Positions 1 through 47,663 of a stretch of DNA of 47,663 bases are shown here, piece after piece. The stretch spans positions 1 through 47,663 of the forward strand of contig NZ_BLZO01000092.1 in the NCBI RefSeq assembly GCF_014132355.1, written 5' to 3'. The position numbers and the translations under genes are program-made. Origin of the DNA: Okeania sp. KiyG1 (GTDB taxonomy: Bacteria > Cyanobacteriota > Cyanobacteriia > Cyanobacteriales > Microcoleaceae). The stretch's first letter is position 1; every line of letters begins with the position of its first letter. Under the pieces are notes generated by a model. That model was given only the letters and a program-made list of their open reading frames with translations. It made no database searches and was not told where the DNA came from.

Positions 1-21
1 ATTTTTTCAATGAGGCTTGAT

Positions 22-1077
22 TTAACTAGCACAACTCATTGGTAAATAAGGATAAGGAGGAGTAACATATTTGATATCTATTCCCGTCTGTGGATTCCAT
101 TTTTCGTTAGCAAATGGCAATTTTTCATCATCTGGTGATAAATCTTCTGCATTTACCCACTTTGTGATCATTTCTTCAGTAGGTAGTAATCCCTCTTTTT
201 CTTCATCTTCTTTTTCAATATTAGGGCGTGGAGGATAAGGAATTGATACTTTGTAGTAAGGGGGATTAGGTTTATCTTGACCTGCCTTCTGAATCTCTTC
301 TATAGTACCTATAAACTTATCCCAAACTATCTCAAAACTGTACAAACAAGATGCTTCATAAGTAGACAAAATAGGATTTAATACTCTTCTATAACTACCA
401 TCAACTAGAGAATAAGCTTGTCCACAGAACAAGAGATTCAAACAGATACTTCGCCAATTTTCTTGATATGGCATGATAATCGTCTGCTGTTCCAAAGTGC
501 TAGATGCATGGTAATTTTGCCATTCCTGATGGTCTGGCAATCTATTAGGGCTAAGAAACAATTTTGTGATAATGTTATTTTGTAGATTTTCATTGAAGAT
601 GATGGCATTTCGTGCCACTGCTTGTACACTTTTGTCCTCATCCTCTAATATTGTCTTGTCTTGCCAAAATTTTTGTATGTCTTCTTCTGTTTGCCACGTC
701 TTGGAAATCAATTGAGATAGTTTTCTTGATTGAAGAAGTCTTCGTATAGTAAAGTACTGATTCATAAAACTATCATTTGCTTTCGGAGATGTTGGCCAGG
801 GCATTATTTCATCCATATCTACTCCCTCACTAGGCAAATAGTCTATATCTTCTCCTAGCTCTGGTAATTTTTCTTTTAAGAATTTTTGGGTACCTGTATA
901 TACTGTTGTCTTTATTTTTTGATTAACGTCATTACTTTTTGAACATTCAACATATTCAACTATAAGGATCTGATATTGCATATCTTCATTTTGATTTTGA
1001 TATGCTTGATTTTGATTTTTATCCTTATTGGGGACGCAAGAAAATTTTTGATGATTAGTTAAAATGAAGGGAATCAT
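22..1077 (-). CDS. Unknown conserved protein, tandem paralogue A
   Basis: I do not recognise this 351-residue protein. It is clearly a paralogue of the next gene upstream (1523-2560). Both share an N-terminal block with YQIL and the motif KTTVYTGT, then KEKLP and a G-D/M stretch, a central WR-ICLNLLFCGQAY motif, STYEASCL followed by an aromatic V-W segment, a basic PYP-RPN motif and the ending PPYPYLP just before a Cys-containing tail. I see no signal peptide and no clear membrane span; the protein is mostly polar and acidic. The ATG has AGG about 12 bases upstream. The repeated block order suggests one folded domain with a variable acidic middle (about residues 130-180). Function unknown. 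Confidence 0.75.
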   Translation of the reverse strand: MIPFILTNHQKFSCVPNKDKNQNQAYQNQNEDMQYQILIVEYVECSKSNDVNQKIKTTVYTGTQKFLKEKLPELGEDIDYLPSEGVDMDEIMPWPTSPKANDSFMNQYFTIRRLLQSRKLSQLISKTWQTEEDIQKFWQDKTILEDEDKSVQAVARNAIIFNENLQNNIITKLFLSPNRLPDHQEWQNYHASSTLEQQTIIMPYQENWRSICLNLLFCGQAYSLVDGSYRRVLNPILSTYEASCLYSFEIVWDKFIGTIEEIQKAGQDKPNPPYYKVSIPYPPRPNIEKEDEEKEGLLPTEEMITKWVNAEDLSPDDEKLPFANEKWNPQTGIDIKYVTPPYPYLPMSCAS

Positions 1078-1522
1078 AAATATTACTACCTGCTAAAATT
1101 TTTGTGGAATCATAAACTAAAAGTAAGTTGAAAACTTGGCATTGCACAATTACAAAATGATGCTTGAGTTCAATCTCCATCATTTAATTTCTGTACATAA
1201 CTAAAAACAGAGTTAATTTAACTTACTTACTGTAAGTGATCAAAACATCTGGGATTATGTCAAACAATCTTGTTCACTATCTCCTGAGATAACTTTTCCT
1301 TAAGCTCCATAGCATTTTTAATAATATATGACTAACGATCCATGTCTGGATCATCTGAGCCAAATATTAAATTGTCAGAGCTGATAAACTGAATTATCTG
1401 AGTTAGATAAGCTTCAGAAGGGCTAACCATAATATAACATTGATAGTGACAAAATTATCGTCAGGCGATCGAGTTAAGTTTACCACTTTGCTTACTTATG
1501 GCTAATTTTTTTAAGGCTTAAT
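1078..1522. other. Intergenic region between the two paralogues
   Basis: About 445 bases of A+T-rich DNA. I see no open frame, strong hairpin or known repeat here. It would contain the promoter of paralogue A if that gene is not co-transcribed with paralogue B. Confidence 0.5.
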
Positions 1523-2560
1523 TTAGCAAGTACAAGTCGGTGGTAAATAAGGATAGGGTGGTAAAACATATTCTATATGGATACCGTCTTTTGAGTTCCA
1601 CTTTTTCTTTGCAAATGGGAATTCTGTTGATTTTGGTTTCCGTACTATATCTTGTGAATATGCCCAATTTTTGATTATATCGGCAGTTAGTATAGGTTGG
1701 AATACTCCATCCTCATCGCAATCTGCCTTTTCTGTTACATTAGGACGTTGAGGGTAAGGAATAAACACTCTGTAGAAAGGGGGTTCATTCTTTCCTACCT
1801 GCTTAATATCTTCCATAGTCCCTACAAAGCTGTTCCAAACTACCTGGAAACTGAATAAACAAGACGCTTCATAAGTAGACATAATGGGACTCTTTAATAC
1901 TTCTATATATCGATCGCCTTTTTTGTAATAAGCTTGTCCACAAAACAACAAATTCAAACAGATATTTCGCCAACTTTCTTGATTTTTCTTGATAATCATT
2001 TGACGGTCAGATTTAGTTGCTGAAGATTCAGACTTAGTACGATCTGGCGGTCTATTAGCACTCAGAAATAGTTTCCTAATAATCTTTAATGTTAATACTT
2101 TCTCTTCCTTTATTTCAGTCTCTTGGTTACTACTAATTGTAGGGTCTACTAATGATTTTTTTTCATCAATGGTAGCCTCTATTTGATCGTCCCTGAGCCA
2201 TGTCTCAGCAATCAATTGAGATAATTTTCTAGCTGCCAGAAGCCTCCGCAAAGCATGATATTGATTGATGAACATCTTATCATCTATGCTTTTTTTCTTA
2301 AACTTCATCACTGCCTTCATATCTAATCCCTCATGGGGAAAATTGTCTATTTTTTCATTTCCTATTCCTGGCAACTTTTCCTTTAAATATTTTTTAGTTC
2401 CTGTATATACTGTTGTTTTGATTCCGAGATGAGAGTTATCATCTTCTTCCACTAAAAGAATTTGGTATTGAAAATTTTCCCCCTGAGATAAATTTGGGGA
2501 TAGAACTTCATATCCAGGTAATTTTTGATTATTGGTACTATCTAAATCGAAAGGCATCAT
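1523..2560 (-). CDS. Unknown conserved protein, tandem paralogue B
   Basis: Unknown 345-residue protein, paralogous to 22-1077 along its whole length (KTTVYTGT, ICLNLLFCGQAY, STYEASCL, PYP-RPN and the PPYPYLP tail are shared). I place the start at the double ATG (MMPFDL), which aligns with the MIPF start of paralogue A. A longer reading frame back to a TTG at 2635 exists, but its extra 25 residues are encoded by a dispersed repeat that also occurs near 33.6 and 43.2 kb, so I reject that start. The middle (about residues 130-190) diverges most and is charged. Same orientation as paralogue A; a tandem duplication is the simplest origin. Confidence 0.75.
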   Translation of the reverse strand: MMPFDLDSTNNQKLPGYEVLSPNLSQGENFQYQILLVEEDDNSHLGIKTTVYTGTKKYLKEKLPGIGNEKIDNFPHEGLDMKAVMKFKKKSIDDKMFINQYHALRRLLAARKLSQLIAETWLRDDQIEATIDEKKSLVDPTISSNQETEIKEEKVLTLKIIRKLFLSANRPPDRTKSESSATKSDRQMIIKKNQESWRNICLNLLFCGQAYYKKGDRYIEVLKSPIMSTYEASCLFSFQVVWNSFVGTMEDIKQVGKNEPPFYRVFIPYPQRPNVTEKADCDEDGVFQPILTADIIKNWAYSQDIVRKPKSTEFPFAKKKWNSKDGIHIEYVLPPYPYLPPTCTC

Positions 2561-2564
2561 AAAT

Positions 2565-2705
2565 CTTACCGAATAATTAAGGTTTAAAGCCTCTCCTTTA
2601 AAGGAGAAACAAGAAAAAAATTTCCGTTTATTCAATCCTCTTCCTTTTAGGGAGAGGTAATTATTAATTATTAATTATTAATTATTAATTATTAATTGTT
2701 TAATA
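2565..2705. repeat. Dispersed 'ACCGAATAATTAAGG' repeat with heptamer tail
   Basis: This copy begins with ACCGAATAATTAAGG, then a small palindrome CTCCTTTAAAGGAG, an A-rich spacer, a CCTCTTCC...GGGAGAGG arm, and a run of TAATTAT heptamers (2658-2700). The same order of parts is seen at 33571-33755, 36930-37085 (four tandem copies), 43118-43330, and in reverse at 20640-20840 and 42020-42850. It abuts the start codon of paralogue B. Confidence 0.8.
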
Positions 2706-2881
2706 CCTCCTCAAATTGTTATTTAATCATCAAAAAAGACCAGTCATTTCAGCGAACTGTTATAAGTTCTCGCTATCTCTAGCTTAAAACTTATAACTTT
2801 TCCTTAAACTCAACAACATTTTTTACCACATCTGGCTGATGATTAATATTATGATATAAGTTATATCATATTTTTGACTTT

Positions 2882-3040
2882 TTAATGTAAATTTTTGTAT
2901 TCTTTGTCCAACCACCATAACCAATAGGGCAACCAACCACAACCAGATTCTAAAAATCCTACCTGCAGTTTTGACTGTAGTCCAGTAGGGTGCTTTAGAC
3001 CGCTATCATAACGCACAATTAACCATTTTATCAATGTGTC
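2882..3040 (-). pseudogene. C-terminal fragment resembling an amidohydrolase
   Basis: On the minus strand an open stretch of about 52 codons ends in TAA. It encodes KLQVGFLESGCGWLPYWLWW followed by LDKEYKNL. That is reminiscent of the segment near the C-terminus of metal-dependent amidohydrolases, where a hydrophobic strand is followed by a W-P-x-W-L-x-R-x-D/E-E motif. There is no start codon and no upstream homologous frame, so this is probably a relic. The identification is from memory of the motif and is tentative. Confidence 0.35.
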
Positions 3041-3197
3041 AGTTCGCTACTACTTAAAAATTATTGGAATAAAGATTTAAGAGTTAAGATTTTTAATATT
3101 AGTTAAATTCACAAAATTGGAGAAGTATAAAGCTTACCAGAGAAGACGAAAATATTTATAATAGTATCAAATAATTGTCAAGTATTAATATATAATT

Positions 3198-3614
3198 ATG
3201 CCCGCAAAAGACATTTTTCATGATGTTGTCAAAAACGCCTTAATCAAAGAAAGTTGGACGATAACTGATGACCCTCTTTTTTTAGAATTCGGAGGAGTTG
3301 ATATGTATGTCGATTTGGGTGCAGAAAAACTTGTTGGTGCAGAAAAAGATGGAAAAAAAATTGCTGTTGAAATCAAAAGTTTTGTTCGACAATCCCTAAT
3401 TTATGAATTTCATAATGCTTTGGGGCAATTTATTAACTACCGTACAGTATTAAGGAGAAGTCAACCAGAAAGAACTCTCTATCTAGCTGTGTCTGAAGAT
3501 ACTTATGAAAGTTTTTTCACTCTTATATTTGCTCAAATAGTTGTTGAAGAAAATCAAATAAAATTAATCATATACGATCCCAATAGGGAGGTAATTGTGC
3601 AATGGAAAAATTAG
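3198..3614 (+). CDS. xisH: XisH family protein (PD-(D/E)XK nuclease fold)
   Basis: 138 residues, the usual length for XisH, a family named for a factor needed for excision of the fdxN element in Anabaena. The N-terminal MPAKD-FH-VKNAL pattern, GGVDMYVDLGAEK (Asp35/Asp39), VEIKSF (Glu58, Lys60) and the central ALGQF-NYR helix are family hallmarks. The D...E-x-K arrangement fits the PD-(D/E)XK nuclease fold known for this family. xisI starts 13 bases before this gene's stop, so the two are translationally coupled. No fdxN element or recombinase lies in the window. Family assignment is firm; what this pair does here is not known. Confidence 0.93.
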   Translation: MPAKDIFHDVVKNALIKESWTITDDPLFLEFGGVDMYVDLGAEKLVGAEKDGKKIAVEIKSFVRQSLIYEFHNALGQFINYRTVLRRSQPERTLYLAVSEDTYESFFTLIFAQIVVEENQIKLIIYDPNREVIVQWKN

Positions 3615-3937
3615 CTAAATATCGAGCAAATATCAAAAGTATTATTACCGACTATAGTCAATATAAACCATCTTATGGAGATATAGAAGTTCAAGTTGTT
3701 TTTGATGAAGAACGGGACCATTATCAACTTATAAATGTAGGTTGGCATGGTAATAGAAGAGTACGGGGTTGTGTTTTACAAATAGATATTAAAAATGAAA
3801 AAATCTGGATACAACATGATGGTACAAAAATTGGTATTGCTAGTGAATTGGTAGATTTGGGAGTGCCACCATCAGATATTGTTCTAGCTTTTCACGCACC
3901 CTATAAACGCAAATATACAGGTTTTGCTGTGTCTTAG
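3602..3937 (+). CDS. xisI: XisI family protein, partner of XisH
   Basis: 111 residues, typical of XisI. Recognisable segments are YQLINVGW near residue 43, RVRGCVLQIDIK, KIWIQHDGT, and the C-terminal G-IA-ELV-LGVPPSDIVLAFH with a KR-YTGFA tail. The ATG lies inside the end of xisH (overlap 3602-3614), so the genes form a two-gene operon with translational coupling. In Anabaena XisH and XisI help control XisF-mediated excision; stand-alone xisHI pairs are very common in filamentous cyanobacteria and probably have another role, perhaps toxin-antitoxin-like (inference). Confidence 0.93.
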   Translation: MEKLAKYRANIKSIITDYSQYKPSYGDIEVQVVFDEERDHYQLINVGWHGNRRVRGCVLQIDIKNEKIWIQHDGTKIGIASELVDLGVPPSDIVLAFHAPYKRKYTGFAVS

Positions 3938-3987
3938 AAACGTTTTGCTCCGCAAACAGCAGTTCAGCAATCAGCGTTCAGCTTTTT

Positions 3988-4137
3988 AGAGGATATCTGA
4001 AACGTTTTTGATACTGAATTTTGCCCCCTAGCCCCCAACTTTGGGGGAACAAGAGTCAATTTGCTTCTAAAAGTCCCCCAATTTTGGGGGATTTAGGGGG
4101 CTTAGATGTAGCAAATGGGACTTCTCAGACAACCTCT
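3988..4137. mobile_element. MITE-like inverted-repeat element (AGAGGATATCTGAAA / CTTCTCAGACAACCTCT)
   Basis: The ends AGAGGATATCTGAAA and CTTCTCAGACAACCTCT form imperfect terminal inverted repeats. The inside is a long hairpin made from CCCCCTAGCCCCC and GGGGGATTTAGGGGG arms. A second copy in the opposite orientation is at 8507-8764. Both are flanked by TTAG on each side. No protein is encoded. Confidence 0.75.
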
Positions 4138-4339
4138 TAGAAGGGATCTTTTACCCCTCCTAAAATTAAACGACTTAAGTTAACGTGGGAATCTGCATCT
4201 ATAATTTTGTATCCGTTCAGCTAGGTAAATCATACTTACAATCCTAAATCTGATTTTGCAACTTCAGCCATAGCTAATAATTTTTCCTCCCACTTTTTCC
4301 CTACATTATTTTGTTGTAAATATTCTGTCAAGGAACCGT

Positions 4340-4473
4340 TCTACTAAACTTACCCAAACTTACCCATGCGTGATTACATAAGCTTTGGAGTTAGCTTCCT
4401 GCTTCACAGAAGACCACTGACCGCAGTCTGCAACTTATCTTCTCCACAGGCTTAAATTCGCTTGGAACTCAAG
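4340..4473 (-). ncRNA. Probable tnpB right end / omega-RNA (reRNA)
   Basis: Directly downstream of the tnpB stop on the same strand is a compact GC-richer stretch with several short stems. It carries the GAAGCAGGAAGC(T)AACTCC-like segment typical of IS200/IS605 right ends in cyanobacteria, ending near the GGGTAAGTTTGGGTAAG repeat at 4349-4366. In characterised TnpB systems the guide RNA is transcribed from exactly this place. The exact 3' boundary is inferred; no structure was computed. Confidence 0.5.
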
Positions 4474-5540
4474 CTACTGATACACATAGTTTTTCAGGTT
4501 GATAGCAGCATTCAAATCTCTATCAGTTTTAAAACTGCATTCACTACACTCATAAGTTCTCAAGTGTAACGGCATTTTCTGTTGATGCCCACAGTTTGAA
4601 CATATTTGAGAACTTGGATAAAATCTATCAGCTATGACTAATTCACTGCCGTACCATTCACATTTGTATGTAAGTTGACGTTTAAATTCATAAAAACCAC
4701 AGTCTGCTATGGCACTTGCTAGTTTATGGTTTTTGAGCATTCCACTTACATTCAAATCCTCAATTACTATGGTGCTGTGGTTTTTAGCTAACCATGAAGT
4801 GAGTTTATGTAGAGCGTCTACTCTGATATCGGCTACTTTTTTGTGGACTTTTGCTAGTTTTTTTACTGCTTTGCGTCTGTTTTTGGAGCCAATAACTTTT
4901 TTACTGACTGCACGTTGATGACGAACTAATTGTTTTTTTGCTTGTCTGTAGGCTTTGACATTGGCAAATTTACTACCATCAGAACAGGTTGCTAATGTAT
5001 TTATGCCTATGTCTACACCAATAGTTTCTTCAACTTTTTCTGTTGGAGCTGGTTCAATATCATATTTAAAACTGATGTACCAACTATCTGCTTTTTTTGA
5101 TATTCTGACATTTTTTACTCTGCAATTCGGTAAGATTTCGTATGTTTTTACTACTCCTATTCTGGGTAATTGTATGTAGTTCCCTTGAATAATCTTAATA
5201 CTACCTTCTAAATAAAAATTGTCTTTTCTACCTTTTTCTTGAATTTTGGGAATCCACGGCTCGGAATAGTTAGAAAGTTTTTAAATGCCCTTTCTAAATC
5301 TCTTAATGCTTGTTGTGGGGCACATTTAGACACCTCATAATACCAAGGATTAACTGATTTGACTTCAGCTACTAAACGTTTATGGAGGGTGATGGCGCTT
5401 GGGCGTTTTTTAGTTTCTTCGTACTCTTTTATACAGGTTGCTAATCCCCAGTTATAAGCATGACGGGCTACACCTGCGTGTTTAGCAAGTATTGTTTTTT
5501 GGTAATTGTTAACTTTTAATTTGGTCTTGATTGATTGCAT
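4474..5540 (-). pseudogene. tnpB: IS200/IS605-family TnpB (RNA-guided nuclease), one frameshift
   Basis: The N-terminal half (5540 down to about 5235) starts MQSIKTKLKVNNYQK and contains ARHAYNWGL and APQQALRDLERAFKNF. The frame breaks at a five-base T run (5233-5237, A5 on the coding strand). Adding one A restores FPKFKKKGRKDNFYLEG and a continuous frame to 4474, giving about 355 residues. RuvC-type residues are present: IGVDIGINTLA, IVIEDLNVSGM and TDRDLNAAINL. The zinc ribbon has CSNCGHQ and CSEC. So all catalytic parts remain and only one base is wrong. There is no tnpA nearby, so the element could move only with a helper. It may be a recent pseudogene or a sequencing artefact. Confidence 0.9.
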
Positions 5541-5684
5541 TTTAACTGGTAAGCCATAGAAAGAAAATAAAGTTTTTAGGTAGTTGTTTTAAGGAATATT
5601 ATAATGTATTATAGCAGGTAATCAGCATATTTTTAATACTTCTTAACATTTGTCCAACTTTGTCCAATTATTCGGCTTCAGTAG

Positions 5685-6215
5685 TTAGCCCCATCCATTT
5701 GACTGTAGATGTAACTGAGTTGCAATTTGATGTTTGCAAATTGTGCGACGATAAATCATATCGGCACAAGTACAACCAGTATTATTCACTTCAGCAACGG
5801 TTCCTTTCATCGGATTTCTAACTACAGCACTAATACCAGTTAATTCGACTTCTAACTTTTCTAATGCTGCCCGATTATATCGTTCTAGAAAAGCATGAAT
5901 TTCTGGATAAACAATCAAATACTTGCCATTTTCAGTATTAATATTTATGCCAGAATGCTGAAAATTATAACTTTTTATTTTACCTATATTACGCTGTTTA
6001 ATTTGCAAAAAACAGAGTAAACAATTGAGAAATTGAGCTTTAGATAAAAAAGTGCTGCACCGTCCTTTTGATGTTCTATAAATTATTTGGGGAGTATTAC
6101 TAACCCCAACAGTTTTTAGACATTCAATTTTAATTTCTAATGGTACTAATGGCTGAATTTCTGAAATTATTTCATTGGGAAAATGATTGGGTTGAATACC
6201 AACATAACTAACCAT
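5685..6215 (-). CDS. SWIM zinc-finger protein
   Basis: 176 residues. The C-terminal part carries a SWIM motif, CxC...CxH: Cys148, Cys150, Cys160 and His162, within GCTCADMIYRRTICKH. SWIM fingers bind zinc and usually mediate DNA or protein contacts. The N-terminal 140 residues (ISEIQPLVPLEIKIECLKTV onward) match no domain I recognise. No operon partner: tnpB lies downstream on the same strand but is separated by 145 bases. The ATG at 6215 is preceded by an A+T-rich leader with AGAGGATT-like purines. Exact function unknown. Confidence 0.7.
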   Translation of the reverse strand: MVSYVGIQPNHFPNEIISEIQPLVPLEIKIECLKTVGVSNTPQIIYRTSKGRCSTFLSKAQFLNCLLCFLQIKQRNIGKIKSYNFQHSGININTENGKYLIVYPEIHAFLERYNRAALEKLEVELTGISAVVRNPMKGTVAEVNNTGCTCADMIYRRTICKHQIATQLHLQSNGWG

Positions 6216-6426
6216 GATATAATCCTCTTATGACTTAATTTTTTGACCCAGGCACTCTATGAAATAGCTAATTCAGGTGAGTGCCTTTTATATTACAATT
6301 ATACTTCAGTTTTTAGAAATCGACAACCTATATAAATCAATCCAGACAAAGAATAGAGGTATTACTACAAAGTTGGATAGTAAGGTTTTTTGAGGACACG
6401 GAGAGGGGGAGACACACCAGACGCGG

Positions 6427-6633
6427 GCGTTGCTGAATTGAAGTATGAATGCGCGATTGTTTGCTTCTGGTCCACGCCCCCTAAATCCCCCGTTCAACAA
6501 AAAGCGCAGCAACATCTGGCTTCCCCCTTTCCAAGGGGGACGGGAGGGGGATCGCGGGGGACTTTTAGAGTTTTATTCCCCCCAATTTTGGCTTGCTCGG
6601 CTAGCTCTGCATCATACCCATAATTAGCAACGC
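6427..6633. mobile_element. MITE of the GCGTTGCTGAATT family with 10-bp target duplication
   Basis: The element starts GCGTTGCTGAATTGAAGTAT and ends TAATTAGCAACGC, imperfect inverted repeats. It is flanked by perfect 10-base direct repeats CCAGACGCGG at 6417-6426 and 6634-6643, as expected for a target-site duplication. The inside is a C-run/G-run hairpin. Short open frames on both strands across it are repeat-derived and not genes. Confidence 0.8.
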
Positions 6634-6735
6634 CCAGACGCGGAGAGGGGATGTCACCGTGTCACCGCGTTCCCGTGTCTCCGTTTCCTCATGGGGAGTA
6701 CAGGAGTAGGGAAAATGGAACATTTTTGATACCTA

Positions 6736-7091
6736 CAGGACTTCCGCAAATTGACTTTTAAACCACCATATGTAGGGGCGAATGGTATTCGCCCTCCCTA
6801 TAACTAGAGTCTCTACGTAAGTCCTGACCTAATTAAGGGGATTTGATATAATTAGAAGTTACGCATAAGGTGCGAAAAGTTAGGATTTGAGATTGCTTTC
6901 TGTTCCGGAATGCTCCGCAAACCCTGTGGATCGCAATGACGGAAATATGTTGTACTGCGTAAGTCCTAATAATAACTACAGGAATTACGCATAATGTGAA
7001 AATATACGCTACTTGTAAGGGCGAATGCCATTTCCTAACGGAATGCTCCGCAAACGCCCCTACTGGATATGGTTATTTTGCGTAAGTCCTG
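6736..7091. mobile_element. Three adjacent MITE copies of the GGACTTACGCA family
   Basis: Three elements lie one after another, about 6736-6826, 6855-6968 and 6979-7091. Each opens with a variant of AGGACTTACGCA and closes with TGCGTAAGTCCT. The first and third carry a core hairpin GGGCGAATGG-ATTCGCCC or a derivative. Two hold the insertion CGGAATGCTCCGCAAAC. Other copies are at 15930-16020 and 17886-17965. They fill the space upstream of the TldE gene. Confidence 0.75.
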
Positions 7092-7126
7092 AACTGATAA
7101 CTGATAACTGTTAACTGATAACTGAA

Positions 7127-8473
7127 ATGACCACAGCCATTAAACCAAATCTTCTTAGTGAAGACGAAGCTTTATCCTTATTAGAAACAACTGTAAAAAA
7201 ATCTGAGGCAGAGGGTATTGTCGTCACTCTGAACAATGACGAATCATCCCTAAGTCGCTACTCAGAAAATCAAATTAGTCAGAATATTACTAAAACAAAA
7301 TTTGAACTCAATATTACCAGTTATTTCGGAACTCGCAGCGCCACTGCCTCCACTACAGAATTAGACTCGGATGCCATTACAGCTACTATTCGCAGTTCGG
7401 AGGAACTCGCCCGCATTGCTCCACAAGACCCAGAATGGGTACCACTACTGGAACCTCAAGAATATGAAAAACGTACTCCCGCTTTTGATGAGTTGACTGC
7501 TACTATCTCCCCACTAGAGCGAGGAAAAATAGTACAACAAGTATGTGCTATGAGTGCCAATGCAGGAGTTGATGGCTCCGGAACTCTGAGTACAGATACA
7601 TTTTTAGGGGCGATCGCTAACTCAGTTGGGTTACGCGCCTATAGTAAATATACAAGAGCAGATTTTAGTTTTACGGCAAGAATTGAAAATGGCTCTAGTT
7701 GGAGTCGTAGCACTGCCTGGGGAATAAACCAACTACCTACTGAAACTCTAACGGAGGAATTGATAAACCGTGCTTTTGCATCTCGCCAACCTAGAGAAAT
7801 TAGTCCTGGTGTTTATCCTGTGATTTTCAGTGGGGCAGCTTTAGCCGATCTATTAATTTGGCTAATATTTAATTTAGATGCACGGGCGGCAGATGAGGGG
7901 CGATCGTTTATGTCGCGCACTGATGAAACAGGTAAACCAGTGGGCAACCGAGTTGGGGAAAAAATGTTTAGTCCTTTAGTGCAGATGCAGCGCTATCCAG
8001 GACATCCTTTGTTGCAGTTGGAGACTTTCTCTAATGATGGGTTGAGTAATCATTATCTGGAAGTGATTAAGGATGGTGTACCACAGACTTTATCTTATAG
8101 TCGTTATTGGGCAACACAAAAGGGTAAGCAACCCACGGGTTATATGTTTCCAGTGGTAATGGAGGGTTCTGAACAAAGTTTGGCTGATTTAATTGCCCAG
8201 ACGGAAAGAGCTGTTTTGGTAAATCGTTCGTGGTATGTGCGTTATGTTAATCCTCGGACATTGGAGATGACTGGTATGACACGGGATGGTACTTTTTGGA
8301 TTGAGGATGGTAAGATTGCTTATCCGATTAAAAATTTGCGGTTTAATCAGGTTTTGCCGGATATGTTGCGGGATGTGGATGCGGTTAGTCAAGTACAACG
8401 TTATGGTGATAGTGTTTTGCCTGGACTAAGAGTAAAGGCGTTTAATTTTAGTAGTGTGACTGATAGTGTTTGA
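7127..8473 (+). CDS. tldE: TldE/PmbA-like subunit of the TldD/TldE peptide protease
   Basis: 448 residues, a normal length. It follows the TldE/PmbA pattern: early SRYSENQISQN, the FGTRSATAS strand, a central barrel, LADLLIWLIFNLDARAADEG, and the C-terminal QVLPDMLRDVDAVS. It lacks the HExxxH metal motif, as TldE does; that motif is in the TldD gene at 16058-17545. In E. coli TldD and TldE form a metalloprotease that trims unfolded peptides such as microcin precursors and antitoxin CcdA. Start: ATG preceded by a run of GATAACTG repeats with no strong ribosome site. The partner gene is 7.6 kb away in opposite orientation, with many mobile repeats between. Confidence 0.88.
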   Translation: MTTAIKPNLLSEDEALSLLETTVKKSEAEGIVVTLNNDESSLSRYSENQISQNITKTKFELNITSYFGTRSATASTTELDSDAITATIRSSEELARIAPQDPEWVPLLEPQEYEKRTPAFDELTATISPLERGKIVQQVCAMSANAGVDGSGTLSTDTFLGAIANSVGLRAYSKYTRADFSFTARIENGSSWSRSTAWGINQLPTETLTEELINRAFASRQPREISPGVYPVIFSGAALADLLIWLIFNLDARAADEGRSFMSRTDETGKPVGNRVGEKMFSPLVQMQRYPGHPLLQLETFSNDGLSNHYLEVIKDGVPQTLSYSRYWATQKGKQPTGYMFPVVMEGSEQSLADLIAQTERAVLVNRSWYVRYVNPRTLEMTGMTRDGTFWIEDGKIAYPIKNLRFNQVLPDMLRDVDAVSQVQRYGDSVLPGLRVKAFNFSSVTDSV

Positions 8474-8506
8474 TTAGGAGTCAGGAGTCAGGAGGGAAGA
8501 GAATTT

Positions 8507-8764
8507 AGAGGTTGTCTGAGAAGTCTCATTTGCTACATCACTCGCCCCCGCGCATCCCCCAATTTTGGGGGACTTTTACCAGCTAATGGATTTTTTTTCC
8601 CCCCAGAATTGGGGGTTCGGGGGGCAAAATTCAGTATTACAGCGGTTTTCATTTGGGTAGACCACAGTAGGGACGTTCTATGGAACGTCTCTACAAGGTT
8701 TTGCTTGTGAAGATGTGGTTGATCAATTTGAAAAACGCTGTAAACAACTTTTCAGATATCCTCT
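8507..8764. mobile_element. AGAGGTTGTCTGAGAAG element carrying a nested MITE
   Basis: The ends AGAGGTTGTCTGAGAAG and TTTTCAGATATCCTCT match the 3988-4137 copy in reverse orientation. This copy is interrupted at 8637-8743 by a different element; the 3988 copy provides the empty site. Flanked by TTAG on both sides. Confidence 0.75.
8637..8743. mobile_element. Nested 107-bp MITE (TTACAGCGGTTTTCATTTG family)
   Basis: Begins TTACAGCGGTTTTCATTTG and ends CAATTTGAAAAACGCTGTAA, a near-perfect inverted repeat. Inside is a small hairpin GGGACGTTCTATGGAACGTC. A related copy is at 29779-29886, and one end of the family closes the array at 15791. Confidence 0.8.
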
Positions 8765-8779
8765 TAGCTAAATCGCTCT

Positions 8780-9140
8780 TGAGCCTCACGTCATAATCTG
8801 TGATTTGACGTGAGATGAATCGGCGGTAAATTAATGGGAGGAGATGTCCCATTAATTTACAAATTTTTATGTTATCATCGAATTATGCTGGTTTGAGCTA
8901 ATCGCCGTCAGTAATGAACCATGAAAATTTAATAGGATATGGGGTTGTTTGCCCGAATTCCTAGTCAACCGTGGGAAAACGTAAAATCTTATTGCGGAAC
9001 TAGGTGAGCAGTTTTTTATGTGCAAAAAGAGCGGTGGGGCATCCCGTTTTTAAAGCTCGTGGAGTCCGACGGGATACCGGGACTGTGAAACGAGAAGCTC
9101 ACACTATACCGTCAGGTTAGTGTGGGAGTATGTCACAAAG
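8780..9140 (+). ncRNA. Structured region resembling an orphan IS200/IS605 end
   Basis: The left part has two hairpins: CCTCACGTCA...TGACGTGAG near 8784-8814, and a 15-bp stem GTAAATTAATGGGA...TCCCATTAATTTAC at 8826-8860. The right part, about 8995-9140, is GC-richer and has paired segments such as CATCCCG/CGGGATACCGGG and CTCACACTATACC...GGTTAGTGTGGGAG. This resembles the right end / guide-RNA portion of tnpB elements, but no tnpB frame is left. It may be a non-autonomous (PATE-like) element. Assigned on pattern only. Confidence 0.35.
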
Positions 9141-9335
9141 ATGTCTGATAGACATCTCCAATAATACAAAATAAAATTAATTATTGTACAGAAATCATTA
9201 ATTATTTCTGCCTACTACCCTACTTCCCTGCTCCTGAAAAAGACTTTTTCAGCAAACCCTAACTATGGAGACTTCTGGTGATATAGCAGATTTATGATTA
9301 AGATTAAGTAGGTAAGCATAAATAAACCCAACAAG

Positions 9336-9402
9336 TTTGGGGCGGGTTTTTAGGACTAAATTGAAAATATTAAAGCTTTCGGCTAAACCCGCCCCTACAA
9401 TT
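9336..9402. repeat. GGGGCGGGTTT...AAACCCGCCCC inverted repeat
   Basis: An 11-base perfect inverted repeat with a loop of about 40 bases lies 65-125 bases past the end of the PhnD-like gene. It could act as a terminator on either strand. The same arms (AACCCGCCCCTAC) occur at 19910-20012. Otherwise 9141-9464 contains no gene I can see. Confidence 0.5.
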
Positions 9403-9464
9403 TTTTTAACGTTTAATTAGAGCTACTTACTTATCATCTGTAAATCCTGTTTTACTTTTGTTAT

Positions 9465-10463
9465 TTAATTACTTTTTATAGCCTTTAATTCTTGGCGAAA
9501 TGCCTCTAATTTTTGTTTATCCTCAGCACTCATATTTTCCTTATTTTCCAACTCTAAAATCTTTTTAGCTAGGTCTAATTCCCGAACTGGATTCCAGATT
9601 TTATCATTTGCTTGAGCGAAGCCAGACCAACCATGAGGTTCGAGAACTTTTGCTTCTTTATAGTTATAGAAAAAGTTGCGAATTTTCTGTTTTAAATCTG
9701 CTGGTAAATCTTGACGATAAGCAATTGGGTCACTAGGAATTAAAGTAGAAGTCCAGATAGTTTCTATATTAGCTCTTGCTTTTGGATTTGTTTTTTGGAG
9801 TCGGTCTAAAGCTTCATTATTATTAGTAGCTACATCTACTTGATTATTGGCTATTGCTAAAGCTGTTGCTTCGTGACTGCCGGAAAAAATTAAGCGTTTA
9901 AATGCTTTTTTGGGGTCAACTCCGTTTTGAGCAAAAACATAGTAACTCGGTACTAAAAAACCGGATGTAGAGTTCGGGTCATTAAAAGCAAAAGTTAAAT
10001 TACTTGCATTTTTAATCACATATTTATCGCCTCCCATTGCTTTAGCTTGAGCAACTATAGGATTATCTTTGTTAGTAATTAAATGAGAGTAATAACCTTT
10101 ACCACCTTCTGTATCTACTACCTGGGCAAATGCTTCAGCTTTAGCACGTGCTGCTGCTTCAATATAGGATTTTCCTCCATACCAAGCTAGGTGGACATCC
10201 CCAGTTCGCATGGCTTCAATTACTGCTACATATTGAGTCACATAAAATGCTTTAACTGGTAAACCAATAGAATCAGAAAGTGCTTTGATAAATGGTTCCC
10301 AAATTGGTCTTTGATTACTTTGAGATTCAGTGGAAATAATGCCAAATTTTAGTACTTTTACCTGAGCTAATGTTTGGGGTGAGAAAGTTAAATTAGCTAA
10401 TTTTGCTCCGGCTAAGGATAGAGCAAATAGAGATGAATTTTGAACAAATTTACGTCGGTCCAT
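9465..10463 (-). CDS. phnD: Phosphonate/phosphite ABC transporter substrate-binding protein (PhnD family)
   Basis: 332 residues, typical for PhnD/PtxB periplasmic binding proteins. The N-terminus MDRRKFVQNSSLFALSLAGA has an RRKF twin-arginine-like start and a hydrophobic core, with a likely cleavage near TLAQ. Family features follow: FGIISTES at the start of lobe 1, AVIEAMRTGDVHLAWYGGKSY, FAFNDPNSTSGFLVP and FSGSHEATALAIANNQVDVA. The C-terminal 40 residues are charged. It would deliver phosphonate, phosphite or a similar anion to a membrane transporter, but no phnC or phnE is in the window, so the gene is isolated. Substrate cannot be told from sequence. Confidence 0.85.
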   Translation of the reverse strand: MDRRKFVQNSSLFALSLAGAKLANLTFSPQTLAQVKVLKFGIISTESQSNQRPIWEPFIKALSDSIGLPVKAFYVTQYVAVIEAMRTGDVHLAWYGGKSYIEAAARAKAEAFAQVVDTEGGKGYYSHLITNKDNPIVAQAKAMGGDKYVIKNASNLTFAFNDPNSTSGFLVPSYYVFAQNGVDPKKAFKRLIFSGSHEATALAIANNQVDVATNNNEALDRLQKTNPKARANIETIWTSTLIPSDPIAYRQDLPADLKQKIRNFFYNYKEAKVLEPHGWSGFAQANDKIWNPVRELDLAKKILELENKENMSAEDKQKLEAFRQELKAIKSN

Positions 10464-10671
10464 AGGGTTCTTTTCTCTGGAAGTATTAGTAGTTGTCAGT
10501 TATTTAAGCTATCAGCCATCAGCTATCAGCTATTAGTTTTGTGTTTTTTCAGAGACAGATTTGTCCGTTGATCGATTATCCTATATTAATGTTAAGTTTT
10601 GGTTAAGTTTATTTTAGAGAATTTTGGGTTAGAAATTAGCGATCGCTACGAGACAAATAATAGCCATGAAA

Positions 10672-11335
10672 CAGCCCCCTAAATCCCCCAATCCTGGGGG
10701 ACTTTTAGAGTTTTATTCCCCCCAAATTTGGGGTGCTAGGGGGGCTTGCATCATACCCGGAATCAGCCACGCCAGGTGATGGAGTTGCTCAATTGAAGTG
10801 TGAATATGCGTGGTAAAGCCCCCTAAATCCCCCAAGATTGGGGGACTTTTAGAATTTTATTCCCCCCAAAATTGGGGGCTAGGGGGCAAAATCATTTGAA
10901 GTATGAATGCGTGATTGTTTAGTTCTGGTAAAGCCCCCTAAATCCCCCAAGATTGGGGGACTTTTAGAGTTTTATTCCCCCAAAATTGGGGGGCTAGGGG
11001 GCAAAATCATTTGAAGTATGAATGCGTGATTGTTTAGTTCTGGTAAAGCCCCGAAATAGGATCATCTCAAGCCCCCTAAATCCCCCAAGATTGGGGGACT
11101 TTTAGAGTTTTATTCCCCCCAAAATTGGGGGGCTAGGGGGGCAAAATCATTTGAAGTATGAATGCGTGATTGTTTAGTTCTGGTCAAGCCCCCTAAATCC
11201 TCCAAAATTGAGGGACTTTTAGAGTTTTATTCCCCCCAAAATTGAGGGATTTTTAGAGTTTTATTCCCCCCCAAAATTGAGGAATTTTTAGAGTTTTATT
11301 CCCCCCAAAATTGGGGGGTTAGGGGGGCTTGCATC
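10672..11335. repeat. Array of C-run/G-run hairpins (about 5 full and 2 partial units)
   Basis: Units read GCCCCCTAAATCCCCC, AAGATTGGGGGACTTTTAGAG, TTTTATTCCCCCC, then AAAATTGGGGGGCTAGGGGG, separated by a spacer containing GAAGTATGAATGCGTGATTG. Starts are near 10672, 10815, 10931, 11070 and 11187, with partial units after 11230. The spacer and the final GCATCATACCC are internal and end parts of the GCGTTGCT MITE family (compare 6427-6633), so this looks like an internally amplified MITE. It lies between two minus-strand genes. Confidence 0.8.
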
Positions 11336-11408
11336 ATACCCTACAGATGGTGTATAATTCAATAGTTTGCCTAATTCCAGATAATAGAAAATGCCATCCT
11401 ACTCCCCT

Positions 11409-13049
11409 CTAGACTAAGGGGTAATTTAGATGAGTAATCAGGTAAGTACAAAACATCCGATCCTTGACTACATAATTACCATAAATATCTCTATCGATGA
11501 GCTTTCGTTGCAAAAGACTTTTCAATACTTCTTCAACTGAATACTTCATAGGAATCATCAAGTTTTCTACCTCAAAAGTAGCAGTTAGCTTTTCAAGTGT
11601 TACAGAATTATCATTTTCTGCAAGCACTCTCAGAACTTTTGCCTCATCAACACTGAGGTCAGAACACCACTTTTCAAAAATAGCATTTCCCACATCCCTG
11701 ACAGTTGCTTGCAAAGCTTTCTCCCAAATGTCAATTTCTACATATCTTGACAGATGATTACTGAAAAGGTGATAGCAGAGTAATTGCATCTCGAATGGAT
11801 GTCCGCCAGAATATTTTAATATATTCTGCATGACTTCTTGACTGAATGAAACTCCTGTTCCAGCAAGAGACTCTCGGATGGTTTCTTGAACTTCTTTTTC
11901 AGTTAAGGATGTCAGTTCGACTCTAGACAAAAAGTATCTAGAGACGGGATGGTGTTTTTGGACAGATGTTATCTCTACCCAATTTGTGGAAGTTGATGCC
12001 AAACCTACTAGAATTTTAGTTTCCATAAGTGAATCTGTTAGTGCTGATTTTAATGTCATCAAAATCTCTGGAACTGCTGCCAAATTTTCTAGGTCGTCAA
12101 GCAGGATAACAAATACATCGGTTTTTTCTTTAATGTCTTCCCATAGTTTGCTGAGAGTGTCTCGTAAAAAAGCTTTAGGTGATATTATGTTCTGGTTGTT
12201 CTTGTTGCGCTCAACTTTTAATCCAGTTCCTAGTATATTAATTTCCAGAGCGCTTAAGAATTCAAGCACTTTCTGAAACCGCTCAACAGGGTAAGGTAGA
12301 TCGTGTAAAATACCTTCTACTATGATACGAGCAACATCTAGTAAATTTGAATCTGCTTGAATGGGTTCGATGGGAACAATACATGAAATATACCCACGAC
12401 TTTGACATATTTTCTTATATTCCCTCAGTAATGTTGATTTACCTATTCCCCAATCACCAAGAATCAGGAAATGTTCTCGATATTTACTATAAATTGCTCT
12501 ATTGAGTTTATCTTCAAAAAATTCGAGTTCCTGTGTTCTGCCGCCAAAAACAGTAGGTTCCAAACCTGTCATTGGTGTAAAAGGGTTTCCAACTCGCCTG
12601 ATTTTCTCGTTACGAGTATCTATCGCTCTTTGAACTGCTGATACTAACTTATCTTCAACTGCTGTGGGAGATTTTTCTATAAAATCAAACACACCTTTGG
12701 TTAAAGTTCGCCTTGCTAATTCTACATTTCCATAAGCAGTGATCACAATAATAGGACGAAGTGGATCGAGGTCTACTGACTCATCTATTAATTCTAATCC
12801 TCCCATTTCTTCTCCAGATGAACCTGGTATTTTCAAATCAACAATTAGAATTTCAAACGGTTGAGTTCTTAGTTTTTTAAGTGCTGGGATAACTGAATCA
12901 CATTCCTCTATTTCTATGGGCGATTTAGAGTCTAAATCCTGTGGTGTACTAAAATTCAAAGATTCTAATCTGATTCCACGTTTTAAAGACTTAACATATC
13001 TTTTGAGGGTATCTCTATTATCATCTACAATTAATATTCTCAATAGCAT
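11409..13049 (-). CDS. Response-regulator receiver fused to P-loop ATPase
   Basis: About 546 residues. Residues 1-135 are a receiver domain with intact acidic pocket (LIVDDN), phospho-acceptor ILIVDLKIPG, the T of VITAYGN and the K of FIEKSP. After a linker comes a STAND/AAA-like ATPase with Walker A GDWGIGKSTLL and Walker B VFVILLDDLENL, an ATSTNW-type sensor segment, and a C-terminal helical part likely to be a winged helix (SVDEAKVLRVLAENDNSVTL). No usual output DNA-binding domain is obvious. I choose the ATG at 13049 because GGAG lies 8-11 bases upstream; a TTG five codons earlier is less likely. The hybrid histidine kinase at 13425-15217 lies directly upstream on the same strand and is the obvious phosphate donor (inference). 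Confidence 0.85.
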   Translation of the reverse strand: MLLRILIVDDNRDTLKRYVKSLKRGIRLESLNFSTPQDLDSKSPIEIEECDSVIPALKKLRTQPFEILIVDLKIPGSSGEEMGGLELIDESVDLDPLRPIIVITAYGNVELARRTLTKGVFDFIEKSPTAVEDKLVSAVQRAIDTRNEKIRRVGNPFTPMTGLEPTVFGGRTQELEFFEDKLNRAIYSKYREHFLILGDWGIGKSTLLREYKKICQSRGYISCIVPIEPIQADSNLLDVARIIVEGILHDLPYPVERFQKVLEFLSALEINILGTGLKVERNKNNQNIISPKAFLRDTLSKLWEDIKEKTDVFVILLDDLENLAAVPEILMTLKSALTDSLMETKILVGLASTSTNWVEITSVQKHHPVSRYFLSRVELTSLTEKEVQETIRESLAGTGVSFSQEVMQNILKYSGGHPFEMQLLCYHLFSNHLSRYVEIDIWEKALQATVRDVGNAIFEKWCSDLSVDEAKVLRVLAENDNSVTLEKLTATFEVENLMIPMKYSVEEVLKSLLQRKLIDRDIYGNYVVKDRMFCTYLITHLNYPLV

Positions 13050-13118
13050 AATTAATAACTCCAAGAAAATAAAAATTTGTCAAAAAGTTAGATTTTAATT
13101 TATATATTTGTCTATATT

Positions 13119-13410
13119 TTATAGCATTTATCATCTTGATGAGGTAGATTTACGATCCCCCTAAATCCCCCTTAAAAAGGGGGACTTTGAAATCTCCCTT
13201 TAAGCAGTTCCCCCCTTACTAAGGGGGGTTAGGGGGGATCTAAAACTGTATCTCACAAATAGCATTTCTCATCAAGATGAGGTACATTTACGATCCCCCT
13301 AGCCCTTAAAAAGGGGGACTTTGAAACCTCCCTTTAAGCAGTTCCCCCCTTACTAAGGGGGGTTAGGGGGGATCTAAAACTGTATCTCACCAATTTGAGA
13401 AACGCTATAT
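13119..13410. mobile_element. Two tandem copies of a GATCCCCC...GGGGGGATC MITE
   Basis: Two units of about 140 bases each have outer sequence ATAGCATTTATCATC / AATTTGAGAAACGCTATAT and inner arms GATCCCCCTA...TTAGGGGGGATC. The second unit has a short deletion in its left arm. They sit between the receiver-ATPase gene and the histidine kinase gene. Confidence 0.75.
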
Positions 13411-13424
13411 CAATTCAATTCTCA

Positions 13425-15217
13425 TTAAAAAAGAGTAATAGTAGTTCCTTTTTCAGAAGATTCTAGTTTTAAATCACCTCCCATTTGATGTATGATTCGA
13501 TTACTTAGATACAATCCTATGCCAGAACCATTTTTACTTTCTACAACTTCTTTAAAAGTTTATTTTTTAAATCATCGCTGATACCAGAGCCATTATCCTT
13601 AATAGATAAAGTAATTAATCCATCATTTTCATAACTGGCAAATATTTGGATTTTACTATCCGGTTTATATAATGCCTTTGTAGAATTTCCGATTAATTCA
13701 AACAAAATACTCTTGATTTGATCCGAATTTCCTAGAATAGTTTTACCCTTTATATTTTCTTGTATCTTGACTTCCATATCTATATTTGAAGGTAATCTGT
13801 TTCTAGACAAAGACTCAACTTCAACTATTAGTTTTTCAATCTCAATAGCTTCCATCTGTGGCTTACCTATATTAAGATAATCCATCAACTTTTGTAGACG
13901 AATTTGGCTATATTCAAGACTTCTTTGAATTAGTTCACATTCCTCTAAAATTTCCGGTGAGTTATTGGATAAGTAGCGAATTTCTTGGTTAGAACCTCCA
14001 ATATTTAGAAATTCTCCTTTAAGACTATGAACTACATCAGCACAAATTATTTTATATATTTCATGTGTTTGGTCGCTAATATCTTGTTGGTTAGAGACCT
14101 CAACTGATAAAGAGTTTTCTTCTACTAAATCTAGTGCATCTGATTCACTATATTGGAGCCAATTTTTTGTATTTTTATCATCCTTTGTCTCTAATTCTTT
14201 AATTATATTTCCAGCCTTTTTAAGCTCATCTTTAAGTTCATCTTTTGTTTTACTATCATAATCTAGACGATTTACAAAATTATTTGTACGCTCCTCAGAA
14301 TTATTTATTTTTTTAGCAGAATTAATAAATGTCCTAACTACATCCACAAATCCTTGATGATCTACTACTGGTTTACTAATATAACTATCAGCACCACTTT
14401 GCTTCAAAAAATATTCTCGATCGCCTGCCATTGCATGAGCAGTCACAAAAACCACAGGTATTAATGCAGTTTTAGGATTAGATTTCAACATTTGAGTAAT
14501 TTGAATCCCATCAAAAGCTTTACCCTGATAAACACTACGAGCTAGAGAAACATCCATTAAGATAATATCAATTATACCTGACTCGGCTAAAAGTAGTACC
14601 TCCTCTACATTTTCTGTATGCAACGTACAATATCCACCGCGTTTCATCAGAGTTTTTAAAACCACACGAGCATTTACATAGTCATCTTCAACAGATAGAA
14701 TAACCTCATTTTTCAAAATGCCTAATTTTTCACCCTCATTAATCAGGTGTGAGAAGTTTATTCCTAATCGTGCATTAATTCCTAATAGTGAATGAAGTTT
14801 TTTCAGACGGTTTATTTTTAAAATTGAATGCTCTTTAATTTTGCACAAATATTCTATACTGGCTTTCAATTTATTAAGATTAAATGGTTTGATCAAATAG
14901 TCATCTCCTCCCACACAAAACCCTCTTATTTTATCGAGTTTATCTGAGGGTGCAGCCACCATAATTATGATTAAATGTGGAACCTTTTTTTTTAGACTAA
15001 CTGATAAATCATAAATATTATTATCCGGTAAATTTACATCTAAAATAATTAAATCGGGATTAAATATCTCTTGCAATGTTAGGCAAGTATCACCATCTTC
15101 TGCAACTTCAAGAATATATCCCATTTTTTTAAAAAACTAGCAAATTTACTTCGGATAGCAGGGTCATTTTCTACTAGCAATATTTTTTTTTATCTGTTTA
15201 TTATTATCAGATTGCAT
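13425..15217 (-). pseudogene. Hybrid histidine kinase with two receiver domains, three frameshifts
   Basis: The continuous frame 13541-15124 holds the back half of a receiver (LIILDVNLP, GGDDYLIKPF), a full second receiver (ILSVEDDYVNARV, IILMDVSLAR, VFVTAHAM, YISKPV), and a kinase core with DVVHSLKGEF (likely phospho-His), N box LFELIGNSTKAL and G1 box IKDNGSGI. The missing front of receiver 1 (KKILLVENDPAIRSKF) is in another frame upstream to an ATG at 15217. The missing G2 box (GSGIGLYLSNRIIHQMGGDL) and the stop at 13425 lie in another frame downstream. Breaks are at single-base runs: T9 at 15183-15191, T7 at 15124-15130 and A4 at 13554-13557. Corrected, it is about 597 residues. Cytosolic; likely partner of the receiver-ATPase downstream. 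Confidence 0.8.
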
Positions 15218-15301
15218 AATAACAATAGTTTTATTGACGTGATTTTTGTTTATGTATTATTCCAACAATTTATAAGTACAAGACTTACGCAAATTGACTT
15301 T

Positions 15302-15791
15302 GAAACCACCATCTGTAGGGGCGAATGGTATTCGCCCTCCCTACAAGAGTTTTGATTTTAATTATGTGGTTAACTCATTTGAAACCACCATCTGTAGGGG
15401 CGAATGGCATTCGCCCTCCCTACAAGAGTTTTGATTTTAATTATGTGGTTAACTCATTTGAAACCACCATCTGTAGAGGCGAATGGTATTCGCCCTCCCT
15501 ACAAAGGTTTTTGATTTTGATTATGTGGTTAACTCATTTGAAACCACCATCTGTAGAGGCGAATGGTATTCGCCCTCCCTACAAGAGTTTTGATTTTGAT
15601 TATGTGGTTAACTCATTTGAAACCACCATCTGTAGGGGCGAATGGTATTCGCCCTCCCTACAAGAGTTTTGATTTTGATTATGCGGTTAACTCATTTGAA
15701 ACCACCATCTGTAGGGGCGAATGGTATTCGCCCTCCCTACAAAGGTTTTTGATTTTGATTATGTGGTTAACTCATTTGAAAAGCGCTGTAA
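15302..15791. repeat. Six tandem 79-80 bp units, each with a GGCGAATGG-ATTCGCC hairpin
   Basis: Units start at 15302, 15381, 15460, 15540, 15619 and 15698. Each contains GAAACCACCATCTGTAG, the hairpin TGTAGGGGCGAATGG / TATTCGCCCTCCCTACA, then GTTTTGATTTTGATTATG and GTGGTTAACTCATTT. The left edge is a GACTTACGCA end (MITE family of 15930) and the right edge is the AAAGCGCTGTAA end of the 8637 family, so the array is a chimera of two MITEs with an amplified middle. Open frames across it are repeat artefacts. Confidence 0.85.
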
Positions 15792-15929
15792 AATGTTTTT
15801 GCTCTAGGTATATCTAAAAGTTAGGTCGTATATAATAATTTAACACAAAAATATTTCCAACAACTAAACACTTTTAGAGAAGTACTATGAAACTTTCTTA
15901 CATTGCTTTTCACGCCTATGTCTCATCAA

Positions 15930-16020
15930 CGGGACTTACGCACGGACGCTAAATAAAGTGAGGGCGAATGCCATTCGCCCCTACATATAGCCTTTTCAAG
16001 GTTAATTTGCGTAAGTCCCG
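15930..16020. mobile_element. 91-bp MITE, GGGACTTACGCA / TGCGTAAGTCCC
   Basis: Perfect terminal inverted repeats CGGGACTTACGCA and TGCGTAAGTCCCG enclose a hairpin GGGCGAATGCCATTCGCCC. A compact, intact copy located just after the TldD stop codon, on its 3' side. Confidence 0.85.
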
Positions 16021-16057
16021 ATAAAAAATAATGCAATTGCAACGGAAGAAAAACAAC

Positions 16058-17545
16058 CTACGAAGCACTACCAATCACAATATCGCGCACCCGCACAGGT
16101 ACACAACTATGAGTCATTTGCGCTAGCTGCATCGGTTCCCCTTTCCCACAAATATTCGTACCGCACTGCTCCCATTCAGAAGCACTTCCCACCGCATCAA
16201 CACTATTCCAAAAATCTGTAGTCATCGAATGATAAGTCACATCTTTCAACATTCCCACAACCTTCCCTTTTTTCACCTGCCAAAACGCATCTCCACCAAA
16301 TTGAAAATTCCGTCGCTGTTGGTCAATAGAAAAACTACCAGTACCATCAATTAAAATCCCATCTTCAGTATCAGCAATCATTTCGTCTAAAGTAGCAGTA
16401 TGACTACCACCATCAGGACCCGCTTCTAACCCCAAATTCGGAATGCGTACCATGGGTACACTCGACCAACTGTCAGCAAAAGCACAACCATTACTACTAC
16501 CACGTCCAAGTCGGTAAGCTGTTTCTCGGTCTGTGAGATAATCAACCAATATCCCATCCTTAACTACATACCATTCTTGTGACTTCACACCTTCATCATC
16601 ATATCCCATTGTACTACGACCACCTGGTTGAGTGCGATCGCATTTAAAATTCACCCAGGGAGCAGCATATTGAAGTTTACCCATTTTATCGGTAGTGGCA
16701 AAACTGGTACCAGCAAAATTAGATTCATAACCATAAACCCGATCTAATTCGGTGGGGTGTCCAACAGATTCGTGGATGGTTAAAAATAGATTCGTTGGCT
16801 TTAAAATTAGAGTGGAGCGAATATCCGCAGGTCCTTTAGGAGCATAAACTTTTTCAATTGCTTCCTCAGCAACCCGTTCTACTTGACTCAATAGATCGGT
16901 GGGGTTAATATGCTCATAACCAATATTCAAAGGAGGTCGTTCGTAACTGCGACTTTGAGCATCATTATTAGCAATAGCTGTACAAGTAAACCCAGGATAA
17001 CTACGGTAAATTGTTTGCTCAATTAGGGAATCATTTGTAGAAGCAAATATTTTCTCTTCTTTAGTCAACCGGAGAAAAGAAGCAGCTTTTTTAACTCCTC
17101 GCTCCTCATAACTCAATAACTTCTCATTCAAATTTAGAAGTAATTCTGCTTTTTCGCCAATAGGTACTGTAAAAGGGTCAATTTCAATCGGAGTAACATA
17201 ACTATCGCGGTAGGTTTCCACAGGTACTAACTTTACTGGTGTCTGTTGACAGAGACGACTACCCTTAGCAATATCTACTGCTAGAGCAACAACTCTAACT
17301 ACCTCTTCTAGACTTTGGCGATGACTGGCAGCAAAACCCCATGCACCATTGAGCAAAACTCTCACCCCAAAACCAGAATTAACCTTATCTTCTAATCTGT
17401 TGAGAGAGCGATCGCGAGCTGTTAAATTCTGAGAACGATAAATACATAAGCGAATATCCCCATATTCACATCCGGACTGACGAATTAGGTCTATTGCGAG
17501 GTTAGCTAATTCTGTAGTTTGAATCTTTGCTGGTGCTTGTACCAT
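16058..17545 (-). CDS. tldD: TldD-type metalloprotease subunit
   Basis: 495 residues. The zinc-binding HExxxH motif is present as LTIHESVGHPTELDR near residue 257, as in TldD. N-terminal RSGCEYGDIRL and the NRLEDKVNSGFGVRVL strand, and C-terminal GGDAFWQVKKGKVVGMLKDV and EWEQCGTNICGKGEP, also fit TldD. TldD supplies the active site and TldE (7127-8473) the second subunit; together they degrade or trim small unfolded peptides in the cytosol. The ATG is preceded by a long heptamer repeat block at 17580-17630. The gene converges with tldE across the PhnD and two-component genes. Confidence 0.9.
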   Translation of the reverse strand: MVQAPAKIQTTELANLAIDLIRQSGCEYGDIRLCIYRSQNLTARDRSLNRLEDKVNSGFGVRVLLNGAWGFAASHRQSLEEVVRVVALAVDIAKGSRLCQQTPVKLVPVETYRDSYVTPIEIDPFTVPIGEKAELLLNLNEKLLSYEERGVKKAASFLRLTKEEKIFASTNDSLIEQTIYRSYPGFTCTAIANNDAQSRSYERPPLNIGYEHINPTDLLSQVERVAEEAIEKVYAPKGPADIRSTLILKPTNLFLTIHESVGHPTELDRVYGYESNFAGTSFATTDKMGKLQYAAPWVNFKCDRTQPGGRSTMGYDDEGVKSQEWYVVKDGILVDYLTDRETAYRLGRGSSNGCAFADSWSSVPMVRIPNLGLEAGPDGGSHTATLDEMIADTEDGILIDGTGSFSIDQQRRNFQFGGDAFWQVKKGKVVGMLKDVTYHSMTTDFWNSVDAVGSASEWEQCGTNICGKGEPMQLAQMTHSCVPVRVRDIVIGSAS

Positions 17546-17577
17546 TGTATGTTAGTCTTAATTTTATCTAATTTATA

Positions 17578-17970
17578 GCAGGGAACAGGGAATAGGGAAT
17601 AGGGAATAGGGAATAGGAAACAGGGAACAGTAACAAAAGCTTTTCTCTGTCTCAGGTTCATCATCAACATAAGTCCTAACCAACTCGTTCCTTGCTATAT
17701 TTTATATGATGCGCTATTTTTGTCCAAAATTTGGCATCCTGTAACCGTAATGGTATTGATGGAATTTGGGATAAATTACCTAATAGACATCTCCTCCAAA
17801 AGAGGGAACAGGGAACAGGGATAAATAATTGATAATTTATGGATAAGAATTGATTTTATTTTTTATTATCGGAGATGTCTAATAATCAGGACTTACGCAC
17901 GGACACTAAATAAAGTGAGGGCGAATGCCATTTGCTAACGCAAAGCTGCCGCTAACGCCCCTACATACCG
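17578..17970. repeat. Heptamer repeats and a partial GGACTTACGCA MITE
   Basis: 17580-17630 is a GGGAATA/GGGAACA heptamer run. 17886-17965 is one end of the GGACTTACGCA family with the insertion GCTAACGCAAAGCTGCCGCTAACGCCCC; its far end is missing. The region between the divergent TldD and AMIN-domain genes has no open frame of note. Confidence 0.65.
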
Positions 17971-18087
17971 ACTCCCCCACTACCCAAAATGTGAGAAATT
18001 AGCTATGCCCAATCAATATTTATCTCCAAAAATCTGTTAAAATCAAAGTCTTTATTAAAGTTTATTGGATTAGTAGGAACACTGGTA

Positions 18088-19419
18088 ATGAATTTCAGTG
18101 TTACTCGGCCAGTTTTTGCAGCCTTCTTAACAGACTGGTTTTTTGACTCAGATAATAATCAACTCCAGTTTACTCTCCCATCAGGTACAGCTCCTAGTTT
18201 TTCTTTGGAAAATAAACCAGCTCGTCTAATTGTATATATTCCGAATACGGAGGTTAGTGTAGATGTGACTGAGTTATATCCGGATGGTTTGGTGCGCCGA
18301 GTTAGTCTTTCTCAAGAGCAACCAGAACAAGCAAAAGTTATTATAGATTTTGCTCCTGAAGTGGTTATCTCTACTCAACAAGTACAATTAGAACAGGTCG
18401 AACCACAGGAAAATAGTTGGCAGTTAAGTTTGCTTATGGCTGAAGGGGAATTTTCAGAGCCATCAGAGACAATAATTTCAGACCGACAGGCAACTGAGCC
18501 AGAAACTACAGAGGTAGAAAATTCTCAAACTACTGAAGAAGAGGATAATCAAACTTCTACTCAACCAAAGCAAGATAGTGTAGGTTTGTTAGACACTGCT
18601 CCGGAAGAGGAATCTCCTTTACCCAACCCAGGGCCTTCTGCGGAGCCTTCTGTACCATTTTTGGTCATTCCCACTGACAGGCCAGGTAGGTTTAGGTCTC
18701 CAGTAGTAGATGCTTTGAATAATGAAAAGCCGGAAACGGAAAGTTCTGAGGTGATAGAAACACCCACACTTGAGACTAGAGAGGAAGAAGAGACGGCTAT
18801 TTCACTTCCTCCAGAGTCCAGAGAAAAATCAAAATACAATACTACAGAATCAGTAGGTGTAATTACTTTTGGAGAACCTTTGCCTGGGTCATCGGGGCAA
18901 AAACAATCTGAAGATGATATTGCCATATTAATTGAGGAAGGAGAAGTTATAAGTTTAATTTATCCATCTCAAGATGTTACATTACCACGAGATATTGAGA
19001 TACAGGAAGTTTTGCTGCTCAAAGAGGCGATCGTTGACGAATCTGGTAGAGTTATAGTACCAGCTAGAACCCCTGTAGTAGGTGGTTTTGATACTACCAC
19101 TCAGGGAAGTAAATTTATCGCTAGGGCTATATATGTAGATGAGCGCTTAATACCTTTTTCTGCTGAATCAGAATTACTCCGAGGCCATCCTAATGTAAAT
19201 GAAAAAGTTTTGGCTGCCAGTAGTGCTGGTGGGGGGTTAGGATTATTATTGTTGACGGGTTCAGGTTTTGGTTTTCTGGCAGGAGCTGCTCTTGGTGCTG
19301 GTAGTGTTGTTCTTGCTTCTCCTCGTTCTGTTACTCTAGAAGACAATAGTATCATAGAGGTTCGTGTAGTTAAGGATTTACCTCGTTCTAGGTTTTACGA
19401 GGATATTAGCAATTTTTAG
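18088..19419 (+). CDS. AMIN-domain exported protein
   Basis: 443 residues from this ATG. Residues about 12-90 form an AMIN domain (FDSDNNQLQFTLPSG, PARLIVYIPNTEV, ELYPDGLVRRVSLSQ, KVIIDFAP), which targets periplasmic cell-wall or pilus machinery. A long acidic Thr/Glu/Pro linker (about 125-270) follows, then a C-terminal domain with RVIVPARTPVVGGFDTTTQG, a VirB10/TrbI-like strand pattern, and a glycine-rich hydrophobic stretch near 375-405. The signal peptide lies upstream of this ATG: an open frame without stops reads KSKSLLKFIGLVGTLV. It joins an ATG at 18005 if one A is added to the run 18028-18032, giving 471 residues. So the true start is probably 18005 with a frameshift. Confidence 0.8.
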   Translation: MNFSVTRPVFAAFLTDWFFDSDNNQLQFTLPSGTAPSFSLENKPARLIVYIPNTEVSVDVTELYPDGLVRRVSLSQEQPEQAKVIIDFAPEVVISTQQVQLEQVEPQENSWQLSLLMAEGEFSEPSETIISDRQATEPETTEVENSQTTEEEDNQTSTQPKQDSVGLLDTAPEEESPLPNPGPSAEPSVPFLVIPTDRPGRFRSPVVDALNNEKPETESSEVIETPTLETREEEETAISLPPESREKSKYNTTESVGVITFGEPLPGSSGQKQSEDDIAILIEEGEVISLIYPSQDVTLPRDIEIQEVLLLKEAIVDESGRVIVPARTPVVGGFDTTTQGSKFIARAIYVDERLIPFSAESELLRGHPNVNEKVLAASSAGGGLGLLLLTGSGFGFLAGAALGAGSVVLASPRSVTLEDNSIIEVRVVKDLPRSRFYEDISNF

Positions 19420-19543
19420 GACATAGGGTGATGGGAGGATGGAGAGATGGGGTGATGGGGGAATGGGGTGATGGGGGGATGGGGATAAAAAAACACTAGA
19501 AACAAACATCTATTGCACAGTTTTAGGTGTGTCGCCCTACTAG
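19420..19543. repeat. GATGGGG heptamer run and MITE end
   Basis: Directly after the AMIN gene lies a GATGGGG(GT) heptamer run (19428-19485), followed by GCACAGTTTTAGGTGTGTCGCC, an end of the GACTGACACAGC family found complete at 45762-45897. Confidence 0.65.
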
Positions 19544-20050
19544 ACTGACACAGCTAATTTTATCTCAACGTTGGTTGAAGACCCGCGCTCTCCCGTTGGC
19601 GGAGGATGGTGGCGGCAGCTATTAGGGGAGTGTCGGGATGTTTGCGCAGCATTCCGGAGGAAAAACCAATCAATTTTGCGGTGTTGCCAATAGTGTGTTA
19701 ACCTTAAATAAGGCTGCTGGGCTAGCAGTGTCAGTCTGTGGAGCGACCGTAAGACCAGAAAGAGGTTTGGCCTCGGAGGCAGGTGCTACGTTAGCGCAGC
19801 TCCTCTGTCAAGAGGAAACAGAAAGTCCTGAACCGTGAGGTTTAGGAATCCCGCGCTGTCTCGTGAGAGCAGCGTCGGGAGGATGTCAAGCAGAGCAATT
19901 ATTGGTACGGGGGCGGGTTCACCAGGTCCTGGGTAAAACCGGGGCGGGTTCACCAGGTCCTGGGTAAAACCATTCAGTTAACGCGGAACCCGCCCCTACC
20001 GCGGAACCCGCCCCTACCCGATGCACCATTTTAGGTGTGTCACGCCACTA
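19544..20050. mobile_element. Composite remnant: MITE ends enclosing a tnpB 3' end and omega-RNA-like region
   Basis: The left end GACTGACACAGCTAATTTT and right end GCACCATTTTAGGTGTGTCACGCC match the inverted repeats of the 45762-45897 element. Inside, about 19660-19838 (+), is a frame ending ...ACG-like GLAVSVCGATVRPER and then ETESPEP, which resembles the variable C-terminal tail of cyanobacterial TnpB. It continues into a GC-rich region with AGTCCTGAACCGTGAGGTTTAGGAATCCC-type stems. The catalytic parts of TnpB are absent. 19910-20012 holds duplicated GGGGCGGGTTCACCAGGTCC and AACCCGCCCCTACC arms. Confidence 0.45.
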
Positions 20051-20123
20051 CTACTGGATTAACTTCTCCCTCACTCCCCCACTCCCCACTCCCCTACTCC
20101 CTACTCCCCTACTCCCTACTCCC

Positions 20124-20633
20124 TTAGAAATTATTTTCAGGAGCATTTCCCCCTGGCCCTAATTGATCGGGTAAGAAGAGGTTTTGAGCACTATCGTTTT
20201 GATAGATACAATTAATCTCTGGATCGTCATTAATATTTCCGGTATAACCAAAGGTATTCATTCTATTTTTACAATCCCGTACTTGCTCATTGCTGAGTAA
20301 GTTTCTTTTCTCTAGAATTGACCAGTTATTTCTACGGATGACACACCCTGGTTTGATATTTGGTTGAGATACATATACGTTAAAAGGATTGAGAGTCAAG
20401 AAAACTCTCATATTCGTTACCATAGCACTAGCTCCAAACTGTACACAAAGTTCTGGGTTTGGTACGCTGCGATCGATAAATTCACGAGAGGCCACGTTTT
20501 GGGGAGTAAAATTAGCGGTGGAGCTAAAGGCAATGCCGATGCCAATACCTAAAACAAATACTCCTCCTAAAATTGCTATAGTGGCATAGTTGAATCTAGA
20601 TGGTTCGGTGGTAGTTTGAGGTGTACGTTTCAT
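20124..20633 (-). CDS. DUF3172 family membrane-anchored protein
   Basis: 169 residues. One N-terminal membrane segment (about 18-36, ATIAILGGVFVLGIGIGIAF) is followed by an extracytoplasmic or lumenal domain with NVASREFIDRSVPNPELCVQ, FGASAMVTNMRVFLTLNPFN, VYVSQPNIKPGCVIRRNNW and a conserved Cys pair. This matches the DUF3172 family found in cyanobacteria and plastids. Role unknown; possibly thylakoid-associated. A copy of the dispersed repeat begins just upstream of its start. No operon partner. Confidence 0.82.
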   Translation of the reverse strand: MKRTPQTTTEPSRFNYATIAILGGVFVLGIGIGIAFSSTANFTPQNVASREFIDRSVPNPELCVQFGASAMVTNMRVFLTLNPFNVYVSQPNIKPGCVIRRNNWSILEKRNLLSNEQVRDCKNRMNTFGYTGNINDDPEINCIYQNDSAQNLFLPDQLGPGGNAPENNF

Positions 20634-20639
20634 TTCAAT

Positions 20640-20845
20640 AATTTAGAATTTAGAATTTAGAATTTAGAATTACCTCTCCTTTAAAACGAAGAGGATTGAC
20701 TAATCATGAAAATTTTTCTTCTCTTGGTCGAGGGATGGTGAGGAAACCTCGCCATCCCACCCTTCGGGAAGCTGCGCTACGACCACTTTTATCCTCTTAA
20801 AAGAGGAGGCTTTCAACCGCAATTTTTCGGTAAATTATAAATAAA
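20640..20845. repeat. Dispersed 'ACCGAATAATTAAGG' repeat, reverse copy with nested palindrome
   Basis: This copy runs opposite to the one at 2565. It begins with TTTAGAA heptamers, then CCTCTCC, the TCTTCTCTTGGTCGAGGGATG block and GAGGCTTTCAACC to ATTTTTCGGTAA. A small palindromic insertion CCTTCGGGAAGCTGCGCTACGA (two segments, about 20761-20783) interrupts it. Confidence 0.7.
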
Positions 20846-21237
20846 GTTAAGTTATCGAGCTTCTTAGGCTATGAACAATAGTGGACGAACTAATTTAGAA
20901 ATTTGTTGGTTAATACTATCATAATTCGCAAATTAGAGCGTTGGAGTCAAAATTTAAAAGTCAAAAGTCAGATAACCTCCTAATTTTGATTTTTTTGATT
21001 TACTTTGTTGAATAATGTTAAGTTTTATGTTATGATTATCTGAATGTATACTCATAATGTCTGAGTGTAGGCCAAAATATATATCAAATAATATTTAGCT
21101 ATCTGTTGCCTGCTAAAGCTGAAAAAGATAGACTATCCATGACTTATATCTACAAAATGTCTGTCTATGTTTTTACAGCATTAATCTGTGTTATTATTAC
21201 TTATGTCTGCTAAGACCAGAGGATTTTAGCAACGATT

Positions 21238-21425
21238 ATGGAGTGTTTTGCACTCGACTTTTCATAAGGATGAAAACCCCAGAGGGAATCCTAAACTCAA
21301 TGTACTTGAGGGGAACATTAACCTTCTTTGCCAGTAGACTTATGGACGGGTGAGTCGGAAAATTGCTTTTAGTCACCGATGAAGAGCGTGTCTAGGATTG
21401 TCTAGATTTTTAGAAGGTGAAAAGT
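21238..21425 (+). promoter_or_regulatory. Candidate structured 5' leader of clpS
   Basis: Stems visible by eye include GAGTG-TTTTG-CACTC (21241-21255), CTCAA-TGTAC-TTGAG enclosed by CCCC...GGGG (21275-21313), GGTGA...TCACC (about 21350-21379) and CTAG...TCTAG pairs near 21390-21405. Together they form a conserved-looking, GC-richer block 120 bases upstream of clpS in otherwise A+T-rich DNA. I do not recognise a known riboswitch. Function is inferred from position only. Confidence 0.3.
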
Positions 21426-21544
21426 GAAATAATAGGCAAATATTGTTCAACAAAGTTAAGTATATTTACTTTATGTCTAGCCTGAATATTGGTCTAGAGT
21501 AAGGTTATTATGTCGTATTAGTATTTTTTAAGCAGGATAGAGTA

Positions 21545-21832
21545 GTGTCTGTCGAGACTATAGAAAAGCGTTCCACTTCCACAGTCCGTAAACCTGCACC
21601 ACGTTATCGTGTTTTACTCCATAATGATGATTTTAATAGTATGGAGTATGTAGTGCAGGCATTGATGAAGACAGTGCCGAGTCTAACTCAACCCCAAGCT
21701 GTCGATATTATGATGGAAGCTCACAGTAACGGTATTGCATTGGTGATTACCTGTGCTTTAGAACACGCTGAGTTTTATTGCCAAAATTTAAAAAATCAGG
21801 GACTAACTAGCACTATAGAACCTGATGATTGA
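21545..21832 (+). CDS. clpS: ATP-dependent Clp protease adaptor ClpS
   Basis: 95 residues. The ClpS core is complete: RYRVLLHNDDFNSMEYVVQAL with the NDD-(x)-M motif that binds N-degrons, the helix QPQAVDIMMEAHSNG, and ALVITCALEHAEFYCQNLKNQGL. ClpS delivers proteins with destabilising N-terminal residues to ClpC/ClpA-ClpP. The start is GTG, with AGGA 8-11 bases upstream. A CPBP membrane protease gene follows on the same strand after 530 bases, but a hairpin near 22313-22345 may separate the transcripts. Confidence 0.95.
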   Translation: MSVETIEKRSTSTVRKPAPRYRVLLHNDDFNSMEYVVQALMKTVPSLTQPQAVDIMMEAHSNGIALVITCALEHAEFYCQNLKNQGLTSTIEPDD

Positions 21833-21839
21833 TTTGATT

Positions 21840-22312
21840 TTGACTTCTCTGTTGGTTAAAACACGAGAGATTTTAAGCGGATGTTCCGAATCGGGTTAAA
21901 ACCACGATTCTCCAAGTTTCACACTTAACTGTCACCGACAATTAGTCAGTGGTGGCCGCTGATGAGCCACCTAGACGCTCTGACATACTGATGATTAATA
22001 TCATATGCTTTGCGCTTACTTTTAATAATTAATCCTTTAAGAGTGGTTTTACTCAAAGAGCGAGCTATAAATCCCTATCTTTGCTGCCTGCTTGTCTGTT
22101 GCCTTGGTCTTGGTAGCGATTTATGTCCTACTAGTTTCCTTCCGACGGGAATTTCACCCCTACTAGCAAAGGTTCATCGGGACAAACCTTGTTCTTACTC
22201 CCATGAATATATTATCTCATATTTTGTGATATAGGAGATTAAAATTTCCAACTTGTTTTGATCCATCGGCTGAAGTCTGACGACATTTCAACTGCCAAAT
22301 TCAAGGTAATAT
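21840..22312. other. Region with palindromes, no convincing gene
   Basis: Contains inverted repeats such as ACGAGAG/CTCTGTTGG-like arms and CCGAATCGGG...CCACGATTC at 21880-21925, and GC-richer segments at 21940-21985 and 22105-22195. A 74-codon frame at 22010-22234 has no domain. On the minus strand the layout (basic open pieces then stems) could be a worn tnpB tail, but I cannot confirm it. Confidence 0.3.
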
Positions 22313-22346
22313 AGAAGCCGAGTTTCGACCTTAAGAAGCTCGGTTT
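22313..22346 (+). terminator. Possible Rho-independent terminator
   Basis: AAGCCGAG, a 14-base loop, then CTCGGTTTCTC: an 8-bp stem followed by a T-rich stretch. It lies between clpS and the CPBP protease, only about 15 bases before the latter's start, so it might instead act as a leader hairpin. Confidence 0.45.
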
Positions 22347-22359
22347 CTCATTTCTGTAG

Positions 22360-23364
22360 GTGTTAGTAGTGCCTAATTTATCATTCGGCAAAATTGCAAA
22401 GTTTCCGGTTCCTATAAGAATAGGAATTTTTATTTTAACATTATTTCTGAGTTGGATACCACTGGCAGCACCAATATATTTTTTTGGACGAGATGCAAAT
22501 TTGGCTAGTATATTGGCGATCGCTCTCTTATATATAGAGTTTATTATTTTGGTCCAGTTTTGGGGAAAGAAAGTTTATCAACAATCTCACCTACTACGTC
22601 GTTACGGTTTAGAAATAAGTAGGCGCAACTTTCAGAAATTTTTTCAAGGTTTAGGAATAGGTTTAGTTAGTCTGTTTGGTTTTTTTATTTTAGAAGCGCT
22701 CCTGGGATGGGTAATATGGCAGTCACCTTCAGCAAAGTTACCTCAATTTATTCTGGAAGGTTTCTTGGTATCTGTGGGTATTGGTTTTGCTGAGGAGTTA
22801 CTATTTCGAGGTTGGTTATTGGATGAGTTGGAGCGAGATTACAAACCAAAAGTAGCTTTGTGGGTAAGTAGTGTTGTATATGCCTTACTACACTTTATTA
22901 AACCAGTCGCAGAAATTTTGCGGACTTGGTTTCAGTTTCCTGGTTTGGTGTTGTTGGGTTTAATTTTTGTTTGGGCAAAATGTGATGAAGAAGGAAGAAG
23001 GAAGAAGGAAGAAGGAAGAAGGAATAAGTGGATGGGGACTCAAACTCCAACCAATGAAGAAGAAAGAAGGAATAAGTGGATGGGGACTCAAACTCCAACT
23101 AATTATAAACACCGTTTAGATGGTGGGGTATTTAACCCAAAAGAAAAAGATAAATTGATTTATTATCAACAAGAATTATTGGGTTTGCCTATTGGTATTC
23201 ATGCTGGTTTTGTGTGGGGTTATTACATTATTAATGTGGGTGGTTTAGTTAAGTATTCTAGTGTAGTTGGAGAGTGGATAGTTGGGATAAATGGTAATCC
23301 TTTAGCAGGTGTAATGGGGTGGTTTTTTTTAGGAGCGATCGCTTTATTTATTCAGCGAAAGTGA
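22360..23364 (+). CDS. CPBP family intramembrane metalloprotease
   Basis: 334 residues with about eight membrane segments. The CPBP (CAAX protease and bacteriocin-processing) motifs are present: EELLFRGWL near residue 145, then the F-x-x-x-H-like SVVYALLHF, and a later GLPIGIHAGFVWGYYI with the third His. Starts at GTG (22360); a GTG three codons on is also possible. Residues about 207-250 are an insertion encoded by a GAAGAAGGAA heptamer run and two copies of RRNKWMGTQTPTN, in frame and breaking a loop between membrane helices. Intramembrane protease of unknown substrate. Confidence 0.88.
   Translation: MLVVPNLSFGKIAKFPVPIRIGIFILTLFLSWIPLAAPIYFFGRDANLASILAIALLYIEFIILVQFWGKKVYQQSHLLRRYGLEISRRNFQKFFQGLGIGLVSLFGFFILEALLGWVIWQSPSAKLPQFILEGFLVSVGIGFAEELLFRGWLLDELERDYKPKVALWVSSVVYALLHFIKPVAEILRTWFQFPGLVLLGLIFVWAKCDEEGRRKKEEGRRNKWMGTQTPTNEEERRNKWMGTQTPTNYKHRLDGGVFNPKEKDKLIYYQQELLGLPIGIHAGFVWGYYIINVGGLVKYSSVVGEWIVGINGNPLAGVMGWFFLGAIALFIQRK
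22982..23110 (+). repeat. Heptamer run plus duplicated 40-bp unit inside the CPBP gene
   Basis: GAAGGAA heptamers are followed by two copies of GGAATAAGTGGATGGGGACT CAAACTCCAAC with a short spacer. All remain in frame with the protease. Similar heptamer runs (AGTCAGG) lie right after the gene at 23385-23412. Confidence 0.85.
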
Positions 23365-23545
23365 ATTTGTATAACCTAGAATAAGGAGTCAGGAGTCAGG
23401 AGTCAGGAGTCGTATGGGAATAGTTTCAATAGCAGTTTTGAGCTAATAAATTCTATTTTTTTTCAAAGGGAGACCTCCTGCATTTGTCTTTTTTTCACGC
23501 TTATTATTCGTAACATTCTTTTTTCAAAATGGTATTAATCTAAAA

Positions 23546-24628
23546 ATGGAACTAAAAGATAACTCTAATAATTCCGGAAAATCCAATCCACAAATCATAG
23601 CTTCTCGAACTTTTATTAACTGGTTAGAATCTGAAAAAATTAGTCTAGCATTTACAACATACCAAACTTCTAGATTACTTTTACTAGGAGTTAATTCCCA
23701 AAGTAACTTTTCTGGTTTTGAGCGTTTGTTCGATCGTGCCATGGGATTATATGCTACTCCAGAACGATTATATATGAGTTCAAAATATCAAGTTTGGCAG
23801 TTAGATAATGTTCTCCAAAAAGAGCAATTTTACAATGGTTATGATAAACTTTATATTCCCAGAATAGGTTATATAACTGGTGATTTAGATGTCCATGATC
23901 TTGTGGTTGATAATAATGATAGAATCATTTTTGTTAGTAGTTTATTGAACTGTTTAGCTACAGTTAGCCATAAAAATAGTTGTACTCCTTTATGGAAACC
24001 GCCCTTTATTTCTGAAGTTATTAATGAAGACCGTTGTCATCTGAATGGTTTAGCAATGGTAGAAGGAAAACCTACTTATGTTACTGCTGTTAGTTCTACA
24101 GATGTAATTGATGGTTGGCGAGATAAAAGAAGGGATGGTGGTTGTGTAATTGATATTGCATCAAACGAGATTATTCTGAGTGGTTTATCTATGCCTCATT
24201 CTCCGAGATTTTATCAAGGAAAATTGTGGTTATTGAACTCGGGAAGAGGTTTTTTTGGTGTAGTTGATTTAGACAAAGGTAAGTTTGAACAGATAACTTT
24301 TTGCCCTGGTTATTTGCGGGGTTTAGCCTTTTGGAAAAATTGGGCGATCGTGGGATTATCTAAACCAAGGGATATGACTTTTTTAGGTTTAGAATTAGAT
24401 GAAAATTTATTGGCTAAAAATATAGAACCGCGTTGCGGTTTGATGGTAATTGATATTAATACAGGTTGTATAGTTGAATGGTTGCGCTTAGAAGGAGTAA
24501 TTACAGAATTATACGATGTCCAGGTATTGCCAGGAATTCAACGACCAATGGCTTTAGGATTTCAAACAGATGAAATTAGTCGTCTATTGACTTTAGACCC
24601 AATGGAATTTCTTCTGGAAAAAGAATAA
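23546..24628 (+). CDS. TIGR03032 family protein
   Basis: 360 residues. It matches the TIGR03032 (DUF4915) family: N-terminal SRTFINWLESEKISLAFTTY, then RAMGLYATPERLYMSSKYQVW, YIPRIGYITGDLDVHDL, CLNGLAM-like CHLNGLAMVEGKPTYVTAV and PHSPRFYQGKLWLLNSGRG. The fold is probably a beta-propeller-like repeat domain. Role not established; the family is often next to sugar- or peptide-modifying genes, but here it stands alone. ATG with weak ribosome site. Confidence 0.85.
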   Translation: MELKDNSNNSGKSNPQIIASRTFINWLESEKISLAFTTYQTSRLLLLGVNSQSNFSGFERLFDRAMGLYATPERLYMSSKYQVWQLDNVLQKEQFYNGYDKLYIPRIGYITGDLDVHDLVVDNNDRIIFVSSLLNCLATVSHKNSCTPLWKPPFISEVINEDRCHLNGLAMVEGKPTYVTAVSSTDVIDGWRDKRRDGGCVIDIASNEIILSGLSMPHSPRFYQGKLWLLNSGRGFFGVVDLDKGKFEQITFCPGYLRGLAFWKNWAIVGLSKPRDMTFLGLELDENLLAKNIEPRCGLMVIDINTGCIVEWLRLEGVITELYDVQVLPGIQRPMALGFQTDEISRLLTLDPMEFLLEKE

Positions 24629-24654
24629 GTTAAATCTAATATAAACAGGACTTA

Positions 24655-24995
24655 TACTAAATTAAAAAAGAATGTTACAAATAAACTGGCTAGTAAATAA
24701 TTAATAATCCACCTAAAACCTAAAACCTAAAACCCAGCACCTAGTAGCTAAAACCTACCACCTACCACCTAACACCTAGAAAATTATTTGTAGCAAACAT
24801 TTATCAAATTGGTATTAGGTCTTAGGTATTGGGTGTAATACCAAATTAAAAAAAGAATGTTACAAATAAACTGGCTAGTAAATAACTAATAATCCACCTA
24901 AAACCTAAAACCTAGCACCTAGTAGCTAAAACCTACCACCTACCACCTACCACCTAGAAAATTATTTGTAGCAAACATTTATCAAATTGGTATTA
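24655..24995. mobile_element. Two tandem MITE copies (TAATACCAAATT... ends) with heptamer cores
   Basis: Copies at about 24655-24817 and 24836-24995. Each begins TA(C/A)CAAATTAAAAAA-like DNA with GAATGTTACAAATAA and ends TTATTTGTAGCAAACATTTATCAAATTGGTATTA, which is the imperfect inverted repeat of the start. The centre is a CTAAAAC / CTACCAC heptamer run. The remaining 25000-25211 holds no gene. Confidence 0.75.
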
Positions 24996-25211
24996 GTCAT
25001 CAAAAATAGATTATGTATCAATTTCTACATCAATAAATTGTAGGAACAAACGGCAGTTTGCCCCTACGCACCGATCTAATCAAAGCCATAGATTAAAAAA
25101 AATCATAAATTCTTGCCAAAATATGGCCCAAATCTTGGCGATCGCCAGACAGAAAATATAAAATATTCGTAATTTCACTGAGCATAATAAATTATTTTTC
25201 GAGATTCTTAT

Positions 25212-27689
25212 ATGGTTTTTACGGATAAATGGCTTGGCCAATCAAAATCTACTTCGAGAACTAAATCCACTAAAAAAATGTTAGTTGTGATTGACCCCCG
25301 TGTGGAGAATAGCAGTCAGTTATTTGCGGGGGTTGGTTCTGATGCTCAAGTGGTTATGCTTGAACCCGACAAAAATGGTATTGAGCAAATAACTGTAGCG
25401 CTATGCAAATATTCAGCTCACAGTCTCCACATTGTTTGTCATGGTGCACCTGGAGTTTTGTTTTTGGGTAATATTCCTGTGAGTCGGGAAAATATTGATA
25501 CATATCGTGGGTTGCTCCAAGAATGGGCGGTTGAGGAAATTTTGCTGTATGGGTGTAATGTGGCAGCAGATATGGTTTTTCCTGGTGTCTCATTGCTCGA
25601 AAGTCTCCACCAACTCACGGGTGCAAATATTGCTGCGTCAACCCATCGGGTGGGAAATTCTGCTCTAGGAGGCAAATGGGAATTAGAAACTCAGATAGGT
25701 GAAGTGACTTCTGGGTTGGCGTTTTTGCCGTCAGTTGTCCAAAAATATTCCGGGGTATTTGCCGTTTCCTTCGGTAATGCAACTAACTTTCCTGTAGGCG
25801 ATCAACCAGCTGGTGCTGCGGTAGGAGACTTTGATGGGGATGGCAACCAAGATATTGTGGTGGTGAACTATCAATCAGATAACATCTCAGTGTTATTTGG
25901 TGATGGGAAAGGAGGAGTTACGGCAGCACCTTTGTTTGGAGTGGGAGATAGACCTGTTGATGTTACTGTGGGAGATTTTGATCGAGACCGCAACCAGGAT
26001 ATTGTAGTCACTAACTCAAGTAATGATACAGTTTCCGTGTTATTTGGAGATGGCAATGGTAACTTTAGTCCAGCTAGCAACTTCTTTGTTGGCGATCGTC
26101 CATTCGGTATTGCTGTGGCAGACTTGAATGGAGACCGTATATTAGATATAGTTACAGCAAATACAGAGTCTGATGATGTCACAGTATTGTTGAGTAATGG
26201 CGATGGCAGTTTTGCTAGTGCCCTAAATTTTGATGTTGCAGCAGATAATCCCTCCAGGTTAGCAATAGAAGACTTTAATGGAGATAGCAAGTTAGACATT
26301 GTAACAACGAATTACCTATCAGATAACATCTCTATACTTTTGGGCAATGGAGATGGTACGTTTGGCTTTCCTACTAACTTTGGAACGGGGGGAAATGCAG
26401 CTAATGGAGTTGCTGTGGGAGACTTTAACAGAGATGGCAACGCCGATGTGGTTGTAACTAATCGTGACTCTGCTAACATCTCTGTGCTACTAGGAAATGG
26501 AGATGGACGTTTTGGTTTACCTACCAATTTTCAAGTTGGAGATAATCCTGAATCAATTGTTGTAGCAGATTTTGATGGTGATGGTAAACAGGATATTGTA
26601 GTAGCTAATTTTGGCTCTGATAACATCTCGGTGCTATTGGGAAATGGAGATGGACGTTTTGGTTTACCTACCAATTTTCAAGTTGGAGATAATCCAGACT
26701 GGTTAGCTGTAAGAGACCTAAATAAAGATGGTAAACAAGACATTGTAGTAACGAACGATAATTCTGATGATGTCTCAGTCTTGCTCAATACCACTAGCCA
26801 AGCAAATCCTGGTACAGGAACTTCCCGCAACGACAACCTCACAGGTAACAACCGCAACAACAGAATCAATGGCAAAGGTGGCAACGATACTATCAACGGT
26901 GCAGGCGGTAATGACACCCTCATTGGTGGCAATGGTAACGACCGACTCAACGGTGGTGGCGGCAACGATAATCTCAATGGAGGAAGGGGGAAAGATACCT
27001 TGAGTGGAGGTAGTGGCCGTGATACTCTCATAGGAGGAGGGGGTAACGACCGACTTCAGGGTAACAGCGGTAATGACCGACTTAACGGTGGCGGTGGCAA
27101 CGATAATCTCAATGGAGGAAGGGGGAAAGATACCCTGAGTGGAGGTAGTGGCCGTGATACTCTCATAGGAGGAGGGGGTAACGACCGACTTCAGGGTAAC
27201 AGCGGTAATGACCGACTCAACGGTGGCGGTGGCAACGATAAATTAGAAGGAGGTAATGGCAAAGACACCCTAAACGGAAATCAAAATAATGACACTCTTG
27301 ACGGTGGAGCAGGTGACGATATTTTAATTGGTGGTGGTGGTCGCGATCGCTTCTTATATAATACTAAGCGTAGCTTCCGACAACGGGATATAGGTGTAGA
27401 TGAAATAAATGATTTTCTAGTAGGTCAAGACAAAATAGTCCTGGATAAAACCACTTTTACCCAACTCAATAGTCGCAGAGGAACAGGTTTTAGTGTGAGT
27501 AGGGAGTTTGAAGTGGTGGATAGTCAAAGGGATGCTGCCAATAGTAGAGCATTCATTGTCTACGATGAAAGCACAGGTAATTTATTCTATAACCAGAATG
27601 GCAACCAATCTGGTTTTGGTAGTGGTGGTTTATTTGCCACTTTGGATGATGTTCCACTAACTGCGTCAGATTTTCTGATTCAAAATTAA
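25212..27689 (+). CDS. Secreted DUF4347 / FG-GAP / RTX calcium-binding protein
   Basis: 825 residues in three parts. Residues about 22-185 are a DUF4347 domain (LVVIDPRVENS, LHIVCHGAPG, ILLYGCNVAAD, GANIAASTHRVG). Residues about 193-530 are some seven FG-GAP/VCBS repeats with the calcium-binding pattern DFDGDGNQDIVV and SDNISVLLGNGDG. Residues about 540-712 are RTX nonapeptides (GGNGNDRLNGGGGNDNL...), partly made of an exact internal DNA duplication at 26945-27225. The tail (DEINDFLVGQDKIVLD... ) resembles a type I secretion signal. No signal peptide, as expected for type I export. Likely an extracellular surface or adhesion protein. Confidence 0.9.
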   Translation: MVFTDKWLGQSKSTSRTKSTKKMLVVIDPRVENSSQLFAGVGSDAQVVMLEPDKNGIEQITVALCKYSAHSLHIVCHGAPGVLFLGNIPVSRENIDTYRGLLQEWAVEEILLYGCNVAADMVFPGVSLLESLHQLTGANIAASTHRVGNSALGGKWELETQIGEVTSGLAFLPSVVQKYSGVFAVSFGNATNFPVGDQPAGAAVGDFDGDGNQDIVVVNYQSDNISVLFGDGKGGVTAAPLFGVGDRPVDVTVGDFDRDRNQDIVVTNSSNDTVSVLFGDGNGNFSPASNFFVGDRPFGIAVADLNGDRILDIVTANTESDDVTVLLSNGDGSFASALNFDVAADNPSRLAIEDFNGDSKLDIVTTNYLSDNISILLGNGDGTFGFPTNFGTGGNAANGVAVGDFNRDGNADVVVTNRDSANISVLLGNGDGRFGLPTNFQVGDNPESIVVADFDGDGKQDIVVANFGSDNISVLLGNGDGRFGLPTNFQVGDNPDWLAVRDLNKDGKQDIVVTNDNSDDVSVLLNTTSQANPGTGTSRNDNLTGNNRNNRINGKGGNDTINGAGGNDTLIGGNGNDRLNGGGGNDNLNGGRGKDTLSGGSGRDTLIGGGGNDRLQGNSGNDRLNGGGGNDNLNGGRGKDTLSGGSGRDTLIGGGGNDRLQGNSGNDRLNGGGGNDKLEGGNGKDTLNGNQNNDTLDGGAGDDILIGGGGRDRFLYNTKRSFRQRDIGVDEINDFLVGQDKIVLDKTTFTQLNSRRGTGFSVSREFEVVDSQRDAANSRAFIVYDESTGNLFYNQNGNQSGFGSGGLFATLDDVPLTASDFLIQN

Positions 27690-28003
27690 GGAATGAAATT
27701 GTAGAGGCAATCACCCTGTGGTGGCCATGACTAATAGGGGCAAATATTGGGACTTAAACAAAATAAAGCCTGAAAATAAGCCCAAATATATATAGGCAAA
27801 GGCTTTTACGTCACAAAGGCATAAATCCTGAATTACTAGGGGTTCTAGCCATTTTTAGGGCATCGACGTAATTCCTTTGTCTAGCGTGACTTTGACTCAT
27901 TTTTTCGACCAGAAAATCTTTAAGTACCACTATTACCTGGAGCGCACTTTTTTAAACCCTAAAAATTATAAAACCTTTTATTATAGGTTTTTTATTCCCC
28001 TTG
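27690..28003. other. Intergenic region between convergent genes
   Basis: No gene or strong hairpin seen. It ends in GTTGCCT heptamers (28005-28030) that also form the last codons of the neighbouring panE-like gene. Confidence 0.5.
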
Positions 28004-28990
28004 TTACCTGTTGCCTGTTGCCTGTTGCTTTTTGCCTGTGCACAGCGCTATATCTTGTCTATTTCTGGCATCTAAAAATTTTAATTGTTGATACAACGTC
28101 CCAATTTTATTTAACTGAATACCTGCTGCACCTGCCATTCGTAAGGGGTTGCCAATAATACTTTCTATTTCTAAAGGTCGTCGTCGCTCATAGTCAATTT
28201 TCATGCTAGTTAAATAAGGGTTTAATTTGTCAGTATGGTCTAACATATTTTGAATATAACTATCTGAAATTTCGCACTGACAACTTTTTGCACCTTCCAA
28301 TACTTCTTGCATTATTTCTGTGATTAAGTTTCTAGTATTAGTATCTCCCATCATTTCATCAGTTCGAGCATCTAGAATTACTGACAAGCTATTATAAGGA
28401 ATATTCCAAACTAATTTTTTCCATCTTTCTCGGAATAAATCTTCACTCAAATTAACTTGTATTCCAGCACTTTCAAAATCCTGGGAAATTTCACGCATTT
28501 TATTTGTAATACTAGCAGGTTGATAATTTTTGGCATATTTTCCGATTCTAATTAGACCATAATCTATATGGCGAATATGACCGTAACCTATTTTATTAGA
28601 AGCAAGATTACATACTCCTCCAATTACTCTTTCTTCTCCAATAATTTTGGCTATTTCAGGTTCTGCACCCAATCCATTTTGTAAGAGTAAGACAATGTTA
28701 TTGTCTTGGCATAAAGGTGGGAGTAATTCTGGTAATAAATGGTTTTGTGTTGTTTTTAATGCTACGAGAATTACATCACATTTTGGCATTTTATTAGTAT
28801 TGTTATAGGCGTTAATTTTAGGGAGGGTAAAGTCGCCATCTTTGGATTCTATGATTAAGCCATTTTTGAGAACGTGCTGATAATCACTATGCAGTAAAAA
28901 ATGAACTTCTAATCCTGATTTTTGTAGTTTTGCACCGTAAAAACCTCCTAGTGCGCCACTGCCAATAATAGCGTAAGTATTTTTTGACAT
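28004..28990 (-). CDS. panE: 2-dehydropantoate 2-reductase family protein
   Basis: 328 residues. The NADP-binding glycine motif is IIGSGALGGFYGAKL (from residue 8). VALKTTQN and LLLQNGLGAE follow, then the catalytic ERWKKLVWNIPYN (Lys and Asn) and the substrate motif RRPLEIESIIGNPLR. This is the ketopantoate reductase (PanE/ApbA) fold, which makes pantoate for coenzyme A; some paralogues act on other 2-keto acids, so the substrate is inferred. The last 8 residues (QQATGNR preceded by KK) are encoded by a heptamer repeat, so the natural C-terminus seems to have been replaced. Confidence 0.85.
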   Translation of the reverse strand: MSKNTYAIIGSGALGGFYGAKLQKSGLEVHFLLHSDYQHVLKNGLIIESKDGDFTLPKINAYNNTNKMPKCDVILVALKTTQNHLLPELLPPLCQDNNIVLLLQNGLGAEPEIAKIIGEERVIGGVCNLASNKIGYGHIRHIDYGLIRIGKYAKNYQPASITNKMREISQDFESAGIQVNLSEDLFRERWKKLVWNIPYNSLSVILDARTDEMMGDTNTRNLITEIMQEVLEGAKSCQCEISDSYIQNMLDHTDKLNPYLTSMKIDYERRRPLEIESIIGNPLRMAGAAGIQLNKIGTLYQQLKFLDARNRQDIALCTGKKQQATGNR

Positions 28991-29176
28991 TTTATTGATC
29001 TTAAATTCGACTCTGTTTCTATTTTATTGTAAGCATTTACTATCGTAAACTAAAAGCAATAGCTAATAGCTGATAGCTGACCGCTGAATGCTTAGATTTT
29101 ATTAAATTAGGAAGAATAAAGAAGGCTGTATAAATCAATTTTTTACTGGTAAAAATATTGTGTTATTATCAGGTCA

Positions 29177-29668
29177 ATGAAAGTCTGCTTCAATATTATG
29201 GATAATACTTTTCAAGCTCTAGAGTGCGATACTGATATTTTGATGATTGGAAAAGATACTTTTACTGTTGAACGATTTAAGGAGTTGACAGTAGAAAAAA
29301 TTCAAATTTCTTTTAAGGAACAGTTTATAGTACATAAGGCAAATAATAATTTTAACCAAAACATACATAGTTATAGTATGTTTAATCTTTTCAGCAGGAA
29401 TATTATTAAAATAGTTGACAAATCTGTGGAATTTAAACTAGAAAATATAGAATTAATTTTTCCTCCTGAAGGTATGGAATGTAAGGTTTTAAAATTAGGT
29501 AATTCAGAATGGCAAACAGGTAAAATGAGAATTCATGTTATGGTTGCAGAGAGTTCAGTAAGAGTTATTAAATTAGAATTTTGTTATGACGAACCACCAC
29601 AACAAGAATCACCATTAGACGATATTCGACAAAGAGAAAATTATCAACAACTTTTAAATAATCAATAA
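29177..29668 (+). CDS. KGK domain protein
   Basis: 163 residues. It fits the cyanobacterial KGK family: N-terminal ALECDTDILMIGKDTFTVERF, and the C-terminal block ECKVLKLGNSEWQTGKMRIH ... LEFCYDEPPQQESPLDDIRQ. The usual KGK tripeptide position reads QTGK here. A central segment, about residues 55-85, is variable. Cytosolic; function unknown. No operon partner. Confidence 0.75.
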   Translation: MKVCFNIMDNTFQALECDTDILMIGKDTFTVERFKELTVEKIQISFKEQFIVHKANNNFNQNIHSYSMFNLFSRNIIKIVDKSVEFKLENIELIFPPEGMECKVLKLGNSEWQTGKMRIHVMVAESSVRVIKLEFCYDEPPQQESPLDDIRQRENYQQLLNNQ

Positions 29669-29778
29669 ACTTATTACCAGCAAACTGGAAAACTGAAAAA
29701 TTAAAAAAAGTATCTAGTACGACACTACTAATGATGCTGTAAGTATTATTTAAAATTTATTGATACAGTAGATTTCAT

Positions 29779-29886
29779 CTACAGCAGTTTTCATTTGAAT
29801 AGACCGCAGTAGAAATTTTTCATGGAACATCCCTACAAGTATTATTGTTTTTAATATGTGGTTCACCAATCTGAAAAGTGCTGTAA
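29779..29886. mobile_element. MITE, CTACAGCAGTTTTCATTTG / AATCTGAAAAGTGCTGTAA
   Basis: About 108 bases, same family as 8637-8743: shared GTTTTCATTTGxxTAGACC, CGCAGTAG, CATGGAACATCCCTACAAG and GTGGTT. Confidence 0.75.
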
Positions 29887-30293
29887 GTTAGGTACACCAG
29901 TAGCGGATAAAATATCTGCACCACAAAAGTTTTATTTAAACCCTATTATACCATTTTCAAAAAATATTGCTACATTGGCGATTCAAAGTATTAGGTGTTA
30001 GGTGTTAGGTGGTAGGTGGTAGGTATAAGAAATAAACAGTGAAGATTTTTCAATTCCGTTAAGCATCTATATTTTACTGTAACAATCTTTCTTTGATTTG
30101 GTATTATTAATGGCGAAGTATTAAATTTTTGTACTTCATATACTTGCATTTTGCTGTATTAAACTCAGCTCTATAATTATTTTATTTTTTCAAATTTTTC
30201 AACTTTAATTTTGCTATATGAATAGTCTTTCCATTATCCACTTTTAGATTTTTCCTAAAGCAAATCTTCCTGCCAATGCTTACGAAAATATAA

Positions 30294-30431
30294 TACAGTA
30301 GATTCCACTTTACAGCACTTTTTAGGATAGTGAGGTACAGTTTATTAATTCTCTGTTGCCTGTTGCCTAAAGCCATAAAGTTTTGTACCTCATCAACTCC
30401 AAAACTGCTGTATACGAGGAATCTACTGTAA
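30294..30431. mobile_element. MITE with TACAGTAGATTCC / GGAATCTACTGTA ends
   Basis: A 13-base perfect inverted repeat flanks 138 bases. Within it a second inverted repeat (TTACAGCACTTTT... / ...AAAACTGCTGTA with GAGGTACA / TGTACCTC) suggests nesting. It contains GTTGCCT heptamers. The 152-codon frame over this region (30182-30640, minus) is not convincing as a gene. 29670-30657 otherwise holds TTAGGTG heptamers near 29995-30025. Confidence 0.75.
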
Positions 30432-30657
30432 TTTATATTTATCATTCCAGCTTCAGTTTCTAGAATGTTCTGAACAAAGAAAGATAGAAAAAAATAACAG
30501 GCAAAAACAGTACTAAAACTAAAGTTATAGTGTTGATAAAAGTTATAGCAGTCGAAGGAAAGGTTAGGACAGATAAAAAATTTAAAACTCAGACAAAGCA
30601 ATATTTTTCCTTCTTCCCTCTTCCTTCTGCTGTATACCAATTCCTAAAAATAATGCT

Positions 30658-31098
30658 CTACTTATATTCATTGTTAATTTTTGAAGAACTAGGAAAACTA
30701 AATAACCATCTCCTCATTTCATCAGATAATTTTTGCCTACTTCTACTTTGAGGATGAATACAAACGTGCTTCGTAATAGCTCTGGCAACCCACTTTTCCT
30801 CTGTTTCTTTTAAAAATACTTGATAGGAAATTTCAAACTCATCATCTCCCCAACTTTTAGGTATTAATTCAATAGTTAACTCATCTCCACAAAACATCGG
30901 GCGACGAAAATCAACATTAGCATGAATAATAGGAATAGCAATTTCCTGATTACTAAAAAAGATTTTCAGATTAATACCAAATTCTACTAAAGATGCTTCA
31001 TAAGCTTCATGGCAAATTGCTAAAACATTAGCAAAATAAACTACCCCAGCAGCATCGGTATCTTGAAAATGAACTATTCTTGTATAGTAAAAAGACAT
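30658..31098 (-). CDS. 1,4-dihydroxy-2-naphthoyl-CoA hydrolase-type thioesterase
   Basis: 146 residues, hot-dog fold 4HBT family. The active-site stretch HFQDTDAAGVVYFANVL carries the catalytic Asp (residue 15), followed by CHEAYEASL and VDFRRPMFCGDEL. It resembles the cyanobacterial DHNA-CoA thioesterase (Slr0204 type) of phylloquinone synthesis, which frees DHNA for later prenylation. No other phylloquinone genes are in the window. The last 12 residues overlap sequence near heptamer DNA and may be variable. A different acyl-CoA substrate is possible. Confidence 0.85.
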   Translation of the reverse strand: MSFYYTRIVHFQDTDAAGVVYFANVLAICHEAYEASLVEFGINLKIFFSNQEIAIPIIHANVDFRRPMFCGDELTIELIPKSWGDDEFEISYQVFLKETEEKWVARAITKHVCIHPQSRSRQKLSDEMRRWLFSFPSSSKINNEYK

Positions 31099-31334
31099 TT
31101 TATAGATATAGATTTAATAGTAATACCATTTCTCTCTGAAGTTACGCTTAATAAAAGATGATAATTATCAGAAAAATCAGGTCAGGGCAAAAATTATTAA
31201 GTGCATCGTTACAAAGAAATTATATTAGGTTGAATAAAGTTTTAGGTAATAGGTATTAGGTTCAATTGAAAATTCAACTCTAATCAGTTATAGAAACCGT
31301 AAATAAAGTCATATTTTCTACACTGATAACCTGA

Positions 31335-32880
31335 CACCTACAACTAAAGTCCCGGTAGGGAGGATAAATCATATATTTAGGAATTAGGCATTTTTGAGTT
31401 CTAGAGACTAAATATTATCTATAACGTTATAGTTTTTCTCCCTATATGTTGATTTACCTAAATTCCGAATATCTATAACGTTATAGTTGTAAACACTACA
31501 TATCTATAACGTTATAGTTTTTCTCCCTATATCTATAGTTGATTTACCTAAATTCCGAGTCGCCTACCACCTACAACTAAAGTCCCGGTAGAGAGGATAA
31601 ATCATATATTTAGGAATTAGGGATTTTTGAGTTGTAAACACTACATATCTATAACGTTATAGTTTTTCTCCCTATATCTATATCTATAGTTGATTTACCT
31701 AAATTCCGAGTCCCCTGCCACCTAATACTAAAGTCCCAGTAGAGAGGATAAATCATATATTTAGGAATTAAGGATTTTTGAGTTGTAAACACTACATATC
31801 TATAACGTTATAGTTTTTCTCCCTATATATATAGTTGATTTACCTAAATTCCGAGTCCCCTGCCACCTACAACTAAAGTCCCGGTACAGAGGATAAATCA
31901 TATATTTAGGAATTAGGGATTTTTGAGTTGTAAACACTACATATCTATAACGTTATAGTTTTTCTCCCTATATCTATATCTATATATATAGTTGATTTAC
32001 CTAAATTCCGATCGCCTACCACCTGCAACTAAAGTCCCGGTAGAGAGGATAAATCATATATTTAGGAATTAGGGATTTTTGAGTTGTAAACACTACATAT
32101 CTATAACGTTATAGTTTTTCTCGCTATATATATAGTTTATTTACCTAAATTCCGAGTCGCCTACCACCTACAACTAAAGTCCCGGTAGAGAGGATAAATC
32201 ATATATTTAGGAATTAGGGATTTTTGAGTTGTAAACACTACATATCTATAACGTTATAGTTTTTCTCCCTATATCTATATCTATATATATAGTTGATTTA
32301 CCTAAATTCCGATCGCCTACCACCTGCAACTAAAGTCCCGGTAGAGAGGATAAATCATATATTTAGGAATTAGGGATTTTTGAGTTCTAGAGACGACATA
32401 TCTATAACGTTATAGTTTTTCTCCCTATATATATAGTTGATTTACCTAAATTCCGAGTCCCCTACCACCTACAACTAAAGTCCCGGTAGAGAGGATAAAT
32501 CATATATTTAGGAATTAGGGATTTTTGAGTTCTAGAGACGACATATCTATAACGTTATAGTTTTTCTCCCTATATATATAGTTGATTTACCTAAATTCCG
32601 AGTCCCCTACCACCTACAACTAAAGTCCCGGTAGAGAGGATAAATCATATATTTAGGAATTAGGGATTTTTGAGTTCTAGAGACGACATATCTATAACGT
32701 TATAGTTTTTCTCCCTATATATAGTTGATTTACCTAAATTCCGATCGCCTACCACCTGCAACTAAAGTCCCGGTACAGAGGATAAATCATATATTTAGGA
32801 ATTAGGGATTTTTGAGTTCTAGAGACGACATATCTATAACGTTATAGTTTTTCTCGCTATATATAATAGTTGAAGCAAAG
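31335..32880. repeat. Large tandem array with 12 copies of the palindrome CTATAACGTTATAG
   Basis: About ten units of 143-156 bases. Each holds ACTAAAGTCCCGGTAGAGAGG, ATAAATCATATATTTAGGAATTAGGG, TTTTTGAGTTNTANA, CTATAACGTTATAGTTTTTCTCCC, a TATA/TATCTA microsatellite, then GTTGATTTACCTAAATTCCGA and a CTACCACCT linker. Unit anchors are near 31341, 31575, 31727, 31871, 32027, 32171, 32327, 32471, 32617 and 32760. The first interval holds two extra palindromes, making 12. No reading frame persists. 31099-31334 before it has no gene. Confidence 0.9.
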
Positions 32881-33033
32881 GGTACGGACATATCAAAAGC
32901 TTAAAACTCAGACAACACAAAATTTTTCAGTCCTTCGCTCCTTTCTTCTTCCTTTTCTGAACAATGAACAATCACTACAATAAAATTGAGTATTGTTCAT
33001 TGAACATTCATCAGAATTAATTTTGTAATTAAA

Positions 33034-33480
33034 TTAACCCTTATTTTTAATCATCATTACATCAATAATATTAGTAGCAACTGCTTCAGAAATTTCCAAA
33101 GCATTATATAACTCATTCAAAAGTTGTTCCTCTTCTTCAGCAAGGTCTCCATCTACTAAAACCAAGTCTGTACTAACAGCAAAAACTGTTTCTCTTAACT
33201 CCTTTGGAAGTTTAGCAACTGCCGCATCAAACAAAGGCTTTATTTCTTTATTTTTAATCATACCAAGGAGACGGTCTTGCATTTCTGTTTTACGTTCTTT
33301 TGAATAATCACTAAACAGTTGCATACGAGAGAAAATATTATTAATACCTTGAGATTCACTCCTAGTAATAACACCATCAGCAGCAACAGCAATTAAGGCG
33401 ATAGCTGCAAAAGCTTCTGCTGGTTCTAATTGAATATCAGTAGCTTGTATTGTTGTTGTTCCTTGATCGAAAAGACCCAT
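33034..33480 (-). CDS. TerB-like (tellurite-resistance type) protein
   Basis: 148 residues, all-helical. The TerB pattern is visible: EAFAAIALIAVAADGVITRSE near residues 22-42 and VSTDLVLVDGDLAEEEEQLL near 103-122, each carrying the acidic D-G-x-(I/L) metal-binding loop. TerB-like proteins bind divalent metal and are linked to membrane or phage-stress functions. The ATG has GAGG 8 bases upstream. A repeat follows upstream; the DUF815 ATPase lies about 290 bases further up on the same strand. Confidence 0.85.
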   Translation of the reverse strand: MGLFDQGTTTIQATDIQLEPAEAFAAIALIAVAADGVITRSESQGINNIFSRMQLFSDYSKERKTEMQDRLLGMIKNKEIKPLFDAAVAKLPKELRETVFAVSTDLVLVDGDLAEEEEQLLNELYNALEISEAVATNIIDVMMIKNKG

Positions 33481-33570
33481 TTTAGTTACCTCTTTAGTGA
33501 TTTTTTGACCATCTCTATGTTGGGAAAATATTAGGTGTTATCAAGTAAGTTTTAGATTTAATCTAAAACT

Positions 33571-33758
33571 TAAAATTTACCGAATAATTAAGGTTTAAAA
33601 CCTCTCCTTTAAAGGAGAAAAAAGCGGTGGAGGGATGGATGGGTTTCCTAACCATATCCAATCGACCAAGAGAACAAAAAATTATCCTTTTAGTCAATCC
33701 TCTTCTTTTCAAGGAGGGGTAATTATTAATTATTAATTATTAATTATTCATTGTTGAA
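33571..33758. repeat. Dispersed 'ACCGAATAATTAAGG' repeat, direct copy
   Basis: Full copy: ACCGAATAATTAAGG, CTCCTTTAAAGGAG, AAAGCGGTGGAGGGATGG, CATATCCAATCGACCAAGAG, then CCTCTTCTTTTCAAGGAGGGG and TAATTAT heptamers (33721-33755). It ends 15 bases before the DUF815 stop codon. Confidence 0.8.
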
Positions 33759-33773
33759 CACCTACTACCTTCT

Positions 33774-35081
33774 TCAATACTTCTCAAAAACTGCTAAATT
33801 AGCTTTGAGAAAATCAATAAATTGTCGTGCCGTTCGCCCAGAGCGACCATTATGTCTAGTAGCCCATTGTAAGGCTTGATAATCTAAATCTTCAGAATTT
33901 AGATTGATTTTTGCCTGTTTTGCCAGATGTCTAACAATTGTTAAATAAGTATCCTGGTTAGCAGGTTCAAAAGTTAAAGTTAAGCCAAAGCGATCGCTAA
34001 AAGAAAGCTTTTCTTGAACTGTATCCCAATTATGAACCTCATCACTATCTTTTGGGCGAGGGCGATCGTTAAAAAATTCTCTAATTAAATGCCTTCTATT
34101 TGATGTAGCATAGACTACCACATTTGTTGGTCTAGCAGTTAAATTACCTTCTAAAACTACTTTGAGAGCTTTAAAAGTATCATCGTCTTCTTCAAAGGAA
34201 AGGTCATCGACAAAGATAATAAATTTTTGTGGAACATCGCGTAATTTTTCTGTAATTAATGGTAAGTCTTTTAAGTTTGATTTAGCTACTTCGACTAAAC
34301 GAAGATTGCGTTGACTATACTCATTTAATAAGGCTTTTATTAAAGAGGATTTGCCAGAACCACGACTACCATATAGTAATATATTCAGGGCTGAATATCC
34401 TGCTAGGAGAAATTCTGTATTTTTGATTAAGGTATCTTTTTGAAATTCATATCCGACTAATTCTTTTAATTCAACTGGGTCGGGGTAAGTAATAGTAAGT
34501 AGTTGACCGTTACGCCATTCAAAAGCAATTGATTGGGCAAATAAACCTGTGCCATTCTGATGATAATGAGTGGCTAAGGTTTCAATGGCATCTGCCCAAT
34601 TTTCTAAGTTTATTAACTTGTCGTAGATAGCTTCTTTTTGTTTTGATTGTATTTCCCAAACAATGGGAGGTTTTTCTAATTTAGCTATTGTTTGTATCCA
34701 CTGACTAATTTTTTTGCCACTACATTTAGAAAGGTTTTGTAAATTTTGCAAATCGTGTTTTGCTGCTGCGATTAAAGTGGGAGAAAGGTCAGTCAGTTTT
34801 CTTTGTTGAACTTGTTTACTAAAGGGATTATCATCGTTAATAATCTGATAAATTATATATTCTTGCCAGGAAATATTTATACTAGTAATAGCTCTAAACC
34901 AGTTACTATAAGCTTGAATACATTCAAGGTCATTGACATTATTTTTAGATAGAGATTGTAATAGTTGAATAAATGTTTCACCTACTGGGTTTTTCAGAAC
35001 AGACTGATATAACAACAGAGATGCTATTTGCTTTTGTAAGTTGTGAATTTCGGCGATCGCTTGATAATCTAAACAAGACAT
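33774..35081 (-). CDS. DUF815 family AAA+ ATPase
   Basis: 435 residues from the ATG at 35081 (a TTG four codons earlier is also open). N-terminal 190 residues are helical with no named domain. The ATPase core has Walker A LYGSRGSGKSSLIKALL, Walker B FIIFVDDLSFEEDD, the arginine-bearing NRRHLIREFFNDRP, and the end motif GRSGRTARQFIDFLKANLA. This is the DUF815 family, whose role is not established. A protein of this size with the acidic stretch after Walker B is normal for the family. Cytosolic. Confidence 0.88.
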   Translation of the reverse strand: MSCLDYQAIAEIHNLQKQIASLLLYQSVLKNPVGETFIQLLQSLSKNNVNDLECIQAYSNWFRAITSINISWQEYIIYQIINDDNPFSKQVQQRKLTDLSPTLIAAAKHDLQNLQNLSKCSGKKISQWIQTIAKLEKPPIVWEIQSKQKEAIYDKLINLENWADAIETLATHYHQNGTGLFAQSIAFEWRNGQLLTITYPDPVELKELVGYEFQKDTLIKNTEFLLAGYSALNILLYGSRGSGKSSLIKALLNEYSQRNLRLVEVAKSNLKDLPLITEKLRDVPQKFIIFVDDLSFEEDDDTFKALKVVLEGNLTARPTNVVVYATSNRRHLIREFFNDRPRPKDSDEVHNWDTVQEKLSFSDRFGLTLTFEPANQDTYLTIVRHLAKQAKINLNSEDLDYQALQWATRHNGRSGRTARQFIDFLKANLAVFEKY

Positions 35082-35332
35082 AAAAAAAGGCAAGATAAAA
35101 TAAGCAGTAGAAAACAGTGATGAAAGGTTCCGTTTTTTCTATTTCGGAATTTCTTGATAAATAATTTTTGAGTGATATATCTATTACTAATTTTATAAGT
35201 TTTTTTACAAATAGTAGAAGTAAGAAAGAAGGAATAAGGAAGAAGGAATAAATATTCAAACAAGGCAAAAAAGATAGATATAACTATCTAAAATTAACGA
35301 TAGCCACTATTTTTAAGTATGTCTGATCGAGA

Positions 35333-35575
35333 GGCACTTTGTAAGCATTCAGCCGTCAGCTATTAGTTAGCCTCCTATGGTCGGAACTGCGAACTTCAGC
35401 TATTAATTTTGGGGAAGGTAAAAATAATTGAGAAATTGAGACAGAATAAAAGTTACTGTTCAAGTCCCCTTCCTAAACCTGAGAAGTAATGAATAATTAC
35501 TAATTGCTGAAGAGCGTAGTTCCTCCGGAGGAGGCTAGCAGACTGCTAATAGCTGAATGCTTACGGTACTTTTTA
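35333..35575. mobile_element. Element with GGCACTTTGTAAGCATTCAGC / GCTGAATGCTTACGGTAC ends
   Basis: Inverted ends about 240 bases apart, with TCAGCTATTAG arms inside. It carries two small palindromic inserts, GCCTCCTATGGTCGGAACTGCG and GCGTAGTTCCTCCGGAGGAGGC. Related end sequence recurs at 29060-29095. 35094-35332 and 35576-35992 contain no gene I can support. Confidence 0.6.
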
Positions 35576-35992
35576 TAGCATTCTTTTTTTAAGCTGGTAT
35601 ATAATCTGGTAACTATAGAAATAATTTTACTCTCTGTAGTTACCAACAACTATTTTTTTACATTTACTTAAGTTCTGACTTTGGACGGAGAAATATTTCC
35701 TAAACTACTATAGTAATTGTATTTTTGTTGTGAAAAAAACTCTGGGAATTAGGGAAGAGGGAAAAGGAATCAGAGTTTTAGAGTTTTGATAATGTCATAT
35801 TGCTATATAAAGTTTACAAAAGAAACCTATCTGGAAATATCGTATTAGGTTGAATGGTTGAAACGACTATCTTTAATCCTCATTTGAGCTTCGTTAAGCA
35901 ATATTAAGTTTTGATAATTTTTCTGTCTATTTTAACAAGTAGTTACATTAATCGCTGTATAAATTAATTTGAGTTTTTAGAAGTTAGTAATA

Positions 35993-36331
35993 ATGACTAT
36001 GAATATAGCAATAATAGCAGCGATCGCCTATGGTATTTTAGCCATTGTTGGAGGTATTATCGGATATCAAAAAGCAGGCAGCAAAATTTCTTTAATATCT
36101 GGTAGTGTAAGTGGTTTTCTACTAATTTTGAGTGGAATTATCCAACTAATGGGTATGAATTGGGGTTTAATATTTTCTACAGTTATTGCAACTATTTTAG
36201 TAATTACATTCATTATTCGTTTAGTGAAAACTCGTAAAATGATGCCTGCTGGATTAATGATTTTTACTGGTATTGCTGCTGTAGCACTCATGGTTTATCA
36301 AATTAGTCTCAACAATTCAGCCACAATTTAA
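35993..36331 (+). CDS. TMEM14 (UPF0136) family membrane protein
   Basis: 112 residues with four membrane helices. The family signature is GGIIGYQKAGSKISLISGSVSG near residues 20-41, followed by LMIFTGIAAVALM. Plant relatives (FAX) take part in fatty-acid export from plastids; the cyanobacterial role is unproven. ATG (MTMNIA) chosen; a second ATG two codons on is equally possible. Confidence 0.85.
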   Translation: MTMNIAIIAAIAYGILAIVGGIIGYQKAGSKISLISGSVSGFLLILSGIIQLMGMNWGLIFSTVIATILVITFIIRLVKTRKMMPAGLMIFTGIAAVALMVYQISLNNSATI

Positions 36332-36870
36332 TAGGGAAGAGGGAAGAAGGAAGAGGGAGGAAGGCTGAAAAGTCTAAAAAAAACTTAAATTTCCTCTATA
36401 GCACTACAATAATTGGTTAAGACATTTTTCAATCCTAAAATCCTTTTACAGTTTGCTATTCCCCGTTCCCTATTCCCTATTCCCTAGCGCGTAGCGCTAT
36501 AGATATTCAATCTTAGGTTTACAGATACATCAAGTCCGGCAATTCCCGGCCAAAGTCGGGAAAACCATTCATAGCAACGTGACGACCACAACAATAAAGT
36601 GAGGACATGATATTGAATCCTACTAAAAATATTCATTGGACTCTTACCATCAGTAATTAATGCACTCTGAATATCAAGCTCCTGAAAATAACCTGACCTA
36701 CATTTCTGGGCTAAACTGAGCGATCGCCGGAATGGTAAAATCTCTCAAAGTCTCAACTTTTTCCTGAAACTAAATCGCAATAATTTCAGCCATAAGTGAA
36801 AGGAGGTTAAATGAGAAAACAAAAAATTAGTTGAAAAACCCGAACATTAAACTTAAGAGGAAAATAGTTA
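36332..36870. other. Intergenic region with a possible coding relic
   Basis: GGGAAGA heptamers (36334-36360) and CCCTATT heptamers (36459-36486) come first. From about 36505 to 36800 the minus strand holds overlapping open pieces such as YFQELDIQSALITDGKSPMN and CCGRHVAMNGFPDFGRELPD in different frames. This looks like a decayed gene that I cannot identify. Confidence 0.3.
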
Positions 36871-37841
36871 TTATTTCTGATGGAATTTTATTGCTGTACA
36901 GCTCAATGTTTCCTACTTCTTACTTCTTCGTTGTTACCGAAAAATTCAGGTATAAATCTTCTCCATTCATGGAGAAAAAGCGGTGGAGGGATGGCGAGGA
37001 AACCTGCGCCATATCCATCAGACCAAGAAAAGAAAAAAATCCTTTTATTTACAATGAAGAGGTAATTCTAAATTCGCGCATTCTAAATTCGCGCATTCTT
37101 TAATTACTATAGCTATTATTTCTGATGGAATTTTATTGCTGTACAGCTCAATGTTTCCTACTTCTTACTTCTTCGTTGTTACCGAAAAATCAGGTATAAA
37201 TCTTCTCTATTCATGGAGAAAAAAGCGGTGGAGGGATGGCGAGGAAACCTGCGCCATATCCATAAGACCAAGAGAAGAAAAAAATCCTTTTATTTACAAT
37301 GAAGAGGTAATTCTAAATTCGCGCATTCTAAATTCGCGCATTCTTTAATTACTATAGCTATTATTTCTGATGGAATTTTATTGCTGTACAGCTCAATGTT
37401 TCCTACTTCTTACTTCTTCCTTGTTACCGAAAAATTCAGGTATAAATCTTCTCCATTCATGGAGAAAAAAGCGGTGGAGGGATGGCGAGGAAACCTGGGC
37501 CATATCCATCAGACCAAGAGAAGAAAAAAATCCTTTTATTTACAAGAAGAGGTAATTCTAAATTCGCGCATTCTAAATTCGCGCATTCTTTAATTACTAT
37601 AGCTATTATTTCTGATGGAATTTTATTGCTGTACAGCTCAATGTTTCCTACTTCTTACTTCTTCCTTGTTACCGAAAAATTCAGGTATAAATCTTCTCCA
37701 TTCATGGAGAAAAAAGCGGTGGAGGGATGGCGAGGAAACCTGGGCCATATCCATCAGACCAAGAGAAGAAAAAAATCCTTTTATTTACAAGAAGAGGTAA
37801 TTCTAAATTCGCGCATTCTAAATTCGCGCATTCTTTAATTA
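36871..37841. repeat. Four tandem 245-bp units of the dispersed repeat
   Basis: Units begin at 36871, 37116, 37361 and 37606, an exact 245-base period. Each holds ATTATTTCTGATGGAATTT, GTTACCGAAAAATTCAGG, a GGAGAAAAAGCGGTGGAGGG block, CATATCCATCAGACCAAGA and two copies of ATTCGCGCATTCT. It ends at the stop of the WD40 gene. Overlapping 60-118-codon frames on + are repeat products. Confidence 0.85.
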
Positions 37842-38987
37842 CTATCGTCGCCAAAGCTTAATAGTTCTGTCTTTACTGCCACTAGCAATACTATTACCAT
37901 CAGGACTAAAAGTAACCGTATAAATTTCATCTTCATGTCCGGTCAAGGTATTAACTAAAGCTCCTGTTTCTAAATCCCATATCTTAATATTATTATCCTT
38001 ACTGCCACTAGCAATATATCGACCATCTTGACTAATATCAACAGACACAACTTCATCAGTATGACCAACAATAGTTTTGATTAATTCTCCTGTTTCTAAG
38101 CTCCAAATCTTAATAGTATTATCGTAACTCCCACTAACTATTTTTTTCCCATCTGGACTAATATCAACAGACCTAATTACTCCTTCATGTCCAGTCAATG
38201 TATTAATTAATTCTCCAGTATTTAAATCTTCAATTTTTATAGTTTTATCTGCACTACCACTAACCAATTTTCTGCCGTCTGGACTAATAGCAATAGAATA
38301 AACTACGTCTGAATGATCGGGGAAGCTAAAAATTAAAAAACCCGTTTCTAAATCCCAAACTTTAACTGTTTTATCCCCACTAGCACTAGCAATTGTTTGA
38401 TTATCAGAACTCATAGCAACTGACCAAACGGGCGCCCAATGTTCAAATATGCGAAATAATTCTCCTGTTTCCAAATCCCAGATAATTACTCTCCAATCAT
38501 AAGTACCTGCCACTAATTTAGTACCATTATTATTCACAGCAACTGACCAAATTGGAGAATCATCTCCAGCTAATGTGTTGATAACTTTTCCTGTAGGAAC
38601 TTCTAAAATTTTTACCGTTGTGTCTCTACTTCCAGTAACTAAAGTTTTGCCATTATTACTAAATTCAAGAGCGCCTATAGAAGCATTAAACCTAGACAAA
38701 TCTTCAACTTGATAATTCTGCCAATTTATACCTTGTTGACAATTTTTTAAAAGAGATTGAGCTTCAGAAAAAATGCTAGATTTTTCAGTAATTAGAGTTC
38801 CTTGATTGATACATTCTTCATAGTTGCGCTCTATGTATAAGTTTTTGACAAAATTTAATTTTGCCGATTCTTGTTCTTGCTGTTGTAATACTTGTTGTTG
38901 ACGTAGTTGTAAATAGTTTTGGAATTTAAGATATCTATATATAGCAAAAATTATTACAATTAAGGTGGCGATAAATCCTAAAATCAA
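37842..38987 (-). CDS. WD40-repeat half of a Ser/Thr kinase-WD40 protein
   Basis: 381 residues from an internal codon. One membrane segment at the start (ILGFIATLIVIIFAIYRYL), a coiled stretch rich in Gln, then seven WD40 blades, each with the S-P-D-G-x-x-(L/I)-x-S-G-S and T-(I/V)-K-(I/V)-W-D-L-E-T-G signature, ending at W-R-R. Its real N-terminus is upstream: adding one T to the run 39029-39034 joins KFKKIFSSNNKQSSFNWQL directly to the membrane segment. So this is the extracytoplasmic propeller of a receptor-like kinase (with 38984-39384 and 39385-40215). Confidence 0.85.
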   Translation of the reverse strand: MILGFIATLIVIIFAIYRYLKFQNYLQLRQQQVLQQQEQESAKLNFVKNLYIERNYEECINQGTLITEKSSIFSEAQSLLKNCQQGINWQNYQVEDLSRFNASIGALEFSNNGKTLVTGSRDTTVKILEVPTGKVINTLAGDDSPIWSVAVNNNGTKLVAGTYDWRVIIWDLETGELFRIFEHWAPVWSVAMSSDNQTIASASGDKTVKVWDLETGFLIFSFPDHSDVVYSIAISPDGRKLVSGSADKTIKIEDLNTGELINTLTGHEGVIRSVDISPDGKKIVSGSYDNTIKIWSLETGELIKTIVGHTDEVVSVDISQDGRYIASGSKDNNIKIWDLETGALVNTLTGHEDEIYTVTFSPDGNSIASGSKDRTIKLWRR

Positions 38988-39384
38988 CTGCCAGTTAAAA
39001 GATGATTGTTTGTTGTTACTGCTAAATATTTTTTAAATTTAGTAAGTAGAGATTTCGGCAAGACTCTGTTTTCTATTAATTCTATATCTTCTTGAGTTAG
39101 CCCTAAAATTTGCTGTAGACGTTCTAAATTCTGGCGAGTTTCTTGATTAAAAGGATATTCTTCCTGAATGGCAGTTTTTAATGCTTGTTCATATGTTTCT
39201 CCTTTCACTCGATATTTACGGTAAGGATTTAATACTTCATCCTCAATTATTTCCGTTTCTTCCCGCGAGAGTTCTAAACTTTCTCTAAGTTCATCTAAAA
39301 TTATTCTCCCGATACTAGAAATATCTCCTCGATCGCTAGCCAGACGAATAACCTCTTGCCGATAAATTTCTTGATTATCTATAG
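38984..39384 (-). pseudogene. Linker between kinase and WD40 parts, frameshifted
   Basis: Read from after the kinase domain, an open frame encodes two related helical blocks: LASDRGDISSIGRIILDELR ... EIIEDEVLNPYRKY and YEQALKTAIQEEYPF ... EDIELIENRV. It is out of frame with both neighbours because of run errors at 39406-39412 (T7) and 39029-39034 (T6). Corrected, all three pieces make one protein of about 791 residues. Confidence 0.7.
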
Positions 39385-40215
39385 CTAAACTGGGAAACTC
39401 ATTAATTTTTTTAAATCTGCTATAACTTCTGCTGCTGACTGGTAACGTTCGTGAAAATCATAGCGCACCATCTTATCTAAAATATCTGCTAGAGGGGTAG
39501 AACAATTTGTTTGGTATCGCCAAAAAATCTCTTTTTTTTCACCATTTTCATTATCTTTTAGTTTTGATAATTCGCTACTAGGTAATCCCGTAATTGCCTG
39601 AATGCCAATCATTCCTAAAGCATAAATATCGCTACTAAATTGAGGATTATATTCAAATTGTTCTATTGGCATATATTCCATAGTGCCAATCCTAGCTGTA
39701 GGATTTTGCTGACCAACATTAATTTCTTTAACAGCTCCAAAATCAATTAAAACTAATTGATTATCCGATTTTCTTCTAATTAAATTAGCAGGCTTAATAT
39801 CTCGATGAATCACACTATTTTCATGCACAAATACTAAAATTTCTAGGACTTCATTAAGGATTGAAATTACTTGTTTTTCAGATAGTGGTTTACCCGGTAA
39901 TATTTCACGCTCCAAAGATTGACCAGCAATAAAAGATTGAACTAGAAAAAACTCTCGATCTTCTTCAAAATACGCAAGGAGTTTAGGAATTCGATCGTGT
40001 TGAGAAAGCTTTTCTAGCATTTGTGCTTCTTTTTGAAATCGATCGCGAACGATATTAATTAATCTTTGATCGTAAATACTTGGTTGTAGATGCTTAATAA
40101 AACATTGTGCTTCTCCAGGACGACGAATATCTAGGGCCAGATAAGCATGGCCAATTTCCCCTGATTCAATAATTTTAATAATTTGATAGCGTCCATCTAA
40201 AATATTACCAATCAT
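39385..40215 (-). CDS. Ser/Thr protein kinase domain (front part of kinase-WD40 protein)
   Basis: 276 residues to an early stop. Kinase motifs: glycine loop ESGEIGHAYLA (degenerate), Lys in FIKHL, catalytic VIHRDIKPANLI, LIDFGAVKE (DFG), and the activation and P+1 segment GTMEYMPIEQFE. The end reads DLKKLMSFPV only because of a missing base in the T run 39406-39412; with one more base the frame runs into the linker and the WD40 domain. Cyanobacterial Hanks-type kinase, membrane anchored through the following segment. ATG at 40215; no strong ribosome site. Confidence 0.9.
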   Translation of the reverse strand: MIGNILDGRYQIIKIIESGEIGHAYLALDIRRPGEAQCFIKHLQPSIYDQRLINIVRDRFQKEAQMLEKLSQHDRIPKLLAYFEEDREFFLVQSFIAGQSLEREILPGKPLSEKQVISILNEVLEILVFVHENSVIHRDIKPANLIRRKSDNQLVLIDFGAVKEINVGQQNPTARIGTMEYMPIEQFEYNPQFSSDIYALGMIGIQAITGLPSSELSKLKDNENGEKKEIFWRYQTNCSTPLADILDKMVRYDFHERYQSAAEVIADLKKLMSFPV

Positions 40216-40528
40216 CGTTATTATGGTAGAGCCTTTTTTAGTTGATTATGGCATGAAACAATTTACTTATCTTGACATCTACAATTGAACAAATAGTTTG
40301 AATTAAGTATATTTTCCTGATACCAAAACTGAAAATTAGAAGCTTAATTGTAGTCCTTAAGCATTAATTGATAGAGATATGTTACTCCAGAACACAAATT
40401 AATTCCGATTTAGAAGTGTAATATATAAACCAAAATAATAATTTTGGCCACTCAAAACAAAAGCACAATTTTAACGGTGCTATTATAGATAGAAGCAAAG
40501 CTAAAATCAGGTATAGGGAGTTAAGTGG

Positions 40529-40978
40529 ATGAGTCATGAAATAATAGCAATCAAGAGACCTGTTAGGCCAAAACAGCCTATTGATCCAAATTCTCCGAAG
40601 GAGGAGCTTCAGGAACAAACTGAGTCAAAATTAGAAAAACCAATTCCCACAAAAAATAGCCTTTCATCAAGAGCAAAAGGTACAAATGAAAGACAATTAA
40701 GAAAACCTATAAGTAAACCAGAAAGACCTAAAAAACCAGGAAAGCCAAAGCTAAAAGAATCTATCCAACAAGTTACCAATGCTAATGGAAAAGTTTTTAC
40801 TTCGGGGGATAAAATTTTAGTATCAGCACCCTGGAGTGGTATGGTAGAAGCTGAAATTACGGGTTTTTATAAAAGTCCTGAAGGTTCAATCTGGGCAATT
40901 TTTCTTCCTCAAGAATCTCTACCTAAGTGGAAGTGGGAAAAAGGTTGTATCCGGGCTGAATTATTAAAACAACCATAA
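40529..40978 (+). CDS. Uncharacterised cyanobacterial protein with Lys/Pro-rich N-terminus
   Basis: 149 residues. Residues 1-80 are low complexity and basic (RPVRPKQPIDPNSPKEE, KPERPKKPGKPK), likely disordered. Residues about 85-149 form a compact domain, VFTSGDKILVSAPWSGMVEA through WEKGCIRAELLKQP, with an SH3-like strand pattern. GGAG lies about 10 bases before the ATG. Function unknown; the domain resembles hypothetical proteins of filamentous cyanobacteria. It diverges from the kinase gene across 313 bases that hold no other gene. Confidence 0.6.
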   Translation: MSHEIIAIKRPVRPKQPIDPNSPKEELQEQTESKLEKPIPTKNSLSSRAKGTNERQLRKPISKPERPKKPGKPKLKESIQQVTNANGKVFTSGDKILVSAPWSGMVEAEITGFYKSPEGSIWAIFLPQESLPKWKWEKGCIRAELLKQP

Positions 40979-41507
40979 TTAAGGCAAGACAAATATTAAA
41001 TTCAGGATAATTTAGCATCTAAAAATCCTAAGAAATATAGCAGGATGATTTGGGTTATTTAGAAAATATCCTGAACAAAACTAATAGGGAACAGGAAAAA
41101 AATCTCTTGAAGAAACAGAGTGGGGAGAGGATATCTTTTACTCTTTTCTCCTGTTCCATCAAGATTCAATCAAACTAAATATAACTCTATACTAAATCTG
41201 ATTTAGATAGGTTACTTCTTAAGGTAGCAAATAAAGATTTATCCAAATAGTATAACTCAAACTAATAAATTCTTTAAAGCGCTGAAAGTGTCAGTTTTTC
41301 TGGAGTTAATTCTTGAGCAAATCGGAAAACAAAATTTTCTTGTTGTTTAGTTTTTATTGTGTATTGACGAGTTTGTCTGACCTTAGCGATCGCTTCTACT
41401 GCAGAATAACCTAAAGCTACTAAACAACAAGCAGCAACTGTTCCGGTACGTCCCAATCCAGCTTTACAATGAATTACTACTATTTGTCCTTCTTTTACTA
41501 CTTTCAA

Positions 41508-41672
41508 AATATAGCAATATGATTTTAGTTGTGAGATATTGGAGACTTTTGCTTTAGGGAATAGGGAATAGGGAATAGGGAAGAAATGAAGACATAAGAA
41601 TAAGATAACTGCTATATCCTATACTTTAAAGGAACACCTCAATTCTCACATCTGATTCCTGATTGCTATATT
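41508..41672. mobile_element. 165-bp MITE inserted in the phosphatase gene
   Basis: Ends AATATAGCAAT...TGTGAGA and TCTCACA...GATTGCTATATT are imperfect inverted repeats. It contains a TAGGGAA heptamer run. It separates codons for INN from those for LKVVKEGQ. The flanking AT/TA fits a TA-duplicating (IS630/Tc1-like) insertion, by inference. A related end, GATTGCTATAG, occurs at 43096-43106. Confidence 0.8.
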
Positions 41673-41859
41673 GTTAATTAGATGAATAAACTCATCTATT
41701 GAGGTAGGAATGCTTCGATATTTAATGGTAAATCTGATATTTTTTATTCCTTGTGCTTCTGCTACTTTTCCCTGGTCAGAAATTTGTATGTCTTCTAATT
41801 CATGTTCTTCTAGAAGTGTTATTAGTATATCTATCTCATAGTCTAACCGTAGTCTTCAA

Positions 41860-42960
41860 CAATTAATAATTAATAATTAATAATTACCGAGAATTTGTGG
41901 GTATGCGCCTACACTTTTAAGGGGATAAAAAAAGAGAATTCTGTATTTTCTTGCCTCCTTATTGCAGAGGTACTGATAACTGATAACTGTTAACGCAGTT
42001 CCTCCGGAGGAGGCTAACTGATAACTGAAATGACTTCTCCTTGAAAAGAAGAGGATTGACGCGGAGCATGAAATTTTTTTCTTTTTATCCTTTAAAATAA
42101 AGGCTTGAAACCTTAATTATTCGGTAATAAATCTTTATTCAAATCTCCATCCCAATCCAAGTGCATACCGAAATTTTTCTGACCGATAAATTGTGGTGTA
42201 AAACCTCCTATTTTAAGGGGATAAAAAAAGAGAATTCCGTATTTTCGTAGCCTCCTTATTGCAGAGGTAATGATAACTGATAATTGAAATGACTTCTCCT
42301 TGAAAAGAAGAGCATTGACGTGGAGCATGAAATTTTTTTCTTTTTTATCCTTTAAAATCAAGGCTTTAAACCTTAATTATCCGGTAATAAATCTTGATTC
42401 AAATCTCCATCCCAATCCAAGTGCATACCGAAATTTTTCTTACGGATAAATTGTGGTGTAAAAACTCCTATTTTAAGGGGATAAAAAAAGAGAATTCCGT
42501 ATTTTCGTAGCCTCCTTATTGCAGAGGTAATGATAACTGATAACTGAAATGACTTCTCCTTGAAAAGAAGAGCATTGACGTGGAGCATGAAATTTTTTTC
42601 TTTTTATCCTTTAAAAGAAAGACTTGAAACCTTAATTATTCGGTAATAAATCTTGATTCAAATCTCCATCCCAATCCAAGTGCATACCGAAATTTTTCTG
42701 ACCGATAAATTGTGGTGTAAAAACTCCTATTTTAAGGGGATAAAAAAAGAGAATTCCGTATTTTCGTAGCCTCCTTATTGCAGAGGTACTGATAATTGAT
42801 CAATAACTGATAACTGAAATTACCTAATAATTAATAATTAATAATTAATAATTAAATAATTCGCGCCTTGAAGCCTCCCTTTTAAGGGGAAAAAAGAAAT
42901 AATATTTCCTTATATTCAATACTCTCGGTTTTAACCAGAGGTAATTATCCATTATCCATT
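41860..42960. repeat. Repeat block in the phosphatase gene, three 260-bp tandem units
   Basis: Reverse copies of the dispersed repeat alternate with phosphatase piece 2; anchors TAATAAATCTT are at 42125, 42385 and 42644 (spacing 260 and 259). AACTGAT and AATTAAT heptamers lie at 41860-41885, 41975-42020 and 42820-42855. The frames 42113-42361 and 42373-42588 are products of this duplication and not separate genes. Confidence 0.8.
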
Positions 42961-43099
42961 AATGAATAGGAGCTAAGGTCATACCAATTTTACCCTTTAA
43001 ATTCACTACTTCTGGTGTTAAGAAATCGACATTAATGGGGTAATTGTCAGAATTTTTGAGTTGTTTAATAATTTCTATATTAGCTACAAATAAGGATTG

Positions 43100-43336
43100 C
43101 TATAGTTAAAATTAAATTTAATAAATTTTACCTAAAAATTAAGGTATAAAGCCTCTTTATTCATGGAGAAAAAAGCGGTCGTTTTGCTACGCAACATATA
43201 AAGCGTAGCTTCCCATAGGGTGGGATGAGGAGGTCTCGGAGCAATATCCAATCGACCAAGAGAAGAAAAAAATTCCTTTTAACCCAATCCTCTTGTTTTC
43301 AAGGAGAGGTAATTCTAAATTCGCGCATTCTAAATT
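43100..43336. repeat. Dispersed repeat copy with nested palindrome
   Basis: TTTACCTAAAAATTAAGG, GAGAAAAAAGCGGT, an inserted palindrome GCTACGCAACATATAAAGCG-TAGC, then AATATCCAATCGACCAAGAG, CCTCTTGTTTTCAAGGAGAGG and TCTAAAT heptamers ending at the stop of the DUF3226 gene. Confidence 0.8.
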
Positions 43337-44005
43337 CTAAATTCTTGAAAGGTCATATAATTTTTTAAACCAGTTAATAAATGTTTGAGCTTGGGGATGT
43401 TTTGGATTTAATATTCTTTCCATCACAGCATTATGTAATTGGCGACCAGGAGGATTTTGCCAAGCTAACCATGTATGAATATTAGCTTTATCAGTGTGAT
43501 TTTCTATGAATGGCGCACCTTTATTTTTAGCTTCCATAACAACTGTTTGTGCATAATTCCAAAGTAGTTCTTTTTCGTCAGGAATTATATAAGTCAGAAA
43601 TGTTTCTAACATTCCAGACATTTTATTGTCTGGCATCATCCACACTCCAAATTTAACACCAGAATTAGTCATAAGAATTAGACCTGTTTCTGGTAAATTT
43701 TCAGGAAAATCAGGAATACTTGGTAAACAAACATTCCTAATATTTTGCCATCTATCCTTTGAATTATCATCTGCATCAACTATTAGACCTAATGCAGAAA
43801 GTCCAGATGCTTTTAACTCTGTAGAAATTACATTTTTATTTAGTAGTTTTTCTATACCATCACAAGATTCAATATATACAAATGGTTGTTTATTTTTATA
43901 TTCCCAAGGAATATCATTAGCTTCTATCAAATATGGAATAACTCTTTTATCCTCATCACCCTCTACTAAAAGTTTATTTCTGGGAGGAACAGATTTTTTT
44001 GCCAT
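43337..44005 (-). CDS. DUF3226 TOPRIM-like nuclease-type protein
   Basis: 222 residues. The TOPRIM pattern is clear: KLLVEGDEDKRVIPYL (Glu15) and SALGLIVDADDNSKDRW (the D-x-D). A second half with FGVWMMPDNKMSGMLETFL and AKNKGAPFIENHTDKANIHTWLAW fits DUF3226/DUF4276-like proteins. TOPRIM proteins cleave or bind nucleic acids with Mg2+. The ATG is two bases after the stop of the AAA ATPase gene, so the two are one operon. Such ATPase-TOPRIM pairs are known from OLD and PARIS anti-phage systems. Whether this pair acts that way is inference. Confidence 0.85.
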   Translation of the reverse strand: MAKKSVPPRNKLLVEGDEDKRVIPYLIEANDIPWEYKNKQPFVYIESCDGIEKLLNKNVISTELKASGLSALGLIVDADDNSKDRWQNIRNVCLPSIPDFPENLPETGLILMTNSGVKFGVWMMPDNKMSGMLETFLTYIIPDEKELLWNYAQTVVMEAKNKGAPFIENHTDKANIHTWLAWQNPPGRQLHNAVMERILNPKHPQAQTFINWFKKLYDLSRI

Positions 44006-44007
44006 TA

Positions 44008-45172
44008 CTAACGTACCTCTATGTCACGTTGTGCAGCAATCACAATTTCAGGTTCTGTGAAAACTACAGAAGTATTTTTATTAGCTTCTATTCTGTGAAT
44101 TGTAATTTCTTCGCCCTCTAAATCTTCATTTTGAATAACATCAGCAAGACTACTCCAACAATCACTATTATGAGTAGTAGCAAAGACTTGAACATCTAAT
44201 TTTTTCGCTGTTTTCCAAATAAGTTTCCACATATCAGACATTGTAGAAAAATGTAAACCAGTATCAATTTCATCTACAAGTAATACTCCACCTTGAGCAG
44301 AAACAAGAGCGATCGCTAATGCTAAAATTCGCCATATTCCTTCTCCCATACTGCCAATAGGTATAGGTTTTTTTTGGTCAGAAACTTTTACTAGAAACCC
44401 ACCTCTTGCTCCTACAATTCTATTATTAGAACCGTATTTTTCAGGACCTATTGAAGCAATACGTTCAATTTTAGGTTCAATAATTTGCAGTGCTTCTAGG
44501 GTAAATGTTTCCTCTGGTGTTAAGACAATTTCATCAAATAATTGAGTAATTTCGTTAATATCCAAAGATAATGGTGTAATAAATTGAGATTTTGTAGCTG
44601 CTTTTGTAGCTTTTATAAATTGCCTTAACATAGTAATATCTATACCTCCATCAGATGATAATGGGTATCCTATTCTCGACAAATTAGATATAACTTCTTT
44701 TCTTTTCCAATCAAGCACAAAAAAATATCTTCTACTTTACCTAGTACATCACTAATTTCTTCTGAATTATCAGATAAAATTTCTTTTATATCATAATTAA
44801 ATTCTCCTAAATCATCTAATTGTTCATCCAATTTATTCCGTGAATCTGTTTGTATTGAAGCAACTATATTTTTATGATTTTTATCATTAGTTCCTACTAT
44901 AGAAAATTTGCTTCCTAGTGAAATTTCACGCCCATAGAAAAGGTGACGAATATCTAGCTCTTTATAGTCTTTTTTCCAGAAAAATTCTCCTCTATCAGAC
45001 ATTATTTTTTGAAGCTTTTCTGGTTGAAAAAGGAATATAAAAGTTGAATAGCCTCTAAAATAGAAGTTTTCCCACTATTATTCATGCCAACCAACAAATT
45101 AACTCTGCCAAGGTTTTGAAGTTCAAAAGATTGGAAGCAACGAAAATTATTTATAGTTAACGATTTCAACAT
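44008..45172 (-). pseudogene. AAA ATPase (ABC/OLD-like), two frameshifts
   Basis: Three open pieces make one ATPase of about 388 residues. Start ATG at 45172 with AGGAAA just upstream: MLKSLTINNFRCFQSF, Walker A GMNNSGKTSILEAI. One T missing in run 45005-45010 joins this to IMSDRGEFFWKKDYKELDIR. One A missing in run 44719-44725 joins DIFFVLDWKRKEV. The signature-like GSMGEGIWRILALAIAL, Walker B GVLLVDEIDTGLHF and H-loop FATTHNSDCW follow. Family: AAA_15/AAA_21 ATPases. It directly precedes the TOPRIM gene. Inactive as read, whole if the two runs are corrected. Confidence 0.88.
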
Positions 45173-45339
45173 ATTTATTTCCTGTTCATATATATTTGAA
45201 AATAAAAAAATTAATTTTAAGACGATAGTAAATTTTCAACTTTTTGTTTGAGAATAGGTAAATCTCAATTACACCAATTTAATCAACTTAGGCTACACTA
45301 CTTATCTTATACTGAAATGCGAAATAATTTTCGTAAATT

Positions 45340-45975
45340 ACTGTAGGGTTAAAATTTTGAGGCGATAAAATCTTACTTTTGACTTTTGACTTTTGACTTC
45401 CGTAAAAGCGTTAAAGTTTTGAGGCGATAAAGTCTTACCTTTGACTTTTGACTTTGAACTTTTGACTTGCGCAAATTAGTCTAGGGTTAAAATTTTGAGG
45501 CGATAAAATCTTACTTTTAACTTTTAACTTTTAACTTTTGACTTCCGTAAATTAGTGTAGGGTTAAAGTTTTGAGGCGATAAAATCTTACTTTTAACTTT
45601 TGACTTTTGACTTCCGTAAAAGTGTTAAAGTTTTCAGGAGATAAAGTGTTACCTTTGACTTTTGACTTTTAACTTCCGTAAAAGCGTTAAAGTTTTCAGG
45701 CGATAAAGTCTTACCTTTAACTTTTAACTTTTAACTTTTGACTTCCGTAAATTAGTGTAGTAGACTGACACAGCTAAAACTGTGCAATAGATTTTTATTT
45801 CTAGTTGTCTTTATCTCTTCTACTCCCCTACTCCCCTACTCCCCACTCCCCCACTCCCCTACTCCCTAATGCACAATTTAAGGTGTGTCGGTCCAGTAGG
45901 GTTAAAATTTTGAGGCGATAAAATCTAACTTTTAACTTTTGACTTCTGACTTTTGACTTCCGTTATCGCTACAAA
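45340..45975. repeat. ACTTTTG heptamer array
   Basis: About seven units of the form GTTAAAATTTTGAGGCGATAAA-(A/G)TCTTAC followed by (TTTTGAC)n and TTCCGTAAATTAGTG. Starts are near 45350, 45411, 45486, 45562, 45626, 45686 and 45900. The block TTTTGAGGCGATAAA is constant while the heptamer number varies. 45173-45339 has no gene. Confidence 0.8.
45762..45897. mobile_element. MITE GACTGACACAGC / GGTGTGTCGGTCC inside the heptamer array
   Basis: The ends GACTGACACAGCTAAAACTGTGC and GCACAATTTAAGGTGTGTCGGTCC are imperfect inverted repeats. The inside has an ACTCCCCT heptamer run. It splits the seventh unit of the array. Ends of the same family surround the remnant at 19544-20050. Confidence 0.75.
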
Positions 45976-45989
45976 CAACTAAAGTATAA

Positions 45990-46470
45990 ATTCAACCTGA
46001 ATCTGCTAGCAAAATATTTCGGCAGATATGAATGCCTAAATTGCCTCTGTTGCATAAATTTCTAATTTCAAAAGCATGAGCATTTTCAGCTCCAATAGCA
46101 ACTTATATTTTGGCTGCGGGAAACCAAAATCTGTAATCGTAATCTCCTACTCAGCAATAAGCAATTAAATCTATTTCTTCTGGCTGAATTTTGGCTTGAA
46201 CGATCGCCGAAATTGCGACAGATATTCCATATCACCAGGATGTTCATTTTCGTCAGCAATTGATGAAAATTAGAGGTAATTATTAATTGTTAATTGCTGA
46301 AGTGCCATAAAAAATTGGACACGAGTCATTTCAGTTATCAGTTATCAGTACCTCTGTCTACCTTTTTGCGCAGCATGACCTAGGAAAGTAAAGTGAATTG
46401 AAATATTGAACTTTATTTTTTTTCATCCCCTTGAAAGAGGAGACTTGAGACCTTATTTTTTTGTCAGGAT
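45990..46470. other. Region with a possible unidentified coding relic
   Basis: The minus strand from about 46290 to 46020 holds open pieces with protein-like composition, such as VAIGAENAHAFEIRNLCNRG, broken by stops. Right of it are TCAGTTA heptamers (46332-46347) and a reverse end of the dispersed repeat (46430-46460). I cannot name the relic. Confidence 0.3.
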
Positions 46471-46478
46471 GGACAACT

Positions 46479-46673
46479 CTATGCTACTTTCACCCGTCCT
46501 CTCATAACAGAACGTAACAACCTATCAACACTGCGACGGTCTTCTTCACTGAGGGACTCATCCAATATAGCAGCCAGAAGACCATAACGGTCTGATTGAG
46601 TTAGAGGACATTTGTCAGCAACAGAAACCATGATTTCGTTAATTGCACCGGGGAGTAATTTAATTTGAAGCAT
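46479..46673 (-). CDS. Small conserved cyanobacterial protein
   Basis: 64 residues. The pattern LKLLPGAINEIM near the start, LTQSDRYGLLAAILDESL, and EEDRRSVDRLLRSVMRGRVK at the end is one seen often in filamentous cyanobacteria. It is predicted to be all-helical and cytosolic. The last residue is followed directly by TAG at 46479. Function unknown. 46674-47023 upstream contains no other gene and must hold promoters for this gene and the divergent lectin gene. Confidence 0.72.
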   Translation of the reverse strand: MLQIKLLPGAINEIMVSVADKCPLTQSDRYGLLAAILDESLSEEDRRSVDRLLRSVMRGRVKVA

Positions 46674-47023
46674 GATGATTAACCTTGAACTCTACACTTT
46701 TATCATCTTCTGTTTTTATGATTATGGTGGTGACTTGCAGTTGGAGTAAAGAGTGATTTTTCGGTATTGTCAAGAGTGAGTTACTCAACTATGACAAAGT
46801 GAAGTAGATAAGTAAATTTCGTGACTAATATCACTATTAATTACCTTTTTGACAGAGAATATTTGAGAAAATACAACTGAGTTATTTTTAGAGCTGATTT
46901 ATAAAGTAAATCTTAAGCTAGTACGGTATTTTAGTAAAATTGGTAATAATTGACGAAACTTGAAATTGAGTTGATATTTAACAAAGTTACCTGTATTTTT
47001 TCTACCATAATTAGAATGAGTTT

Positions 47024-47663
47024 ATGAACAGATTAACTCGCGATCAAATCATCACTATCATTGGAATTTTTGTGGCAACTTTTACAGCAGTGATAGTTGC
47101 TTTGATACCTGCATTTTTACCTACACAATGGAAATGTTTTCTAAGAAATAGATATTATGACCAAGAATATCAGGAATGCAAACCAAAACTGCCTGTTTTT
47201 CAAGAAAATAATGGTTGTAAACATTACTATGAATTAGTAGAAGAAGATATATCTTGGACAGAAGCAAATAGTAGAGCTAATAACAAAAATCATAGAGGAA
47301 TTCCAGGACATTTAGTAACAATTATTTCACAAGAGGAACAAGAATTTATTGAGAATAGCCAAAATTTACGTCAATTGGATAAGAATAACAATGGAGAAGA
47401 AGTGTTTGTTAGAGGTAAACTAAAGAGTGCTTGGATTGGTGCTAGTGATGCAAGAAATGAGGGTATATGGCAGTGGGTAGTAGGACCAGAAACAGAAAAC
47501 GGAATAACATTTTGGATAGGGAAATCCGATGGAGAACCCATCAATAATGAATACTCTAACTGGCGTGACAATATTCAACCAGATAATGGCAGAGAGGGTG
47601 AAGATTATGGTCATATATCCTTATATTCTCAGGAAGGTTTTAAGTGGAATGATAATGATGTTA
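47024..47663 (+). CDS. C-type lectin-domain membrane protein (3' end outside window)
   Basis: Open from an ATG to the window edge, at least 213 residues. An N-terminal membrane segment (IITIIGIFVATFTAVIVALI, about residues 9-28) is followed by a short Cys-bearing linker and a C-type lectin-like domain: NGCKHYYELV, SWTEANSRAN, GHLVTIISQEEQEFI, the core AWIGASDARNEGIWQWVVGP, YSNWRDNIQPDN and GEDYGHISLYSQEGFKWNDND. The final Cys of the fold lies beyond the window. Anchored in a membrane with the lectin domain outside. Preceded by A+T-rich DNA; no clear ribosome site. Confidence 0.85.
   Translation, partial: MNRLTRDQIITIIGIFVATFTAVIVALIPAFLPTQWKCFLRNRYYDQEYQECKPKLPVFQENNGCKHYYELVEEDISWTEANSRANNKNHRGIPGHLVTIISQEEQEFIENSQNLRQLDKNNNGEEVFVRGKLKSAWIGASDARNEGIWQWVVGPETENGITFWIGKSDGEPINNEYSNWRDNIQPDNGREGEDYGHISLYSQEGFKWNDNDV

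Follow-up and report, generated by a model that had tools for sequence, protein, structure and literature searches.

Contig NZ_BLZO01000092.1 of the marine cyanobacterium Okeania sp. KiyG1 (assembly GCF_014132355.1, contig-level, 198 contigs) was analysed as a single stretch of 47,663 nt, hereafter the window. Between 41274 and 43097 its minus strand carries four successive parts of what reads as a phosphatase gene (F1 to F4), one of them present three times, with small inserts between them. The best match to F4 outside its own genome is found in Okeania sp. SIO2F4 (G022), a member of another genus in the same family; it is 79% identical and keeps a stop-free frame of 237 codons on the 5790-nt contig L099. 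Matches to F4 at E <=0.001 occur in 26 of the 60 related genomes searched, broken ones counted too. The features are given below in gene order, with gene nucleotides counted from codon 2.

42969..43097, minus strand: F1, 5′ part of the phosphatase pseudogene; covers gene nt 1-101 and some 28 nt upstream
42704..42968: insert C, 265 nt; TTAC-type repeat on the left, followed by a heptamer run and another repeat copy; no insert at this site in G022
42644..42703, minus strand: F2a, first copy in gene order; gene nt 103-162
42445..42643: R2, hybrid repeat; left half C-like, right half B-like
42385..42444, minus strand: F2b, second copy; gene nt 103-162, aligned from 104
42185..42384: R1, hybrid repeat; left half C-like, right half B-like
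42125..42184, minus strand: F2c, third copy; gene nt 103-162
41857..42124: insert B, 268 nt; minus-strand TTAC-type repeat interrupted by a second copy; site empty in G022
41668..41856, minus strand: F3; gene nt 162-350; holds P98T (41729-41727) and D101Y (41720-41718)
41513..41667: insert A, 155 nt between F4 and F3; MITE by its ends TATAGCAAT/ATTGCTATA and TA target
41274..41512, minus strand: F4; gene nt 347 to the stop codon, aligned 347-583; phosphate-binding loop HCKAGLGR intact

The intact ORF of G022 lies at the corresponding chromosomal place, with synteny on both flanks: one flank has a kinase-like gene and a gene of 149 aa, the other an ATPase/TOPRIM-like pair (labels from a reading of the ORFs). 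Flank pieces of at least 278 nt are 81.5 to 88.5% identical to G022, and about 410 nt directly upstream in G022 are missing from the window. At 43337-45172 of the window a TOPRIM-like gene adjoins an ATPase-like gene divided among three ORFs and perhaps broken too (labels again from reading); the G022 counterpart of the TOPRIM-like gene carries a 131-nt insert. Elsewhere in the window, 31225-32865 is a long tandem array with self-overlapping matches to G001, G003 and G004, and a 466-nt stretch at 21840-22305 is missing, with exact junctions, in G003, a member of the window's genus.

Collinearity with an intact phosphatase gene

The 237-codon stop-to-stop frame of L004 (the same place as L099) was compared by tblastn with window 40500-44000. 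F1 was recovered at E 4.5e-20, the three F2 copies at E 7e-9 to 1e-8, and F3 and F4 together in a single gapped match at E 5e-65. Seven of the 14 frames from relatives were used, with L005-L008, L010, L018 and L019 left out as wrong-strand readings. At base level, the alignment to the intact gene shows zero indels and zero internal stops within the pieces F1 to F4. Identity to G022 is 90.7% for F1, 90.0, 89.8 and 88.3% for the three F2 copies, 89.9% for F3 and 85.2% for F4; similarity in F1 reaches 43097, the position of the start codon being 43072-43070. No bases are unaccounted for at inserts A and B and at most 1-3 at insert C. Since the pieces tile the gene end to end, only these 1-3 bases at C have been lost.

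The protein encoded on L099 matches PF00782 (E 1.9e-12) and PF22785 (E 5.2e-15), both over the curated cut-offs. F4 alone matches PF22784 above its cut-off (E 2e-9) and reaches 32.0 bits with PF00782, just below the cut-off of 33.5, and F3 alone matches no family. The HCxxGxxR loop is kept, F4 reading HCKAGLGR.

A preliminary description of this DNA had proposed four ordered minus-strand parts of one phosphatase, and their collinearity with one intact protein, in E values and in tiling, bears this out. Its boundaries needed revision: 60 nt of F2 (at 42125-42184, and likewise in the other copies) belong to the gene, not 82, F3 becomes 41668-41856, and F4 extends to 41512. What it had called a dispersed repeat between the F2 copies is really two head-to-head repeat pieces of one broader family.

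Inserts and tandem triplication

Judged by its sequence, insert A is a TA-target MITE. The window reads AAAATAT, then the insert, then ATATTGTTAA; the site is empty in G022, where it reads AGAATATTATTAA, and also in the broken gene copy of G005. Inside the insert the heptamer TAGGGAA stands four times (41555-41582). The family occupies at least 41 places in the own genome (40 scored of 483 candidates). Among 28 complete copies from 29 loci, with four partial rows left out of the tally, the left end reads TATAGC in 24 and the right end GCTATA in 26, as counted by eye.

Inserts B and C represent a different family, with at least 51 places in the own genome (40 scored of 1561 candidates). Their halves are repeats of about 100 nt each, usually starting TTAC/CGA, and B and C are each built from such repeats nested in one another; matches to the B/C query outside the three units of the window cover at most half of the query. 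Insert B includes a heptamer run at 41861-41886. The left side of insert C is TTAC in G022 and TGAC in two of the three window copies, while its right side is mismatched, with no clean target signature.

F2 together with its repeat forms a tandem array of 3.0 copies with a period of 259-260, as had been read at the outset from a 260-base spacing. The left halves of R1 and R2 each differ from C at 7 of 108 positions, against 20 of 107 and 21 of 107 for B. On the right they come close to B, with 8 differences in 113 positions and 6 in 114, C having no comparable right half, and R1 differs from R2 at 3 of 108 and 6 of 113. Hybrid repeats that are C-like on the left and B-like on the right, lying between F2 copies, are the pattern that unequal crossover of B with C should leave. 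Because the F2 copies mutually differ at 1-3 of 60 bases, less than the roughly 10% that separates them from G022, the amplification appears from these sequences to be younger than the split from G022. Thus the original suggestion of repeat insertion followed by amplification in one gene gains support from the empty A, B and C sites of G022, the second empty A site in G005 and the hybrid repeats.

State of the gene

The phosphatase of the window is not one ORF with a start codon, its frame being broken by the three inserts. The start position reads ATT in the window and ATG in both G022 and G012; a stop lies two codons upstream of the ATG in G012, and in the window no in-frame ATG, GTG or TTG is found between the ATT and the upstream stop. 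The motif FPI-x-D is present in all 10 intact homologues chosen for alignment, and its Asp, upstream of the loop, we take to be the general acid of this fold. The window reads FTIKY, with the changes P98T and D101Y at positions that are fixed in the ten aligned homologues.

A codon model applied to 188 of 193 codons from three taxa, with a saturated outgroup branch, gave an own-branch omega of 0.20 when left free (lnL -1349.12 versus -1350.50 at omega 1, twice the difference being 2.76). With the same taxa and outgroup, giving the own branch and the G022 branch a common omega fits equally well (lnL -1349.14). Polarised changes number 12 nonsynonymous to 10 synonymous on the own branch (with F2a) and 13 to 12 on the G022 branch, 15 ambiguous sites being left out. 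The codon model, which had little power here, does not reject ongoing constraint, and with indels and internal stops absent from every piece, these sequence changes fall short of proving that the pieces evolve neutrally.

The gene is almost certainly dead, and we infer that its death was fairly recent. No good second copy was found in the own genome, where the next best matches have E 0.09 and 0.89 (F4) and 0.03 and 0.06 (whole protein). A plasmid search with the 2.4-kb region gave zero matches; with F4 it gave 11 records, all below 60% identity.

Loss of the gene in the genus

None of six draft genomes of the genus, the own one included, contains an intact copy. Broken pieces are present in five of these six drafts, again counting the own genome, and G001 is without a match at E 0.1. 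G002 and G005 have a common truncated remnant in which the phosphate-loop stretch is missing, and G003 and G004 have a common break at the GCGATCGC site, with an extra insert in G004. In G004 an insert of about 141 nt, at about 2698-2840 of L095, lies inside the gene remnant and has a short target overlap. The part of the gene that bears B and C in the window is gone in the genus relatives. Common ancestry of the breaks in the genus was considered for insert A and rejected, the A site being empty in G005. As the relatives lost the gene by other routes, it seems dispensable in the genus.

Interpretation

The sequence relations described above make it very probable that the pieces come from one cyanobacterial gene for a dual-specificity/tyrosine-type phosphatase, which has been inactivated and is decaying. 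Its three inserts occupy positions that hold no insert in the intact, syntenic gene of G022. Unequal crossover between like-oriented repeats of B and C would have doubled the 60-nt stretch of the gene that lay between them, with a further exchange taking the two copies to three. As far as the phosphatase is concerned this is ordinary gene loss, a common decay process in a legible layout. The locus is an unusually complete fossil of the dismantling of a bacterial gene by small repeats, in which one can still trace the uninterrupted locus, the sites before insertion, the inserts themselves and the crossover that followed.

Alternatively, new small proteins might be made from individual short pieces, for instance from F4, which encodes 77 aa with an intact phosphate-binding loop. 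The frame of F4 is open, has a TTG start and keeps HCKAGLGRTG, and the corresponding end in G003 is open too, over 77 aa. However, F4 is without the FPI-x-D loop and the N-terminal half, the matched part in G003-G005 is without the phosphate loop, and stops interrupt it in G004 and G005; we regard such expression as distinctly unlikely.

The preliminary description had also raised the bolder idea that the inserts are removed from the transcript, by self-splicing or another RNA-level process, so that a working phosphatase is made. Pieces that tile exactly and are in frame within each piece would suit such removal, and the codon model is compatible with constraint. The product would nevertheless have an ATT at its start position with no usual in-frame start before the upstream stop, and Tyr in place of the FPI-x-D Asp, and three differing F2 copies would need reducing to one. 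Rfam covariance models, run at E up to 1 over window 40900-43500, identified no group I or group II intron, their three matches all being far below the cut-offs, and the relatives lost the gene in other ways, with no intact copy in any of the six genomes. The idea is not supported by these results, and we consider it highly improbable. Repeats are a known cause of misassembly and are present here in a contig-level assembly of 198 contigs, but the three units differ mutually (F2 at 1-3 of 60 bases, R1 from R2 at 3 of 108 and 6 of 113) and the junctions agree with empty sites in independent genomes, which makes an assembly artefact just as improbable.

A TTAC-associated repeat family

A profile built from 21 copies of the B/C-type repeat gave 81 hits, 78 of them distinct, in the window and 82 own-genome loci; 27 of the 82 loci had been fetched for repeat matches and supplied seeds, so the sample is not independent. 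Of the 78 distinct hits, among which are the 21 seed copies, 56 begin no later than model position 3, and 49 of these 56 have TTAC at their left end. In the 45 nt past the profile end the best period is 7 for 51 of 78 hits, as against 10 of 78 random places in the window. TTAC-associated copies are seen at window 2566, 33577, 43128 and other places, with heptamers of the types ATTAATT, TCTAAAT, TAACTGA and ATTATCC, the heptamer run preceding a TTGAA-like 3′ end.

Comparison with relatives provides empty sites for several copies. At 33581-33758 the empty site in G003 reads TTTAC/CACC and the filled site TTTAC/CGAATAATT...TTGTTGAA/CACC, an exact correspondence with no target duplication. The stretches 33592-33719 (against G004) and 33606-33695 (against G001) reflect shorter or internally deleted copies at this same site and not empty sites, so that loss in G003 is also possible; one G001 insert, matching by 13 nt only, was left out of the insert comparison. 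Relative to G022, B fits insertion after TTAC without duplication if the Arg codon was CGA, as it is in G012, and a further copy, U (43132-43349), fits with one substitution and no duplication. In these three clean cases (33581-33758, B and U) the heptamer runs lie inside the element. Insert C agrees with the rule in part. The rule fits on the right only at 20642-20835, where the left is ambiguous, and a related G004 insert at window 29250 departs from it, with a 4-nt overlap and no TTAC.

Folding of four window copies, performed without a shuffle control, gave one long imperfect hairpin and different, weaker structures for the others. An exact-string scan of about 1500 nt on each side of 24 own-genome Y1 matches, which diverged ends would escape, found no autonomous B/C parent; in the scanned loci the repeat ends sit beside, not around, a Y1 transposase.

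In its sequence features the B/C repeat resembles a non-autonomous IS200/IS605-type element. Tentatively, it may be an IS200/IS605-like element, non-autonomous and very abundant, that enters the genome after TTAC without target duplication, carries a heptamer run next to its 3′ end and thereby spreads heptamer arrays, a proposal to which we give somewhat less than an even chance. The repeat family is the part of this locus that could be new.

Comparison with known systems

MITEs of the IS630/Tc1-mariner type have short terminal inverted repeats and TA at their target. Insert A is like them in both, its ends and target having been compared. Disruption of genes by miniature repeats in a filamentous cyanobacterium is likewise known from Anabaena sp. 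90, for which the available part of PMC3542288 gives repeats of 77-541 bp, 15 of 147 lying in disrupted ORFs predicted as pseudogenes. Unlike the cases in that part of PMC3542288, the present locus has three inserts from two families in one gene, followed by tandem triplication. Since pseudogenes hit by MITEs have already been described, the gene is a well-preserved case of a known process.

Elements of the IS608 type within IS200/IS605 use a TTAC target and make no target duplication. The B/C repeats are like the non-autonomous members of IS200/IS605 in standing after TTAC without duplication at three clean empty sites and in having, by eye, short inverted stretches inside. They are unlike these elements in carrying heptamer arrays, in that no autonomous copy with their ends was found, and in that TTAC is missing at one polymorphic insertion of the B/C type, while others conform on a single side. 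A literature search (titles and abstract starts, among the matches listed) brought up no account of TTAC-targeted elements that carry heptamers.

Heptamer repeats of cyanobacteria are known as STRRs. The available part of PMC4679880 describes TAACTGA repeats in a range of Cyanobacteria and, in that part, reports no evident mechanism of horizontal transmission, a mobile element being named merely as a possibility. The window is like these cases, as far as the same part of PMC4679880 presents them, in having the TAACTGA unit and other tandem 7-mers, and unlike the TAACTGA repeats described there in that its runs form part of a dispersed repeat for which clean empty sites exist. If the tentative IS200/IS605-like reading is true, the spread of STRR and TAACTGA arrays in filamentous cyanobacteria would be explained by transposition of such elements, the 7-mer sequence changing rapidly between copies. 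These repeats thus offer a testable route for the movement of heptamer arrays in cyanobacterial genomes.
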